Part shown: in pieces, positions 1-64,000 of the stretch
How positions within the stretch are numbered: position 1 is the first letter of the stretch
How the letters are laid out: each line of letters opens with the position of its first letter
Assembly: GCA_963402885.1 (NCBI GenBank)
Contig: OY727102.1
Coordinates: forward strand, 19,034,001-19,098,000
DNA from: Antedon bifida
Lineage: Eukaryota > Echinodermata > Crinoidea > Comatulida > Antedonidae
Length of the DNA: 64,000 nt
Reading direction: 5' to 3'
The notes under the pieces: generated by a model
Told to the model about the DNA's origin: nothing
What the model saw: only the letters and a program-made list of their open reading frames with translations
Database searches by the model: none
Made by a program: the position numbers and the translations under genes

Positions 1-191
1 TTTTCTTATCAGAAATTTATTTAAATGAGTTCTACCTAACAAAAATGCTCTAAAAGTCTTTTGGAGTGAAGTTGCTGCATGCGAAACAACAATGCATTAG
101 AGTTATCTTTACCTGTTCCACTGTAAATTCTTCGTAAAGTGTTCAGTTTTGTACTGAAATATAAGCCTGTTGAAATTCAAAGCTAACTTAC

Positions 192-3100
192 CCATTCATT
201 CCACGTTTTATTCGATTCTTGTTTCTTGTACGGTTCAAGTCTTTTACAAAGTGTTTCACATGCAATCTAACATGGTACAAACAAACTATTTGTATTAATC
301 AGCGCTTACAAAACATTTACAGTATAGAACTACTGTTGAGGTAAAAACTGACGACTTTATTTCACGTTTTGCAACGTTATACCACTTTTCAACTTGCGAT
401 ATCCTTATTTCTGCGATGTGTATAGATTTTATCAAGTAACAATTTTAAAAATTATCGTTTCAATTATTAAGGTATGGTACTAGTTTACCTTAACAGCCAT
501 TCCGTTCAAGTCAGAGCCAACACTAGCAGATGTCGGTGACGTGTTTGGTACTGTAGCCGTTGAAGTTTCATTTGTATGAATTCTACTTGCTGGAATGCCC
601 AACGTTCGGCTGGCTACTTGGATCATCTTCGTGTACAACCCCTGACCCATTTCAACTCCACCGTGTGTTAATAACACACTTCCATCTGTATAGATAATAA
701 CCAACGCCCCTGCCTATAGTTTTAAAGAAAGAAATTGGCACAGTTGTGAAAGAATGGCATCGTATATATTATTTAAATGTTTTTTTTCTCAAAGACTAAA
801 ATAAGTAACAAACCTGATTCAAAAATCTATCCGAATAACCAACTCCATACATGATTGGTAAAGCTGCGATTCCACGTTTCCGCCATCGTTTTGATCTGAA
901 AATTGATTAAAATAAATTTATAAATGTTAGTGTTTACACGTAATTGCAGGTAATAATAGTGAGTTTTTGATTCAACCGTATGCCTAAAAAACTACATCTG
1001 TGAGTTAAAAAGTCATTTTGCGTCAGACAAAATGATTATATACAGAATGACAGTTAGACGCAATAGCTACGTAATCGCGTGGCGCGTCGTGAAAACGAAA
1101 TGTTAAATAACGGTGTAATAACTAACGCTCATAGTCAATAATGCTCCATGGGGAGAAATTCAAATTAAACAATACATTCTCATAATCTGGAAAATTACTA
1201 AACTTTCTTTTATTTTTATTCATGTTTTATTTATTTTATTCATAATATGACAATGGTTCAATAGTATTCTTGCAACAGGACCGCGGATAGTATTATGAAC
1301 AATTAAGGGCAACTCGAGCGTTATTAACCTATTGTATTCTTCTACTTGCGACTGTCTATTTTTATATTCACTGTTATCGAGGCATTCATCCCAGCATCTC
1401 TTCAGCAGCTGAAGATCCTCCACTTTTTGATTAAAGTATGTTGATTGGCCAACTTGAAGCATGTTGATTTCCCGCACCTTATAACGACAAATAACAAATG
1501 AATAAAACATGAATGGGAGTTGTATTAACTGTTAAGTTTCAGCTAATACGCATGCATAGAGAGGAATTTGGAAGATGGAAACATGAATACACGCATGCGT
1601 ATAAGCTGACGCTTTCGATTCGCGCTAACAAATTCGCCTAGTGGAAAATTGGCCTATTAGTCCAAGAGCATTAGTTCATAAGTATAGGCAGACCCGGACA
1701 TTTCTGGTAACAAGCTGATTTTTTCAGAAAAGGTCCAGAACTATGATTGGAACATCATACTAAAAGTCCTGAAAAATCCTCCTTGTGCTCTTCGAGAAAT
1801 CCAAGATGGCGTCTAAAATGGCTGCCATTTTAATTAGTCTATAACTTTGTAACCGCTTGTCGTAGAGTATTGATTTTGGTGTCAAATAGTTCACAGTATA
1901 TACATTCCTATTTGCTCTAACAGAAAATTTTGTCAAAAAATGGCCGCTACTACAGTTTCTGGTAGTTTGACCTTTGACCTGGTCTTATCATATCTCGGTA
2001 ATGGCTTGTCATAGAGAATTGAGATTAGGCCCAAATTGTTCAGAACATGCATATTTATATTTGGTGTAATAAAATATTTTATCCCAAAATGAACGGAAGT
2101 GAGGTTATTGACCTCTTATTGACCTATTCAAATATCTTTTACCGTATCTCAAAAAATATTTATCGTATAACGTTACTGTTGGTGTCAAATTGTTTGGAAC
2201 ATATACATTTCTATTTAGTCTAATACAAAAGTTTGCCCTAAAATGCTCGGAAGTAAGTTAAATTATTGAAAATTTAAAAAATCAAAGAGCTGCATAGGCA
2301 GAGTATATGAATACTGTAGATAAAATCAAAAACAAAGTTTAAACTCTGCCTTAAAACATGTTTTGGGCATAGCACATCATCAGGTAAAGTGAATTGTTAC
2401 AAAAAGAAAATATAAAGTGAATAAATTACAAAGAACAACTGTCAGTGGCTAATCAAAGTTGGTTAAGTAAACAAAAGACAATTGGCATATACCTATACAT
2501 GGCACATATCCGGATTGTCAAAAACAAATGTCCAAGACCCTTTATCTGCAATTTTTAGATTAGATTTTTAAACGCGACTCTATATCTCACGATGTCGGTT
2601 ATTTTTAGATTAGATTTTTAAACGCGACTCTATATCTCACGATGTCGGTTGTTAAACACTAACTAGTATTCATATTTTTTCGTTATTTTGACACTGGATA
2701 TTAATACTTGGAGGCAAATATAAATGTTTTTAAACATTTTTTAACATTTTCAGCAATTTCGGTTAGTCGGTCGGTCAGTAAACACTAACTCATATTCATA
2801 TTTTTTCGTTATTTTGACACTCGATATTAATACTTGGAGGCAAATATAAATGTTTTTAAAATTTTATCAACATTTTCAAACATTTTCAGCAATTTCGGTC
2901 GGTCGGTAGGTCGGTCAGTCAGTAAACAATAACTCAAATTTGCACACGCGCATATAGCCTTGTTGACTTATTAAAAATAATGCATTTTGAAACATTCCTT
3001 GTTTTAAATGTTCGTTATATGGTTTATTTATGATAAAAAGAGAATGTTCCCTAGGTATTTCGCATCAAACACCCTTTACCCAGCATGCATAGACTTTTTT

Positions 3101-6100
3101 TTCAGATTCAGATTTTATTTGGTACTTATGAGATCCATGAAAAATAGATTGAAAGACACAGGCAATGATCCCGGTACCTCTAACATACTAAGTGAGCGCT
3201 CTACCATTTGAGCTAGTCCCCCCCAGTTACATATTTAACTGTTCAAAGATGAATAAATTATCGCCATATGCCCTATAGGATTTATTATATATTGAAAATA
3301 ATGCATAATAAGGGTCTTTAAATCTCTGTAACATTGATCAGCAGCATTCTGTTACAGTCATTCATGCATCTTCAACATCTTGGTGTTTGTTGCTTTTTTC
3401 ACATTATTATCATCATGTTCATCTGTATGGGTGTTGTTGCATGTTTGCCCAAACAGTTATGACGTTAATTTGTTTTCACCTTTAAACAGTTAAAAAGTTA
3501 AAGTCTAGGCTTGCCAGTTAGAGAACATTCAAGAGTGCATTCTCTTTTAAAACAAGGAATGACCTGGTTTCATGTTTCAAAATGCATTATTTTTACAAAT
3601 AAAATGGTCTTTACATTTGTTTTTGACAATCCGGAGTATAATAATATGCCATGTACATAGTGTTTAAAATGTATATGACCTAAAAATTTCATTTTCACAG
3701 TATTTTAAAAGTCTATACATTTCCTAAATTACATGAAAGTTATACTTTTATGAACAAAAATAATTATCGTAATTTCTATAATAAAATAATAAAAATAACG
3801 ACGTGATTTCAACAAAGCACTAATTCGCGTATGTAATGCGAGTTAAAGACGAATAAAGCATTTAAAATGTATTCATTGGGTGACATTTTGTAGCAATAAC
3901 ATTTCAACCATAACTAGTATGAGAATTTACGTTTCCCTGTTTATTTGGCCATGTCCATTTTTTGTAACAAGTGTTGCCGATATTCTTTGTTCTATCGAAG
4001 TAAAATTTACCCTCAAGGTTATTGTTGAAAACAACAAAACACTATTCAACTACCCAATAAAATGTAACGCTTGTTGTGGAAAAACCCATTTTTTTGTTTA
4101 ATTAACCAACTTTGATTAGTTATTGACTTGATATTTTTTTTTTGTAACATTTCACTTTACCTGATGATGTGCTATGCCCAAAACATGTTCTAAGGCGTTA
4201 AAACTTTGATTTTGATTTTATCTACAGTATTCATATACTCTGCCTATGCAGCTCTTTGATTTTTTAAATTTTCAATAATTTAACTTACTTCCGAGCATTT
4301 TAGGGCAAATTGTTGTATTAGACTAAATAGAAATGTATATGTTCCAAACAGTTTGACACCAAAAGTAACGCTATACGATAAATATTTCTTGAGATACCGT
4401 AAAAGATATATGAATAGGTCAGTAAGAGGTCAATAACCTCACTTTCGGTCATTTTGGGATAAAATATTTCATTACACCAAATAAAAATATGCATGTTCTG
4501 AACAATTTGGGCCTAATCACAATTCTCTATGATAAGCCATTACCGAGATATGATAAGACCAGGTCAAAGGTCAAACTGCCAGAAACTGCAGTAGCGACCA
4601 TTTTTTGACAAAATGTTCTGTTAGAGCAAATAGGAATGTATATATCGTGAACTATTTGACACCAAAATCAATACTCTACGACAAGCGGTTACAAAGTTAT
4701 AGACTAATTAAAATGGCAGCTATTTTGGACGCCATCTTGGATTTCTCGGAGAGCACAAGGAGGATTTTTCAGGACTTTTAATATGATGTTCCAATCATAA
4801 TTCTGGACCTTTTCTGAAAAAATTAGCTTGTTACCAGAAATGTCCGGGTCAAACCCTAATGCTCTTGGGCTATATACCTTGTTCTGTGAGATTCCACAAG
4901 CCAAAGCAATGTCTGAAATCCAATTTTCTACCGCCAATGTTGACTGTGGACTTCCAAAGCCTCTAAAAGCCGTATTTGAAGGTATATTCGTCCTGCAACA
5001 GTACCCATGCGCCTCTACATTCGGGATGTAGTACACATTCTGTACGTGGAACATGGCACGTTCCATCACCTGATTAAGAATTATAAATTGCGTTAACACG
5101 GTTTGTTTCAATTAATGGTAAGGTAATAAACAATACATGATGCACACTTTAGTTTGCCAACTTGAGCAAACTACGAGTTTTAGAAGAAAAATTTCAAAAT
5201 GTAGACGACCAGTTGACAAACTTTGATAATTGCTGAAAGCTATATTTTGCAGAGGCTATGTGTACCTTCTGGACAAAATAGTTTGCTGAGGTTTGTTAAT
5301 CAGTAACAGTCTTTGTGATCCCGATAAGAAAAAAATGATAATTTAAAACCATGTTTCTATGTAATAAATTAAATTAACCTGCAAAACATTCTCAAACATG
5401 AATTTGAATTTCAAAAAGGATCTCAATAGACTAACCTTTCCAATTTAAAAACTAAAAATATATAGAGTATTTTTTTAACCAATCGGTAAAACTACTAAAA
5501 GGTAAATTTCTGTTATCCTTGTGTTATAATAGTACAGTGATTTAACAGGCCAAAAGAAAATAAACTACTAAATGTATTTGATATTACTATTCACAAAGTT
5601 TTCAGCAAATTATATTTTCTAATTGCCCCTAGTAAGCTAATAAATAATTGTTCAGATATATTTTTCAATTTAAACGATCAAAATTAAAATCTTTAGGCCT
5701 ATCGCATAAAATAACAGGATAAAATTACAAGATATTATCTTTTGAAAAACATCACGCGAAACACAGAATACAGTACAAGTAAAAAAACTAAATAATGCTA
5801 TCAATGCATATTTACACTCAGTGATAAATCTTGAGAATGTCCGCAATTCATATACATATCAATTTTCAATGCTTGTATCTTTCCATCATTGGTAAACCCC
5901 ACTTTATAACGTGCAAGAAAGGCATGTCTGGTTCCCGTACTGGCCATGTCGTCGTTACGGTCTAGTACACAGCGTACTGGTCGTTTGCACCTTAAATAAA
6001 TCAAATTTGTTCACGATAAATAATAATATTCATAATATTATGCATTTGGCATGGAATGAAAAGTATGGACATTTTAGCCAACGATTTATTGTTGGATTTA

Positions 6101-9100
6101 ATAATATAAATTAGAAACCCTTAAAAATGAATGCATATTAAATGGGTAACTAAGGAATTATCGTAACTTTGTCTATTTAAAACCATATGGAAATAATCCA
6201 TGATTTGACCAATTAAAAGCGAGTGATAATTTGAACTGTCGCTTGTCATTGGTCAACTTGCTTGCGTTTCGTCCAAAAGTAATGCTTACGTACGTTTTAG
6301 CAGCAACGGCGGCAGCAGCGGCTGGTGGAATATTACCAGTTTCTTTTCCACCAAACGCACCTCCAACTCGTTTTGCTCGAGCTCTGACTTTATGATACTG
6401 TACACCGATGACATCAGCAACCGCCGCCTATAGTATTTAAAATGAATAGATTATACAGATTACTTGAGTTTATGTCAATGTTAGCTGGTAATCCCACCAG
6501 AGAATTACTTGCGAAATGTACTTATGAACAACAAAATGTACGTCAGAGTAGGGCAAACATCTGACCAAATACTGGCGCAAAGCTACTCCACAGTATTTAA
6601 ATACAATTATCATCCGGTAGCTTTTTGCTTGTAATGTAAACAGTATATTTTTATTTACTAAAACTATCGTACAAAGTTAAAAGAAGCCACTGTGTTAGTC
6701 AATACTCCTAATACGCTTGTTTACTTGATTAGCTTCCAAGTTCATGATGGAAACTTTTAACGATTCTAACACTGAAAATGGTGGAAAGTGGATTGCTTGA
6801 TGAATCATTTGCATAATTTCACATGGCACATTTATATTTGTATGGTCATTTTAAAATACAAAATAAGTACAAAAATACCTGTACTGATTTTAGAGTCTGT
6901 GAGGAGGTAATAATGTCCATGGCATCATCTTCGATGGTGGGTATAGCTATGCACGATTGTGTTTCCATGTAAAAGTGTTCTTGCTCGCCAACTTTTATTT
7001 CACTTTCTACTACTTGGTCTGAGTATTTGAAACCATCTAATACACTACCCTTCGTTAGTATCCTAGTCGGTTCGATGAAACTATTTTTTGCAATAGCATC
7101 CTTCAAATACAAAAAAAGAAAGTATTAAGATTTCCCACGGCCACTTCAACTATTACAACTACACTTCTATGATATTATACTATTTTACACTATATTGTCT
7201 CTTGGCAATTTCTTTGTTAAATTTAATGTCACATAATAGTTATTCACTTTTATCAAAAATTGGATATAAAAATATTTAGGCCTACTTGAAAGAACTGTAA
7301 TTTAAAGCCAAAAAAAACAATAAAATAATTGTTTGTCAGACAATGGATTTTTTAATCTATGTTGTTTATTTATACTGTTAGTGCAATCCCTTAGTGAAAA
7401 TGAATAACTTGATTAAACCTTTTTTGGAAGACAATATATCTTTAATAATGGGCAGAAATTATTATATATCAGAAATGAAATGAAATGAAATGATATATTA
7501 CGGTAGCTTCATCCTCATTTTATAATTGTCTTTATATTCTGTTATGTTTGATTTCGCTACTGTACATTATTTTCTTTAAAAAATAAATAATGGAAAAACA
7601 TTTGAGAATTACATATACTAAGTAGGTTTGGGCTGAGGGGAAATATAATCCTGATAGAAGAATATAATTGCCTATGAGGATCTCAAATATTATATTACAT
7701 AGATATAAAAGGAAATACCATTATACTACAGGGGATTTAACGAAGGTTACATAACTTTAAAGGGAATAGCATTGCTATTCAATGTAATATCAAATATTAT
7801 ATTATTTTTATCGAAATTATACCAATACTATATACTAACTTCAATTGAGATAATTGGTTCCAATTCTTGATATTCAACTTTAACTAATTTGGCTGCTCGT
7901 TGCGCCATATCCCTATCCTCTGCTACAATTCCTCCAATGTATTGGCCAATTGAAGTTACCTGGACAACATTTGTAACAAACAAAATATTTAATGGTAAAG
8001 ATAGTAACATTTGAGACAGAAGAAAGTATATATTTAGACCCAGTTTGTGTATTTCTAAAGTCATCTAATTTGATAATTTGATACAAATCAGAAAATGTGA
8101 TATTTTTTGTAAAACCATTATTTAGATATTCGTCACATAGTCATATTACATATAAATCATGAACGTACATTACTTGTAGCGAACAGTTCTTCATCTTTTA
8201 CCGGGTTCCCAATGACATTAATTCCCGGAACGTCATTGTGGTCAACATAGGCGTGGACACCACGGATAGCCAGGGCTGCCGTAGCATCTACTGATCTGTC
8301 AGAAACAAAATACAAACTCTAACCAATAATAATAATACGTTTGTTTGTTTTTGATTGTGTCTCTGCACACACATATAACATTAACATTGAAAAAACAAAG
8401 TTACACTAGTTTGGCCACCAGACTAAAATAAAAAAATTAATAAATAAAAAATAAATACGTTTAATAGAATAATAGACGAATGCGATCAACAGAGTAAAGT
8501 TGCTTAAAGATAATTAGTTAGAACAATGAATTGTTAATTGCAGAATTTGATATTTATATTTATTTTGTGTGTGTGTTACCGCTGCGTTGGTCCTGTTGGT
8601 ATCATGAAATATAAAATAAATAATTTAAAAAAAAGTAAAGTTGTGCGGGTTCGCTCCATAGTTGGTAGTTCTGAGTTTTATTCATAGTGCTTTATTACAG
8701 TAATTCACAGACCATTTAGATAGATATAAATATGTTTTTTTTCTTTAGTAAAAAAAAAACATATTGATAACAGTTAAAAAATTAAACTTACTTTATAATT
8801 GCATGTGCTTTTTGGCTGAAAACTATGGCCATAAAGAGTTCATCTATGAATAAAAAATGATAATATAGGCCTATTCATGTACAGTTAATAAGCCAATATG
8901 GCTTATAGTTTATTTTGTCGTTTTCGCGTTGATATTGTTGATAATGTTATGCATTTTCTAGGCAATAATAGCCTGCCATCGAAAAAAAAACCTTTCAAAC
9001 CACCACCACCACGATAAACTACTGAAGCCCTGTTCTCACACATATCCTGATGCCGATATAGATACGTGCATCGTACCTGCATCGTCACAGGCATATATCA

Positions 9101-12100
9101 ATTCACATGGGGGCTATCGTGTCGTGGCAGGAATATAACCAGTATAATAGCGACTTCCAGTGAGAAAGGGTCAAGGTATATATGGCCATTAAACGTGCCT
9201 GTAAATATTATTTAGGGCGTTATTTTATATAGATTATGTTCACAGTTTTCCTAGCAATTATGGCGGCGAATAATTCAATTCTAGAGATTGTTTATTTACG
9301 AAATGAATGCTATGCACCCTATGTTGTTATTTGTTACTTCTAACGTTTTCAGCGGATTAAAACAATGGAAGCATACTACTATACGATATATGCCTATGTT
9401 TGCTTACTCTGGAACGGAACAATATCGTCAACAAAAACAGCCTCCCCAGTAGCCTGTTGATAGGCTGATAAATGAACCACTGGCCTACCAACAAGATCAA
9501 TAGGTGACCGGTCATCGCTAACCTCCTATAAATAATTGTAAATAAAAAAAAAAGAAGATTAAGTTCGCCACTATTGTTGTTTCTTGTACTACTGTATGGA
9601 GAAAAAATATTGAATTATGACTCGATTCTAAAGACAAGTAGAATTTTCATTTTCAGATATTCTTGGAAATTGATTTTTTTTTTCAAGGGCACACAATTGT
9701 GAAACAATACAATTGAATATCTGCCTGTAAAACAAATGTATTACGGTAATTAATCATATTTTAGATTATTGTTTAACCTCACCTAATATTCATAATGGTA
9801 TTATTCAATAAACAAGGCCATATTCATGGCTACAGTCGCGTGCGCAAATTTAAGTTAGTGTTTACCGACCGACATAGTGAGCTAGAGTCGCGACTAAAAA
9901 CTAATCCCAGCAAATGACCAGGTTTCTAAGAACAAACTACCTCATAAACTCTGATTTTGTTTTGTATTATATATTTATATTGTTTTTTATAAAATTTAAA
10001 GATTGAATGTATAAACAATGGATCGACAGACTGTGGAATAATTAATTAACATAATCATTGTTCTATTGTATGCGCTCATTTGATGATCATACCTGGAACA
10101 TTTGAGTACTTTCCACACTACCACGTTTCAATGGAATAGACGCCGAAGACTCCTCCTTACTAGGTGTCTACAAAGATAAACAAATAATATGTATTTTAGA
10201 AATTCAAGAAGAAAATGGAATACCTAAGATCGTCTTAAAATTCTGTATTCTTAACAATAAGTTGGACATACAACAAACAAACATTGTATTCTGCTATCAG
10301 ACGATAAGTTATTTTGAACTTTTGTACATGATACTTTTGTTCCACTTTGATCATGTATGTGTACAATGCTTTTATATTTTAAATAGTTTTAATATTTTTT
10401 GTTTATTTCTTTCAAGATAAAAACTACATGTATGAATGACTCAATGGCTTTATTTACTAAAATATTTACTAAACTAATATTTTTATATGGTTTTAGAATA
10501 AGAGTTTTGAATAGTGAAATGATCTTGTGTTATCTGTTACGATCTTCAAATCTCTTCACTAAATAGGAGAAAATCCTAATTTAGTGTAATCTTCTGTTTT
10601 GTAATGTTTGTTGTATATAATCAATCAATCAATAATATGTTTAATAGTAGATATAGTACCTTAGTTTTATTATCCATTCTAACAAAAACGTAGAACTTGA
10701 AGAAGAAACTAATGACAAGTGACTGTCTGTATTCGACCATTCCACCAGGAGCACCAGGTGGAATCGACATCTCATTGGCTAGATGAGCAGTGACGTCATC
10801 AAACAATGCTTGATCCCAAACTCTGAAATGTAACATTTTCCGAAATATTGTAAAGCTTGGTTCCCACTAGCAACGTAACGCAACCTACGCAACGTAAGAA
10901 CATGCCCTTCCAATAATTGTGTTTGCCCCCGCCGCCTGCGTGAAATCAACCTATGATTTTTGCAGCACTATTCCGTCGTCGGTTCCCACTTGTGATTACG
11001 CAATACAGCACTGCGTCAATACGTCGCTGCGTTGCGTTCTAGTTCACGCTTATGTTTATGTATGTATGCATTACGTTTTCACTTTTGTAACAACTTGTTG
11101 TGAATACATTTGTTACATTTGGTGCGTTGCATAAAACAATTTGCATTAGGTGTATTATAATTATTTATTATTTTTTCTCTTCTGTGGCGTAAACACCACT
11201 TTTATTCACATTAATATCATCGTTCATGTCATCACCATGAAATCATATTATGTTCATTATTATCACATTTTTGTTAATTTTGATCAGTAACATTTTAAAA
11301 TTTGTAAATTCACTTTGTATAATTATTTTTAAAGATTTCAGTCTATAATGGTGAAGTCTTTAAAAATAATTATTGCGATATGCACACCTTGATGTTATTG
11401 ACATAATTTCAAGTATTTAAAAATGTTTTTTATTACAATTATTAACTCCAACTTAAAGATGATACATATGCTTCTTCTTCTTCTTAGTGTGTTGGACGTT
11501 GGATTACTGATCGTGGTTCGAATCTAACTCTCGTCGCATTGCTTGTATCCTTAGGCAAGACACCTTACTTAAATTTGCCTCTCTCAACCCAGCTGTATAA
11601 AATGGGTACCGGTTACATCAAGACACAAATTTTCGCTGAATACTAGCTGCATTATTATGGGAGCATGTTTCCATATGTGTATGATCCAAAATGACTGGGG
11701 TATTCATGTGCAGCGCATTGACAGCTTGCTTATGTGCTAAGAATAAACTATTATTATTATGATCCCTGTCGTACCTTCCAATCATCAATTTCACGGTTTC
11801 CTCTGCAAGTTTTGTTGTTGGTGCCATTCCACCGAATGCGAGTGTGCAGTCTCTAATGGTATTCTCGTCGAAGTCCACTCTGAATGCAGCATTGACAATT
11901 GCTATGTCGTCATCACGGCGATGTGCTTGTTTAAACGCCTTAAAATATTCTGTCTTTATTTTATGAAAAAGAAAAATAACAAATATATGTAAATTGTGTA
12001 TGGTTGAACTCTATAAACATTGTGGTGACATGTTCGGCGCCCCATACCTATGCGCCATCTTTGATCATTCGTATCACGATAGTAGTTGTTTATGTTATGC

Positions 12101-14917
12101 TGTAGATGAAGACTATTCTCTTTATTGCTAATCACACTACAATCATAATCCAAAGTTTTTGGGATTTTGTTTTTGCATTTCATTAGAAACACAATACAGA
12201 TACTGCATTCGTCAAAAGAGATGAAACCTTTACAGAATAATTGACAATGTAACACTTTGAAAAAGGCTAATGGACTTCAAATAGGCCTACAAGATCATAT
12301 CTAAGAAATAATATTTTCGACCTTAATAAAATATTAGCTAAACAAAGAACATCTATAAAACGATCTTAATATGAAAAGTATCCCTTGGTTGTAAGTTTGT
12401 ATAGAATAATTAAGTCGAACTATGATTTCTTTCGAAAAAACTTACTTGCTTTGTAAAAGGTACAGTAATTGAAATCAGAGTTTCATTTGCCTTCATAGAA
12501 TTCTTCCGATAGCCAGTAAAAAAATCATTTGTGATTGAGACCATACGCCGAACTCCTAATAACATTTGAATGTGTATCATTAAATAATTATAATTTATGC
12601 TAATCAGTAAGCTTCATGCGTTTCATCAATAGGCTTTTGTACGTGGAATTGAATAATATAAGCATGAATTATTATTATTAAAGAAAGGGCCAGATAATAA
12701 TAAAAAAAACATTAGCCGAACACTTGGAACATTACCCTCAGTGTCAGCAAACTCGAGCGTACTCCCGGCAGCCATGAATATTGGATTTAAATCAGATATT
12801 GGACTTCCGGTAATTATATTTCCACCAACAACCTAAAATAAATATTTAAGGCATGGTTTGTTGATGAAAATAATCAAAAGAAAGGAGAACAGAAGAAACT
12901 AAAGCTCTGTCTACACTTATCAAACTAGTTTGAATATGGTATTGATATTCCCAAATATAGTAGTGATATGACATCATGTCCGTAAAATGTGATAGTGTAA
13001 ACAGAGCTTAAGAGATACACAAATATTTGCAGAGAGCGAGTAACATACTCATAAATCCTGTGATTGGTTTTGCGAAGTTTTACGTATTGCAAAAAGTGGG
13101 ATATGATTACGCATGCGCAAAAGACACTTTTTATTTCCGCGGACAAACTTACTGCAACGTTCCTTATTTGCTGTCCAGCAAACCAGTGAAGCATATCGAC
13201 AATTGCAACAAACGATTTACATTTGTAATCTGTAAAGTAGAAGAATTCAACAAACACAAACAATTGAGTTTGTGGTTAAATTATTTTGTAGTTTCTTAAG
13301 TCTTATTATTATTAGGTTATATGCATGATATGCATATAACCTCTTGATTCTGTCAGGATCTTTATTTATTTATTTATTTATTTATTCTTTCCTTAGCACT
13401 ATTTTGTCCGTGAATTATCTTGGCATCAGTTTCATCTAGCTAAGTCAATTTTTCAGAGTATATTCCTTATGGCCAGGAATCGATGTGGTCATGTTTTCAC
13501 GGTGCGCAATCATAAATTACGCGGTCTACGCGCGATTTAATGAAATCACGTTTGTAATCATATCTTCACAAGCATGAATCACTTTTAAACAAAATTTGGT
13601 ACTCATAAATTTCAGGTCATATTTCATCATATGGCAATATAATTACGTGCGTAGCGCATATAACGCATGCGTACGCGCGCTTAAAAGTTTTAAAATTGTC
13701 AAAATTTATTTTCGATGAAATTAGAGTACGTTTCAGGCAATTTTAAGCGTTTAAAAAATTGCCACGAGTGCGCAGAATTTTGCACGCGCACTGCGCGTTA
13801 AACGTTAATGCGCACTCTTTTTGCCCGATTTCTGTTTTACAATCTTTCTTTAATAATATCATCATATTTGATTCACTTTTCAACTCGAAATTGCATTATA
13901 CAAGCACGTCAAAAGTGACAGGCTACGCACGTATAAGTTAACAAAATAGTGAAAATATGCTAAATTTTAAAATTAATATATATCGTCAGAATGCTGGGGA
14001 ACACCTATTTTTTATTTCATTTTCTTGAAGTGTATGTATCATATGTATGATTTATTATCAAATTAAGAGAACAAAAGTTGATTAAGTCATCATTAATTGC
14101 ATATTGAATTAAAAAAAATTAATTTCGACAATCAAACAAATTTTGACATTTTCTTAGGCCGAAATAACAAACTTAACATTAACTTTCTTTCTTAAGAATT
14201 TCATATATTAAAGTTAAAAGTATATAGTTTGACAGTGCATCATTTTTTTAAATTTTTAAAGATGTCATCATAGTAATAAATTATAATTCATTGCGGTATG
14301 TAATAATCTATCTGCACCAAAGTGGCTACTGAATAGTAAATACACGGAGGAATCATTCTACATGTTTTAGTAAGTTGCGTATGGCTCGGTGGTCTGTGCT
14401 CGTGTCTATAGCATTCAAGGTACCGAGATCGAGCCTCACTTTGGGTAACGAAACGAAATAAGATTTTTTTTTATTATTTGTATTGTTTGTATTTTTATTT
14501 CTTAGTGTATAGATTATACACATGATTTATAATGAAATCTAGATAAAAAGAAACTTATGTCAAGATTCAAGATTCAAGAAATTTTATTTGTCCATAAAAA
14601 TGGAAATTCACTTTGCTTGGTAGATTAAAACAACAATATTGCAAACAATTTAAAACGTGCAGTATTATAACAGATTAAAAAACTTATGTCTTTATTATTA
14701 TGTAACAAATGTGGTTTATGACATTATACGCAGAGGGATCTTTGATCGGATTGCGATACCGGCTATTGTATTTGCGTTAGTAAGATCCTAGCATATATTA
14801 TAAATAATTAAAGATTCTGAGAAAATCAATCAATCAATATATCTTTTACAAATCAATTATCTTTATTTTAATCAATGCATATAACCTATAATTCGTCATA
14901 GTGACGAATTAAATCTA

Positions 14918-14948
<31 letters not shown>

Positions 14949-17900
14949 GCGTTTTCATTCAAATGTCTGGTTCAGCATTTTAGAAAATGAAGATCGTCGA
15001 CGTCATACTTCTAAAGCGTAAGGGTCCCACTAGAACGCAAAGTGGTTTGATTTCACGCAGGCGGGGGAAACACAATTAAGCGTGGTTCCCACTAGCGACG
15101 TAAACGCAACGCAAGCGTTTTAACCAATGACAAGCGAAGTTATAGACAGTTAGCAATCACAAGCGAATAAGCCATCGCTTGTGATTGGTCAATTCACTTG
15201 CGTTGCGTTACGTCCTTGCGTTGCGTCGCTAGTGGGAACCACGCTTTATTGGAAGGACATTTTCTTACGTTGCGTAGATTGCGTCGCTAGTGGGAACCAA
15301 GCTTTATCTTACACAGTATAGCAATTCTTAAACACCCCGTCCCAGCACAACCATTGTACGCCACTGTACATAATAGTCACCTGGATATTTTATGCATAAT
15401 ATTAATACCTGGGGTCTTCTTTATCGTGTCTCTCAGGAATGTGTCGATTCGTGACAGTGTTACAGATGCTCCAATTCTTACACCTTCGTCATACAACTCA
15501 ATAATGTTTAATTCAGTCACGTGGGCAACCGAAACTGTTACGGGGTATATCATTTTTCTCTGTTGTATTTCAACTCCTAATATACAAAAATATCCGAATA
15601 TGCCAGTGTGAAATATGGATTTTAAGTGGGATTTTATACATTGTCTCTACATACTGTACAAACCTAGTAACAGAAATAAAATGTATTAAAACACCACATA
15701 CATCGAACCTATGATTGTCAGTATAGTCAGTACAATCAATGACATATGCAGAATTTGGCGTTTATTCGAAAACTTTTTTGGAATTTAAAAAACCATTTGA
15801 TACTAACCAACTTCCGTATTTCCTGCAACAATTTTTGCGTCTGGAAACCGTTTTCTCATATCTAGCATCTGTTGAAGATTTACGGGTCGTAACCATGTGA
15901 CGTCATTACACGTAAAGCGTACAGGCATTGGCTTTTCGTTTTCTATCATCTTGAGGAAATTGAAATGGAAACAAAACATGATTGAGAAGACGTCATACAT
16001 AATCTAAAGTGTGGTTCCCACTAGCGACGCAACGCACAGCGATGCATTGCGTATGCGTAATCACAAGTGGGAACCGACGACGCAACAGTGCTACAAACAT
16101 CGCAGGTTTGATTTCACGCAGGCAGGGGCAAACACAATTATTGGAAGGGCATTTTCTTACGTTACGTAGGTTGCGTTACGTTGCGTCGCTAGTGAGAACC
16201 AAGCTTTATACAATAAAGGTTTGATATTTACCAAAATAAGCTCTTGTGGAAACATGATATCTTTTGTAGAGTCATACGAGGTAAATTCGGATGGTTGAAA
16301 CAAAGTTGTTGAAATCTGTAAAAGAAAGCGTGTATATTGTTTTTATTTGCCGAACATTGTATAATCTTTTAAGGAAGTTAACCATCAAAGTTTGACCCAT
16401 GGATTAACCAAGTTTCTTCTTCTTCTTTGTGCAAAAAATGTGTAGAAGGAAAAAACATTTGTTAGATCTTATCTTATTCTAGAACTATTCGTTAACCATA
16501 ACACTAAACCAACCTTTAATATGGGATAGTTGTTTTGCTTATAAATAAGGGGTATTTTTACGTTCTAAAGCCGTTATCGTAATTCACATAGTAGGCCTAT
16601 AGAGTAATTGAACTCAATACATTACAAACCTACTAAACACGCCTTCATGGGCCAGAGTGTTATTGTAAGCAATATTATTACATTGCTGCTCCTTTAGGCA
16701 GTTATATTCAAAAGAATGGAAACATTAGGGAACAGTTACCATGCGGTAGCTTATCGTTTACTACGGCTGAAAAAAAATGGGTATTTGGAAACTCGAACTG
16801 GGCATGCGCACACCCCAAACCACGTCTGGTAAAAGAGAGTCTATGAAAATATTTGCTGATAAATATTGGGATGCATTTAGAAGGTAGTTATCGTTTTTTG
16901 TAAGAAAAATTTCTTTTTTTATATAATTACAGTTGTAACTTATCAATGATCACTTACTCCATTGATTCCACTGTTGGATTTACAGCTTTGTATTTTTCCA
17001 TTCGCACAGACTTTCTTGGATCCGTTTTTGTTCTGACAACATGTTGTTTTGCAATTCGTTTTGCATCCAATACCATTAATTTCTGATTCCTTCGGAATTA
17101 AAAACCTTAATGTGATTGCGACGTTATGAAATTAATGAAAACAATACAGTTACAAATTACAAAGGGCTTGGTTTAAAACAAAATATTATTAACGATAACA
17201 CACACTCATGAAGATTAGCATAAACAATAATTTTACAAACCGATTAAATCTATAAAGGTATTGTTCAGTCAGATTTTTGTTTGCAAATGACAATAAATGG
17301 AAGTAATTTCCCACAGATGAATGAACGAATGAAATATAGAGCAATACAAAAAACACTACAATGTTAACGCTCAGTGTTCATATGATTGATGATCTTATAT
17401 AGGATCATTGGTAGGGACAATTATTTATTCTAAAGAAAATATAAAATAAGAAAATTCGGTGTTGTGTAAAAATTGTAACAAATGAACAAAAGAACGAATT
17501 CCTTCTGTTTAAATAGGCAAACCAAACTATCACGTTATCAGCAATAGTCAAGTAGCGATATTTCGATTCCATTTTATTTTGTGACGATATTACCTTTGTA
17601 AAAGTTCTGTATCCCTCTAAGATTGGTCGGTAACCAGTACATCTGCATAAGTTGCCCTGAAAGGCGTCTTCAATGTCTGGCATGCACGGTCGATCGTTGT
17701 TTCTCAGGAGGGTGTACATAGACATGACGATGCCAGGGGTACAGAAGCCACACTGGGAACCATGTGCTTTTGCTATCCTTTCCTTTACATAAAACATGAA
17801 TTACATGTATGTATGATTAATTTAATGATACTGCTGTACTTTAAAACTTAGTCTAACAGTGAGAATGGGATCACTAGTAAATACACGTCCATCCTCCAGA

Positions 17901-20649
17901 TGCTGCAGTGGTCAAAATCTTTTATTAATTTGAATTGAATAAATATGTGTATATAACCTAATTTTTACAATTGTAACCGTTTTTTATTCGTAGCCTTTGC
18001 CTTTCTGCCCGTTGTTTCGTCTTGTTGTTGTTGTTCTGTGTTTTTTTAATTATATATATATTTATTTATTTTTTTTTTATTTAATTTCTTTTTATTAATT
18101 CAATTTTCTGCCATATACAATACAAAGAAGACAAAACAATTATAAAAGGGGGCAAGGAAAGACCAAACAGGTGCTAAAACACCTATGCTAGTTGGTCAAC
18201 CCAGAACATACAGAGCACAGAAAGAAAGAGATAAATAAATAAATAATATTTATATTGTATATAACATCCTGTTATTGGCCTTGGCTTGAAATAAAATAAA
18301 AATAATATTTTACGTAGGATAAACAAATTGCAGTGGTTGTCCGCCAAGAAAAACAGATTGATTCACGCTTTTTAAAGCAAATATTGGTTTTAAAGTTTTA
18401 GAATAGTATAGCATTACAAACACCTGAACTGGATGTAATCCGTCTTTTATACTTCCAATCCCCTCTACAGTTGTTACTGACGTCAGGTACATTTGGCATA
18501 TTGTCGTCAAACATGCGTTTACGGCTACGTGGCTGCAAAAATAAATTGTTCTATACGGTTCAATGCACATTGACAGTGGCTTACCAACTTCACCATGCAT
18601 CGTAGATAGGTTGCAAATGAGTGTAATAATTCAATAAAATTTCAACTTCAATTTCACATTCATTTCATAATTCTGATTTACTATGCTGATATAATCTTAA
18701 AAACTTTTCTTAGAAAAATCTACTGTAGCCTGCACCATCACCGTAGATAGGTTGCAAATGAGTGTTAAATAATTCAATAATAATTTCAACTTCAATTTTA
18801 CATTCAACTTTAGTAGGCCTATCTATGTAATGTCAATCTAGCAATGTGTAGGCCTACACTAATGCGTTGCCCATTATTGTGCAGTGTGTATTTGGTGTAC
18901 AGATCACTATTATTATATCTCCACCCTAATTAATAGTATTTTCTATTTCTATTTTATAGTATGCGGCTTTGTAAATGCCCACAGATCTTGAAGATTAGAT
19001 ACTGTTACTGATAAGGCCTACCAGTGAATGCGTATATTCTAGTAATTAATTTTTAATGTCAGTCACAGCGAGATGGTTGCCAAATTAATACAATTGTCCC
19101 TTTTACATTTTATATACTGTATAAAAAATAAGTGTGGTTTAACTACTGGTAAGGTGTCCATTATAATAATGCCGAATTAATAATGTGTTACATTGCGTGA
19201 CCTGACTGATTATTTCCGTCAACCTTGATTATCTCCCGTCAATCAAAAAATTTTAACGATTTTAATTCTGATTTACTATGCTGATATAATCTTAAAAACT
19301 TTTCTTAGAATTATCACTACTGTGACCTAAAGCTTGGTTCCCACTAGCGACGCAACGTAACGCAACCTACCCAACGTAAGAAAATGCCCTTCCAATAATT
19401 GTGTTTTCCCCCGCCTGCGTGAAATAAAACCTGCGATTTTTGCAGCACTGTTGCGTCGTCGGTTCCCACTTGTGATTACGCAACACAGCACTTTGCTTCA
19501 ATACGTCGCTGCGTTGCGTTCTAGTGGGAACCACGCTTTAGTTAAATATAACGTTGAAAAGACGTAGGCCACAATTACCCATATTTGATATATTTCTTTG
19601 AATACAAATACAAGATACTACATATAGTTATTTGGCCAGTCTACTAGTTGTAGTTTTCTTACGTTATATTTGTTGTCAATTTATCATAACTAGACACCAT
19701 AACAGTACATGCACCGCATCCTCCTTCACCACAACCTAGCTTGGATCCTGTTAGCCGCACTGAAAAGTAATTAAGGTCTAAACGATTGTCACGACTTAGT
19801 CAACCTTAAAAAGTGCTATCTCTCACACTGGTCTATTATATATACAATAAACTCAGTGATCCAACAGATAATAATGATATATTCCGTAAAATGTTTTTTT
19901 TGTTTTTGTTTGCTTTGCTCTGCCCTGTGCCAATAGTTTTTGTATTATGTGCTGTATTATATTTTGTCAACAACTTAGTGTGACTGTGGTCTGGTCAAAC
20001 TTGATAGTGGTCAACGACGGATACGCTTGGTTGCTGTAAATACACTGTTGCATTGTCCTTGGACTATTATTCAGAGGGACTGCTAACTCTTGTAGTTACA
20101 GTAATCCCTACCAATTTATCTCTGCATATTTTATCTTATGGTTTGTTGGTCAAATTCATTCATTCATTCAAGAAACATTTATTGACCAAAAATATTATAT
20201 CATAACATTAACAATGGTTGGCATATAGTCGAGAGACTACAACTATAAAAATGAAAATGAAGTTATAACACGTGTATGCCTATACAAATAAAGTGCAAGG
20301 GTTCGTTATAATACATGCATTCATGAAACAAATTCCGCAAAGTAGTAAAAACACTAGTATGTACAGCATAGCTGTTTATGTATATACAAAATATGTTATT
20401 AGTTGGGTTACGATTTTGTTGTAATAAGGATACATTTTCGACGCAGGTAACTGAGTAACGTCATACTGGGATCAATATGTAGGTCAACAATCTGAAAATT
20501 ATAGATAATAATTGAAAGTACACATAATTCCTTAAAAAAGGATCCACGGTGAATAATTACAATAAGTTAACGTTATCTTACTCTTAAGTTTTACCCACCT
20601 TCCGTCCATTACAAAAGAAAATGAACTCCGTCTCCTCCTTTTTTGACAT
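192..20649 (-). CDS. XDH: Xanthine dehydrogenase, 27 exons, C-terminus beyond the left edge
   Basis: Molybdenum/FAD/2Fe-2S enzyme that oxidises hypoxanthine to xanthine and urate. Exons in transcript order: 20599-20649, 20434-20491, 19663-19759, 18424-18532, 17594-17782, 16958-17089, 16232-16315, 15808-15949, 15409-15576, 13153-13229, 12736-12832, 12446-12555, 11775-11953, 10660-10822, 10093-10167, 9408-9525, 8792-8843, 8169-8295, 7840-7959, 6879-7100, 6294-6427, 5816-5990, 4878-5069, 1329-1477, 814-895, 489-713, 192-266. All junctions are GT-AG and phases sum to 1134 codons with no stop. The protein starts [17 protein letters not shown]. It shows both 2Fe-2S motifs ([18 protein letters not shown] with CRCTGYRP), the FAD motif [15 protein letters not shown], and molybdopterin-domain motifs [14 protein letters not shown] and [18 protein letters not shown] matches xanthine dehydrogenase rather than aldehyde oxidase. 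Family length is about 1330, so roughly 200-220 residues are missing to the left. The gene looks functional. Confidence 0.96.
2541..2652. repeat. Tandem duplication, ~50-bp unit
   Basis: A ~50-bp unit ending in ATCTCACGATGTCGGTT occurs twice in direct, essentially exact succession. It lies inside the left arm of the fold-back repeat and has no partner in the right arm, so it arose after the palindrome. Confidence 0.85.
2655..2935. repeat. Tandem duplication, ~130-bp unit
   Basis: Two direct copies of a ~130-bp unit beginning AAACACTAACT and ending in a GGTCGGTCGGTCAGT-like run. They share the core TATTAATACTTGGAGGCAAA. A related sequence in the opposite direction lies near 9815-9890 (ACCGACCGAC), so the unit belongs to a dispersed family. 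Confidence 0.8.
3097..3225 (-). mobile_element. tRNA-Ala-derived SINE in the loop of the fold-back repeat
   Basis: Read on the minus strand, 3222-3155 resembles a tRNA-Ala gene: box A region TAGCTCAAATGGTAGAGC, an anticodon arm, then a degenerate T arm. The acceptor stem does not close and the anticodon position reads AGT, so it is not a working tRNA. It is followed by a short body and an AAATAAAATCTGAATCTG-type A-rich tail at 3097-3125. This is the structure of a short tRNA-derived SINE. Confidence 0.6.
6182..6290. mobile_element. Partial, decayed MITE of family 2B
   Basis: The segment contains the diagnostic interior of the 2B MITEs (accaattaaaagcgag and cgcttgtcattggtcaactt, followed by gcttgcgtttcgtcc). 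It ends directly at the splice donor of XDH exon 21 (exon begins 6294). The flanking inverted termini are missing. Confidence 0.5.
7222..7445. repeat. Dispersed repeat, copy 1 of 3
   Basis: Shares a long diverged match with 48255-48500 and 53370-53575: AATGTCACATAA..., then CTGTAATTTAAAG, TTTGTCAGACAATG and AATAACTT...ATTAAA. All three copies lie in introns (XDH, DEK, DEK). The family was not recognised and no coding capacity is visible. Confidence 0.6.
10854..11050. mobile_element. MITE family 2A copy
   Basis: About 197 bp. It starts AGCTTGGTTCCCACTAG and ends with the decayed inverse. The interior contains GTTTTGCCC-type and CGCCTGCGTGAAAT sequence and an internal inverted CGGTTCCCACTTGTGATTACGC. 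It lies 31 bp upstream of the acceptor of XDH exon 14. Confidence 0.8.
11485..11635 (+). mobile_element. tRNA-derived SINE
   Basis: A box B-like GTGGTTCGAATC lies at 11513-11524. It is followed by the characteristic SINE body CCTTAGGCAAGACACCTTA ... CAACCCAGCTGTATAAAATG (11550-11605), a conserved core I recall from many invertebrate SINEs. It lies in XDH intron 13, 140 bp downstream of exon 13 on the transcript. Confidence 0.65.
12903..13008. mobile_element. MITE family 1 copy
   Basis: Terminal inverted repeats AGCTCTGTCTACAC ... GTGTAAACAGAGCT enclose a ~106-bp shortened element. It is flanked by TAA on both sides, a 3-bp target duplication. Confidence 0.85.
13316..14918. mobile_element. 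Candidate Helitron-like non-autonomous element
   Basis: The right end has a perfect 9-bp stem AATTCGTCA/TGACGAATT (890-898 with 902-910 of 14 kb), then AAAT and CTAG followed by T. This is the usual Helitron 3' arrangement of hairpin then CTRR before T. The left end has a 12-bp hairpin GGTTATATGCAT/ATGCATATAACC (13316-13342), and CATATAACCT recurs next to the right hairpin. The interior is AT-rich with CpG-rich patches at 13500-13820. No Rep/helicase frame is visible. The left boundary is uncertain, and 14370-14690 may be separate insertions. Confidence 0.4.
14371..14465 (+). repeat. tRNA-like SINE remnant
   Basis: TGGCTCGGTGGTCTGTGCTC resembles box A. GATCGAGCC 45 bp later resembles a weak box B. 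A T-rich run that could stop RNA polymerase III follows. No cloverleaf closes. Confidence 0.35.
15014..15303. mobile_element. MITE family 2A copy carrying a nested 2B copy
   Basis: The outer element runs from 15014 (degenerate GGGTCCCACTAG) to 15303 (CTAGTGGGAACCAAGCT). It is split inside its CACAATTA|TTGGAAGG interior by a second MITE at 15079-15245. The inner element starts AGCGTGG, ends CCACGCT and is bounded by TTA on both sides. The site is intact in the other 2A copies, so both the insertion and its 3-bp duplication are directly visible. Confidence 0.88.
16008..16205. mobile_element. MITE family 2A copy
   Basis: 198 bp, preceded by TAA and ending CTAGTGAGAACCAAGCT followed by TTA. It contains the GATTTCACGCAGGCAGGGG and CAATTATTGGAAGGGC landmarks. 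It lies 58 bp upstream of XDH exon 8. Confidence 0.85.
18040..18245 (-). repeat. Probable retroposon 3' tail
   Basis: Read on the minus strand: a body with a short hairpin (AGGTGTTTTAGCACCT), a CCCCCTTTTATAATTG segment, then an A/T-rich TAAATAAA-like tail toward 18040. This organisation suits the 3' end of a LINE or LINE-mobilised element. No reverse transcriptase frame is present. Similar ...TTTATTTGTCC / TTTATTGACC tails occur at 14571-14690 and 20150-20350. Confidence 0.35.
18600..18830. repeat. Local partial duplication
   Basis: GTAGATAGGTTGCAAATGAG followed by a TTCAATAA...TTTCAACTTCAATTT stretch occurs at 18601 and again at 18741. The segment between them (ATTTACTATGCTGATATAATC) recurs at 19270. 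These appear to be local segmental copies in XDH introns 3-4. Confidence 0.6.
19331..19537. mobile_element. MITE family 2A copy
   Basis: 207 bp. It begins AGCTTGGTTCCCACTAG after TAA and ends CTAGTGGGAACCACGCT before TTA. This is the best-preserved 2A copy and shows the internal inverted GGTTCCCACTTGTG segment. Confidence 0.88.
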
Positions 20650-22570
20650 TTTTTGGGATATTTAACTCGTCTAGTCTCGTCTACACATGAATGATTATGC
20701 TTGTGCTTAACGTATTATCTATCATAATGGTTTTCCAATGCGCTAATTCGTTGGCGGCGCTGTACTACAAACCAAATTCACAGCCTAGCCATACATGGCT
20801 CTGAACCAATTTACAATATTTGTTTTAAATATATTTTTTATGGTTACAATTTGTATCGTTGATAAGCCAATTTTTTATTGTTTGTTTATGTATAAAACAT
20901 CATTTTAATGCATTGTTTAAAGTCATGGGTATAGGACTTTACTTTACTAGAATACAATTTCTATAAATTAAGTATTTAGACCTTTTAACATTTTAACATA
21001 TTCTTATTATTGGTGTCAACTTATTTGTAAGAAGTAGAAAAAAAAGAAGAAAAAGAGTGGAAATAATAAAGGTGGGTTCACACGAAAGACAACAACAAAT
21101 ACAGACGTAAGAGATTCATATGGCGAGCCAAACAACTGTCTATTTAGAGAGAATGCTTGTTGTTTTAACTAGATATGTTTTTCTAGAACGATGTATTAAT
21201 CTAGAGAGATATTTAGTTTTAACTAGACAGATTAATCAGTTTTAACTAGAAAGTTTAGTTTGAACTATAGAGATGTCTTTACAGCTAGGCCTATATGCTA
21301 GAGATGTCTTTACAGCTAGGCCTATATGCTAGAAATGTCTTTACAGCTAGGCCTATATGCTAGCTTTGCTTATGTTACATTATGGCATGAGAAAAGAACA
21401 AAACAATACAAAAATGTTAAACATTTTACCTGCAAAAAACACTGAAATAGAGAGAGACCTAACTAAATGTGTTCGATCAACATTGAGTGAAGGAAGATTC
21501 TAAAGAATTCCAAAGTTTTGGACCATAACAAATAATGGAGTTTTAAAAGTATTTTTTTATGTTTCAAATAATTTTGGCAAATCTGATTTCATTATCATGG
21601 GGAACAGATGGTTGTTTTGAAGACAATAACAAAATATGTGCATGGTAATGATTTTTTTAAGCGCAGACATTATAAACATTATAAAACGGAGTGGAATTTC
21701 CCAAGCCAATCAGTGGCGCCAAAACACCACTCATATCTAATCTATGACATAATGTGTTGATGGTGGTTTTTGCTACTGGTGGCGGTCACTGTGAAAGGAC
21801 ACTATTTATAAATACGGACTTCTCTTCCACCTGTTTCATTACCATGGAAAACAGATGGTTTGGGGAACAAAACAAAATATGCGAATGATAATAAGTAATT
21901 TTTTAAGCGATAAAATAAAGTCTAAATATGCCTATTGTAATTTATTTAAATAAAAAATATTGAGAATATTGAATTCGTAAAATTGAATTGGTAGACCACC
22001 TTACCAGACAGATTATGATATCTTGAGATGCGGTATGTTAGTTTTATCAACGGAATTTAAGAAGAAATTAAATAAAAGTAGGCGGCCCCTACAAATCGAG
22101 ATTCAAAATAATTCGAGGAAAAACAATACCTTAAAAGATCAAAATTGGTTTTAAAAAATCTATCAGTAATACTGGAGTTAGGTTATGGAATTATAGTCTA
22201 CCTATAATTATTAAAAACTAAACAAAATTTCAAAAATAATACAAAGTACAAAATGCGGCGAGGATCGATTAGTCGGAAGGGATACAAACGCGGAGAAAGG
22301 ACAAGCACAATCATCATTGGTAATGATTTTATTATTTTTGTTAAGTTTAATTTTTAAAGTTTAGAAACACAAATTTAAAATAAATTGACCTAAAATAAAC
22401 AGTAGCGTAATGTGTATACAACAATTAATTCTGCTCAGTTGCGCCCCGTAGTATGTACTAATTTGTTGTCGTGGCGTAGTAAATTTGTGTGGTGCGCCAG
22501 ACAATCATTGCACATGCGCGATGCAGAAAAAATTGCAGAGAGAGCGTCGTTGTTCGAGCTAAGTATAGTG
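20650..22570. other. Intergenic region between divergent XDH and ODC
   Basis: No coding exon recognised. It holds the upstream region of XDH, AT-rich sequence, a triple ~35-bp tandem repeat (21263-21362, unit containing CTTTACAGCTAGGCCTATAT), and a diverged direct duplication of about 75 bp (21588-21662 and 21837-21911, sharing ACAGATGGTT and AACAAAATATG). Confidence 0.7.
21263..21362. repeat. Three-copy ~35-bp tandem repeat
   Basis: The unit GATGTCTTTACAGCTAGGCC plus TATATGCTAGA is present three times in direct order with one or two differences. Confidence 0.85.
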
Positions 22571-22581
22571 TGCGCATGCGC
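22571..22581 (+). promoter_or_regulatory. NRF-1-type site in the ODC promoter region
   Basis: TGCGCATGCGC is a perfect NRF-1 consensus palindrome, and a related CATGCGCGATGC lies at about 22511. It is 160 bp upstream of the inferred first ODC exon donor, in a locally CpG-richer stretch (22440-22640). A promoter here is an inference. Confidence 0.45.
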
Positions 22582-22681
22582 GGTGTAGTAATCCCACACA
22601 CAAATGAAGAGTAAACGCCTCGTGAATGAAATTCTTTTTAACGTTCCCCGCCATAGAATCGTGTTGAAGTAGTTTTTCCTC

Positions 22682-22781
22682 ATGAAGTTTCTTGATTTTT
22701 GTCGGTCTTTCGTAGAATAAAACCGCCAAAATTCCGCCTAAAAGCTTAATTCGGTTATCGTCTGCTGAAATTTCAGCCCAG
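22682..22781 (+). other. ODC1: Putative ODC 5' non-coding exon 1 (3' part)
   Basis: It ends in CAG at 22781 followed by donor GTATGT. The upstream boundary is unknown. It contains a 12-codon AUG ORF (22682-22720, MKFLDFCRSFVE) if transcription starts far enough upstream. It also contains the first 17 codons of the non-AUG uORF. The link to ODC is inferred from position and from uninterrupted frame into the next exon. Confidence 0.5.
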
Positions 22782-23780
22782 GTATGTGAAATATATTATT
22801 TTTTTCAATAAAACATGAATACTTGTGTAGGCCTACTGACTAGCTAGGAAGGAGATGGCTATCTACGCAAGCGACCCGGCATGATGTCAATATGGAGCAT
22901 GTGGTGTGTGTTGTGCAATGCAATACAATACATGATGTACATATTGTTAGTGCCTCTGCCAAGTTCGATTCCTCGTGATTATGAAATCATACATTAATGT
23001 AAAACCAAAGTTGTTTTGAATCTTATATTTAGTTTAGGCTACAATTTTTAAATTAATATTTTGTTTCTAGCTAGCATTTCAAATCTTGCACGTACTGTAA
23101 TTGACTCAGAATCAGGAAAAGGAATGTATGATTAAAAATATAATTTATAAATATAGGCCTAGATTCATTCATTTCATCATAATAAAATTAAATATATGAA
23201 ATTTGTTTGCTAGGCCTAAAAATAAAATGATAATTAAAATTATAGAAGATATAGGCCTATTTCGATTATTTTTTTGTCTTTACATAATATAAACAGCTTG
23301 TTTTTTTTAACGTTAAAACATTGTCTTTTAGAATTTTTTTTAAAAGCCCTTTTCCTTCCATATTTTTTTTTTCTTTTATGTAATAACTTTTTGTTTCTGC
23401 CCTTAGTGCTTGGGTAATAAATATTAGTCCTAATGGCCACTTCTATGTACTCAAGATCTCTTACATTTACCTGCAACTCCTATACCATAAATAAATGAGC
23501 AAATGAGTTTTTTTTAAATAATTAATACTCGATACGTGAATTTCAGTTGAGTACAGTATTTGATACAAAATAGAGTTTATGTTTAAATGAAGAAATAATT
23601 TTCTTTTTTATTCTCCATTTCAATCAAGATCTCTTTGATTTAGGGTTGTGGCATTATTTTAATGAAAACAAAATTGTTTGCTTCTAGGGCGGGCATTGTA
23701 ACATCTACTGGGCTGTAGAACCAGAAGGAGCAACTGGGGTTGTGGACATCAACTTTGAACCAGAGTGGGACCCTAGCTGA
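22731..23780 (+). CDS. Candidate conserved non-AUG (AUU) uORF of ODC, spliced
   Basis: Joining 22731-22781 to 23688-23780 gives 47 codons and a stop, with no AUG in this frame. In-frame AUU codons are at 22731 (context GCCAAAAUUC, A at -3), 22746+3 and nearby. The peptide ends YWAVEPEGATGVVDINFE followed by PEWDPS, a protein-like composition with Trp-rich ends. Conserved AUG-less uORFs with AUU starts are known in mRNAs of ODC homologues, notably antizyme inhibitor, where a C-terminal PPW motif and polyamine-dependent stalling regulate the main ORF. The EPEW near the end here could be the counterpart. This is based on recall, not alignment. Confidence 0.55.
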
Positions 23781-23815
23781 TATTTGCTAAAGGGTCAGAT
23801 TTTTCACTTTGCAGT
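23688..23815 (+). other. ODC1: Putative ODC 5' non-coding exon 2
   Basis: 128 bp between acceptor TTGCTTCTAG and donor GTAAGT. One frame is open for 30 codons and ends at TGA (23778-23780). The next acceptor, TTATTTTGCAG at 24508, opens the exon that carries the ODC start codon. Confidence 0.6.
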
Positions 23816-24210
23816 GTAAGTATAGCAATTAGTATTATAGTGCAAAAAATCTAAATCACAATTGTGTTAAAAAAAACCGAAGTATATATACTTAAACATC
23901 AACATCATTTTTTTTGTTGGGGTTTTTTAACCGCATACAAAGTTGTGCCTAATTGATAAATATTTTATATTCTGTATTTTATGACAAGCAAGACATTTTA
24001 TTTGTTTTCAGATTTTATTTAGTCTCTATATTCTCACTAAGATTAAGGAGTTATTGCATTTGGACACCTAGCACTTAGTTGTATGATAATTAAAAATAAT
24101 ATATATTGCCCACCTGCAAAGATTGTTAATGCCTGCTAGCAGGTAGATTTCCATATGAAGACATGGAATTTTGAACTTGCAAATGAAATAGCACAGTGCC
24201 ATTTCACATA

Positions 24211-24415
24211 GGTCAACTACTTACCGTATGATGACTGTCAACTACAGACCATATCATGACTGTCAACTACAGACCATATCATGACTGTCAACTACAGACC
24301 ATATCATGACTGTCATCTACTGTCCATATCATGATGGTCATCTACTGACCATTTCATGACAGTCAACTACTGATCATGAAGGTCAACTATTGATCATATC
24401 ATGATGGTAAACTTT
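24211..24415. repeat. ~25-bp minisatellite in the ODC 5' UTR intron
   Basis: About eight direct copies of a unit like ATCATGACTGTCAACTACAG plus ACCAT. The first four are nearly identical and later ones diverge. It lies 90-300 bp upstream of the ODC start-codon exon. Confidence 0.9.
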
Positions 24416-24591
24416 GTCTCGCAAATAAATTGATGTTTACCATGTCGCCAGTTAATTTAAAAGATCATAAACGTTGATAATTTATTGTCATTTTTGTTTA
24501 TTTTGCAGGCTTTTGCGTATTAGCTAGTAGGCCCTATTATCTGTAACTGTGTTTAGCCGTTGTGTGCATTTATTGTGAATTTAGTGTAATA

Positions 24592-27500
24592 ATGGACTTA
24601 ACCACTGCATCATTTTCAATCAAGACTCACGATAGTCGTAAAACTATTCGCCAAATAGTCAGTGAAATGGTTCACAACCATGATGACAGAGAGGTAAATA
24701 ATTTGCACTTTGGGCCATGTTTCCACAGCCAAAAATTAACCGATAAACTGCCTGTCGAAAAAAATTCTTAAAATCTTATTCAAATCAGATAATTATCGGA
24801 TAAATGCGATGTTTGACCTGAAAGGCAAATTGTTGTGTTGTCATTGGGCATCTGGTTGTTTGGTAATGACTGATCATGCGCACATTATTGGTTAACAAAT
24901 TAATTTTGTTCGGCTGCGGAAACACGGCCTTGTATATAACAAGTAAAAGACATTAAAGATGTATTGTTTGCTAACTTAACATTAAATCTACTTCTGTATT
25001 TTAATGTTTTTAGGACCAAGATGATCCTTTTTTCATCTGTGACATGGGTGATGTCATTAAAAAATTTACCCGCTGGAAGAGACTTCTTCCTCGGGTAGAG
25101 CCACATTATGGTAAATTACTATATTGTTTTTCTTTTAATTCATATAAAATTAAATTGAATGGGTTATTGCTTACTAATCATTTATATATGTATATTTATA
25201 CATTGCAATTAATTTTGTACCTCATGCCTAATTGCTTATGGTTACATGCTTATTTTGTATTCCATTGTATTAATTTATTATTTATTTTGTTCGATTTTGA
25301 TATAAAAATGTCAATGACACGAATAGTAGCTGCTGACGTAAATGTAGATTATCGCCATATAATGAGTTCTGGCTTCATAAAATTGTTTTTAGTCATCATT
25401 ATTATTTTATTAGTTATTCATGTTCTATTTGTTTGTTTTTTTAGCTGTGAAATGTAACCCAGATCCTGCGGTTCTGGCCACACTAGCAGCACTTGGAACT
25501 GGATTTGACTGTGCCAGCAAGGTAATAGTCACAGTGCCATAAATATTTCATAGATTATTCAGTCGTCTGCATGAGTAGGAGCCAATGGTTTTAGTCATAA
25601 AAAGATGATCAAACCATGATTGTGCTTACAGTAGCGTTGATGATAGATTTGACTTGCCCTAACTGCTATTCTATGATGATAAAGTCTAACAGTACTCAAA
25701 TCTTTTCTGAGCCACACACAATATCATTAAACTTAAGATATACATAAGATTCAAGTCATCTCGGAAACTTTCGGTAAAACTTTGTTAACTCTAGACAAGT
25801 TGTTTAGCAAACTTTTGATCTGATCCCCATTTCTTACTTGTTAAATCGTATTCGTGTTGATAAATATCGCCAGTCTTTGCACATTTTACATTGAATCGGG
25901 AATGAGTACATGTGTGACGTATCCGTTATTGTATTTGTAGCGTTGCGAAACCTACCTAATAATTAAATTACATTGTGTTCCATGTTGAAACATTTTTCAC
26001 TACAAAATATTTATCGTCGACACAAAATAATTTTATTTTTAGAATGAAATTAAAACTATGCTGGAGTTGAGCGTGTCTCCATCGCGCATCATCTTCGCAA
26101 ACCCTTGCAAGCAGAAATCTCATCTAAAGTACGCTTGTGACACCAACGTTTCGATGATGACCTTTGACAATGAAGACGAGCTGCATAAGATCAAGAGGGT
26201 GTTTCCAGCGGCAAGGTACGTTCTTTATGAATTACGTGGTCCTTGCCAATTTTTCTTTTCACTAGACCACTGTAGATTTCAATAATAGCCTGACAAAAAG
26301 TAAATGACACTTTGAAATTAATTTAGTAATGCATCTCTAGTGGGAACCAAGCTTCAGTGTTTGAGCTGTGATGAGATATTTGACTTGCCCTATCTGTATT
26401 TTGTTGATGATAAAGTCACAAATGTACTCAAATATCTAGCTGAGCCAAGACATAAATTATTAATTCAATTTGAATTATTTAAGACAAAAAATGTTGACAT
26501 GCATTAATAATGCTGATGTGTGTTTTTTCTTGCAGATTAGTGCTTCGCATTTTAACTGACGACACTACAGCTCAATGCCAGCTAGGCCTAAAATATGGCT
26601 GCCACCCTAAGCATGCTCGCTATCTACTACAGGTTGCCATGCAGCTTGATCTCAATGTTATTGGCGTCAGGTAAAGTATTTGTTTTCTTTCGTATTCAGT
26701 TATATAGAAATATTTATAACTGAAAAATAAATAATAATTATTTATTATAATTTTATATATAAAATTAAAAATTTGAATATTATTTAATAGTACCACATTT
26801 ATATTGGATTCAGTAGTCATTTATTTATCTTTCTTTGGCGTTTGAGCTGTGATGATATATTTGACTTGCCCTATCTGATTTAATTGAAGATAAAGTCATA
26901 AATGTACTCATAATTTATCTGAGCCAAACAAACTAGATAATTAGTACGCTCTATGCTGTTAAAATGATTGGTGTTATGGTTCTATTTTAGCCTTGAAATT
27001 GATGACAATTTTAGTTCACACATTATGCAATTTTTGCAGCTCATGGCCATATCTGTGGAACCATGAAGCAGAATGTTGTCTCTTTATTCAATATTAGGCC
27101 AGCATATATATGATTTTCCATTTGTATTTTTCCTCAATTTGCTCCTTCATTTTGTCGGTGTAGAAAAACTAAATTGTACTCATTTCCCGTTTTTATTACA
27201 GCTTTCACGTTGGCAGTGGCTGTCGCGATTCTAGTGCTTACACAAAAGCAATTGCATCAGCTCGTGAAATATTTGATATCGCTGATTACATGGGTTACCG
27301 CATGGATTTGCTAGACATTGGCGGTGGATTTCCAGGTCAAGCAAGTGCTCCAATTGCTTTTGAAGAGGTACTACAGGTTTTATTATTTAAAGAAATGGTA
27401 CACAATGCATGCGGACTATCAATATTAATATTATCTGACTGCAACAGAAATAGGTCTAAAAAATACATTATAAAATAGGTGTATGACGAAACATGTATTA

Positions 27501-30500
27501 AAATGTGGCCAGCTTAAATTTTGCAAGTTTTGGTTGTGTTTAGGAGGCGAAAGCTCAACTAAAATATTTGCAAAAATGTTCCTTATTACTAAATTTATCC
27601 CCACATAAATAAACGTTTTACTAACACCTATCTTTATCTTTTAAAATGAAAACTATAATGGAATAATTTAATTCAACAGTTTGCAGACGTAATCAACTGT
27701 GCCTTGGACGAGTATTTTCCTAAAGACTGCGGAGTCCGTGTCATCGCTGAGCCAGGACGTTACTTTGTGGCGTCTGCTTTCACTCTTGCTGTGAACGTCA
27801 CTGCTAAGCGTATTGTGGCCCGTGACATCAAAACATTTGAAGTGCCTGAATCAAAAGGTATGGCTTTTAAGATAATGATCAAAATCATTCTTTTTTATTT
27901 GACTGTTTAAAACTAGGCTTGCAGATTATGCAACAGTTAAGGAGTGGGAATCATGCATAAAATAATTTTAATTTGTCCCATTCTTAGAATCTAAAGCTCT
28001 GTCTACACTATCAAACTAGTTTGACAAAAAAGTGTGATGTGCCTGAATATGGTAGTGATATGCTCAAATATAGTCCTGATATGACATCATCATACCCATA
28101 TATGGGCACATCACACTTGTTGTCACATCAAGTTTGATAGTGTAGACAGAGCTTAAGAACATTAGATAATGAATAATACATTTATGAAATCCAGATCTTT
28201 AAATGTGTCTGCATGTTACTATACCCTTGTTTGTGCAATGATGAGATATTTGACTTGCCCTATCTGATATGATTGATGATAAAGTCACAAATGTACTCAA
28301 TATCTAACTGAGCCAAACAAAGCCAAATTAACACCCGATACTTGCTTAGAACTCTCCTACCGATGCCAGACAATTTGGTTCGAATCTATGATGCCAGAAC
28401 TACACAACAGAACTTTTTGTTTAGGTAGTGCTTTTTATGATAATGTTATGTCAAGCTTGTGAACAGGGTTGATGCTGCCTTGAAATGGACACTGAATGAT
28501 AAATAATCATTGTGTGGTTGGTTTTTTCCAGACCTTGTTTCTAACACTGTTGCGCCACACAAATGCGAAGAACCTGCTTACATGTACTATGTGAACGATG
28601 GCGTATACGGCTCTTTCAACTGTCTACTCTACGATCACGCAGCTGTTGAACCAATCACTTTAACTGTAAGTTTAGAAAGAAATGAATATTTATGAGTTGA
28701 AAGATAATGTTCATAAAACTATTCTCTCCCTTCAATATGGAAGATTCATTATTTGCTGTTTTAAACTGTTATTAAATTAATCCACTAATTCTATCTTGAA
28801 TCAATTTTAAAGAAGGGGGCTAATCAATTTTTTTATTAAGGCAGCGTTCCGATTTAGCCGTAGAGTAGAACAGTTATAGATGGAACAAATTACAGATTGG
28901 TTTTTGAATGCACCAGCCCCTCACAAAATTCTGAACATTTGTTTTTGCAATAGAACCACCAATTAAAACAGGTGGACTAAAATGGCATGATACCAATTTA
29001 ACCAATTAAAGTTACTATTGGTTACATTATGTTGCAATATATAAAAAAAAAAATAAACAGCCACATTGTTTTATTAATTCAAGTGCTTGATAATGATAAT
29101 ACATTTATAGTTGAAGTGTAAATATTTTATGCAATAAGCATTTGCTGAGTGGTTTGAAGTGTCTATCTGAAACTTAATGCCAGACTGGAAAGTTCATGCA
29201 ACCTTTTTCAGTGGTTTGACCCAATTCTTGCATAGAAATTGAAAATTGATCTGTCTACACTTAGATCAAACTAGTTTGACAACAAAATACGATGTGCCCA
29301 AATATGGTATTGGTATGCCCAAATGTGGTAGTGATATAACATGATTATTTCCTTATATGGGCACATCAAATGTTTTTGTCACATAAACTTTGATAGTGTA
29401 GACAGAGCTTTAACTATCTTTGAATATTCCTTAATAATGTGTTATTTTAAAGGATCTATATTAGATTGATATTTTAGAATCTTGGATATAAAAGTGAATA
29501 TTTATGTAGTACCACAGTTCTTGGGTGGACACGTGGCATTTTTCTTGCGTTTAGAATTATTTCGTGATTTTTTCAGGATCATACTGATGAGCTAGAATAC
29601 TCCACTAGCATCTGGGGTCCGTCTTGTGATGGCATTGACAGAATCATCGAGCACACTACTATGGCTGAGCTTCAGGTTGGCGAATGGATTATATTCAAAG
29701 GTAAGAACATTATATTTGTAGTTATTACTTTCACCCTCTCCACAAAGGCAGGCTGGTAGATATGTTTACCAGTCTGCAATACAAGAGGGAAGAGTAACCT
29801 GGCCTGATTCCACTCACGACCCATACGCTACCACAGGGAAGTGAACTAAAGCAGGCCTACAGAAATGTTGTTGTTTTTACATTGTATTTGTTATTATGTA
29901 CCACTGTTTCAATAGGTGATTCATGTTTGTCATGGCTGTTAATATATATACAAGATCTTTGCACCCACAATATACAGTTATCATTATCATGTTTTGTTAT
30001 TTATTTTTTTAGATATGGGAGCTTACACCGTGTGTGCGGGGTCGGAGTTCAATGGTTTCAAGCGGCCTGTATTGTATTATGTCCTCCCAAATAAGTTGAG
30101 GTAAGCAACATGTCAAAGTTCATGCACCATTTATTCTTTCACCCTCTCCACAAAGGCAGGCTGGTAGATATGTTTACCAGTCTGCAATACAAGAGGGAAG
30201 AGTAACCTGTCCTGATTCCACTCACGACCCATACGCTACCACAGGGAAGTGAACTAAAGCAGGCCTACAAATTATGTGTACAATTTTTCTGTATAGAGCT
30301 ATAAGATAAGATGTTTCAAAATGTTTAAATAACTCAGAAACATTGGTGGAATTTATACGGTCAACTCTACCAATATTGGACACCTTTAGGCTGGCCAAAT
30401 ATGTCTGGTTTTCAGCAAAGTCTGGTATGCAGAATGTGTTTTTAATGGTAAACTAGTTAATGTTAACACTATTGCTCAAATACTTGTACACTAGCACACA

Positions 30501-31014
30501 TGGCAATATGTTCAGACCTCCAAATAATCTATATTTCTAGTGATCTGTCTCCCAGCCCACTAAAGATGCAATTTCTCACAATTGTCATTGTTTTGGATAT
30601 ACAAAAAAATCCCAATAATATTGTAAGTACATTGGTATGTCACACAGAAATTGCCCGACATACCCATTGTACACAATAGTTTTTAATAGTGCCCTCTATA
30701 GTTTTTGTCCACACTTTACAATGTCTTGTCATTGGTCGACTTGGTTGTGTGGGACTCTGGTGGGAACCACATTGATTTATTTTGTCTTTGTTTTGGAGAG
30801 CAATAATTACAAACGAAAATTTATTGTCATTATTTTCTAAAACAGAGCGTCAATGCAGAAGATGTTACAACAAGAAAACAAGGAGTTTGCCAAGAAACAA
30901 GCCATCAAGTACCACGAACGCCTCACAGAGGACGGCGACGAGGGCGGCATTAGCTTTGCTTTCGAGGATGAATGCCTTTTATGCCAATCGCCTACCAATC
31001 ATATTAGGGCCTAA
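24592..31014 (+). CDS. ODC1: Ornithine decarboxylase, complete, 11 coding exons
   Basis: PLP enzyme converting ornithine to putrescine, the first committed step of polyamine synthesis. It is a cytosolic homodimer. Exons: 24592-24693, 25014-25110, 25445-25521, 26043-26215, 26536-26670, 27202-27367, 27680-27857, 28532-28665, 29577-29700, 30013-30100, 30846-31014. They give 480 aa in unbroken phase. Residue numbering matches the mammalian enzyme up to 332: Lys69 in AVKC (PLP), His197 in FHVGSG, Gly235-237 in GGGFPG, Glu274 in AEPGRY, Asp332. The catalytic Cys in GPSCDG is at 371 (360 in human) and the active-site Tyr in GAYT at 400, so there is a ~11-residue insertion between. All catalytic residues are present, so it is an enzyme and not antizyme inhibitor. 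The ATG follows an in-frame stretch lacking an earlier ATG. The introns host six snoRNA candidates. Confidence 0.97.
25631..25715 (+). ncRNA. Box C/D snoRNA candidate, ODC intron 3
   Basis: Homologous to three other intronic copies. Box C-like UUGAUGA, the guide GATTTGACTTGCCCTA before a degenerate D' (CUGC), C' AUGAUGA, and box D CUGA before GCCAC. A short imperfect terminal stem (GTAGC/GCCAC) can form. It is the most diverged copy. The guide could pair with AGGGCAAGUC of 18S rRNA. Confidence 0.65.
26334..26356. repeat. Terminal fragment of a family 2 MITE
   Basis: CTAGTGGGAACCAAGCT is the right terminus of the family 2 MITEs, preceded by GCATCT. No left end is seen, so it is a solo end or a heavily decayed copy. 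Confidence 0.6.
26359..26449 (+). ncRNA. Box C/D snoRNA candidate, ODC intron 4
   Basis: Box C GUGAUGA, guide ATATTTGACTTGCCCTAT followed by D' CUGU, C' UGAUGA, box D CUGA, with terminal bases GTTTG/CCAAG partly paired. 91 nt, within a 320-bp intron. The guide has ten bases complementary to the 18S rRNA segment AGGGCAAGUC. Confidence 0.78.
26840..26929 (+). ncRNA. Box C/D snoRNA candidate, ODC intron 5
   Basis: Terminal stem GTTTG/CAAAC is perfect. Box C GUGAUGA, guide TTTGACTTGCCCTAT then D' CUGA, C' reduced to UGAAGA, box D CUGA. 90 nt. Same guide as the intron 4 and 7 copies. Confidence 0.8.
27995..28153. mobile_element. MITE family 1, full-length copy
   Basis: 159 bp. AGCTCTGTCTACACTATCAA ... 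its perfect inverse, flanked by TAA on both sides. Internal repeats of AAATATGGTAGTGATATG and a GGGCACATCACAC segment are partly self-complementary. It lies in ODC intron 7. Confidence 0.92.
28229..28318 (+). ncRNA. Box C/D snoRNA candidate, ODC intron 7
   Basis: The most canonical copy: terminal stem GTTTG/CAAAC, box C AUGAUGA, guide ATTTGACTTGCCCTAT, D' CUGA, C' UGAUGA, box D CUGA. 90 nt. Confidence 0.85.
29249..29409. mobile_element. MITE family 1 copy
   Basis: About 161 bp. CTGTCTACAC ... TAGTGTAGACAGAGCT with the usual AAATATGGTA interior. The left few bases have decayed. It lies in ODC intron 8. Confidence 0.85.
29731..29864 (+). ncRNA. Box H/ACA snoRNA candidate, ODC intron 9
   Basis: 134 nt with two hairpins. 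The first pairs CCCTCT with AGAGGG, has internal loops on both sides, and is capped by a stem pairing CTGGTA with TACCAG. A hinge with H box AGAGUA follows. The second hairpin has a basal stem GGCCTG/CAGGCC and an upper stem CACT/AGTG. Box ACA lies exactly three nucleotides before the predicted end. Internal loops are the expected pseudouridylation pockets. From memory, human ODC1 also hosts an H/ACA snoRNA (SNORA80B). Confidence 0.82.
30139..30272 (+). ncRNA. Box H/ACA snoRNA candidate, ODC intron 10 (paralogue)
   Basis: Nearly identical to the intron 9 copy across all 134 nt, while flanking intron sequence is unrelated. H box AGAGUA and terminal ACA are kept. One change (GGCCTG to GTCCTG) weakens the second basal stem by one pair. 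Confidence 0.8.
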
Positions 31015-31244
31015 TAGCTGATTATCAACAATAACATAGTCTATTCTTAATTTTTGGTTTTTTTTCTTGTACATAGTATAATTATATATGAGTGTGATTT
31101 TGAGCTTATTCGAATCCCAGATCTAGGTATTTATGAGGTAGCATTCCACCGACGAATTTAGAAATTCATCCTTGGAATAGTTAATATTTTTTAAATATTA
31201 TTTGATAGTATTATTTCTTTTTGCAATCGTTGTAGTGATTTTAC

Positions 31245-31480
31245 CAAACACTTAAAACTTCCAAGATGTTAAAAACATTTTGAACAGACTTAGTATTACA
31301 CTGTGCTATTATAGTATAGTTAATCTATGTATTTGCGATCTTTGATATATTTTACCAACATTAAAACCACTTAAATTCTAACATGTTAAAAGCTTAAATG
31401 ATTTTGAACAGACTTAGTATTACACTGTGCTATTATAGTATAGTTAATCTATATATTTGCGATCTTTAATATACGTTACC
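31245..31480. repeat. Direct duplication in the ODC 3' region
   Basis: Two ~115-bp copies share AACAGACTTAGTATTACACT, GTGCTATTATAGTATAG and TTAATCTAT-TATTTGCGATC with few differences. Confidence 0.85.
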
Positions 31481-32659
31481 AAACAAACAAAAAACAGTAA
31501 GTCTATACTGTGCTATGTAATTACCCTATACCTGTGTGCATATATATATGTTCATACTGCAGCTGATACAATTACTGTATACAGTATATATTAGGTAGTT
31601 AAAATGTATTTAAGGTATAGTAATAATTATATAGGCTGTTTAGTTTTTTGTTTTACTATTTTATCAGTATACAGCAAGTTGGATTGAATCCTGATTATAA
31701 ATTAGCATGTTATTGTCAATTACTATTACTCTGAAAGAATAAAATTACATCAAACTTAAGAATGTGACTGGGTTGAAAACAATGTCTATTTTAAGCATTG
31801 CAGGGCCGTAGCCACACATCAAAGAGGTCCACCTGTACTTTATATACACATTACTATTTACCATTGAGAAATCTAATCTATTTGGTACAGTACAATAAAA
31901 TAAACTATATATTACAGGGAGTCCCAGGTTCCTAGATTTGCACCTGTAACGCACCACTTTATTTCTTGTTACAGCCCTAAAATGAAAACATTGATGTAAA
32001 CATTATTGCATTTGATTTAAACATTCGCCTAAATTTTGAGTCACTGCCCAAGAACCAAATGAATAATTGTTTCACTATTAGCCTTTTTTAAAAGCACTGA
32101 GCTCTTGTTAAATTGTTGAAGAATTTGGTAAAGTACACGTTACCAATGCATTGTTGATAGCACTAGTAAATAATGTTATTACTGTAGAGTATGTTTACTA
32201 TCGTCATCGATCATTATTATAAAATGTTTTTCTCAATAATTGGTGATATTTGCCAATGAAACCAGCAAAACTGTATCATGTGTTGCATACAGGGACACCA
32301 AAATGACCAATCACGGTGTACCGTTCGCTGAATGTTAGTGCATAAAATGTTGGCTTAATGTATGTTAAATAAAGTTGTATTGTACAGCTTAAACGGCTTC
32401 ATGCAGTCATTTTTAAAGTGCTTCTTGAACATAAAAGGGAAACAGTACAATACTTGGTATATGAGGAGAAATATCCCACTATATACTGGTATGCCTACCC
32501 CTGTCCCCAAAATCATGGATCACCCTGGATACTGAAGCCAAAGGATTTATACATTTTTCATTTTCAACAAACAATAATTGTTTTTAAAGAGGTCGGGTAC
32601 TAAAGTACCATAATCTTAACTAATACAATTATATTAAACAATATACAGTACCATATTAA

Positions 32660-33000
32660 AACCTGGAAAGGAAGCCCCCTGGGCCTGTTTTTGAAAAAAA
32701 ATCTACCCTCCTTAGTCTACAAAATTAATCTCGAAAAGAAGCCCATCTCGAAATCAAGCCCACTTCTTTTCAAGATAATATGGGTTTCTCAAATGTAAAA
32801 AGGTAATGTCCCAAAAGTTATTGTACAGTAGTAGCAGTTCACAAAATTTACAGCAGTCATTTCGAAAGCCCCCTCTTTAGTTTTCAAAAGTAGTCTCGAA
32901 AAGAAGCCAATCTCGAAAGAAGCCCATCTCAAAAAGAAGTCATCTTGAAAATAAGCCCACCCAATAGTATTAAAAAACATGGGCTTCTTTTCGAGTATAA
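32660..33000. repeat. Degenerate AAGAAGCCC tandem repeat
   Basis: Repeated short phrases such as TCTCGAAAAGAAGCCCATCT, spaced 15-25 bp apart, with inverted forms (GGGCTTCTTTTCGAG) at the right end. Not a coding sequence. Confidence 0.6.
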
Positions 33001-33574
33001 AACAAAATATTTATATATAAAACAAATATATATTTCATCAATTTCAGTTTTTATTTCTTGAAAAAAAAGGTGTGATGCGCAGGGCCAATATTTTTAACAT
33101 GAACCTAATCTGAATTACAGTTACTAATTTGTTACTTCCTTTTTTTAGCTGTACACACTATTTTTATGATGTCTTTTATTTCCTTTAAAGTAAAGTGTTT
33201 TATACATATAGTGTATTGTAATACTTTTAACCAAATGTATTATATATTTGTATTTACAATACTATACATAAAATACAGTACACTAAAAATAGTTTCCTGT
33301 TGATGACAAAATAAAGTGATTGATTATATTTCCCCAAGGCAATGGGTCTAAATGTTTACAGTCACGTAAGCCTAAACACGAAAAGGAAGGTAATTTTTGT
33401 TATTGGGAAGTCATGGGATTTAACTGACGTAAACTTTGATCCATACAAGACTGGCGCGCAAACATCAAACACCAGTGTGCGGCTTTTTAAGTACGACACT
33501 TTACTACCAGATCATGCACATTTCATCCAAGCAACATGCATGCTAGGCATGATCTCAAGGCCTGCTTGTCGCTG

Positions 33575-33610
33575 ATTGGGCAAGCCCCCATAATGGGTTA
33601 TTGCGATTGG
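33575..33610 (+). promoter_or_regulatory. Paired inverted CCAAT boxes upstream of the KLF gene
   Basis: ATTGG at 33575-33579 and 33606-33610, about 200 bp before the KLF start codon. Spacing near three helical turns suits NF-Y. Function is inferred only. Confidence 0.35.
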
Positions 33611-33810
33611 TTAGACCCCTTGACCCGCCTACATCTGCTTATGTTTTTGTTTTGAAATGGCAGAGACATTTTCACGCCCAACGTGATGGTTATCGTTTCC
33701 GAAACAAGTAATCATATGTTTGCTGCACGTCGTAATAATAGAACGTAGAAGTAGCAGGGCCTGGCCAGTGTGTATATGTCAAGTTTTATGTTGTTTCCAG
33801 AGCCATAACA

Positions 33811-36800
33811 ATGTCTTCACCAGTTTGTACCTATTTTTCACCCCCAGCTTCACCCTCAGGAAGACTGTTTATTGATGTAAGTTTATTGTATTTTCTAGGC
33901 CTAGGCGGCTAGGTTAGGCCCAAAGTTAGGGTTAAGCCTAGGCTAGGTAGGCCCTGCTGGTCCTTCCTAGGCTAGGTAGGTGGTAGTGGCTACTAGTACT
34001 AGGCCTAGGCCTAAGAGTAGTAGTACTAAACTAGCCTAGTAGGTAGGTAGGTCATGCACCTAAGCCTACCAGAGTCTAGAGAGCGGCCTGTCAAACAAAA
34101 CAAAGAGGTACCAGGAGGGACTGTTGTTGTATACAGCCTGCCTGCCTGGGCCTAGAGGCTAGGAATCTTGTAAGTAGGCCAATTATGACAATAAATATGC
34201 CATCAATAATGAGTAAAACTTAACATATTTTATTTTAATTAGTCTTCGTGACTTTTTTTAATAATTTATATTATTTTATAAACAATTGTTTAAAACAAAA
34301 TATTATAAATAATAAATTATTACAATTTAATTAATATCTTTCAGTTACTTTAAAAATTTGTTTTAATTTATCATAATCATCCTGGAAAATTGCTTGATTC
34401 CTCGTTGCACAATGCATGATAGGAGCAAAGGTCATGATGTGCGTACGTACAAACAACAAATCACATATACGTTGTGATGTTTGCTCCAAAATCCTTCCCA
34501 CCATGTGCCGTGCATGCTATTTGCGATAAACCTTATGGCTTTCATTCAAGTTATCTATTTTGTGCTGCATAGCCTTGGTGGTGCCATATAGTACTGTCCA
34601 TGCCACACTATAAATTTAAAACTAAAGTGCAACAAAAAATAAGAAGTGTAAAACTAAAGCACAAACTTAAATTTAATTTCTAACAGATCTTAAACGTTAA
34701 TATATAATTATCAAACTTTAATTATTTTTAACAAAAATCTTCATAACCAAATATTCGATATTAATTTATAAGAAATTTTACTGCCTAGTTATTATTATTG
34801 CATAATCAATATTAGAAAGAATGATGTCATCATCATTATATTTGATATTATCATGCAGTCAATTCATGCTCAACAACAATTCAATGCCATTGACCTCATT
34901 GCGACCTTATGAATAATGACAAGGATGAGAGAGGAGGCATGCCCTTTGTTGACAATAACAAGCATTCTGCTGAAGGTGTGAGTAATCCTGTGTTCTGATT
35001 GGTTGGACAATTTGACAAATCGGAAGCTTGTCTGTAACCATTCAGTGAAGGTGTGATCATAAGCTTACAAAGTACACAGTGTAATGCAATAATTTCTATA
35101 GTACATATGGCTTAACCATGATTGTAAAATATATTATAAATAAATTATATTATAATACTGTGTGCCAGTGACACTGACTGCGACTATGTTATACTGTAAT
35201 TTGTTGTGAATTGTAAAAATTAGTAGAAAAGTCCAGTACATAATCATAGGTATCAATAATTATTTTTAGAAAATATTTACATTACAATACAAGAAATATA
35301 ACAATACTACTATATCATGTTTCAATTGTTCTTGTAAAAGTGGTAATTCCAATTCTATTAATAAATCTGAAGTCATATTTCTTTTTGTTCAAATTCACTA
35401 CAGTTAAAAAGGAAATGTCTGTATTATTAAATATTGACAATACATGAACAATCATACAGTGCTTGAATTTAACTCTATGGTAATACTGTTATTATATTTC
35501 TATACTATTCTACAGTACCAAATAAAAATAGTATTTTAAAAGTTTCAATACAGTAATATTATATATTTTTAGTTAGACTATAAATGTATTCTCGTTTTTT
35601 TGTAAACAGGATAGTGATTGCTGCAGTAATATTAATTTGGAAGAGTCCCGTAAGGCAGAATCTCCCGCTAAACGGTCAAAGATAGAACGGTCAGCTGTAG
35701 AGACACTTTTGTCTTTCAACAAAATGGAAAAACAACAGAAACCTGATTACTCGATGAATTATCCAGCCTCTCCAGAGAGTTTGCCATCAGAAGATTCTTG
35801 CCAAGATTGTCAGCAAAACAGGCAGAAAACATCAACGTCACAGGTAAACTAGATTAACAGTCTCTTGTTTTCAGGTTGAAGCCATTTATTGTTTAATGAA
35901 AATTATATGTACAATAGGCATGTGTCCAAGATTTTGCAAAGAATAATGATGGTCATGTGATCAGATCCTATAAAAATGGAGTTTATTTGACATGTGTAAT
36001 AGATAAATCTTCCAAGAAGAATTTGTTATTATAGTTTACAAAAAAGATTAATTTTTGGCATTTATAAAATTTATATAAGATATATTGATAAATTTTTATG
36101 TATTAATAATAATTTGTATTAATTACGTTTATAGTAAAAAAAATAGCTCTGTAACCAAATAATTGTTTTTAATCAGGGTCTTGAAACGCCTCCATTGACA
36201 CCACCACCAAAGTCAAATTTGCCGATTTTCTCATCACTGTCATTTCGAAATCTGCCCAGCAATAAGGCCGTCTTCACATCAACAAATGTCATGTCAACTT
36301 TTATCAATAACGACTGCAATCTCGTAAAAGCCACGCCAAGCCTTATGTCCAGTTCAGTGTCTCCGAGTGCGCTGGTCACACATGTGCCGTCATGCCCACA
36401 ACCACTCAGTGTAGCATCATCACCTCCAAACAGTCCAATATCTAGCAAGGTAGTTGACAAACCTGTTTCAAGTAATTTTGCTAGTTCTACTACACATATG
36501 AACAATCACGTACCAGTAATAAAGGCAGTTCCATCGCATCATTCAACAGAAAAGACTGTCTCTTCAGAAAATGGTCACAATTGTGAAAATCGAGCACCCG
36601 TTACTACTGTTGCATATACCACAGTGGGTTGCAGTACCGCAGCCAGAACAAGCACGCTGCACACTGTAAACGTTACCACAACTGATGGGACAAACCGGGC
36701 AATACTACCCACAATGAAAGCTATTCTCTTGCCTGGGAACTTTATTTTGCCTTCAAACGTTGTGTTTGTTATGAACAATCCTAAGACGGACTCGGGTCCA

Positions 36801-37478
36801 CCTAAAATGTGCCCTTTGGCGCCCGCCCCTTCAGTCAACAACCCGACAACAACAAGACCTATCTCACCGTCAACGGGAGCGGAGACGTTGCGTCGCAGGA
36901 ATCATATTTGCAGTTATGACGGATGCGGGAAAACGTATTTCAAAAGCTCACATCTCAAGGCGCATATCAGGACACATACAGGTAAGTTTATGTATTCAAT
37001 TTATTTATGAATTCATTTATCAAATCTTATTCATTAATGCTTTTTGTTTTTGTTCTCATCCATATGTAACTATTTTTTTATTTATTCATTAGCGGCCCCC
37101 AATAGTCCTCTTTCGATTGAAGAGGTATGTTACCCAGGCAATCCACGCAGAATAGTTGTTCCCTCTTTGCAAATATCCTTCTAACTTCTAAAGTGTAATC
37201 ATCATTATCTTTCAGGTGAGAAGCCATTTGAATGTACATGGGAAGCCTGTGATAAACGTTTTGCCAGATCAGACGAATTATCTCGGCACAGACGAACTCA
37301 CACCGGTGAGAAGAAATTTGAATGCCCGATCTGTTCCCGTCGATTCATGCGTAGCGACCACCTGACGAAGCATGCACGTCGTCACATGACAGCAAAGAAG
37401 ATCCCAAATTGGCAGTTAGAGGTGACACGGCTAACAGATATGGCGGAACAGAAGGCTATGATTGTACAACAAGTATAG
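33811..37478 (+). CDS. Krüppel-like factor of the KLF10/KLF11 (TIEG) type
   Basis: Nuclear GC/GT-box-binding repressor. Exons 33811-33876, 35610-35843, 36177-36981, 37216-37478 give 455 aa. Three C-terminal C2H2 fingers lie at about residues 343-367, 375-397 and 405-427 ([49 protein letters not shown]) with TGEKPF and TGEKKF linkers, ending [12 protein letters not shown] as in vertebrate KLF10/11. Exon 2 has [16 protein letters not shown], matching the Sin3-interacting AVEALMSMS helix of that subfamily. TPPLTPPP and a Ser/Thr/Pro-rich middle follow. The subfamily call is firm, but the KLF10 versus KLF11 split is vertebrate-specific. The finger region is split by an intron after finger 1. Confidence 0.95.
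33880..34180. repeat. CTAGGCCTAGG-rich tract
   Basis: Dense, irregular AGGCCTAGGC/CTAGGTAGG words in the first KLF intron. Comparable tracts lie at 45950-46140 and 46240-46265 next to the PSMA4 start and at 54170-54190 next to DEK. Low complexity, no coding potential. Confidence 0.6.
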
Positions 37479-38967
37479 TATATTGTATATAAATTGCAGA
37501 CAGTCTAAGCATCAGCTAAGTTTGTTAGAATAGTACAGTAGGAGCTTCTACATGTAAATAGCATGTACAATAATATCAGTTTTACTGTACATTACATTAT
37601 TTGTGATTTCTTCTTTTTTGTATTGTTAAACCACATCGTTCATATTGGTATTGTTACTTAATATGAAAACCCCCCACTTTTCATAAAGAAAAGAAAAACA
37701 TTGTTTTATGTAGAAAAAGTCACAAAAAATTAATTGTAAAATAATTGTATTTTAATTATGATTTATGAAAGGTATTATTGAAGAGATAAGGTTATTATAA
37801 TCAGTAATAGTTGTGCAATATTGGAATAGGGAGTTCATCCATTTTTATAATATATTTGAGTCTAGTTTACAAATGCCTGGGTTTTTAAAAGATAAATTTA
37901 TTATTGAATACATATTTATTCAAACACCGCATGTGGAAAGCTCATCAAAGTTTTGTTTTGATTGCATTTGACCTTTTTATTTGACCTTTTTACACAGAAT
38001 CTGCATATTCTTTGAAATTTGCCTTTTTTCACAAGTTACATATAAAAAAACACCATACAAAAAATGGGTAAAATAGATACATAACAGTATGTTCAAATGT
38101 TAAAAATCACATAGTCATACTGTAATCATAAAATGGGTAATATTATTTTATAACTGCATATAAAATGAAGATAGAAAATGCAACAGGTAACAGTATAAAC
38201 CTGCATATTATTAATAACTCAAGTTTTTTTCACTCTAGCAAATGTCATACCATTTTACATACTAGCCCTGTTTTATATGCCATGTTCATAGTGAAATGTT
38301 GCCAGCAACATTTCCATTTGACCTTGATTGATGGCATTATTTTGAACAGCTAATATTATTGGCAGTGACTGGATGTTATCTGATTAACCTAATTATTATA
38401 AGGTCTCTTAATTTAAATTTTTCTCAAATCTACTAGTCACTTTCAAAGTCACCTTCAAAATTCCTAACAGTGAGTTTAGCACCAATAAATATACATGAAA
38501 TTGAAATATTGTCCTATTTAGCACCAATAAGTATGACATTGAAATATTCTCCTATACTCCTCACACTTTGCAATGTGTATTTTTTCCATACATTAAAAAA
38601 AAAGTATCAAAATTCCATTAAATAAAACGCATTAATTGTCAACTCAGGGTTAAATGATCTCTTTTGATATTTCACCCGCTTTCATTAATATTGTTAAGTA
38701 TTGCACAGTATGGTGCTGTATATTTGTACTGGTATACAGTGTACAGCATAGTGTTGTTTTATATTGGTATCTGTATGCTGCTTTTTTTTTACCACACCCT
38801 ACTATATGTTACCCTATAGTGTATTTTGTAAGTTTTTTCATCAAAAGTGTATTAATTTGTTGGGAGGTCAGTGCATGTTAAAATTTGTGATAGAAAGCCA
38901 GATTGTTATGTTAATGTTAATGTATTTAAAATTTGTACTGTTTTAAAGGTGTTTCAAAATATATTAA

Positions 38968-39102
38968 ACTCTGTCTACACTATCAAACTTTATGTGATAA
39001 AAAAATGTACTGTACCCATATATGGACTTAACATGATGATGTCATATCGCTACCATATTTAGGCTTATCACCGCCAACTAATTTGATAGTGAAGACAGAG
39101 CT
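38968..39102. mobile_element. MITE family 1 copy
   Basis: 135 bp. ACTCTGTCTACACTATCAAAC ... TTTGATAGTGAAGACAGAGCT, flanked by TAA and TAG. Confidence 0.82.
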
Positions 39103-39293
39103 TAGAAGTGTTGTTTAAAATAAATAGTTCATAAAATTTCGAAGTTTATCATTGACTCGTGCAAAAACTAATTTGAAGTTGAGTAATGAAATGGTGTTAA
39201 TATACACAATACAATGTGTTTAACACTGTGGTACTGTATACAGATTTCTACAGTAAATTGTCTATTTTATTAATAACAATCAATCTGGCTTAA

Positions 39294-39418
39294 AGCTCTG
39301 TCTACACAATTAAACTAGTGTCCAAATATGGTAGTGACATGCCTAAATATGGTAGTGATATGACATCATCATGTCCATATGGGCACATCACATAAAGTTT
39401 GATAGTGTAGACAGAGCT
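39294..39418. mobile_element. MITE family 1 copy
   Basis: 125 bp, shortened interior. AGCTCTGTCTACAC ... GTGTAGACAGAGCT after TAA and before TTA. It lies 190 bp from another copy. Confidence 0.88.
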
Positions 39419-40639
39419 TTATACATTTAAGAAAAACATGTTTGTACAGACCAGTGTACAGTAGTAGTTACTCATCGTAGTGTGTGATTTTCTTATTTAT
39501 ATCATGACGGAATTAAAATAGATTTAATTCCCTCATGTTTATATTTTGGGTATAATGTTTCTATACTGTTTCATATAGAAGTTTCATATAGAACAGGCGA
39601 ATGAAGGCATAATTAGGTAATTTAACTCGGGTATGCATTTAGATAAATGCGGCATTCTGAACTGCAATGGAAACATTCGTGTTTTTTTCTCTTTTGTAAA
39701 GTCTGAATGGGGTTAGTTAACTCCTATTGTACAAATTCTTTCATTTATAGCATCATTTTGTATTTAGCTTGGTAATATAAATAAAAATGAGTGATTGAAT
39801 TATGTATTTATAGATAGGATGAATGTAATCAAAAACATAATTTTTTTAATGATGTTTGTGTTTGATATTTTTTTAACAAACCATTCATTACTGACTTGTA
39901 CTTAAACTTGTACTAACAGTTGGTTTGTTTATTTAAGATTAGTATGCTCTCAGTGAAATTAAAATAAAATATGATCTAAAATTAATTTTCATATGATTAG
40001 GTTTTTTATATATTTAACAAGTAAATAAACATGATTTCTTACAGTTTTGTATGGAGTAAACTTTTAAAAATGGAGTAAATTTTTTAATAAATATTTAAAT
40101 TTAAAAACATAATTCATTATGTTATTAATCAAGTACAGTACATATGATTTTTATATATAAACAAAGGGGTCCAACATGAATCTTTACCTTTGATTTTGTT
40201 ACATTGTTAATTTTGTATACATTTTGATATTTTTGTTATAATGAAACCGCATGTGTTTATTTGAAGAATTGTGTAAGTAAAAATTAGTCTAAGTGGCAGG
40301 AACACTGAATTATTAATTATAATATAACATGTTATACTAACCTAATTATTACAGTAATTATTATTTAATACTCTGATGAAATTTATATGAATTCATCATC
40401 ATCCTTTTTTCTCCTGTGCTATTTTTTTCCTTGCATACTTAAGTGCTATAGATTTTCTAGACTTAGTTGTATTCATTTAGTAAACGCAATGAAAACCACT
40501 GTTATATATTTATCAATTTAAATGTTAAAAAAAAAAGAAAGAAGGCTATGAAAAAAATAATAAAATGTTTACAAATTAATTTGTTTCTTTTTTATATTTT
40601 TGATAGCTTGTGTTACCATTGTGTATTATTATTGGTCAG

Positions 40640-41720
40640 TGATAACTGATATAGTAACCAGTTATGTCGAAAATGAAAAATTTTTGAAAATTTCCCTGTA
40701 CTATAGTACAGGAATTTTTTCGAAAAATGCCCAAAATATCCACTTTTTAAAATTCAATAATTACGCGATAATATTGCCTTATATGCGCATATATTGTGTT
40801 ATCATCATCTTATAGAGCCATAGTAACCAGTTATGTCGAAAAATAAAAGGGTCGAAATTTGGACATTTTTCCAAAATTTTCCTGTACTATAGTACAGGGA
40901 TTTTTTCGAAAAATGCCCAAAATATCCACTTTTTAAAATTCAATAATTACGCGATAATAATGCCCTGCATGCGCATATATTGTGTTATCATCACCTTATA
41001 GAGCCATAGTAACCAATTATGTCGAAAAATAAAAGGGTCGAAATTTGGACATTTTTCGAAAATTTCCCTGTACTATAGTACAGGGATTTTTTTGAAAAAT
41101 GCCGAAAATATCCACTTTTTAAAATTCAATAATTACGCAATAATATTGCCCTGCATGCGCATATATTGTGTTATCATCACCTTATAGAGCCATAGTAACC
41201 AATTATGTCGAAAAATAAAAGGGTCGAAATTTGGACATTTTTCGAAAATTTCCCTGTACTATAGTACAGGGATTTTTTCGAAAAATGCCCAAAATATCCA
41301 CTTTTTAAAATTCAATAATTACGCGATAATATTGCCCTATATGCGCATATATTGTGTTATCATCATCTTATATAACCCTAGTAACCAGTTATGTTGAAAA
41401 ATAAAAGGGTCGAAATTTGGCCATTTTCGAAAATTTCCCTGTACTATAGTATAGGGATTTTTTCGAAAAATGCCCAAAATATTCACTTTTTAAAATTAAA
41501 TAAATATGCGATAATATTGCCATATATAGTGTTATCATCACCTTGTAGAGCCATAGTAACCAGTTATGTCGAAAAATAAAAGGGTCGAAATTTGGACATT
41601 TTTCCAAAATTTCCCTGTACTATAGTATAGTAAAATATCCACTTTTTAAAATTCAATAATTATGCACATATATGGTAATATTATCATCTTATAGCTCCAT
41701 AGTAACTAGTTATGTCAAAG
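40640..41720. repeat. ~180-bp satellite array built on a perfect palindrome
   Basis: Six to seven direct monomers start near 40661, 40825, 41007, 41192, 41378, 41557 and 41700. Spacing is about 180 bp, with truncated ends. Each begins AGTAACCAGTTATGTCG and carries the 20-bp palindrome CCCTGTACTATAGTACAGGG within a longer TTTTTCGAAAA...TTTTTTCGAAAAA dyad. Two monomers have one change in the palindrome (TATAGTATAG). Confidence 0.93.
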
Positions 41721-42331
41721 AATAAGAATACAAAGTTAAAAAACAATTCTGTAATATTAGTAAATGGAAATTTTTTAAATATTGCCAAATTTCGACTTTT
41801 TTTTTTAAAGCAAATCCATATTCTGCAACTAATTTGTTTAAATTGACAAAATTAATTTGCAAAACTGTGTTTGTAAACTTTATTTCAGTCACAATAGCTA
41901 TTAGTTTTTATATGACAGAGGCTCTTTTTAAGATGAATCTCTTGTGGCCAAATTCATCAATCACACTTAAGTGATTGGCTATTTCACTTACGTTAATAAA
42001 ATAATAAAGGAATTCACTTATATAGGAAGATTTTTTTAATTTTAAGCTGTTTCCCTTAGCCTAAGTGTACATGGTGAATACATGGTATGATCGAGCTGCC
42101 AAACAGGCCTTAAGGTATCTATACTGTACTTACAACATATATAAAAATTACATTTCAATCTTCAACCAGCCATTCATTTTAATAAAAAAAAATCTAATAA
42201 CTGTATTGTATATCAAACAATTCTAAAATGTATCCATCTATTTTCGAAAATGTTAATATCTTATGAAAAGGATTTTTTAAGTGACATTCTGAACAGAAGA
42301 AAAGAGGTTATCGAATGGTTATGCATTTACA

Positions 42332-45300
42332 TTATTTCTTTTCCTTCTTCTCTTTTTCCTTCCTCTCTGCTTCTTTCTTTGCTTCATCTGCTTCAAAATC
42401 TTTTATGAGCGCTGCTACTTGCTTCTCTGGTAGAATGGTTATCTTTGTTTTTCCATTTTCTCTCGTTAACGTCGCCAGTTCGACTGAAATACAAATACAC
42501 AGTTCAATGTGAAAGTGTATGGGCGTTTTAAACTTATTTTACAAAAAAAAAATAAAAAAGAGTAGGAAATACATGAAATTATATTTATCAGCTTGGTATT
42601 TTGTTTATTTTCATCCATAAAATAAGTCAAATGGTCGAGCGGTTAAGGCAGGGAACCATCTACCATACCTAATATCGGCAAGGCACTTAGTTCTGGTGGT
42701 GGAACAATTCTTCTCGGATGGGGACTATAAACTGTAGGTCCAGTGTACACAGTTATAACCTGTGTGCAGAGCCCAGTTCATCATTCAAGACGAGTAGGGG
42801 TTACCCCAGTGAAATGGTTCACAAAAAAGCTCCTGTATCAGGGGGATTACCCCCTATCTGATCAGTGATTAATTTACTCTTGGTAATCCTTGGCCACATG
42901 TGCCTAAAGACATAAAAACACTGGAAAACCTTTAGGACAAGCAGAGTGTACACTTTGTCGCTTGAATAGGGGTAGGCCATAGTATTTGTAGTATAAAACT
43001 TTTATTTCCCCTTGTTTATTTTAAGGGAAAGTGTCTATAATTTAACTATAATATAAATTCCTCATGTCAATATGTAAAAGGGATCATTTATATTTACATT
43101 TTTCTGGCGTTAGTTTCGTCATGTCCAAGGTTTTGCTGAGAACTCTGACAGATAGGGCGAGGGCAGCATCCAGCGACGTCTCATCTTCCTTGTATTCTTG
43201 TTTTAACATAGAAACTGCAGCCTAAAAAAATTATATATATGTATAAGGAACACAATCTTGGTGATAATTATATTACAGGCTTTCATATACGCATACGCGA
43301 ACCCAGAGAAATCAGTCATTGCATAGTTGGGGGCGCTATTTAATTATTAGTGTACTGTGATTGGTCAGCTAAATTCTAGGGCAACACACATGCTCAGTAC
43401 AAACTCGGAAGAAAAGAACAGGCCTCTCGTCAGTGTGTTTTTCTCCAGAGATTTCACAGAGGACCCCTGCAAAATCTCGGAGATTTTCCAGAATATTGTC
43501 TTCACACTATGCAAACCTGGTTACGAGTTGTTACATTTTGCAGATGTGAAAACATAAGAAACAGCATCAGTATAACTAGAGGTTGCTATTGAAATCACTC
43601 ATGCATGGAAACCAAAAGGCAGTATGTGAATAGTTTATTACGACTTAATTTAGGTCGCTCAGGCTAGAGCAACATCATTTTATAGCCCTAGTACAAAACT
43701 TTAATTACCTTGAATACATATTCAATGAAAGTGTTTAAAGCTCTGTTTACACATCAAACTTAATGTGACAAAAAGTGTGATATGACATCATCATGTCCAT
43801 ATATGAGCACATCACATTTTTGATAGTGTAGACAGAGCTTAAGGATAAATAAATACTTACTGAACTATTGTTGCCAATACAAGTAGCTTTCCAGCCTCCA
43901 TAGTTGCCAGATGGATCACTATGATACAATTGGAATCCATAATACTTATCCCAACCCATGTATAGAATGGACACACCAAACGGACGTAAACCTGTGATCA
44001 GAAACAAAATTAATTAAGCCATTTGGATAAGAAAAACTGACAATAACATCAACAGAGACCAGGGAGGACATAAGCTGAGCTATGATGATGATATGATTAA
44101 AAGGGACACCCGAGCACCCAGAGAGGGACACCAGCAGAGAGCTGAACATCAGGTGATTGATGGCGCGAATCACCAAGCCATGATGAATGACAGAAGGTCA
44201 TCATAGGGTCATTTGCGTGACCAAGGCTACTGACAATAGCCAAAATGTAGCAAGTGAGTACTTGATAATTGATCTATTGAAAGTTAAATTTTTTATACAA
44301 GAAAAAAATAACTTTTTAATAGAACTAAAAGGTGAATATAAATAAACTCCAGCCTACAACGAGCATTTGACATGGTATGGTTTGGTGATATAGGATTGTT
44401 TGTATTTTACTAATAATAAGTCAGAGCCATTATGACAATTATTGTCTATGGTGTCAAAGCGAACAAAGTTTAAGAATCTGAATATTGACAAGGAGTCTTC
44501 AAAATTGATTGATTAAACACAAGTGAAACGGATTTTGCATTCTTTTTCTAATCTTTGGCATATCATCATGCACAGTAATAATGAGGGTGTGGTTGCAAAA
44601 ATGACAACAAATAGCAATAACAACCACCAAGATTAATAAAAAAAGAAAATTGTTTTTAAACCTACCTCCATTTTGTGTGTATATTTGTTTGAGGTCACAT
44701 AAAGAGCTGACAAGTTGCTCACATGGCATTGGCTCCTGATATTGTAGTAAATACCTAAAGTTAAACACAAGTTATTAATCAACACAAACGTTATACTAAC
44801 TACAGACAGTACATTCTCTCATTTGGGACATCTCTATTCTGGAGACACCATTATCAATTAAAGGGACTTTTTTTTATATATATTAGTAGGTGTCTATTTT
44901 ATTGTAACTTCACATAAAATGATTTTAATGATGAAAATTTGATATAATATTCAAGGATCAGGTAATTAAAACTTAAAACTACCTAAATATAGTTTCCTAA
45001 AACAAGTTGGCATTAATATAATATATAGTTTAGTTATATTATAAATTATCAAAAAACATAAGAAACCTTTGAGCTGTAAGCCTTAATTCATTTGTGAGAA
45101 TGTTGGCATCAGAAGTAATTCCAGCAACACTGCAAGCAATATTACTATAAAAAAAAAAGAAATCAAATACAATATGTCATTATTGATAAAGGACTGGGTG
45201 ATAGTAATAATAATATCCTGGATTTATATAGCGCCTAATGTTGTGAAACCTCTAAGCGCTGAACATTATTACTCCAGTCATTTTTCCATTTTTTCTCCAA

Positions 45301-46431
45301 ATTCTCAATGTAGTTTTTTATTCTTCTATTGCCATACTTATTGTTAATGTTTTGTTATTGTTTTGTTTTTTTGGCAATAAAAGGAAAAAAAAAGAAAATA
45401 AAAGAAAAAGAAAAAAACAGGTCATACTTGTCTAGTTTATAAATTTTTTCTGAGAATACGACCTCATCAAGTAGTTTGTGCGTGTTCCTTCTCTCTGCAG
45501 CAAGTACTACACCGTCACTAGCCAAGATCCCTAAACAGGTACCGGCATGTCCTATAGCTTCCATTGCGTATTCTACCTGGTATAATCGACCTGTAACATT
45601 ACAATTTATATAAAATCTTTTCTGGTAAATGGTGGCTATTTTAACATTATTGTATTTGACATATTAACATATTATTGGAATAGGTATAGTTAGTACTAGA
45701 AAATATTTGTTAAAATATATAAGAAAACAATTCAATTTGAATCTTTAATTTGTAGTAATAGCTTTGTAGTATCTGTACTTCCAACGTTGGTAAAACAAGT
45801 AGTTGCAATCATGGTTTTTAAGGACCAAGAAGTATTCATTCACTTACCTTCTGGTGAGAAGATGGTCGTTCTTGAATCATAACGCCGAGACTTGATAAAA
45901 AAAAACAGAATTTATAATTTATTCATTCCTTTCTTAAAGAAGAATATGAGGCTAGCTAGATAGGGCCTTCTACTACTAGGCCTACTAGTACTAGGTAGGC
46001 CGGCCCTACTACTCTAGCTAGGCTAGGGCCAGGCCCTACTAGTACTAGGCCTAGCTAGCTAGATAGTAATACTGATAGTGATTACTGATACTGATTGATA
46101 GGCTAGCTAGGCCCTCTAGCTAGCCTAGTAGAGGAATTAATTTTTTTAAATAAACTGGGTCAGCATAAACTGTTACTTTCCACACCTATAAATGTTTACT
46201 GGTGATTTATCTCAAGTTATGTTGTTTTGCATCACAAGGCCAGGCCTAGGCCCTAGTTAGGCCTATTTCTACCGATCTTATAGCCGGTCATATCTGTTGT
46301 GTGCGGCTACCGCAACATGTGTGGAACAGTCAGAATGAGAAAGGCCTAACATTTTTTTGCAAGAATCGTATAAACAATTACTTTCTGAGTTTCATCTTTA
46401 CATACATTATAAACTTACCATATTTCAGATC
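42332..46431 (-). CDS. PSMA4: Proteasome subunit alpha type-4
   Basis: Alpha-ring subunit of the 20S proteasome. Exons in order: 46429-46431 (ATG only), 45848-45890, 45428-45590, 45067-45144, 44666-44754, 43861-43991, 43098-43221, 42332-42483. They give 260 aa (human 261). The N-terminus [20 protein letters not shown] is the alpha-subunit gate signature, and the core [29 protein letters not shown] and [19 protein letters not shown] are almost identical to mammals. The C-terminus is a Lys/Glu-rich helix ending KEKEKKEKK. The codon split at the last junction gives Phe where human has Val ([12 protein letters not shown]). An intron directly follows the start codon. Confidence 0.97.
42627..42935 (+). 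mobile_element. tRNA-derived SINE in PSMA4 intron 7
   Basis: Head with a Ser/Leu-tRNA-like box A (ATGGTCGAGCGGTTAAGGC). It is followed by a body with CGGATGGGGACTATAAACTG and GTAGGGGTTACCCCAGTG, landmarks I recall from invertebrate SINE2 families. Opposite to the gene. Confidence 0.65.
43739..43839. mobile_element. MITE family 1 copy
   Basis: 101 bp, shortest intact copy. AGCTCTGTTTACAC ... GTGTAGACAGAGCT, flanked by TAA on both sides, ending 21 bp before the donor edge of PSMA4 exon 6. Confidence 0.88.
45213..45285. repeat. Repeat with TTTATATAGCGCC ... TCTAAGCGCT core
   Basis: GATTTATATAGCGCCTAATG and CCTCTAAGCGCTGAACATTA form the short core I recall as common in marine invertebrate interspersed repeats. 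It lies in PSMA4 intron 3. Confidence 0.5.
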
Positions 46432-48132
46432 AGGTGGATACTACGATATAAAATCGAGTGTTTAATTAATGCAAATTAAGTCTAATCTTCACAACCCGGT
46501 TTCGAATTTTTGTGTGTGAAAAAAGAAAAAGTTGCTCATTCATCCAGTTTGTTTGTTCTATTTCTAATCGCCACAAAATTGAAATTCCAAAATTGGTGGC
46601 GCTGTTTTAGTTGGGCTTATCTTATTGTTGGTTTTTATTATTATTTTTTATCAAATTACTACGACACTGCATTCAATAAACACATGTGTTTAATGTTGCT
46701 AATACAATTTGTTTGTTATTTGGCTTTTTTTTAGCTCGTTTTACTGGGAAAGAATGACAAAATTAGTACTGTATTAAAATATTGGAGCTGCACCAACACT
46801 TCTTCATCATAATAAAACAACAATAATACAATTTATCTATACAAAATTTAATTTCAAAATTCCAAAACATTTACATTGTCTGGAATGACAAACAATAGAA
46901 AGTACATAATAATTATACATTAATTCAGTCATTTTTAATTAAAATGTCATATTTTATGCTGTCTTGGGGATAAATTATTATAATGGGCAGCTTAAAATAT
47001 ACAAGACAATTACTTTAGGACAAGCATAAATTTACAAAAGATAACCTATTGTTAAAATTCAATTCAAGTGGTACCTAGCATAATTGGTAACGAGATAAAC
47101 TGGCTGTAAACAAAAATAACACTGTTGCAGGTTTAACTTAAACTGGCACACTTACACACCTACAAATAATATCAACTCTAAAGCACCACTTACAAACAAA
47201 TAAAAGCGGCATAACAATACAAGGCTAAAAAAATAAAATTCAATATTCATAAATAAAAAACAATTAAAAACAATCGTGACAAAGCTGATTTCAAACAAGT
47301 AACTCTTTAAACTCGAACCCAACAACATCCTAAAATTCATTTAAATGCCCTCTTTTCTTTCTTTCATTCTTTAAAATATATTCTGAAAACTAGATATTCC
47401 GTATACCAAGTATTATGGGCCAGCTCGTTAGAGGTTACCGTTAAAAGATGAAGAAAACGCGTACAAAAATAGATCCAACCATTACAGGACAGAGCATCAA
47501 TTTCACTGTAAGACTTCCGAGTCAGTCTGTCCTCCGTTTGTCTAGCTTAGATCTGTTTAATCATGACTTTATCACAACCAGTAATATTGTTAATTTACAT
47601 GATCATTGTATAAACAACCAGACAGGTGATTACAAAGTAATGTACATTAAAAATACACATGTTATTCTTTTTTCCAATCATTAGTTCAAGTCAACTGGCA
47701 TTTGTTGTAGGCCTAGGTATTCTCTAGTTTCAATGGATACATATGATATTTACATTAATACAATTATAATCAATGATATTCAAAAATGATTATTTTCAAT
47801 CTAAAACATCTCATTCAAGTAGCATGTTTATACAATCTGTCAATCAATGATTTAAAAAAAATCAATAAAAATTAACGTGGACCAATTAAATTCATACCAC
47901 AATTATACAATTTTAAACAATTAATCCATAATTCATATCTCGTTATAAAACATAGGCTACCACATGGATTTGTCTGTCACAGTGAATCTATTATGCTAGG
48001 TTTGGTGGTAAACAGTTTTGTTTTGTGCCCTACTAAATTGACCTCAATGACCTGACCAGTTGACATGGTTGCCAGGGCAACATATACTGATCGACCTTCA
48101 GAATTCTTTACTCAAACCAGACTACTGTGTTA
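46432..48132. other. PSMA4 upstream region and DEK 3' region
   Basis: No coding exon recognised. 45950-46270 is GGCCTAG-rich. Beyond 46800 the sequence is AT-rich and probably holds the DEK 3' UTR and terminator region. The poly(A) site is not assigned. Confidence 0.6.
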
Positions 48133-51100
48133 TCATGATACAATCTGCAAATAGAATAAAAAATTTATTAATAAAAACAAATATTGAAAATTCAAATTGC
48201 TTAAAGATATATTGTCCCCCTAGACTTTTTTTTAAATTTGTGTTGAATATGCCATTTTAATGTCACATAACAGTTAATCACTTTGACCAAAAACTGGATT
48301 AAAAAAATATATATTTACCTAAAAAAAAAAAGTGTAATTTAAAGCAAAAAATATCTAAATTGTCTGTCAGACAATGATTTCTTTTCTCTTTTTATAAGTG
48401 AAATAGTTATTTGGTTTTTTTTTACAGAACTGAATAACTTTATTAAAACTGCAAAATGGCCTATTTAAAGTCTGATTTTATTAATCTTCATTTTTCATGT
48501 TTTTGGGGGAACATTTAATTTTAATGAAATATTTATTTTTAAATACAAACTTACCGTCTTTACTGTGGTCTTTATAAACTCTTTCTTGTGTTTTAAATCA
48601 AAGTCTGGATACTCAGCATACACTTGCTTGCAAAAAGCCTTCATCGTTATTTCTTCAAGATTAGCATTTTCTAATAGCGTTTCTATTTTTGTTTTCAGTT
48701 CACTATCCTATTAAAATATACATTAGACAATTATTAGTTGTATTTAAAAAATGTACAATAACATTTCTACAATATAGGTTGTACAGCTCTACCGCCTAAA
48801 TTACCAAGGATAACCATAAGCAAATTCATTTACTATCCTTCTTAAAGGTGGCAATCCCGTTCACAACATATACACAAGATGCTCTACATAATAAGTCTTA
48901 TTACAAGTCTTTGGGAGTGGAGTTGTAATTTGTCATTAGAAAAAATCCCGATATATGACAGGACTTGAACCCAGGACCCTTGGAGTGGTAGCCAAGCATC
49001 ATAACCACCAAGCCACAACTCCACTCAACTTCATCGCTAGTTCTTTAAACATACAAGTGTCAGGTTTATCATATCTTCTTTAGATTGTCATTATTCAAAA
49101 CTAAGAATGAACTAAAACGCAAAGGATATAAATATTAATAATTTATGCAGATCAAAGATAAATTGTACTAATGTTTCTAAAACCATTCTGTCTCACTTGC
49201 ATACTTACTGTTGGTGCTTTCTTCTTCTTAATAATTGGCTCACTATCAGAACTATCAGAGTCTGAAGACACTGAAAAGAGATAATTAAATTAGTAAAGTT
49301 AGGTTTGCGGTACACCATGTGTTTTGAAAAGCAAAAAAGGGCCCTCTACAGACCCACGGCAGCCAGCAGATCACTAGAAAACGACCCACTACTCTTTTCG
49401 AATAGTTTACCTAGTTGTTTACCGTGCACTATATTTACACAGGACCAATGGCTTTACATCCCTTCTGAGGGACAAGGAAATGAGAGTAAAGCATTTTGTT
49501 AATCAGCGGGGTGGGACTATACCCGGGAAAAGCCTGGTTCAGGAAAAAAAATGATTGGTAAGCATTTCTTTTAAAAACTCATCTGAACTGTCTAGAGAGA
49601 GGCCTACATCCAGACCAAAAGTCAATACAGGGACTATACCCGTGGATATACCTGTTTGTGAAATCAGACATAAAGTAGGGGGCGGGATTAGACCCGAAGT
49701 GGGATTATACTGAGGATATACTGTATGATATAAACATGCCCACTGTACATACCAACTTCCTTCTTTTTGACCTTCTTAGCTTTCTTTGGCGATGCTGACT
49801 TCTTCGGCGTTTCTAGTTTCTTGGGTGATTTCTTCTTTTCCTCTTTTGGTTTCTTTTTCTCTACTTTCTCCTTTTTCTTGGGAGTTGTAGGTTTTTTTGG
49901 CGTTTCTTTGACCTTTTTCTTTTTAGGAGACTGCAATGTGAAAATACTTTGATAGTGTAGACAGAGCTTTAGACAACCAGGTTTTATAAAAATTTTCTGT
50001 AATATTGCGTGTATAAAAATGTTACATCTACAAATACCTTAACTTCTTCTTCACTTTCATCCTCACTATCCACCTTTTTAGCTGCCTTTTCAGGTTTCTT
50101 TATTTCTGTTGGCTTCTCTTCATCTTCACTATCACTGCTAATACTACTTATACTGCTTATGTCACTAACATCCCCATCATCTACTACTTCCATTGTCTTT
50201 GCTGGTTTTTCCTTTTTCTGTTTTTTGGGCTTCTTTTCAGCTTTCTCCTTACCAGATGCTAAACGTTTTCGTTTTTGAGCCTTCTTCTCTAAAAAAAAAC
50301 AAAAAAAAACAATTACGATCAGTTAGGGAGAAAATGGCAAAATCAGCACGGTGGTCATGCTACAAGAGTTGTCAAAACAATATAGATTATCTGATAAAAC
50401 TCCTAGAAAGTAGGAAGCCTTTTGCCATATTCCCCCTGACTGCTATAACAAAACTACATAAGGAAAATAACTTTTTTTTAAATCTTATTTGCCAATGGAA
50501 ACCTGAAAATATGTTTTTCCCCATAAAAATCGTCATATTTGAGGGGTTATTATTATTATATATATTTGCAACACATAATTTGGGCAGCTTCTACCAAACC
50601 TGCTCTTATGGCAGATGTAGGACCCCTATAAGAGGGACACCTTTGGGACACAACAAAAGAGGTGTCCCCTGAATAAGGGTTGGCTGAAGTGTTAAATCAT
50701 ATTCGTATGTTTCACTGGAAAGAGTGTCACAAAGGAATGGTTCTACTATGGTTTTTTGGAACCAATACTTACTTTTTGGTATTTTTTTACCAGATGGTGT
50801 TGGGTTCAGACAGAAATCCATTATCCTTTTCATAACTACCTCTTTGTTACCGCCACGTTCTAAATCAAGATAACTGCAAAAGTCTCTTAATGCTGTCATC
50901 GTCAACCTAAATAAATAAAATACATACAAAACAAAATCATTATTATTTCATAACGTTCGCCATAGTTGAAAGAAGCATTAATGTCTCAAATTCAGTTACT
51001 ATATTTTGTACAAAAAATAGACTGCCTCTTCAAGTCAGCTGTAGTACAGTTGTTAAAGCTACCCTTGTAAAATAAAGTTGAATAAATAAATATGAATGAA

Positions 51101-54100
51101 TTTACAGGAAAAACTCAACGACAAATATTTTTCAAATACAGTATTCAATTTATATTTAAAAAACAAGAAATGAAAATTGTTTTATTATAAGTCTAAACAT
51201 CATATTTGAAGAACTTAACTAAAAAATGTTGTATAGAGGGAGTGGGTATAAACAAAAATATTTACGTAAAAATTATAATTTACGAAATTTTTCAAATACA
51301 GTATGCAATTTATATTTAAAAACCATACCAAAAAGTCATGAAAAAAAACCCATCATATTTGAAGACCTTAGAGGGTAAACAATTTTACAAAATACATTTA
51401 ATTGTACAATAATTTAGCAAATGTCCTCATATCGCTAGGTAAACAAGTGCCTGTTTAATAAATGTATCTAGTTCCTAATAAATATTTGATGTATGGTTTC
51501 TATTTCATGCTTCACTGATTATCGGGGGAAAAAAGTAGCAAAAGTCAAACTCACCGCACAAGGTACTGTTCTTTTTTGTAATATTCAGAATCGTCCTCAG
51601 TAAAATTGAATCCAGAAAATAGTCGAATGTGTTTCTTTATCTCTGTTAGCTAAAGAAAAATTAAACGTGTATAAAAGGTACATTAATTTAAAGACTTTCT
51701 TTAAAACATTGGGTTAAATCAAATATGTATTATAGTGCTTGAAAATCAAGTTTGTTAATTCGAAACCTCTGAATAAAGACACATAAAATAAAGAAAATTA
51801 TAAGATTAGATTGTTTCATATAGTGTACATTAGCTAGGCTTATTATTACTACTAGTATTACTTCAATAGGATATGATGCTGAGTGAGTGATACTGTAGGC
51901 CACAATAGCAGGCCTAGGCTAGCTAGACAAGTGGACAATAAGTGTGCTTTATAGAGGTTGTTAGAATAAAAACAGTTTCGTTTAGGTACTAAATTCTACT
52001 GTTTCTTCAGATATAACTTGGCTAGTATCTACTAATTATGATATAATTTCTCTACAAAATGAAAGATCTTATAATATCAAAATCATTCTACTGAAGTTAC
52101 TATCATTTTGAAATATTGAATTTTTAGTTTCAATGTAACATTTTATGAGGCAGTCTATAATAAACAGGGTATGAATCTACTAAAAAAAATTTAACTGCAT
52201 AAAAAGGTTAAAGAGCAAAATATAGTTATTACAGTAGAATAATATTGACATGGTCCCAAAATTTGAATAGCTTCTTCTTTTTTTTGTATGGTATTGTTTC
52301 TTATTTTTGATGTTTTATATATTTGTATAATGCTTTATCAATTATGTAAATATTGTGGTTTTAACCATCAGGCTATGTTAAATTATGATGAATTATGAAT
52401 TTTGCAATAAAGACCAATATGACACCTAAATTTATCAATAAATAATGTGTGCTACTAGATATTACCTTGCCTGTTTTACCAAATAGAAATCTGTAGAATA
52501 GCTTCAACTGATCTGCATTTGTCTTTCCCAAGATCATTTCAACTGTAAATAAATAATTCAATTTAATTTTCTGTAATAAATAATCTAGAGGACACGGTTC
52601 TGTACTACTACTGTAGGGGCGTACAATTTACAAGTTTTATATTGTTCTCTCACTCCATAGAGAAGGGCTCATGTTGGTTTTTCCAGGTAAGCTACAGTAG
52701 GTATAAAACAGACTAGTTACTCTACCATTTTGCTAGCCTGTTTAAAAAATAGCCACATTTAAATTATTCTAGTAATACAGTACACATTGTTAGCAACACT
52801 GCAAGACCACCTAACAATGACAAAATTTGAAAAGTGGTTTTACAGACAAACCATAATGTTGGTAACCTCGTCCAAGTAAGAAAACTGATTTAATGTACAT
52901 TTGGCAATTACAAAATCAAGCTAGCCACTGTGTTAAGCTATACACTATCAAACTATTTTGACATAAAAAAAAGTGTGATGTTCCGATATGGTAGTGATAT
53001 ACCCAAATATGGTAGTAATACGACATCATCATGTCCATATATGGGCACACCACACTGTGTTACTTACCTCTTTCCATTTCACCTAGTTTTGTCCCTTGGC
53101 CGTCGACTATTTCAAATTTCTTTTTTTCTGTCGTTTCTTTCTGTTCTAGGCTTAAACGCTCAACCTTCTTTCTTTCTCGTTTTCCTTCCAATATCTGGAC
53201 TGGTCCTTCAAGAGATCCCACTGAAATACACAAAATAATGTTTTGCTGAACACAAGATAAAAACAATACTGTACAATACATCCAGTTCAATTGCTAGTTT
53301 AAACATTTGGAACTAGCTAGCTAACTAGTTAGCCAAGGATTCTTTCCTCCTTTTTACCCAAGAAAACTGTAATTTAAAGAAAAAAATAGTCAAATTGTCA
53401 GACAATGACTTTTTGGTTAAATTTAACTGTTATATGTTGTCTTTTTATAAGTGAAATCATAATTTGTTTCAGTTTTTTTTCTGGAAGTGAATAACTTCAT
53501 TAACACTGCAAAATGGCCTATTCAAAGTCTGATTTCACTTTATCTTTCATGATTTTGGTGGGAAAACACATCTTTAAGTTTCTTTATTAAAAAAATGTAC
53601 AATAAAATGACTGTTACATGGAAGTTCTTCATCACTGTCACTTTCTTCATCATCCTCTTCCTCCTCAACATTCTGGTCTTCCATTTTATCTTTATCTCGT
53701 ATTTCTTCTTCTTTATGCTGCTCTGATTGTATCTCTTTTGATGCTTCTGACGTTTGTTTGATGGCCGACTGTTTTACTGGCGACTTTACTTTATCAACTT
53801 TTCCTGGATTTTCACCATTCGTTTGTAAATCAGTTGTATTCTGTGATTTGATTTCATCAACCTAATATAATAATAATATTAAATGACATTTTTTTGCCAA
53901 CAAATTAAATTACAAAACTAAAACAGAAAAGAAAACTCGGCCTACACTACAATTACATATTAATTATTACATAATAATTAATATGTAGGCCTACAGTAGC
54001 TGGGCCGAGGCTAGGCCTAAACCAAAATAAAATCATTATTAACAAAAAAATTATAATATTAATAATAATATTTAATAATAAACATAATACGTAGCCTACT

Positions 54101-54395
54101 GCTGCTGTTACATGCAATCGTAGCTTGGATCCCATTATAGCCAATTCAATTCTCGGATTCTCAATAAAGTACCACTAGGCCTAGCCTAGGATGACTCTCT
54201 GTACGCCAGCGTACCCGGTGCAAACTTACTTGTCCGCCGTCGACGAAAACAACATGCAGCCGGCTAGGACACGCACAGCCAAAAACACGTTTAACCAATG
54301 GAAATTCATGTACGAAAATGGCTAACTACTATAAATACATGTTCTCTAAATTTGCAACAAACCTTGATACTAGCAGAATTATCCTCGTCAGCCAT
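48133..54395 (-). CDS. DEK: DEK chromatin protein
   Basis: Nuclear DNA- and histone-binding architectural protein. Exons in order: 54363-54395, 53618-53861, 53068-53220, 52466-52542, 51555-51649, 50773-50906, 50038-50288, 49753-49930, 49209-49270, 48555-48707, 48133-48144. They give 463 aa (human 375). An acidic N-terminus (EEEEDDEESDSDEE) is followed by GKRERKKVERL, the pseudo-SAP/SAP region (residues ~145-245, LRDFCSYLDLERGGNKEVVM ... PSGKKIPKSK), a long Lys/Ser/Glu-rich linker with many SPKK/TPKK repeats (exons 7-8), DSSDSEPIIKKKKAP, and the DEK C-terminal domain (410-463, LLENANLEEITMKAFCKQVY). The last exon adds only IVS and the stop, like LIS in human. The extra length sits in the basic/acidic linker. 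Confidence 0.95.
48255..48500. repeat. Dispersed repeat, copy 2 of 3
   Basis: Matches 7222-7445 and 53370-53575 (AATGTCACATAACAG, TGTCTGTCAGACAATG, GCAAAATGGCCTATT). It lies in DEK intron 10. Confidence 0.6.
48903..49029 (-). mobile_element. tRNA-derived SINE in DEK intron 9
   Basis: On the minus strand: box A-like GTGGCTTGGTGG, then box B GGTTCAAGTCC with 35 bp between, and a short body TCATATATCGGGATTTTTTC. The ends share GGAGTTGTG-like words (GAGTGGAGTTGT) as direct or inverted copies. Not a closed tRNA. Confidence 0.6.
49948..49968. repeat. Solo terminus of a family 1 MITE at the DEK exon 8 acceptor
   Basis: TTTGATAGTGTAGACAGAGCT is the exact family 1 right end, with no left end or interior nearby. 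It lies 18-38 bp upstream of the exon 8 acceptor (exon edge 49930) on the transcript, in the branch-point zone. Confidence 0.8.
52936..53060. mobile_element. Truncated family 1 MITE beside the DEK exon 3 donor
   Basis: ACACTATCAAACTATTTTGAC, AAATATGGTAGTAATACGAC and ATATGGGCACACCACAC are family 1 interior. The right terminal repeat is missing, and the match stops about 8 bp from the exon 3 donor (exon begins 53068). The left end has lost CTGTC. Confidence 0.8.
53370..53575. repeat. Dispersed repeat, copy 3 of 3
   Basis: Best match to 48255-48500, sharing AAGTGAATAACTT, AACACTGCAAAATGGCCTA and TCAAAGTCTGATTT. It lies in DEK intron 2. Confidence 0.65.
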
Positions 54396-55099
54396 ATCTA
54401 GATTTTTAAACACACTTCAAGTACTACCGAAAACACACGTTGAAGACTTTTGTATTATTCCAAAATGGCGGTATCGCAAGCGGGAATGTAGACCAATTAC
54501 AAACGCCATACCATGGCGAGTAGGCGTTGATAAGGTTTATCTAAACGATGGCGTCATTGGCTGAAAAACACAGTACAAATTATAATTTCAGTACTGTATG
54601 AGGTTTTTCCAGATAAATATCTTAACAGCAGTAAACAACCACATGGTTAATACATTCTCTTTTATTGTATTCAGATAAAACAGTATGAAGCAAAAAAAGC
54701 TTTGGAACAAGATATCGGCTAAAACATATAGCCTAAAATACAGTTTTTTTTACTATGCAAAGCACACGTCTACAATATGCTTCCATCGACGCTCAGTCAA
54801 CGAGGCTACATTACAGGTAAAATATGAATTATTGTTTTACAAATTTTAATTTAATTCCGGTTAATTAATGAGACACGTTTCAAACCGAGCTTTCACTGCC
54901 CACTGCCCATCAACTGATTCCCCAACTAACCATTAATTAATATATTAATAAATTTAATTTACAATAAAATAAATATCAATAAAATAAGCTATATGAAGCA
55001 TTTATATTAGGCCTTTTTGGTTTATGTAAGTAATATATATTACAATATCAACTTGCCCTATACGATAGATAAAAACGAATCAAAAATGTACAAAATGCT

Positions 55100-55315
55100 A
55101 TAATCAATACTAATCAATAAATATTAATCAATAGCAACCAATCAATAGTAATCAATAATATAAATCAATAGTAACCAATCAATAATAATCAATAATAATC
55201 AATAATATTAATCAATAGTAACCAATCAATAGTAATCAATCAACAGTAATCAATAGCAACCAATCAATAGTAATCAATAAATAGTAATCAATAGCAACCA
55301 ATCAATAGTAGGCCT
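55100..55315. repeat. AATCAATAGTAACCAATC tandem tract
   Basis: About 14 irregular copies of ATCAATAGTA/ATCAATAGCAACCA units in direct order. Confidence 0.85.
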
Positions 55316-55473
55316 AATCAAGTAAAACATCTGGAATGTTTGAAGCGTTAAACTATATAAACAGTGAATAAACTTGTACATAAAAGTGTTCTATATAAAT
55401 AATGTAATTATATATTTACAAACTTAGGTTTTATTAGCCGATTAAATTATGTATTATAGATAAGGAATCTCTT

Positions 55474-55631
55474 AGTTGGTTCCCACTAGGACGAACGCAA
55501 AGACGTAGACGCAACGCAAGAGTTGACCAATGACAAGCGACAGCTTCGAATAATCAATCGCTTGTGATTGGCCAAATCGCTTACGTTGCGTTACGTCACT
55601 GTGTTTCGTCTCTCTAGTGGGAACCAAGCAT
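55474..55631. mobile_element. MITE family 2B copy
   Basis: 158 bp. GTTGGTTCCCACTAGG ... CTCTAGTGGGAACCAAGC. The interior has TTGACCAATGACAAGCGAC and its partial inverse CGCTTGTGATTGGCCAA. Confidence 0.85.
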
Positions 55632-56223
55632 AATGCCTTCAAACCTCCTTGTACGTCATTGTAATAATCAATTAAACATTAATTCTTACGTATTGTTATA
55701 TTCACAGTCAAATTCACAAAGTTCTATTTTGGCAGTGTATTTTAGTGTTTTAAAAGACGATATACTAACTCCACAATATTTTTTTACCAAAATCCAAGCA
55801 CTAAAATATTTACCGATAACTGTGAAATGGTACATTGGTGTTCGGACTGGATATTTATTTTAAACTAGTATTAGTATAGCTAACTTTGGTAAAAGTGTTA
55901 AAACAGTTTTGAAAAAAAAATGAACATTTTTTTTATTTTAAACACGACGCTTACTTGGAACATTATCGGATGGTGCACTTATGCGTAATAATGAGAATCT
56001 GAACTTTATAATATTGATCACTCCAGGCCTATTGAAGCATGAGGTTTGGATTTTAGACTTTAGATTACCATCATTTAGGCTAGCAAATAATTGATGAAGC
56101 GAGAAAATATCAAAGTGTAAGGCCACTTCAGGCCCAAGCCTACTAGGCCTACAACAAACGTTGGGACTGCAGCGGAATTTGTAGTCTCCTGCATGCACCA
56201 GACCACATAGTAGATAGAATGAT

Positions 56224-58775
56224 TTAAGCTTGACCCTTTATAATCTTCAGATATTTTGGTAGATCTTCTGGAAAGCCAACGACCATAAATGGTAGAAGTG
56301 TCGTGAAGAAAGACATTGGAATAAGTCCACCCATGTCCACCTGGCTCAGTTGAACCACTTTCAAAGACGATGTGCCACTTTTAAAAAAGAGAGAGAAACA
56401 AGTTGAGTTTACAACTTTCATTTCAAGTAAACATGTTCTTCTTTGATAAATATGATAATGTCAACAACAACAACAAAAAGAACGCAGAAGACCATAAAAA
56501 AAGCAAAAAAAAAGAAATACAGAATTATGATAAAAATGATTTCATTTCATGTTTTTATATTTCAAAATACAACTGGGGAGTCATTTGTACTAATAATAAT
56601 AAAATAATGTAAAATAGTTTTACTGTAGTAAGTGACCTATAACATAATAATAGCAGAAGATAACAAATTTGTTCTTTCGAAATCCGATACTTTAACTTAT
56701 TGATTATTGAAGGGTCATTTAAGGGAAATATCATCAATATACCCATCTGCGCATCACTGGGATATACTGTACTATACTACTACTAGACATAGTACAGTAA
56801 ATAAATAAGGCCTAAACTGTAATTAGATAAATTCTTACATCACACTTCATAATGAATATTCATGTTTATTTTGTGACGTTTCATGAGGGGTTTCCAGACT
56901 GAGATGACCGAGCGACTTACCCATTATCAACCACTGACATGTGCATGCCAGATGGGTAGCGGGTCGCCCTAATAATGTCTTCTTTTTCTGAACACTCATC
57001 ATGTTCTACTGATTCCATCACGTGAACTAAAGTGTTTGATTCTGGAATGGTCTTCTTGTACGCCATCACCACGAACTCTCTTGGTGAAACAAGACCGACA
57101 CCAAACTTATTCGTCTCTTGTCGAATAATTTTAAGATTCTAGTTTTAACAATAGAAAAAGTTTTATCATAACGAAATCATCATCATAATCATCATACATC
57201 ATCATCCATCATCATCATCCATCATCATCATCATCATACATCATCATCCATCATCATCATCATTCATCATCATTCATCATCATACATCATCATTCATCAT
57301 CATCATCCATCATCATACATCATTATCATCATCATACATCATACATCATACATCATCATACATCATTATCATACATCATTATCATACATCATTATCATAC
57401 ATCATCATCATCATTATCATCATCATCATCATCATCATCATTATCATCATCATCATCATCATTATCATCATCATTATCATCATACATCATCATCATCATT
57501 ATCATCATCATTATCATCATCATCATTATCATCATCATTATATCATCATTATTATCATCATTATCATCATCGTTATTATCATCATCATCATCATTATCAT
57601 CATCATAATATCATCATTCTCATCATCATTATCATCATCATTATCATCCTCGTCATCATAATTTTTGTTAAAAATTATCAGTGTTTATTACCTCTGTAAC
57701 TTCCTCTACCATGGATACCTTCTTCATCTCAGTATCCCATTTTTCTCTCTCCCCTCCAAGCACCTTCGGCTGGGTTACTAACATTAAATCACTCATAGAC
57801 ATATCTGTCGTAAAAGTCATCTTAAACCTAGAGTAAATAGAATATAGTTAGATTATCTGATTAGATTATCTACCAACATATTTCACTATTAAAAAAACGG
57901 AACTAGATAGCTTTAAAGGGGATTTTCTTTATTTAAAAAAATTAATCTATAATTGCATCGCAATTACATTTACACGAAGAAACACGAGCATATCATGCGG
58001 GCTATGAATATTTTAGCATTCACATTAACAATATAGTACACTATAACATAGATACTTACATGTAACCATCATAATTTGAAGAATTCATTCGCTCAATAAG
58101 AACACCATTCTGTTAAATAAAATCAATAACAATTTAAAACATGACCTTATCATCATGACATTATCACCATCATCATCATCCTCACTATTATCATGACATC
58201 ATTATCATCATCCTCATCATCACTATTATCATGACATCATCATCAGCAGCATCACCATCATCACCCTCACTATCATCATTATCATCCTCACTATTATCAT
58301 GACATCATCATCAGCAGCGTCACCATCATCACCCTCACTATCATCATTATCACTCTCACTATTATCATGACACCATCATCAGCAGCGTCACCATCATCAT
58401 CACCCTCATATCACCATCCTCATCATCACTATTATCATGACATCATCATCATTAGCATCATCATCATCATCCTCACTATTATCATGACATCATCATCAGC
58501 ATCATCATCATCACCCTCATTATCATCATCCTCATCCTCACTATTATCATGACATCATCATCAGCAGCATCCTCAACATAATTAACCATCATTATCATCA
58601 CCATCATCATTTCCATAGATCATCATTATCTACTGATCTCAGTCGAACATTGACAACAAGTGAACATACGTACCTTATCCTCTACAACCTCCCAATTTTC
58701 TCTTGTCATTAGATCGTCGACTGTTTGACATAATTTGTCGGCTTTAGCCTGGTAATCAGCCGCTATCGTCGTCAT
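56224..58775 (-). CDS. Small START-domain lipid-transfer protein (STARD4/5/6 size class)
   Basis: Probably a cytosolic carrier of a sterol or other lipid. Exons in order: 58674-58775 (coding part), 58060-58109, 57692-57827, 56921-57138, 56224-56377 give 219 aa, almost all START domain. START hallmarks are ENWEVVEDKNGVLIERM at the N-terminus, EREKWDTEMKKV, VSPREFVVMAYKKT, then RYPSGMHMSVV and SQVDMGGLIPMSFF, ending KYLKIIKGQA. The chosen ATG (58775) aligns with the usual start of STARD5-type proteins. An upstream exon (59497-59656) joins in the same frame and offers an earlier ATG at 59553, giving 251 aa. The exact STARD orthologue is not decided. Confidence 0.85.
57175..57660. repeat. (CAT)n/(ATC)n microsatellite, ~480 bp
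   Basis: Nearly pure ATC/CATCAT repeats with TACATC and TTATC variants, in an intron of the START gene. Confidence 0.95.
58145..58620. repeat. ATC-rich compound minisatellite, ~470 bp
   Basis: Higher-order units containing CACTATTATCATGACATCAT and CATCAGCAGC(A/G)TCACC repeat about seven times on an ATC background, in the neighbouring intron of the same gene. Confidence 0.92.
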
Positions 58776-59288
58776 GTCCAACACACCCAGTCCTCTTGAT
58801 GACGTCGTCAGACACTAGAAACAGAGGCTTGGAGTTTAAACAGCACAAAATATCAAATTAACGTCTTCGACAATAATTTGTGTTAGAGAAATAAACAGTT
58901 TAGCCTTTTTCAGCAACGTTCATGGATCCAACGTTTTAATTAGATGTTTAATACGTCTGTCGTTTTTCGATCATACTTTGTGTATCCATGCACTATTAAT
59001 GTAAACAGCCGATAGAACCACGCCCACTTTGTTCTCATATCGCTATCTTATGAATTTGAATACATAACTATTGGCATGAAATATTCTACACTGTATATTA
59101 ACGGACTTGAATTCATGAAAGAAATTTAAAAAATTGATCTTCGTGTGCTTATCCTCTACAATAGATACAGATTTACCTAGATACATTATTCATGTTCCTT
59201 TAATTCAATAGTGGTATATTATAATGTATACACATAATGTTTTTGTTAATTAGTATTTATTCACATGCAATATCATGATAGAGTACAA

Positions 59289-59439
59289 AGCTCTGTCTAC
59301 ACTATGTGACATAAAAATGTGATCTGCCCATATATGGACATGATGATGTCATATCACTACCATATTTGTGCATATTACTACCATATTTGGGCACATCACA
59401 CAGTTTTTGTCAAGCTAGTTTGATAGTGTAGACATAGCT
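59289..59439. mobile_element. MITE family 1 copy
   Basis: 151 bp. AGCTCTGTCTACACTATG ... TTTGATAGTGTAGACATAGCT before TAA. The terminal repeats carry a few mismatches. Confidence 0.85.
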
Positions 59440-59496
59440 TAATGCTTCGTTCTCATAGGGTTGTCAAAATTACACACGTGGTATTTGAAGACTTAC

Positions 59497-59656
59497 TTTA
59501 TCAACAGATGTACAATCTAGATGGATGGGTGGGAATATAACAAACAGATACATATGTTATGTTCGGTTGCAAAATGAAGTTATCAGTACAATTCCTACAG
59601 GGCTCGTGAAGGTACGTCGCACAATAGCTAACTTTCTCCCAGGGATCCTCTGGGAT
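59497..59656 (-). other. Candidate first exon of the START gene
   Basis: Bounded by CTGCAG acceptor and GTAAGTC donor. Its last 57 bases are open in frame from an ATG (59553) encoding MYLFVIFPPIHLDCTSVDK and continue in phase into the START exon. It could be 5' UTR, or an alternative N-terminus with a weakly hydrophobic leader. Confidence 0.4.
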
Positions 59657-60229
59657 CTGCAGAATAAACAAAATTAAACTGAGGGATATAACCGGTATAA
59701 GTCATAATAACTTAATTTTATAAAATAATAAAAAAAGGCATATCAATTTTGTTTTAGAAAAAATGATATTTATTCGACGTTATTTTGTTGTTTCTATGAG
59801 TCAGCTTACTGATCTTTGATTTCAATACTTCGTATGATTTTGCCCTCTATCTATCTATATCGAATTCATGATTTCTTCCTTCCATCATAAACCACTCGTG
59901 TGGATAGACATGTTCCTGAAATTGGAAATATGTCAATGCAACTAAAGTGTACTATTGCTATAATAAAACAAAGGAAAAAGTAATGTGAATATCAATAAGG
60001 AAACAATATTGCACGCGATTAGTTTCAAAATAAAATTTGAAACCTAAAATTTCCCCAAAAAATTCCAGGGTATTATCTGTTATGATTCCTAATCACGTGA
60101 TATTAATAAGATGTCTAAACTACGTAAATGCCGGTTTAGTGCTTAAAGAACACTGAGGCTGTTAAGTATATACATAAATAACAGTCTCAGAAATTAAATA
60201 TTACGATATTATTGTCTGTATAAATTAAA

Positions 60230-63200
60230 ATGAAGCAGCTCATGGAGACAAATGCGGACGACAAGTCTCGACTGTCTGTGTGTCGACTCACCGTATTTGC
60301 AGGCGTTCTCGTTGCGTCCATGACGTTCGCATTTTCATTGATGCAGTTCTACACCAGAAATGAGCATCTGAATCGAATTTCTGACTTGGAAAAAAGCGTC
60401 GCTGATTTAAAGGTAACATATAACTTACAATGTATTACACACATAATGAACCCCACGTTATAATCTGGGTTCCAGACGGAGGTTTGACTTAATACTAGTA
60501 AAAAGATAAATATTTTGGCACATATGGCGTTTCATAAAAATCGGAAAAAAAATAAATAAATACATACAGGCAAGTCTCGTTATAACGCACCGACGTATTT
60601 CAACGTACAAGGTACGTTACAGTGTGGAACGGATCACCTTAACCCATGCTAGTGACGAGTTCAAGCTTAATTTTACATCTATGTTATAATATATTATTCC
60701 TTTACATTATTCACTTACAATAAGCTTGGTTCTCACTAGGACGCAACGCAAGGAAGTAAGCGCAACGCAACCGAATTGACCAATGACAAGCGACAGTTCG
60801 GATAATCCATCGCTTGTGATTGGTCAATTTACTTACGTTGCGCTTACGTCCTTACGTTGCGTCCTAGTCAGAACAAAGCCTTAGTTACAATTGAGAACCA
60901 TCTTTGTAAATTATAAAAAAAAAAACATCTATGGTAATTATTATATATTTTAGATTACAGTTAACGAACTTGAACACATTATCGGAGATATATTGGAGAA
61001 AGAAAGAACTCAAGTAAACTCACCAACGACAAGTCCTGGTTTTTACAGAAGGCGTCGACGAGATATTTCAGAGAGCGCTTGGAATGTACTTCAAGGTAAA
61101 GCGTGGTTCCCACTAGCGACGCAACGCAAGGACGTAACGCAACGCAAGTGAATTGACCAATCACAAGCGATGGCTTATTCGCTTGTGATTGCTAACTGTC
61201 TATAACTTCGCTTGTCATTGGTTAAAACGCTTGCGTTGCGTTTACGTCCTTGCGTTACGTTCTAGTGGGAACCAAGCTCGTGGGAACCCGTATCGAGTCC
61301 TACCTATAAAGTTTTTAAAATAACAAACATTGTTACTCTACAGCGTTTTGAAAATGAACGAGGGAAATGGCGCATAAGGGTCAACATTAGCTATTTTTGC
61401 GACATGGGAAATGACAAAATGGATGCTCAAAAACAGTTCTTTCGGAATCGCCTTATCAATGCCACTTTAAGCGTGGTTCCCACTAGCGACGCTACGTAAC
61501 GCAGCACAGCGACGTATTGACGCAAAGTGCTGTATTGCGTAATCACAAGTGGGAACCGTCGACGAAACAGTGCTGCAAACATCGCATGTTTGATTTCACA
61601 CAGGCGGGGGCAAATACAATTATTGGAAGGGTCCTAGTGGGAACCACGCTTTAGCGGTTTCGAGCCCATGTCCAGACATTCAGCCTGCCTCGTAACATCC
61701 TCCTCCGTAAAAAATATTTGCTATGGCAAATCCACTTTCCCAATTCCACGCAATAATAATGTTCAAATCTTAGAATTAGAATCTTAGTATGGTTAATATA
61801 AGCATAAATTGTTGCCACAGGTCCGATGGGACCTCATGGAAGAGACGGATCTGATGGCCGTGATGGACGAGATGGTACACCTGGAATTCCTGGAAGTCCT
61901 GGTCTTGCTGGTATTGCTGGAGACCGTGGCCAGAAGGTACATTCATAGCTAACTGTACTCTACTGTAGACCTACTGCAATCTATCAACGATAATCGTCTA
62001 AAGTACTACTACATATTTTGATAAACTATGCTGCTAAGTACATTATATTTTTTTTACAAATTATTACTATTATACTACTGTAGGGTGATTTAGGTGACGA
62101 TGGACCTCGGGGTAATAAAGGTACACATGGTGCTAAGGGCGAACCTGGCAAACAGGGACCTGTTGGAGCTAAAGGTGATGCGTGTGAGTTTAATCCACAG
62201 GATGTCGCTTCAGTATTCATCAAATCTATTGATGGTACGTATAGGCCTACAGTTTCTCATTGATGGCGATTGAAGCAGGCGTAACGGCTATGAGCGCTCA
62301 CTGGCTAAACCAAGCTCTGTCTACACTATCAAACTAAGAGTTGACAAAAAAAGTGTGATGTCCCCAAATATGGTAGTAATATGACATCATCATGTCCATA
62401 GATGGACACATCCCATTTTTTTTGTCACATAAAGTTTGTTAGTGTAGACAGAGCTTTAGTCAAGACTTTTAATGTTATATATACATACTATCTTCATCCT
62501 AATTGCAAAATGAATTAGAATAAAATCCTATTTTTAAACAGATCAAACCCACCTCAATGCAACGTCACCAAATATGTTGGGGATATTCGGCGGTGGATCA
62601 GTCTACATACGATGGGGAAGAACGACTTGCCCGAATACAGGAACAGACTTAGTCTATGAAGGTATGTTTGATACCCTAACTACTTACAAATATTTAACGT
62701 AATTTTAGGAGAGCCAAAACGACTGATTTCCCTGATCATGTAATAATCATATACTTAAAGCAAAATAAATTGATGAAATTCGAAAAGGATGGGTGTGAAA
62801 CAATACTAAACCCGCATACCTACCCACTCCTAACGCAATGTTTATCTGTAAAGATTTCCAAGTTTGTATTAGGCCTAGTTAGTACATGCAAGTAGGCCTA
62901 ATTAGATTTATTGATTTTAAAGGTATTGCTGCAGGTTCGCATTTTAATCTGAAAGGAGGTTCGTCGGAGTACGTCTGCCTTCCGCTGGAGCCAGATTGGG
63001 ACAAATTTAGCGACGTGAGTCAATCGTTAAGCTCTAAAATCTATGGTGCAGAATATGAAACTGGTCAATATGATCCGTTTGAACACGACAACGCTGCGAC
63101 TTTGACCAATCACAACGTTCCATGTGCCGTCTGCCGAGTTCCGACACGTGCTACAGAGTTCATGATTCCCGCTAAAACTAATTGTCCAGAACGTTGGACA

Positions 63201-63413
63201 AAAGAATACTCTGGCTACTTAATGACTGGTCAATATAATTCATTCCAAAAGACACAATACATCTGCGTAGACAGATCTCCGGAAGTTGTTCAGGGAACAG
63301 GTTCAGATCAAAGCGGAGCTCTACTTTATCCTGTCGAGGGATCTTGTGGGTCTTTACCTTGTCTGCCATACGTCACAGGTCGTGAATTTACTTGTGCTGT
63401 GTGTACAATCTAA
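60230..63413 (+). CDS. Membrane-anchored short-chain collagen (C4-like)
   Basis: Extracellular-matrix or cell-surface protein. Exons 60230-60412, 60954-61095, 61821-61936, 62084-62234, 62542-62661, 62923-63413 give 400 aa. There is no N-terminal signal peptide. Instead there is one hydrophobic segment at residues ~20-41 (LTVFAGVLVASMTFAFSLMQ) with type II orientation, a short coiled-coil-like stretch, and RRRRRD at 93-98, a strong furin-type site. About 24 Gly-X-Y triplets follow (109-180, e.g. GPMGPHGRDGSDGRDGRDGT). A ~220-residue Cys-rich C-terminal domain has SVYIRWGRTTCP, AAGSHFNLKGGSSEYVCLP, CAVCRVPTRAT and PCLPYVTGREFTCAVC. This architecture fits the short-chain collagen C4-like family of sponges, cnidarians and echinoderms. 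MITEs occupy introns 1, 2 and 4. Confidence 0.92.
60723..60880. mobile_element. MITE family 2B copy
   Basis: 158 bp between TAA and TTA. AGCTTGGTTCTCACTAGG ... CCTAGTCAGAACAAAGCC. The interior has the ACCAATGACAAGCGAC/ATCGCTTGTGATTGGTC pair. It lies in collagen intron 1. Confidence 0.85.
61100..61278. mobile_element. MITE family 2B copy inserted at a splice donor
   Basis: 179 bp. AGCGTGGTTCCCACTAG ... CTAGTGGGAACCAAGCT. It starts at intron position 5, so the donor reads GTAA from the host plus AGCG from the element. It closely matches the nested copy at 15079-15245. Confidence 0.88.
61470..61650. mobile_element. MITE family 2A copy
   Basis: 181 bp with perfect AGCGTGGTTCCCACTAG/CTAGTGGGAACCACGCT ends and TTA on both sides. 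Compared with other 2A copies, part of the right interior is missing. Confidence 0.9.
62313..62455. mobile_element. MITE family 1 copy
   Basis: 143 bp. AGCTCTGTCTACACTATCAA ... TTGTTAGTGTAGACAGAGCT before TTA. It lies in collagen intron 4. Confidence 0.88.
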
Positions 63414-64000
63414 ACAAGGGCATCTAAAGATAACTGATTTGAAAATTCATTTCACATGATAATTCTATGATTATTTGTTTTTATATTGTTAGTTTGCCTA
63501 TTGATATATATTGATAAATACCTATGTGGCGATCAGTTGTCAAATTATTCAAGTGTTTACATTTTAGCTAGCCATCTTTGACAAACATTTAACATCAATG
63601 ATGATTATATGACTCTCCCCCGCACCCCCCCCCCCCCCCCCCACCACCACACCCCCCATATAATCACTTCATTGCATTTATGTGTGCATTTTATTATATT
63701 GTGGACATAAATTGAAATTGAATTGAATTGAATTGATAGCTAAATAAATGTGAACTGAATATGTAACAAAGAAAAGATACATAGTAATTCTTAACGTTGA
63801 CCAATCATGTCTCTAGTAATATTCTATTAATTTGAACGTAGTGAGGAAGTATTATGAATAAAGAATAATAGAGCACAATCCTATATGTTCTAACTGTTTT
63901 TCCTTTATTGTATGAACTGTATGCGAACCAATTACTTTCCCCGCTCTACCCAGCACCTTTTCAATTCGGTCTTTATTCCCTTTACTGATATTCCCAGCCC
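63414..64000. other. Collagen 3' UTR and downstream sequence
   Basis: AATAAA hexamers at 63743 and 63857 are candidate poly(A) signals. A poly(C) run lies at about 63629-63650 and a GAATT pentamer run at 63711-63736, the latter resembling a retroposon tail. No further gene. Confidence 0.6.

Follow-up and report, generated by a model that had tools for sequence, protein, structure and literature searches.

A putative AUG-less uORF with a candidate polyamine-sensing tail in the leader of a crinoid ornithine decarboxylase gene

Could the ornithine decarboxylase (ODC) gene of a crinoid be repressed by polyamines through a uORF in its own 5′ leader, as is described for the antizyme inhibitor of vertebrates? 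The question is raised by a window of Antedon bifida DNA, the whole 64,000-nucleotide stretch that was analysed, in which an AUG-less frame of 47 codons had been predicted ahead of an ODC gene. On re-reading the sequence, the predicted coordinates were correct (TAG at 22713, AUU at 22731, exon joint 22781/23688 and TGA at 23778–23780), and the frame was recovered on the spliced sequence. It holds no AUG, and joins IPPKSLIRLSSAEISAQ from exon 1 to GGHCNIYWAVEPEGATGVVDINFEPEWDPS and the stop from exon 2. Translation of the spliced leader gives IPPKSLIRLSSAEISAQGGHCNIYWAVEPEGATGVVDINFEPEWDPS as the peptide of 47 sense codons from the AUU, which lies 15 nt past the in-frame TAG; counted from the TAG, the stop-free frame is 52 codons long. 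The first leader intron is bordered by CAG/GTATGT (donor after 22781) and CTAG/GG (acceptor before 23688), and since its last three bases are themselves an in-frame TAG, the exon 2 frame is open upstream only if this intron is spliced out. From the uORF stop to the ODC AUG the predicted spliced leader measures 118 nt (23781–23815 plus 24509–24591). At the sequence level, the position and the splice signals fit the 5′ leader of an ODC homologue, and in a broad sense the frame has the features of AUG-less uORFs of such homologues, namely no in-frame AUG, an AUU near the 5′ end, and 47 codons against about 50 in the vertebrate antizyme inhibitor. The features are collected in Table 1.

Table 1. 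Positions in the window of the ODC leader, the uORF and the neighbouring genes
Feature	Position	Strand	Basis or remark
Palindrome TGCGCATGCGC, presumed NRF1-like promoter element	22571..22581	.	sequence
In-frame TAG closing the uORF frame on its 5′ side	22713..22715	+	sequence
AUU, first near-cognate codon of the frame after the TAG	22731..22733	+	context gccaaaAUUC
uORF exon 1 part, 17 codons, IPPKSLIRLSSAEISAQ	22731..22781	+	splicing 22781 to 23688
Leader intron 1, phase 0	22782..23687	+	donor rank 1/103, acceptor rank 5/89
uORF exon 2 part, 30 codons and TGA, GGHCNIYWAVEPEGATGVVDINFEPEWDPS-stop	23688..23780	+	frame, GC, codon score
Tail P-E-W-D-P-S-stop, proposed polyamine-sensitive stall site	23760..23780	+	motif as given in a passage of PMC10855120
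Leader intron 2	23816..24508	+	donor rank 8/103, acceptor rank 1/89
Final leader part, without AUG	24509..24591	+	sequence
ODC coding sequence, 11 exons, 480 aa, complete, stop included	24592..31014	+	exon assembly
KLF10-like zinc-finger gene, partial model, three exons, linkage marker	35610..37479	+	downstream of ODC, same strand

The first point to settle is the nature of the downstream gene, which the original prediction had named ODC. Its product is identical to the ODC of Antedon mediterranea at 464 of 480 residues (97%) with no gap, which lends independent support to the exon model and to the start. Among the best 120 of 7594 matches this protein is the closest, followed by that of Anneissia japonica at 81%. 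Antedon being a comatulid crinoid, this places the window in a feather star. Of the solved structures, the top match was ornithine decarboxylase 2on3 (487.6 bits), with 1d7k, labelled human ODC, at 487.2 bits, and an antizyme inhibitor 1 structure scored lower, at 366.3 bits. In the alignment the protein keeps the segments common to human ODC, including (S/T)CDG, which we take to be the catalytic ones; the main ORF thus looks like that of an ODC with these segments, and not like the catalytically inactive main ORF of the AZIN1 type. Judged on its sequence, then, the gene is a genuine ODC, as predicted. When its own genome (315.6 Mb in 27 contigs) was searched exon by exon, all 11 matches of the ODC protein fell inside this one gene, and no second ODC/AZIN gene was found at E up to 1, with 10 candidates scored in a search that could miss a distant paralogue. 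A separate antizyme inhibitor was, as a result, not detected.

Elsewhere in the window, two exons upstream of ODC on the opposite strand (4707–5111 and 17408–17800) carry the Pfam domains MoCoBD_1 and Fer2_2, a combination that suggests a molybdopterin/2Fe-2S enzyme of the xanthine dehydrogenase or aldehyde oxidase type. A proteasome alpha subunit is represented by an exon at 45358–45663 (Pfam Proteasome), also on the minus strand. Within the second leader intron, a tandem array of about eight copies of a 25-base unit occupies 24211–24413.

One account of the frame is chance: exon 2 would be an ordinary untranslated leader exon, and its open frame and tail a coincidence. The open length by itself agrees with this: when the 393-nt spliced leader was dinucleotide-shuffled 2000 times, 1083 of the products held a stop-free run of at least 52 codons, and length was therefore dropped as evidence for the uORF. 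The exon 1 part agrees with it too, since the score of its 17 codons was reached by 2604 of 7726 stop-free shuffles, and a coding signal in this half was rejected. The leader is, however, unusually poor in AUGs. From 22716 to the ODC AUG there is none in any frame across 277 nt; only 1 of 2000 shuffles was equally free of them, against a shuffle mean of 4.96. Exon 2 speaks against coincidence as well. Through the TGA its GC content is 52.7%, higher than in all 1824 overlapping 93-nt stretches from introns of the ODC locus (maximum 51.6%), and after the TGA it falls to 34.3%. Its codon score in the uORF frame, from training on the ODC gene at hand against its own introns, and so on a one-gene set, was 0.395, a value that none of 1264 overlapping stop-free intronic stretches reached (maximum 0.208), while the remaining five frames of the same DNA scored at most 0.003. 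Among 20000 shuffles, 4720 were stop-free and 15 of these attained the score. The score is a weak classifier, which the chance account can claim in its favour, since only 21 of the 45 windows taken from ODC rise above the highest intron score, and 4 of 45 reach 0.395. The coding signal of exon 2 in the uORF frame is thus modest evidence.

A 2024 paper gives the tail of the AZIN1 uORF as PPWxxPS-stop (in a passage of PMC10855120), and the yeast HOL1 uORF also ends in PS-stop (passages of PMC10855120 and PMC11550727). Stop codons in all six frames of the window were compared with the five fixed residues of PPWx(1–3)PS-stop, with a spacer of one to three residues. Four of the five residues were present at 1 of 8672 stop codons, which is the stop of the uORF; all five were present at none and three at 8. 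With the comparison confined to the 4680 stop codons preceded by at least 8 open codons, the four-residue match was still unique. This relaxed form of the motif was picked after the tail had been seen, again a point in favour of coincidence, and it is broad, yet the match remains unique, and it sits in the leader of the very gene family known for such tails. Taking these observations with those on AUGs and codons, we regard chance as quite unlikely.

The tail departs from the strict AZIN1 motif in two places: the second P is an E, and a single residue, not two, forms the spacer. The HOL1-type Pro-Ser-stop ending is present. The published texts differ in where they put the AZIN1 stall. It is placed at PPW in passages of several of them (including PMC9082881, PMC11058473 and PMC11550727), whereas one sentence of PMC10855120 treats the AZIN1 uORF itself as a PS-stop uORF whose termination is inhibited by polyamines. 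Dependence on polyamines and eIF5A is described for both the PPW and the PS-stop stalls (in parts of PMC9082881, PMC11058473, PMC11550727 and PMC10855120, among others). A second alternative follows from the altered PPW: the uORF could be translated and repress ODC either at all times or by way of a general control through stress or scanning, with no sensing of polyamines, the sensor having been lost as PPW became PEW. Whilst PPW, the stall motif reported for AZIN1 in portions of PMC9082881 and PMC11058473, is indeed not intact, the remainder of the tail stays close to the published motif, and PS-stop, at which termination is polyamine-sensitive in yeast HOL1 (according to passages of PMC11550727 and PMC10855120), is retained, and we consider this alternative unlikely. 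Because the diproline of PPW is absent here, PS-stop would be the likelier sensor in this uORF.

It is possible that transcription starts downstream of the palindrome TGCGCATGCGC, a presumed NRF1-like promoter element. Short AUG uORFs with starts at 22604, 22626 and 22682 (ends 22672, 22667 and 22720) lie 5′ of the AUU, so a transcription start upstream of 22604 would place at least three of them before it. The AUU had been credited with a good context, which holds for the A at −3; at +4 there is a C and not a G, and this counts against use of the AUU because non-AUG initiation is reported to depend critically on G at +4 (a review, PMC9082881, in the relevant passage). By analogy, a weak AUU start would fit the queueing model of AZIN1, in which the stall boosts initiation at the upstream AUU (as outlined in passages of PMC9082881 and PMC11058473). 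Immediately 3′ of the AUU, the second and third uORF codons (22734–22739) encode Pro-Pro, a diproline that could itself require eIF5A.

Splice sites were scored after training on the ten coding introns of ODC. Of 103 candidate donors and 89 candidate acceptors in the leader, donor 22781 and acceptor 24509 each rank first, and the two sites flanking exon 2 are middling (acceptor 23688 fifth, donor 23815 eighth). These ranks make skipping of exon 2 a real possibility, by which the tail would be removed: 22731–22781 joined to 24509–24591 gives a 21-codon frame, IPPKSLIRLSSAEISAQAFAY followed by a stop. Alternative splicing might then be the switch, with inclusion of exon 2 yielding a repressed mRNA and skipping a free one. 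The skipping pair unites the top donor and the top acceptor of the leader, and the frame that results has lost the tail, but such a switch is compatible with a stall uORF and does not exclude it; as the explanation of the locus we consider it very improbable.

We consider it likely that a polyamine-sensing stall uORF like those of AZIN1 and HOL1 acts here on ODC itself. Support for this comes from the tail, the AUG depletion, the codon signal of exon 2, the drop in GC after the stop, the completeness of the ODC gene, the AZIN1-like architecture, the single ODC gene and the linkage to KLF10 considered below; against it stand the unmatched strict motif, the lack of a coding signal in exon 1, the weak codon classifier, the unremarkable open length, the middling splice sites, the C at +4 and, should transcription begin 5′ of 22604, the short AUG uORFs ahead of the AUU. 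The transcript structure, its translation, the start codon, the stall with its dependence on eIF5A and polyamines, and a shared origin with the uORF of AZIN1 are all inferred. Most scanning ribosomes would pass the weak AUU, meet no AUG and arrive at the ODC start, and those translating the uORF would pause at its end, at PEW-D-P-S-stop. High polyamines would hinder eIF5A and slow termination at PS-stop, and perhaps elongation at PEW too. A queue of ribosomes could then extend back to the AUU some 140 nt upstream and raise initiation on the uORF, and ODC synthesis would drop as that initiation rises. The original prediction had taken the frame for an invertebrate version of the AUG-less ODC uORF with EPEW in the stall position. 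The architecture and the genuine ODC support this in part, and PEW belongs to the tail; EPEW alone is an incomplete reading, which overlooked PS-stop, the known element that is intact.

How does this frame compare with known systems? AUG-less uORFs of ODC homologues, from yeast to mammals, were reportedly described by Ivanov, Loughran and Atkins in 2008, and the crinoid frame resembles them as a non-AUG uORF 5′ of an ODC homologue. On account of that report the kind is counted as known; the finding would add a further animal group to it and not establish a new system. The MAGDIS uORF of AdoMetDC (the gene we take to be AMD1) is similar in its polyamine-dependent stall at the uORF stop of a polyamine-synthesis mRNA, as excerpts describe it, but is an unrelated hexapeptide with an M start. 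Another similar system is the upstream conserved coding region (uCC) of vertebrate AZIN1, which in the relevant passages of PMC4458265 has about 50 codons, an AUU near its 5′ end and no AUG, and loses polyamine repression when either the AUU or its final 10 codons are mutated. The crinoid frame shares with it the ODC-family leader, the length, the lack of AUG and the AUU, and also a Trp and Pro-Ser-stop at the C-terminus (compare the passage in PMC10855120). It differs in that the gene encodes a catalytic ODC and not an inhibitor, in having PEW-D-PS-stop for PPWxxPS-stop, and in that its function is a predicted one. The HOL1 uORF of Saccharomyces (MLLLPS-stop) has the same Pro-Ser-stop end, at which eIF5A-dependent termination suffers when polyamine is high (passages of PMC11550727 and PMC10855120), but is six codons long as written there, starts with M and belongs to a polyamine transporter gene, against 47 codons and an AUU in the crinoid.

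Searches for relatives of the frame itself were negative. Predicted proteins contained no candidate homologue of the 47-residue peptide with three common 5-residue words, which counts against the uORF, though an AUG-less frame of 47 codons would rarely be predicted as a protein. Searched against the same genome, the exon 2 peptide matched the window itself and nowhere else, and no Rfam family reached its gathering score in 22300–24700. An echinoderm or crinoid ODC uORF was named in no title or abstract start among the papers listed in a literature search that is weak on subscription papers, from which absence from print is not implied.

The evolutionary setting is suggested by the KLF10-like gene downstream. 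Ten named species were present both among the 120 listed ODC matches and among the 120 listed KLF matches, some of the KLF10-like proteins being unnamed by their source. Among the matches listed, the longest contig was of equal size for the two genes in nine of the ten (Antedon mediterranea, Anneissia, Patiria, Acanthaster, Asterias, Ptychodera, Saccoglossus, Glandiceps and Branchiostoma lanceolatum), which is an indirect sign of one contig; the contigs concerned are mostly large. In Diadema the sizes differed. Thus, ODC–KLF10 linkage appears to be kept in nine of the ten deuterostome invertebrates compared, among the matches listed. Human KLF10 and KLF11 presumably lie beside AZIN1 and ODC1. 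AZIN1 is placed at 8q22.3 and ODC1 at 2p25 (in a passage of PMC6585022). The linkage and the human positions fit an ODC–KLF10 locus that carried the uORF before duplication, the uORF being later retained on the AZIN1 side.

We tentatively propose, as a history that is possible rather than probable, that the AZIN1 uCC predates the ODC/AZIN duplication. In crinoids, where AZIN was undetected, it would sit on the single KLF10-linked ODC and hold the enzyme itself in check; polyamines would be sensed through failed termination at PS-stop, with PPW dispensable. After the vertebrate duplications the inhibitor gene would have kept the uCC, and ODC1 would have taken other controls. Because this natural tail lacks the diproline, it could show cleanly whether PS-stop is enough on its own for sensing in an animal uORF. 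If the proposal is true, direct stall-peptide feedback on ODC would be ancestral in deuterostomes, and the vertebrate feedback on antizyme inhibitor would be a later partition of ancestral ODC control.
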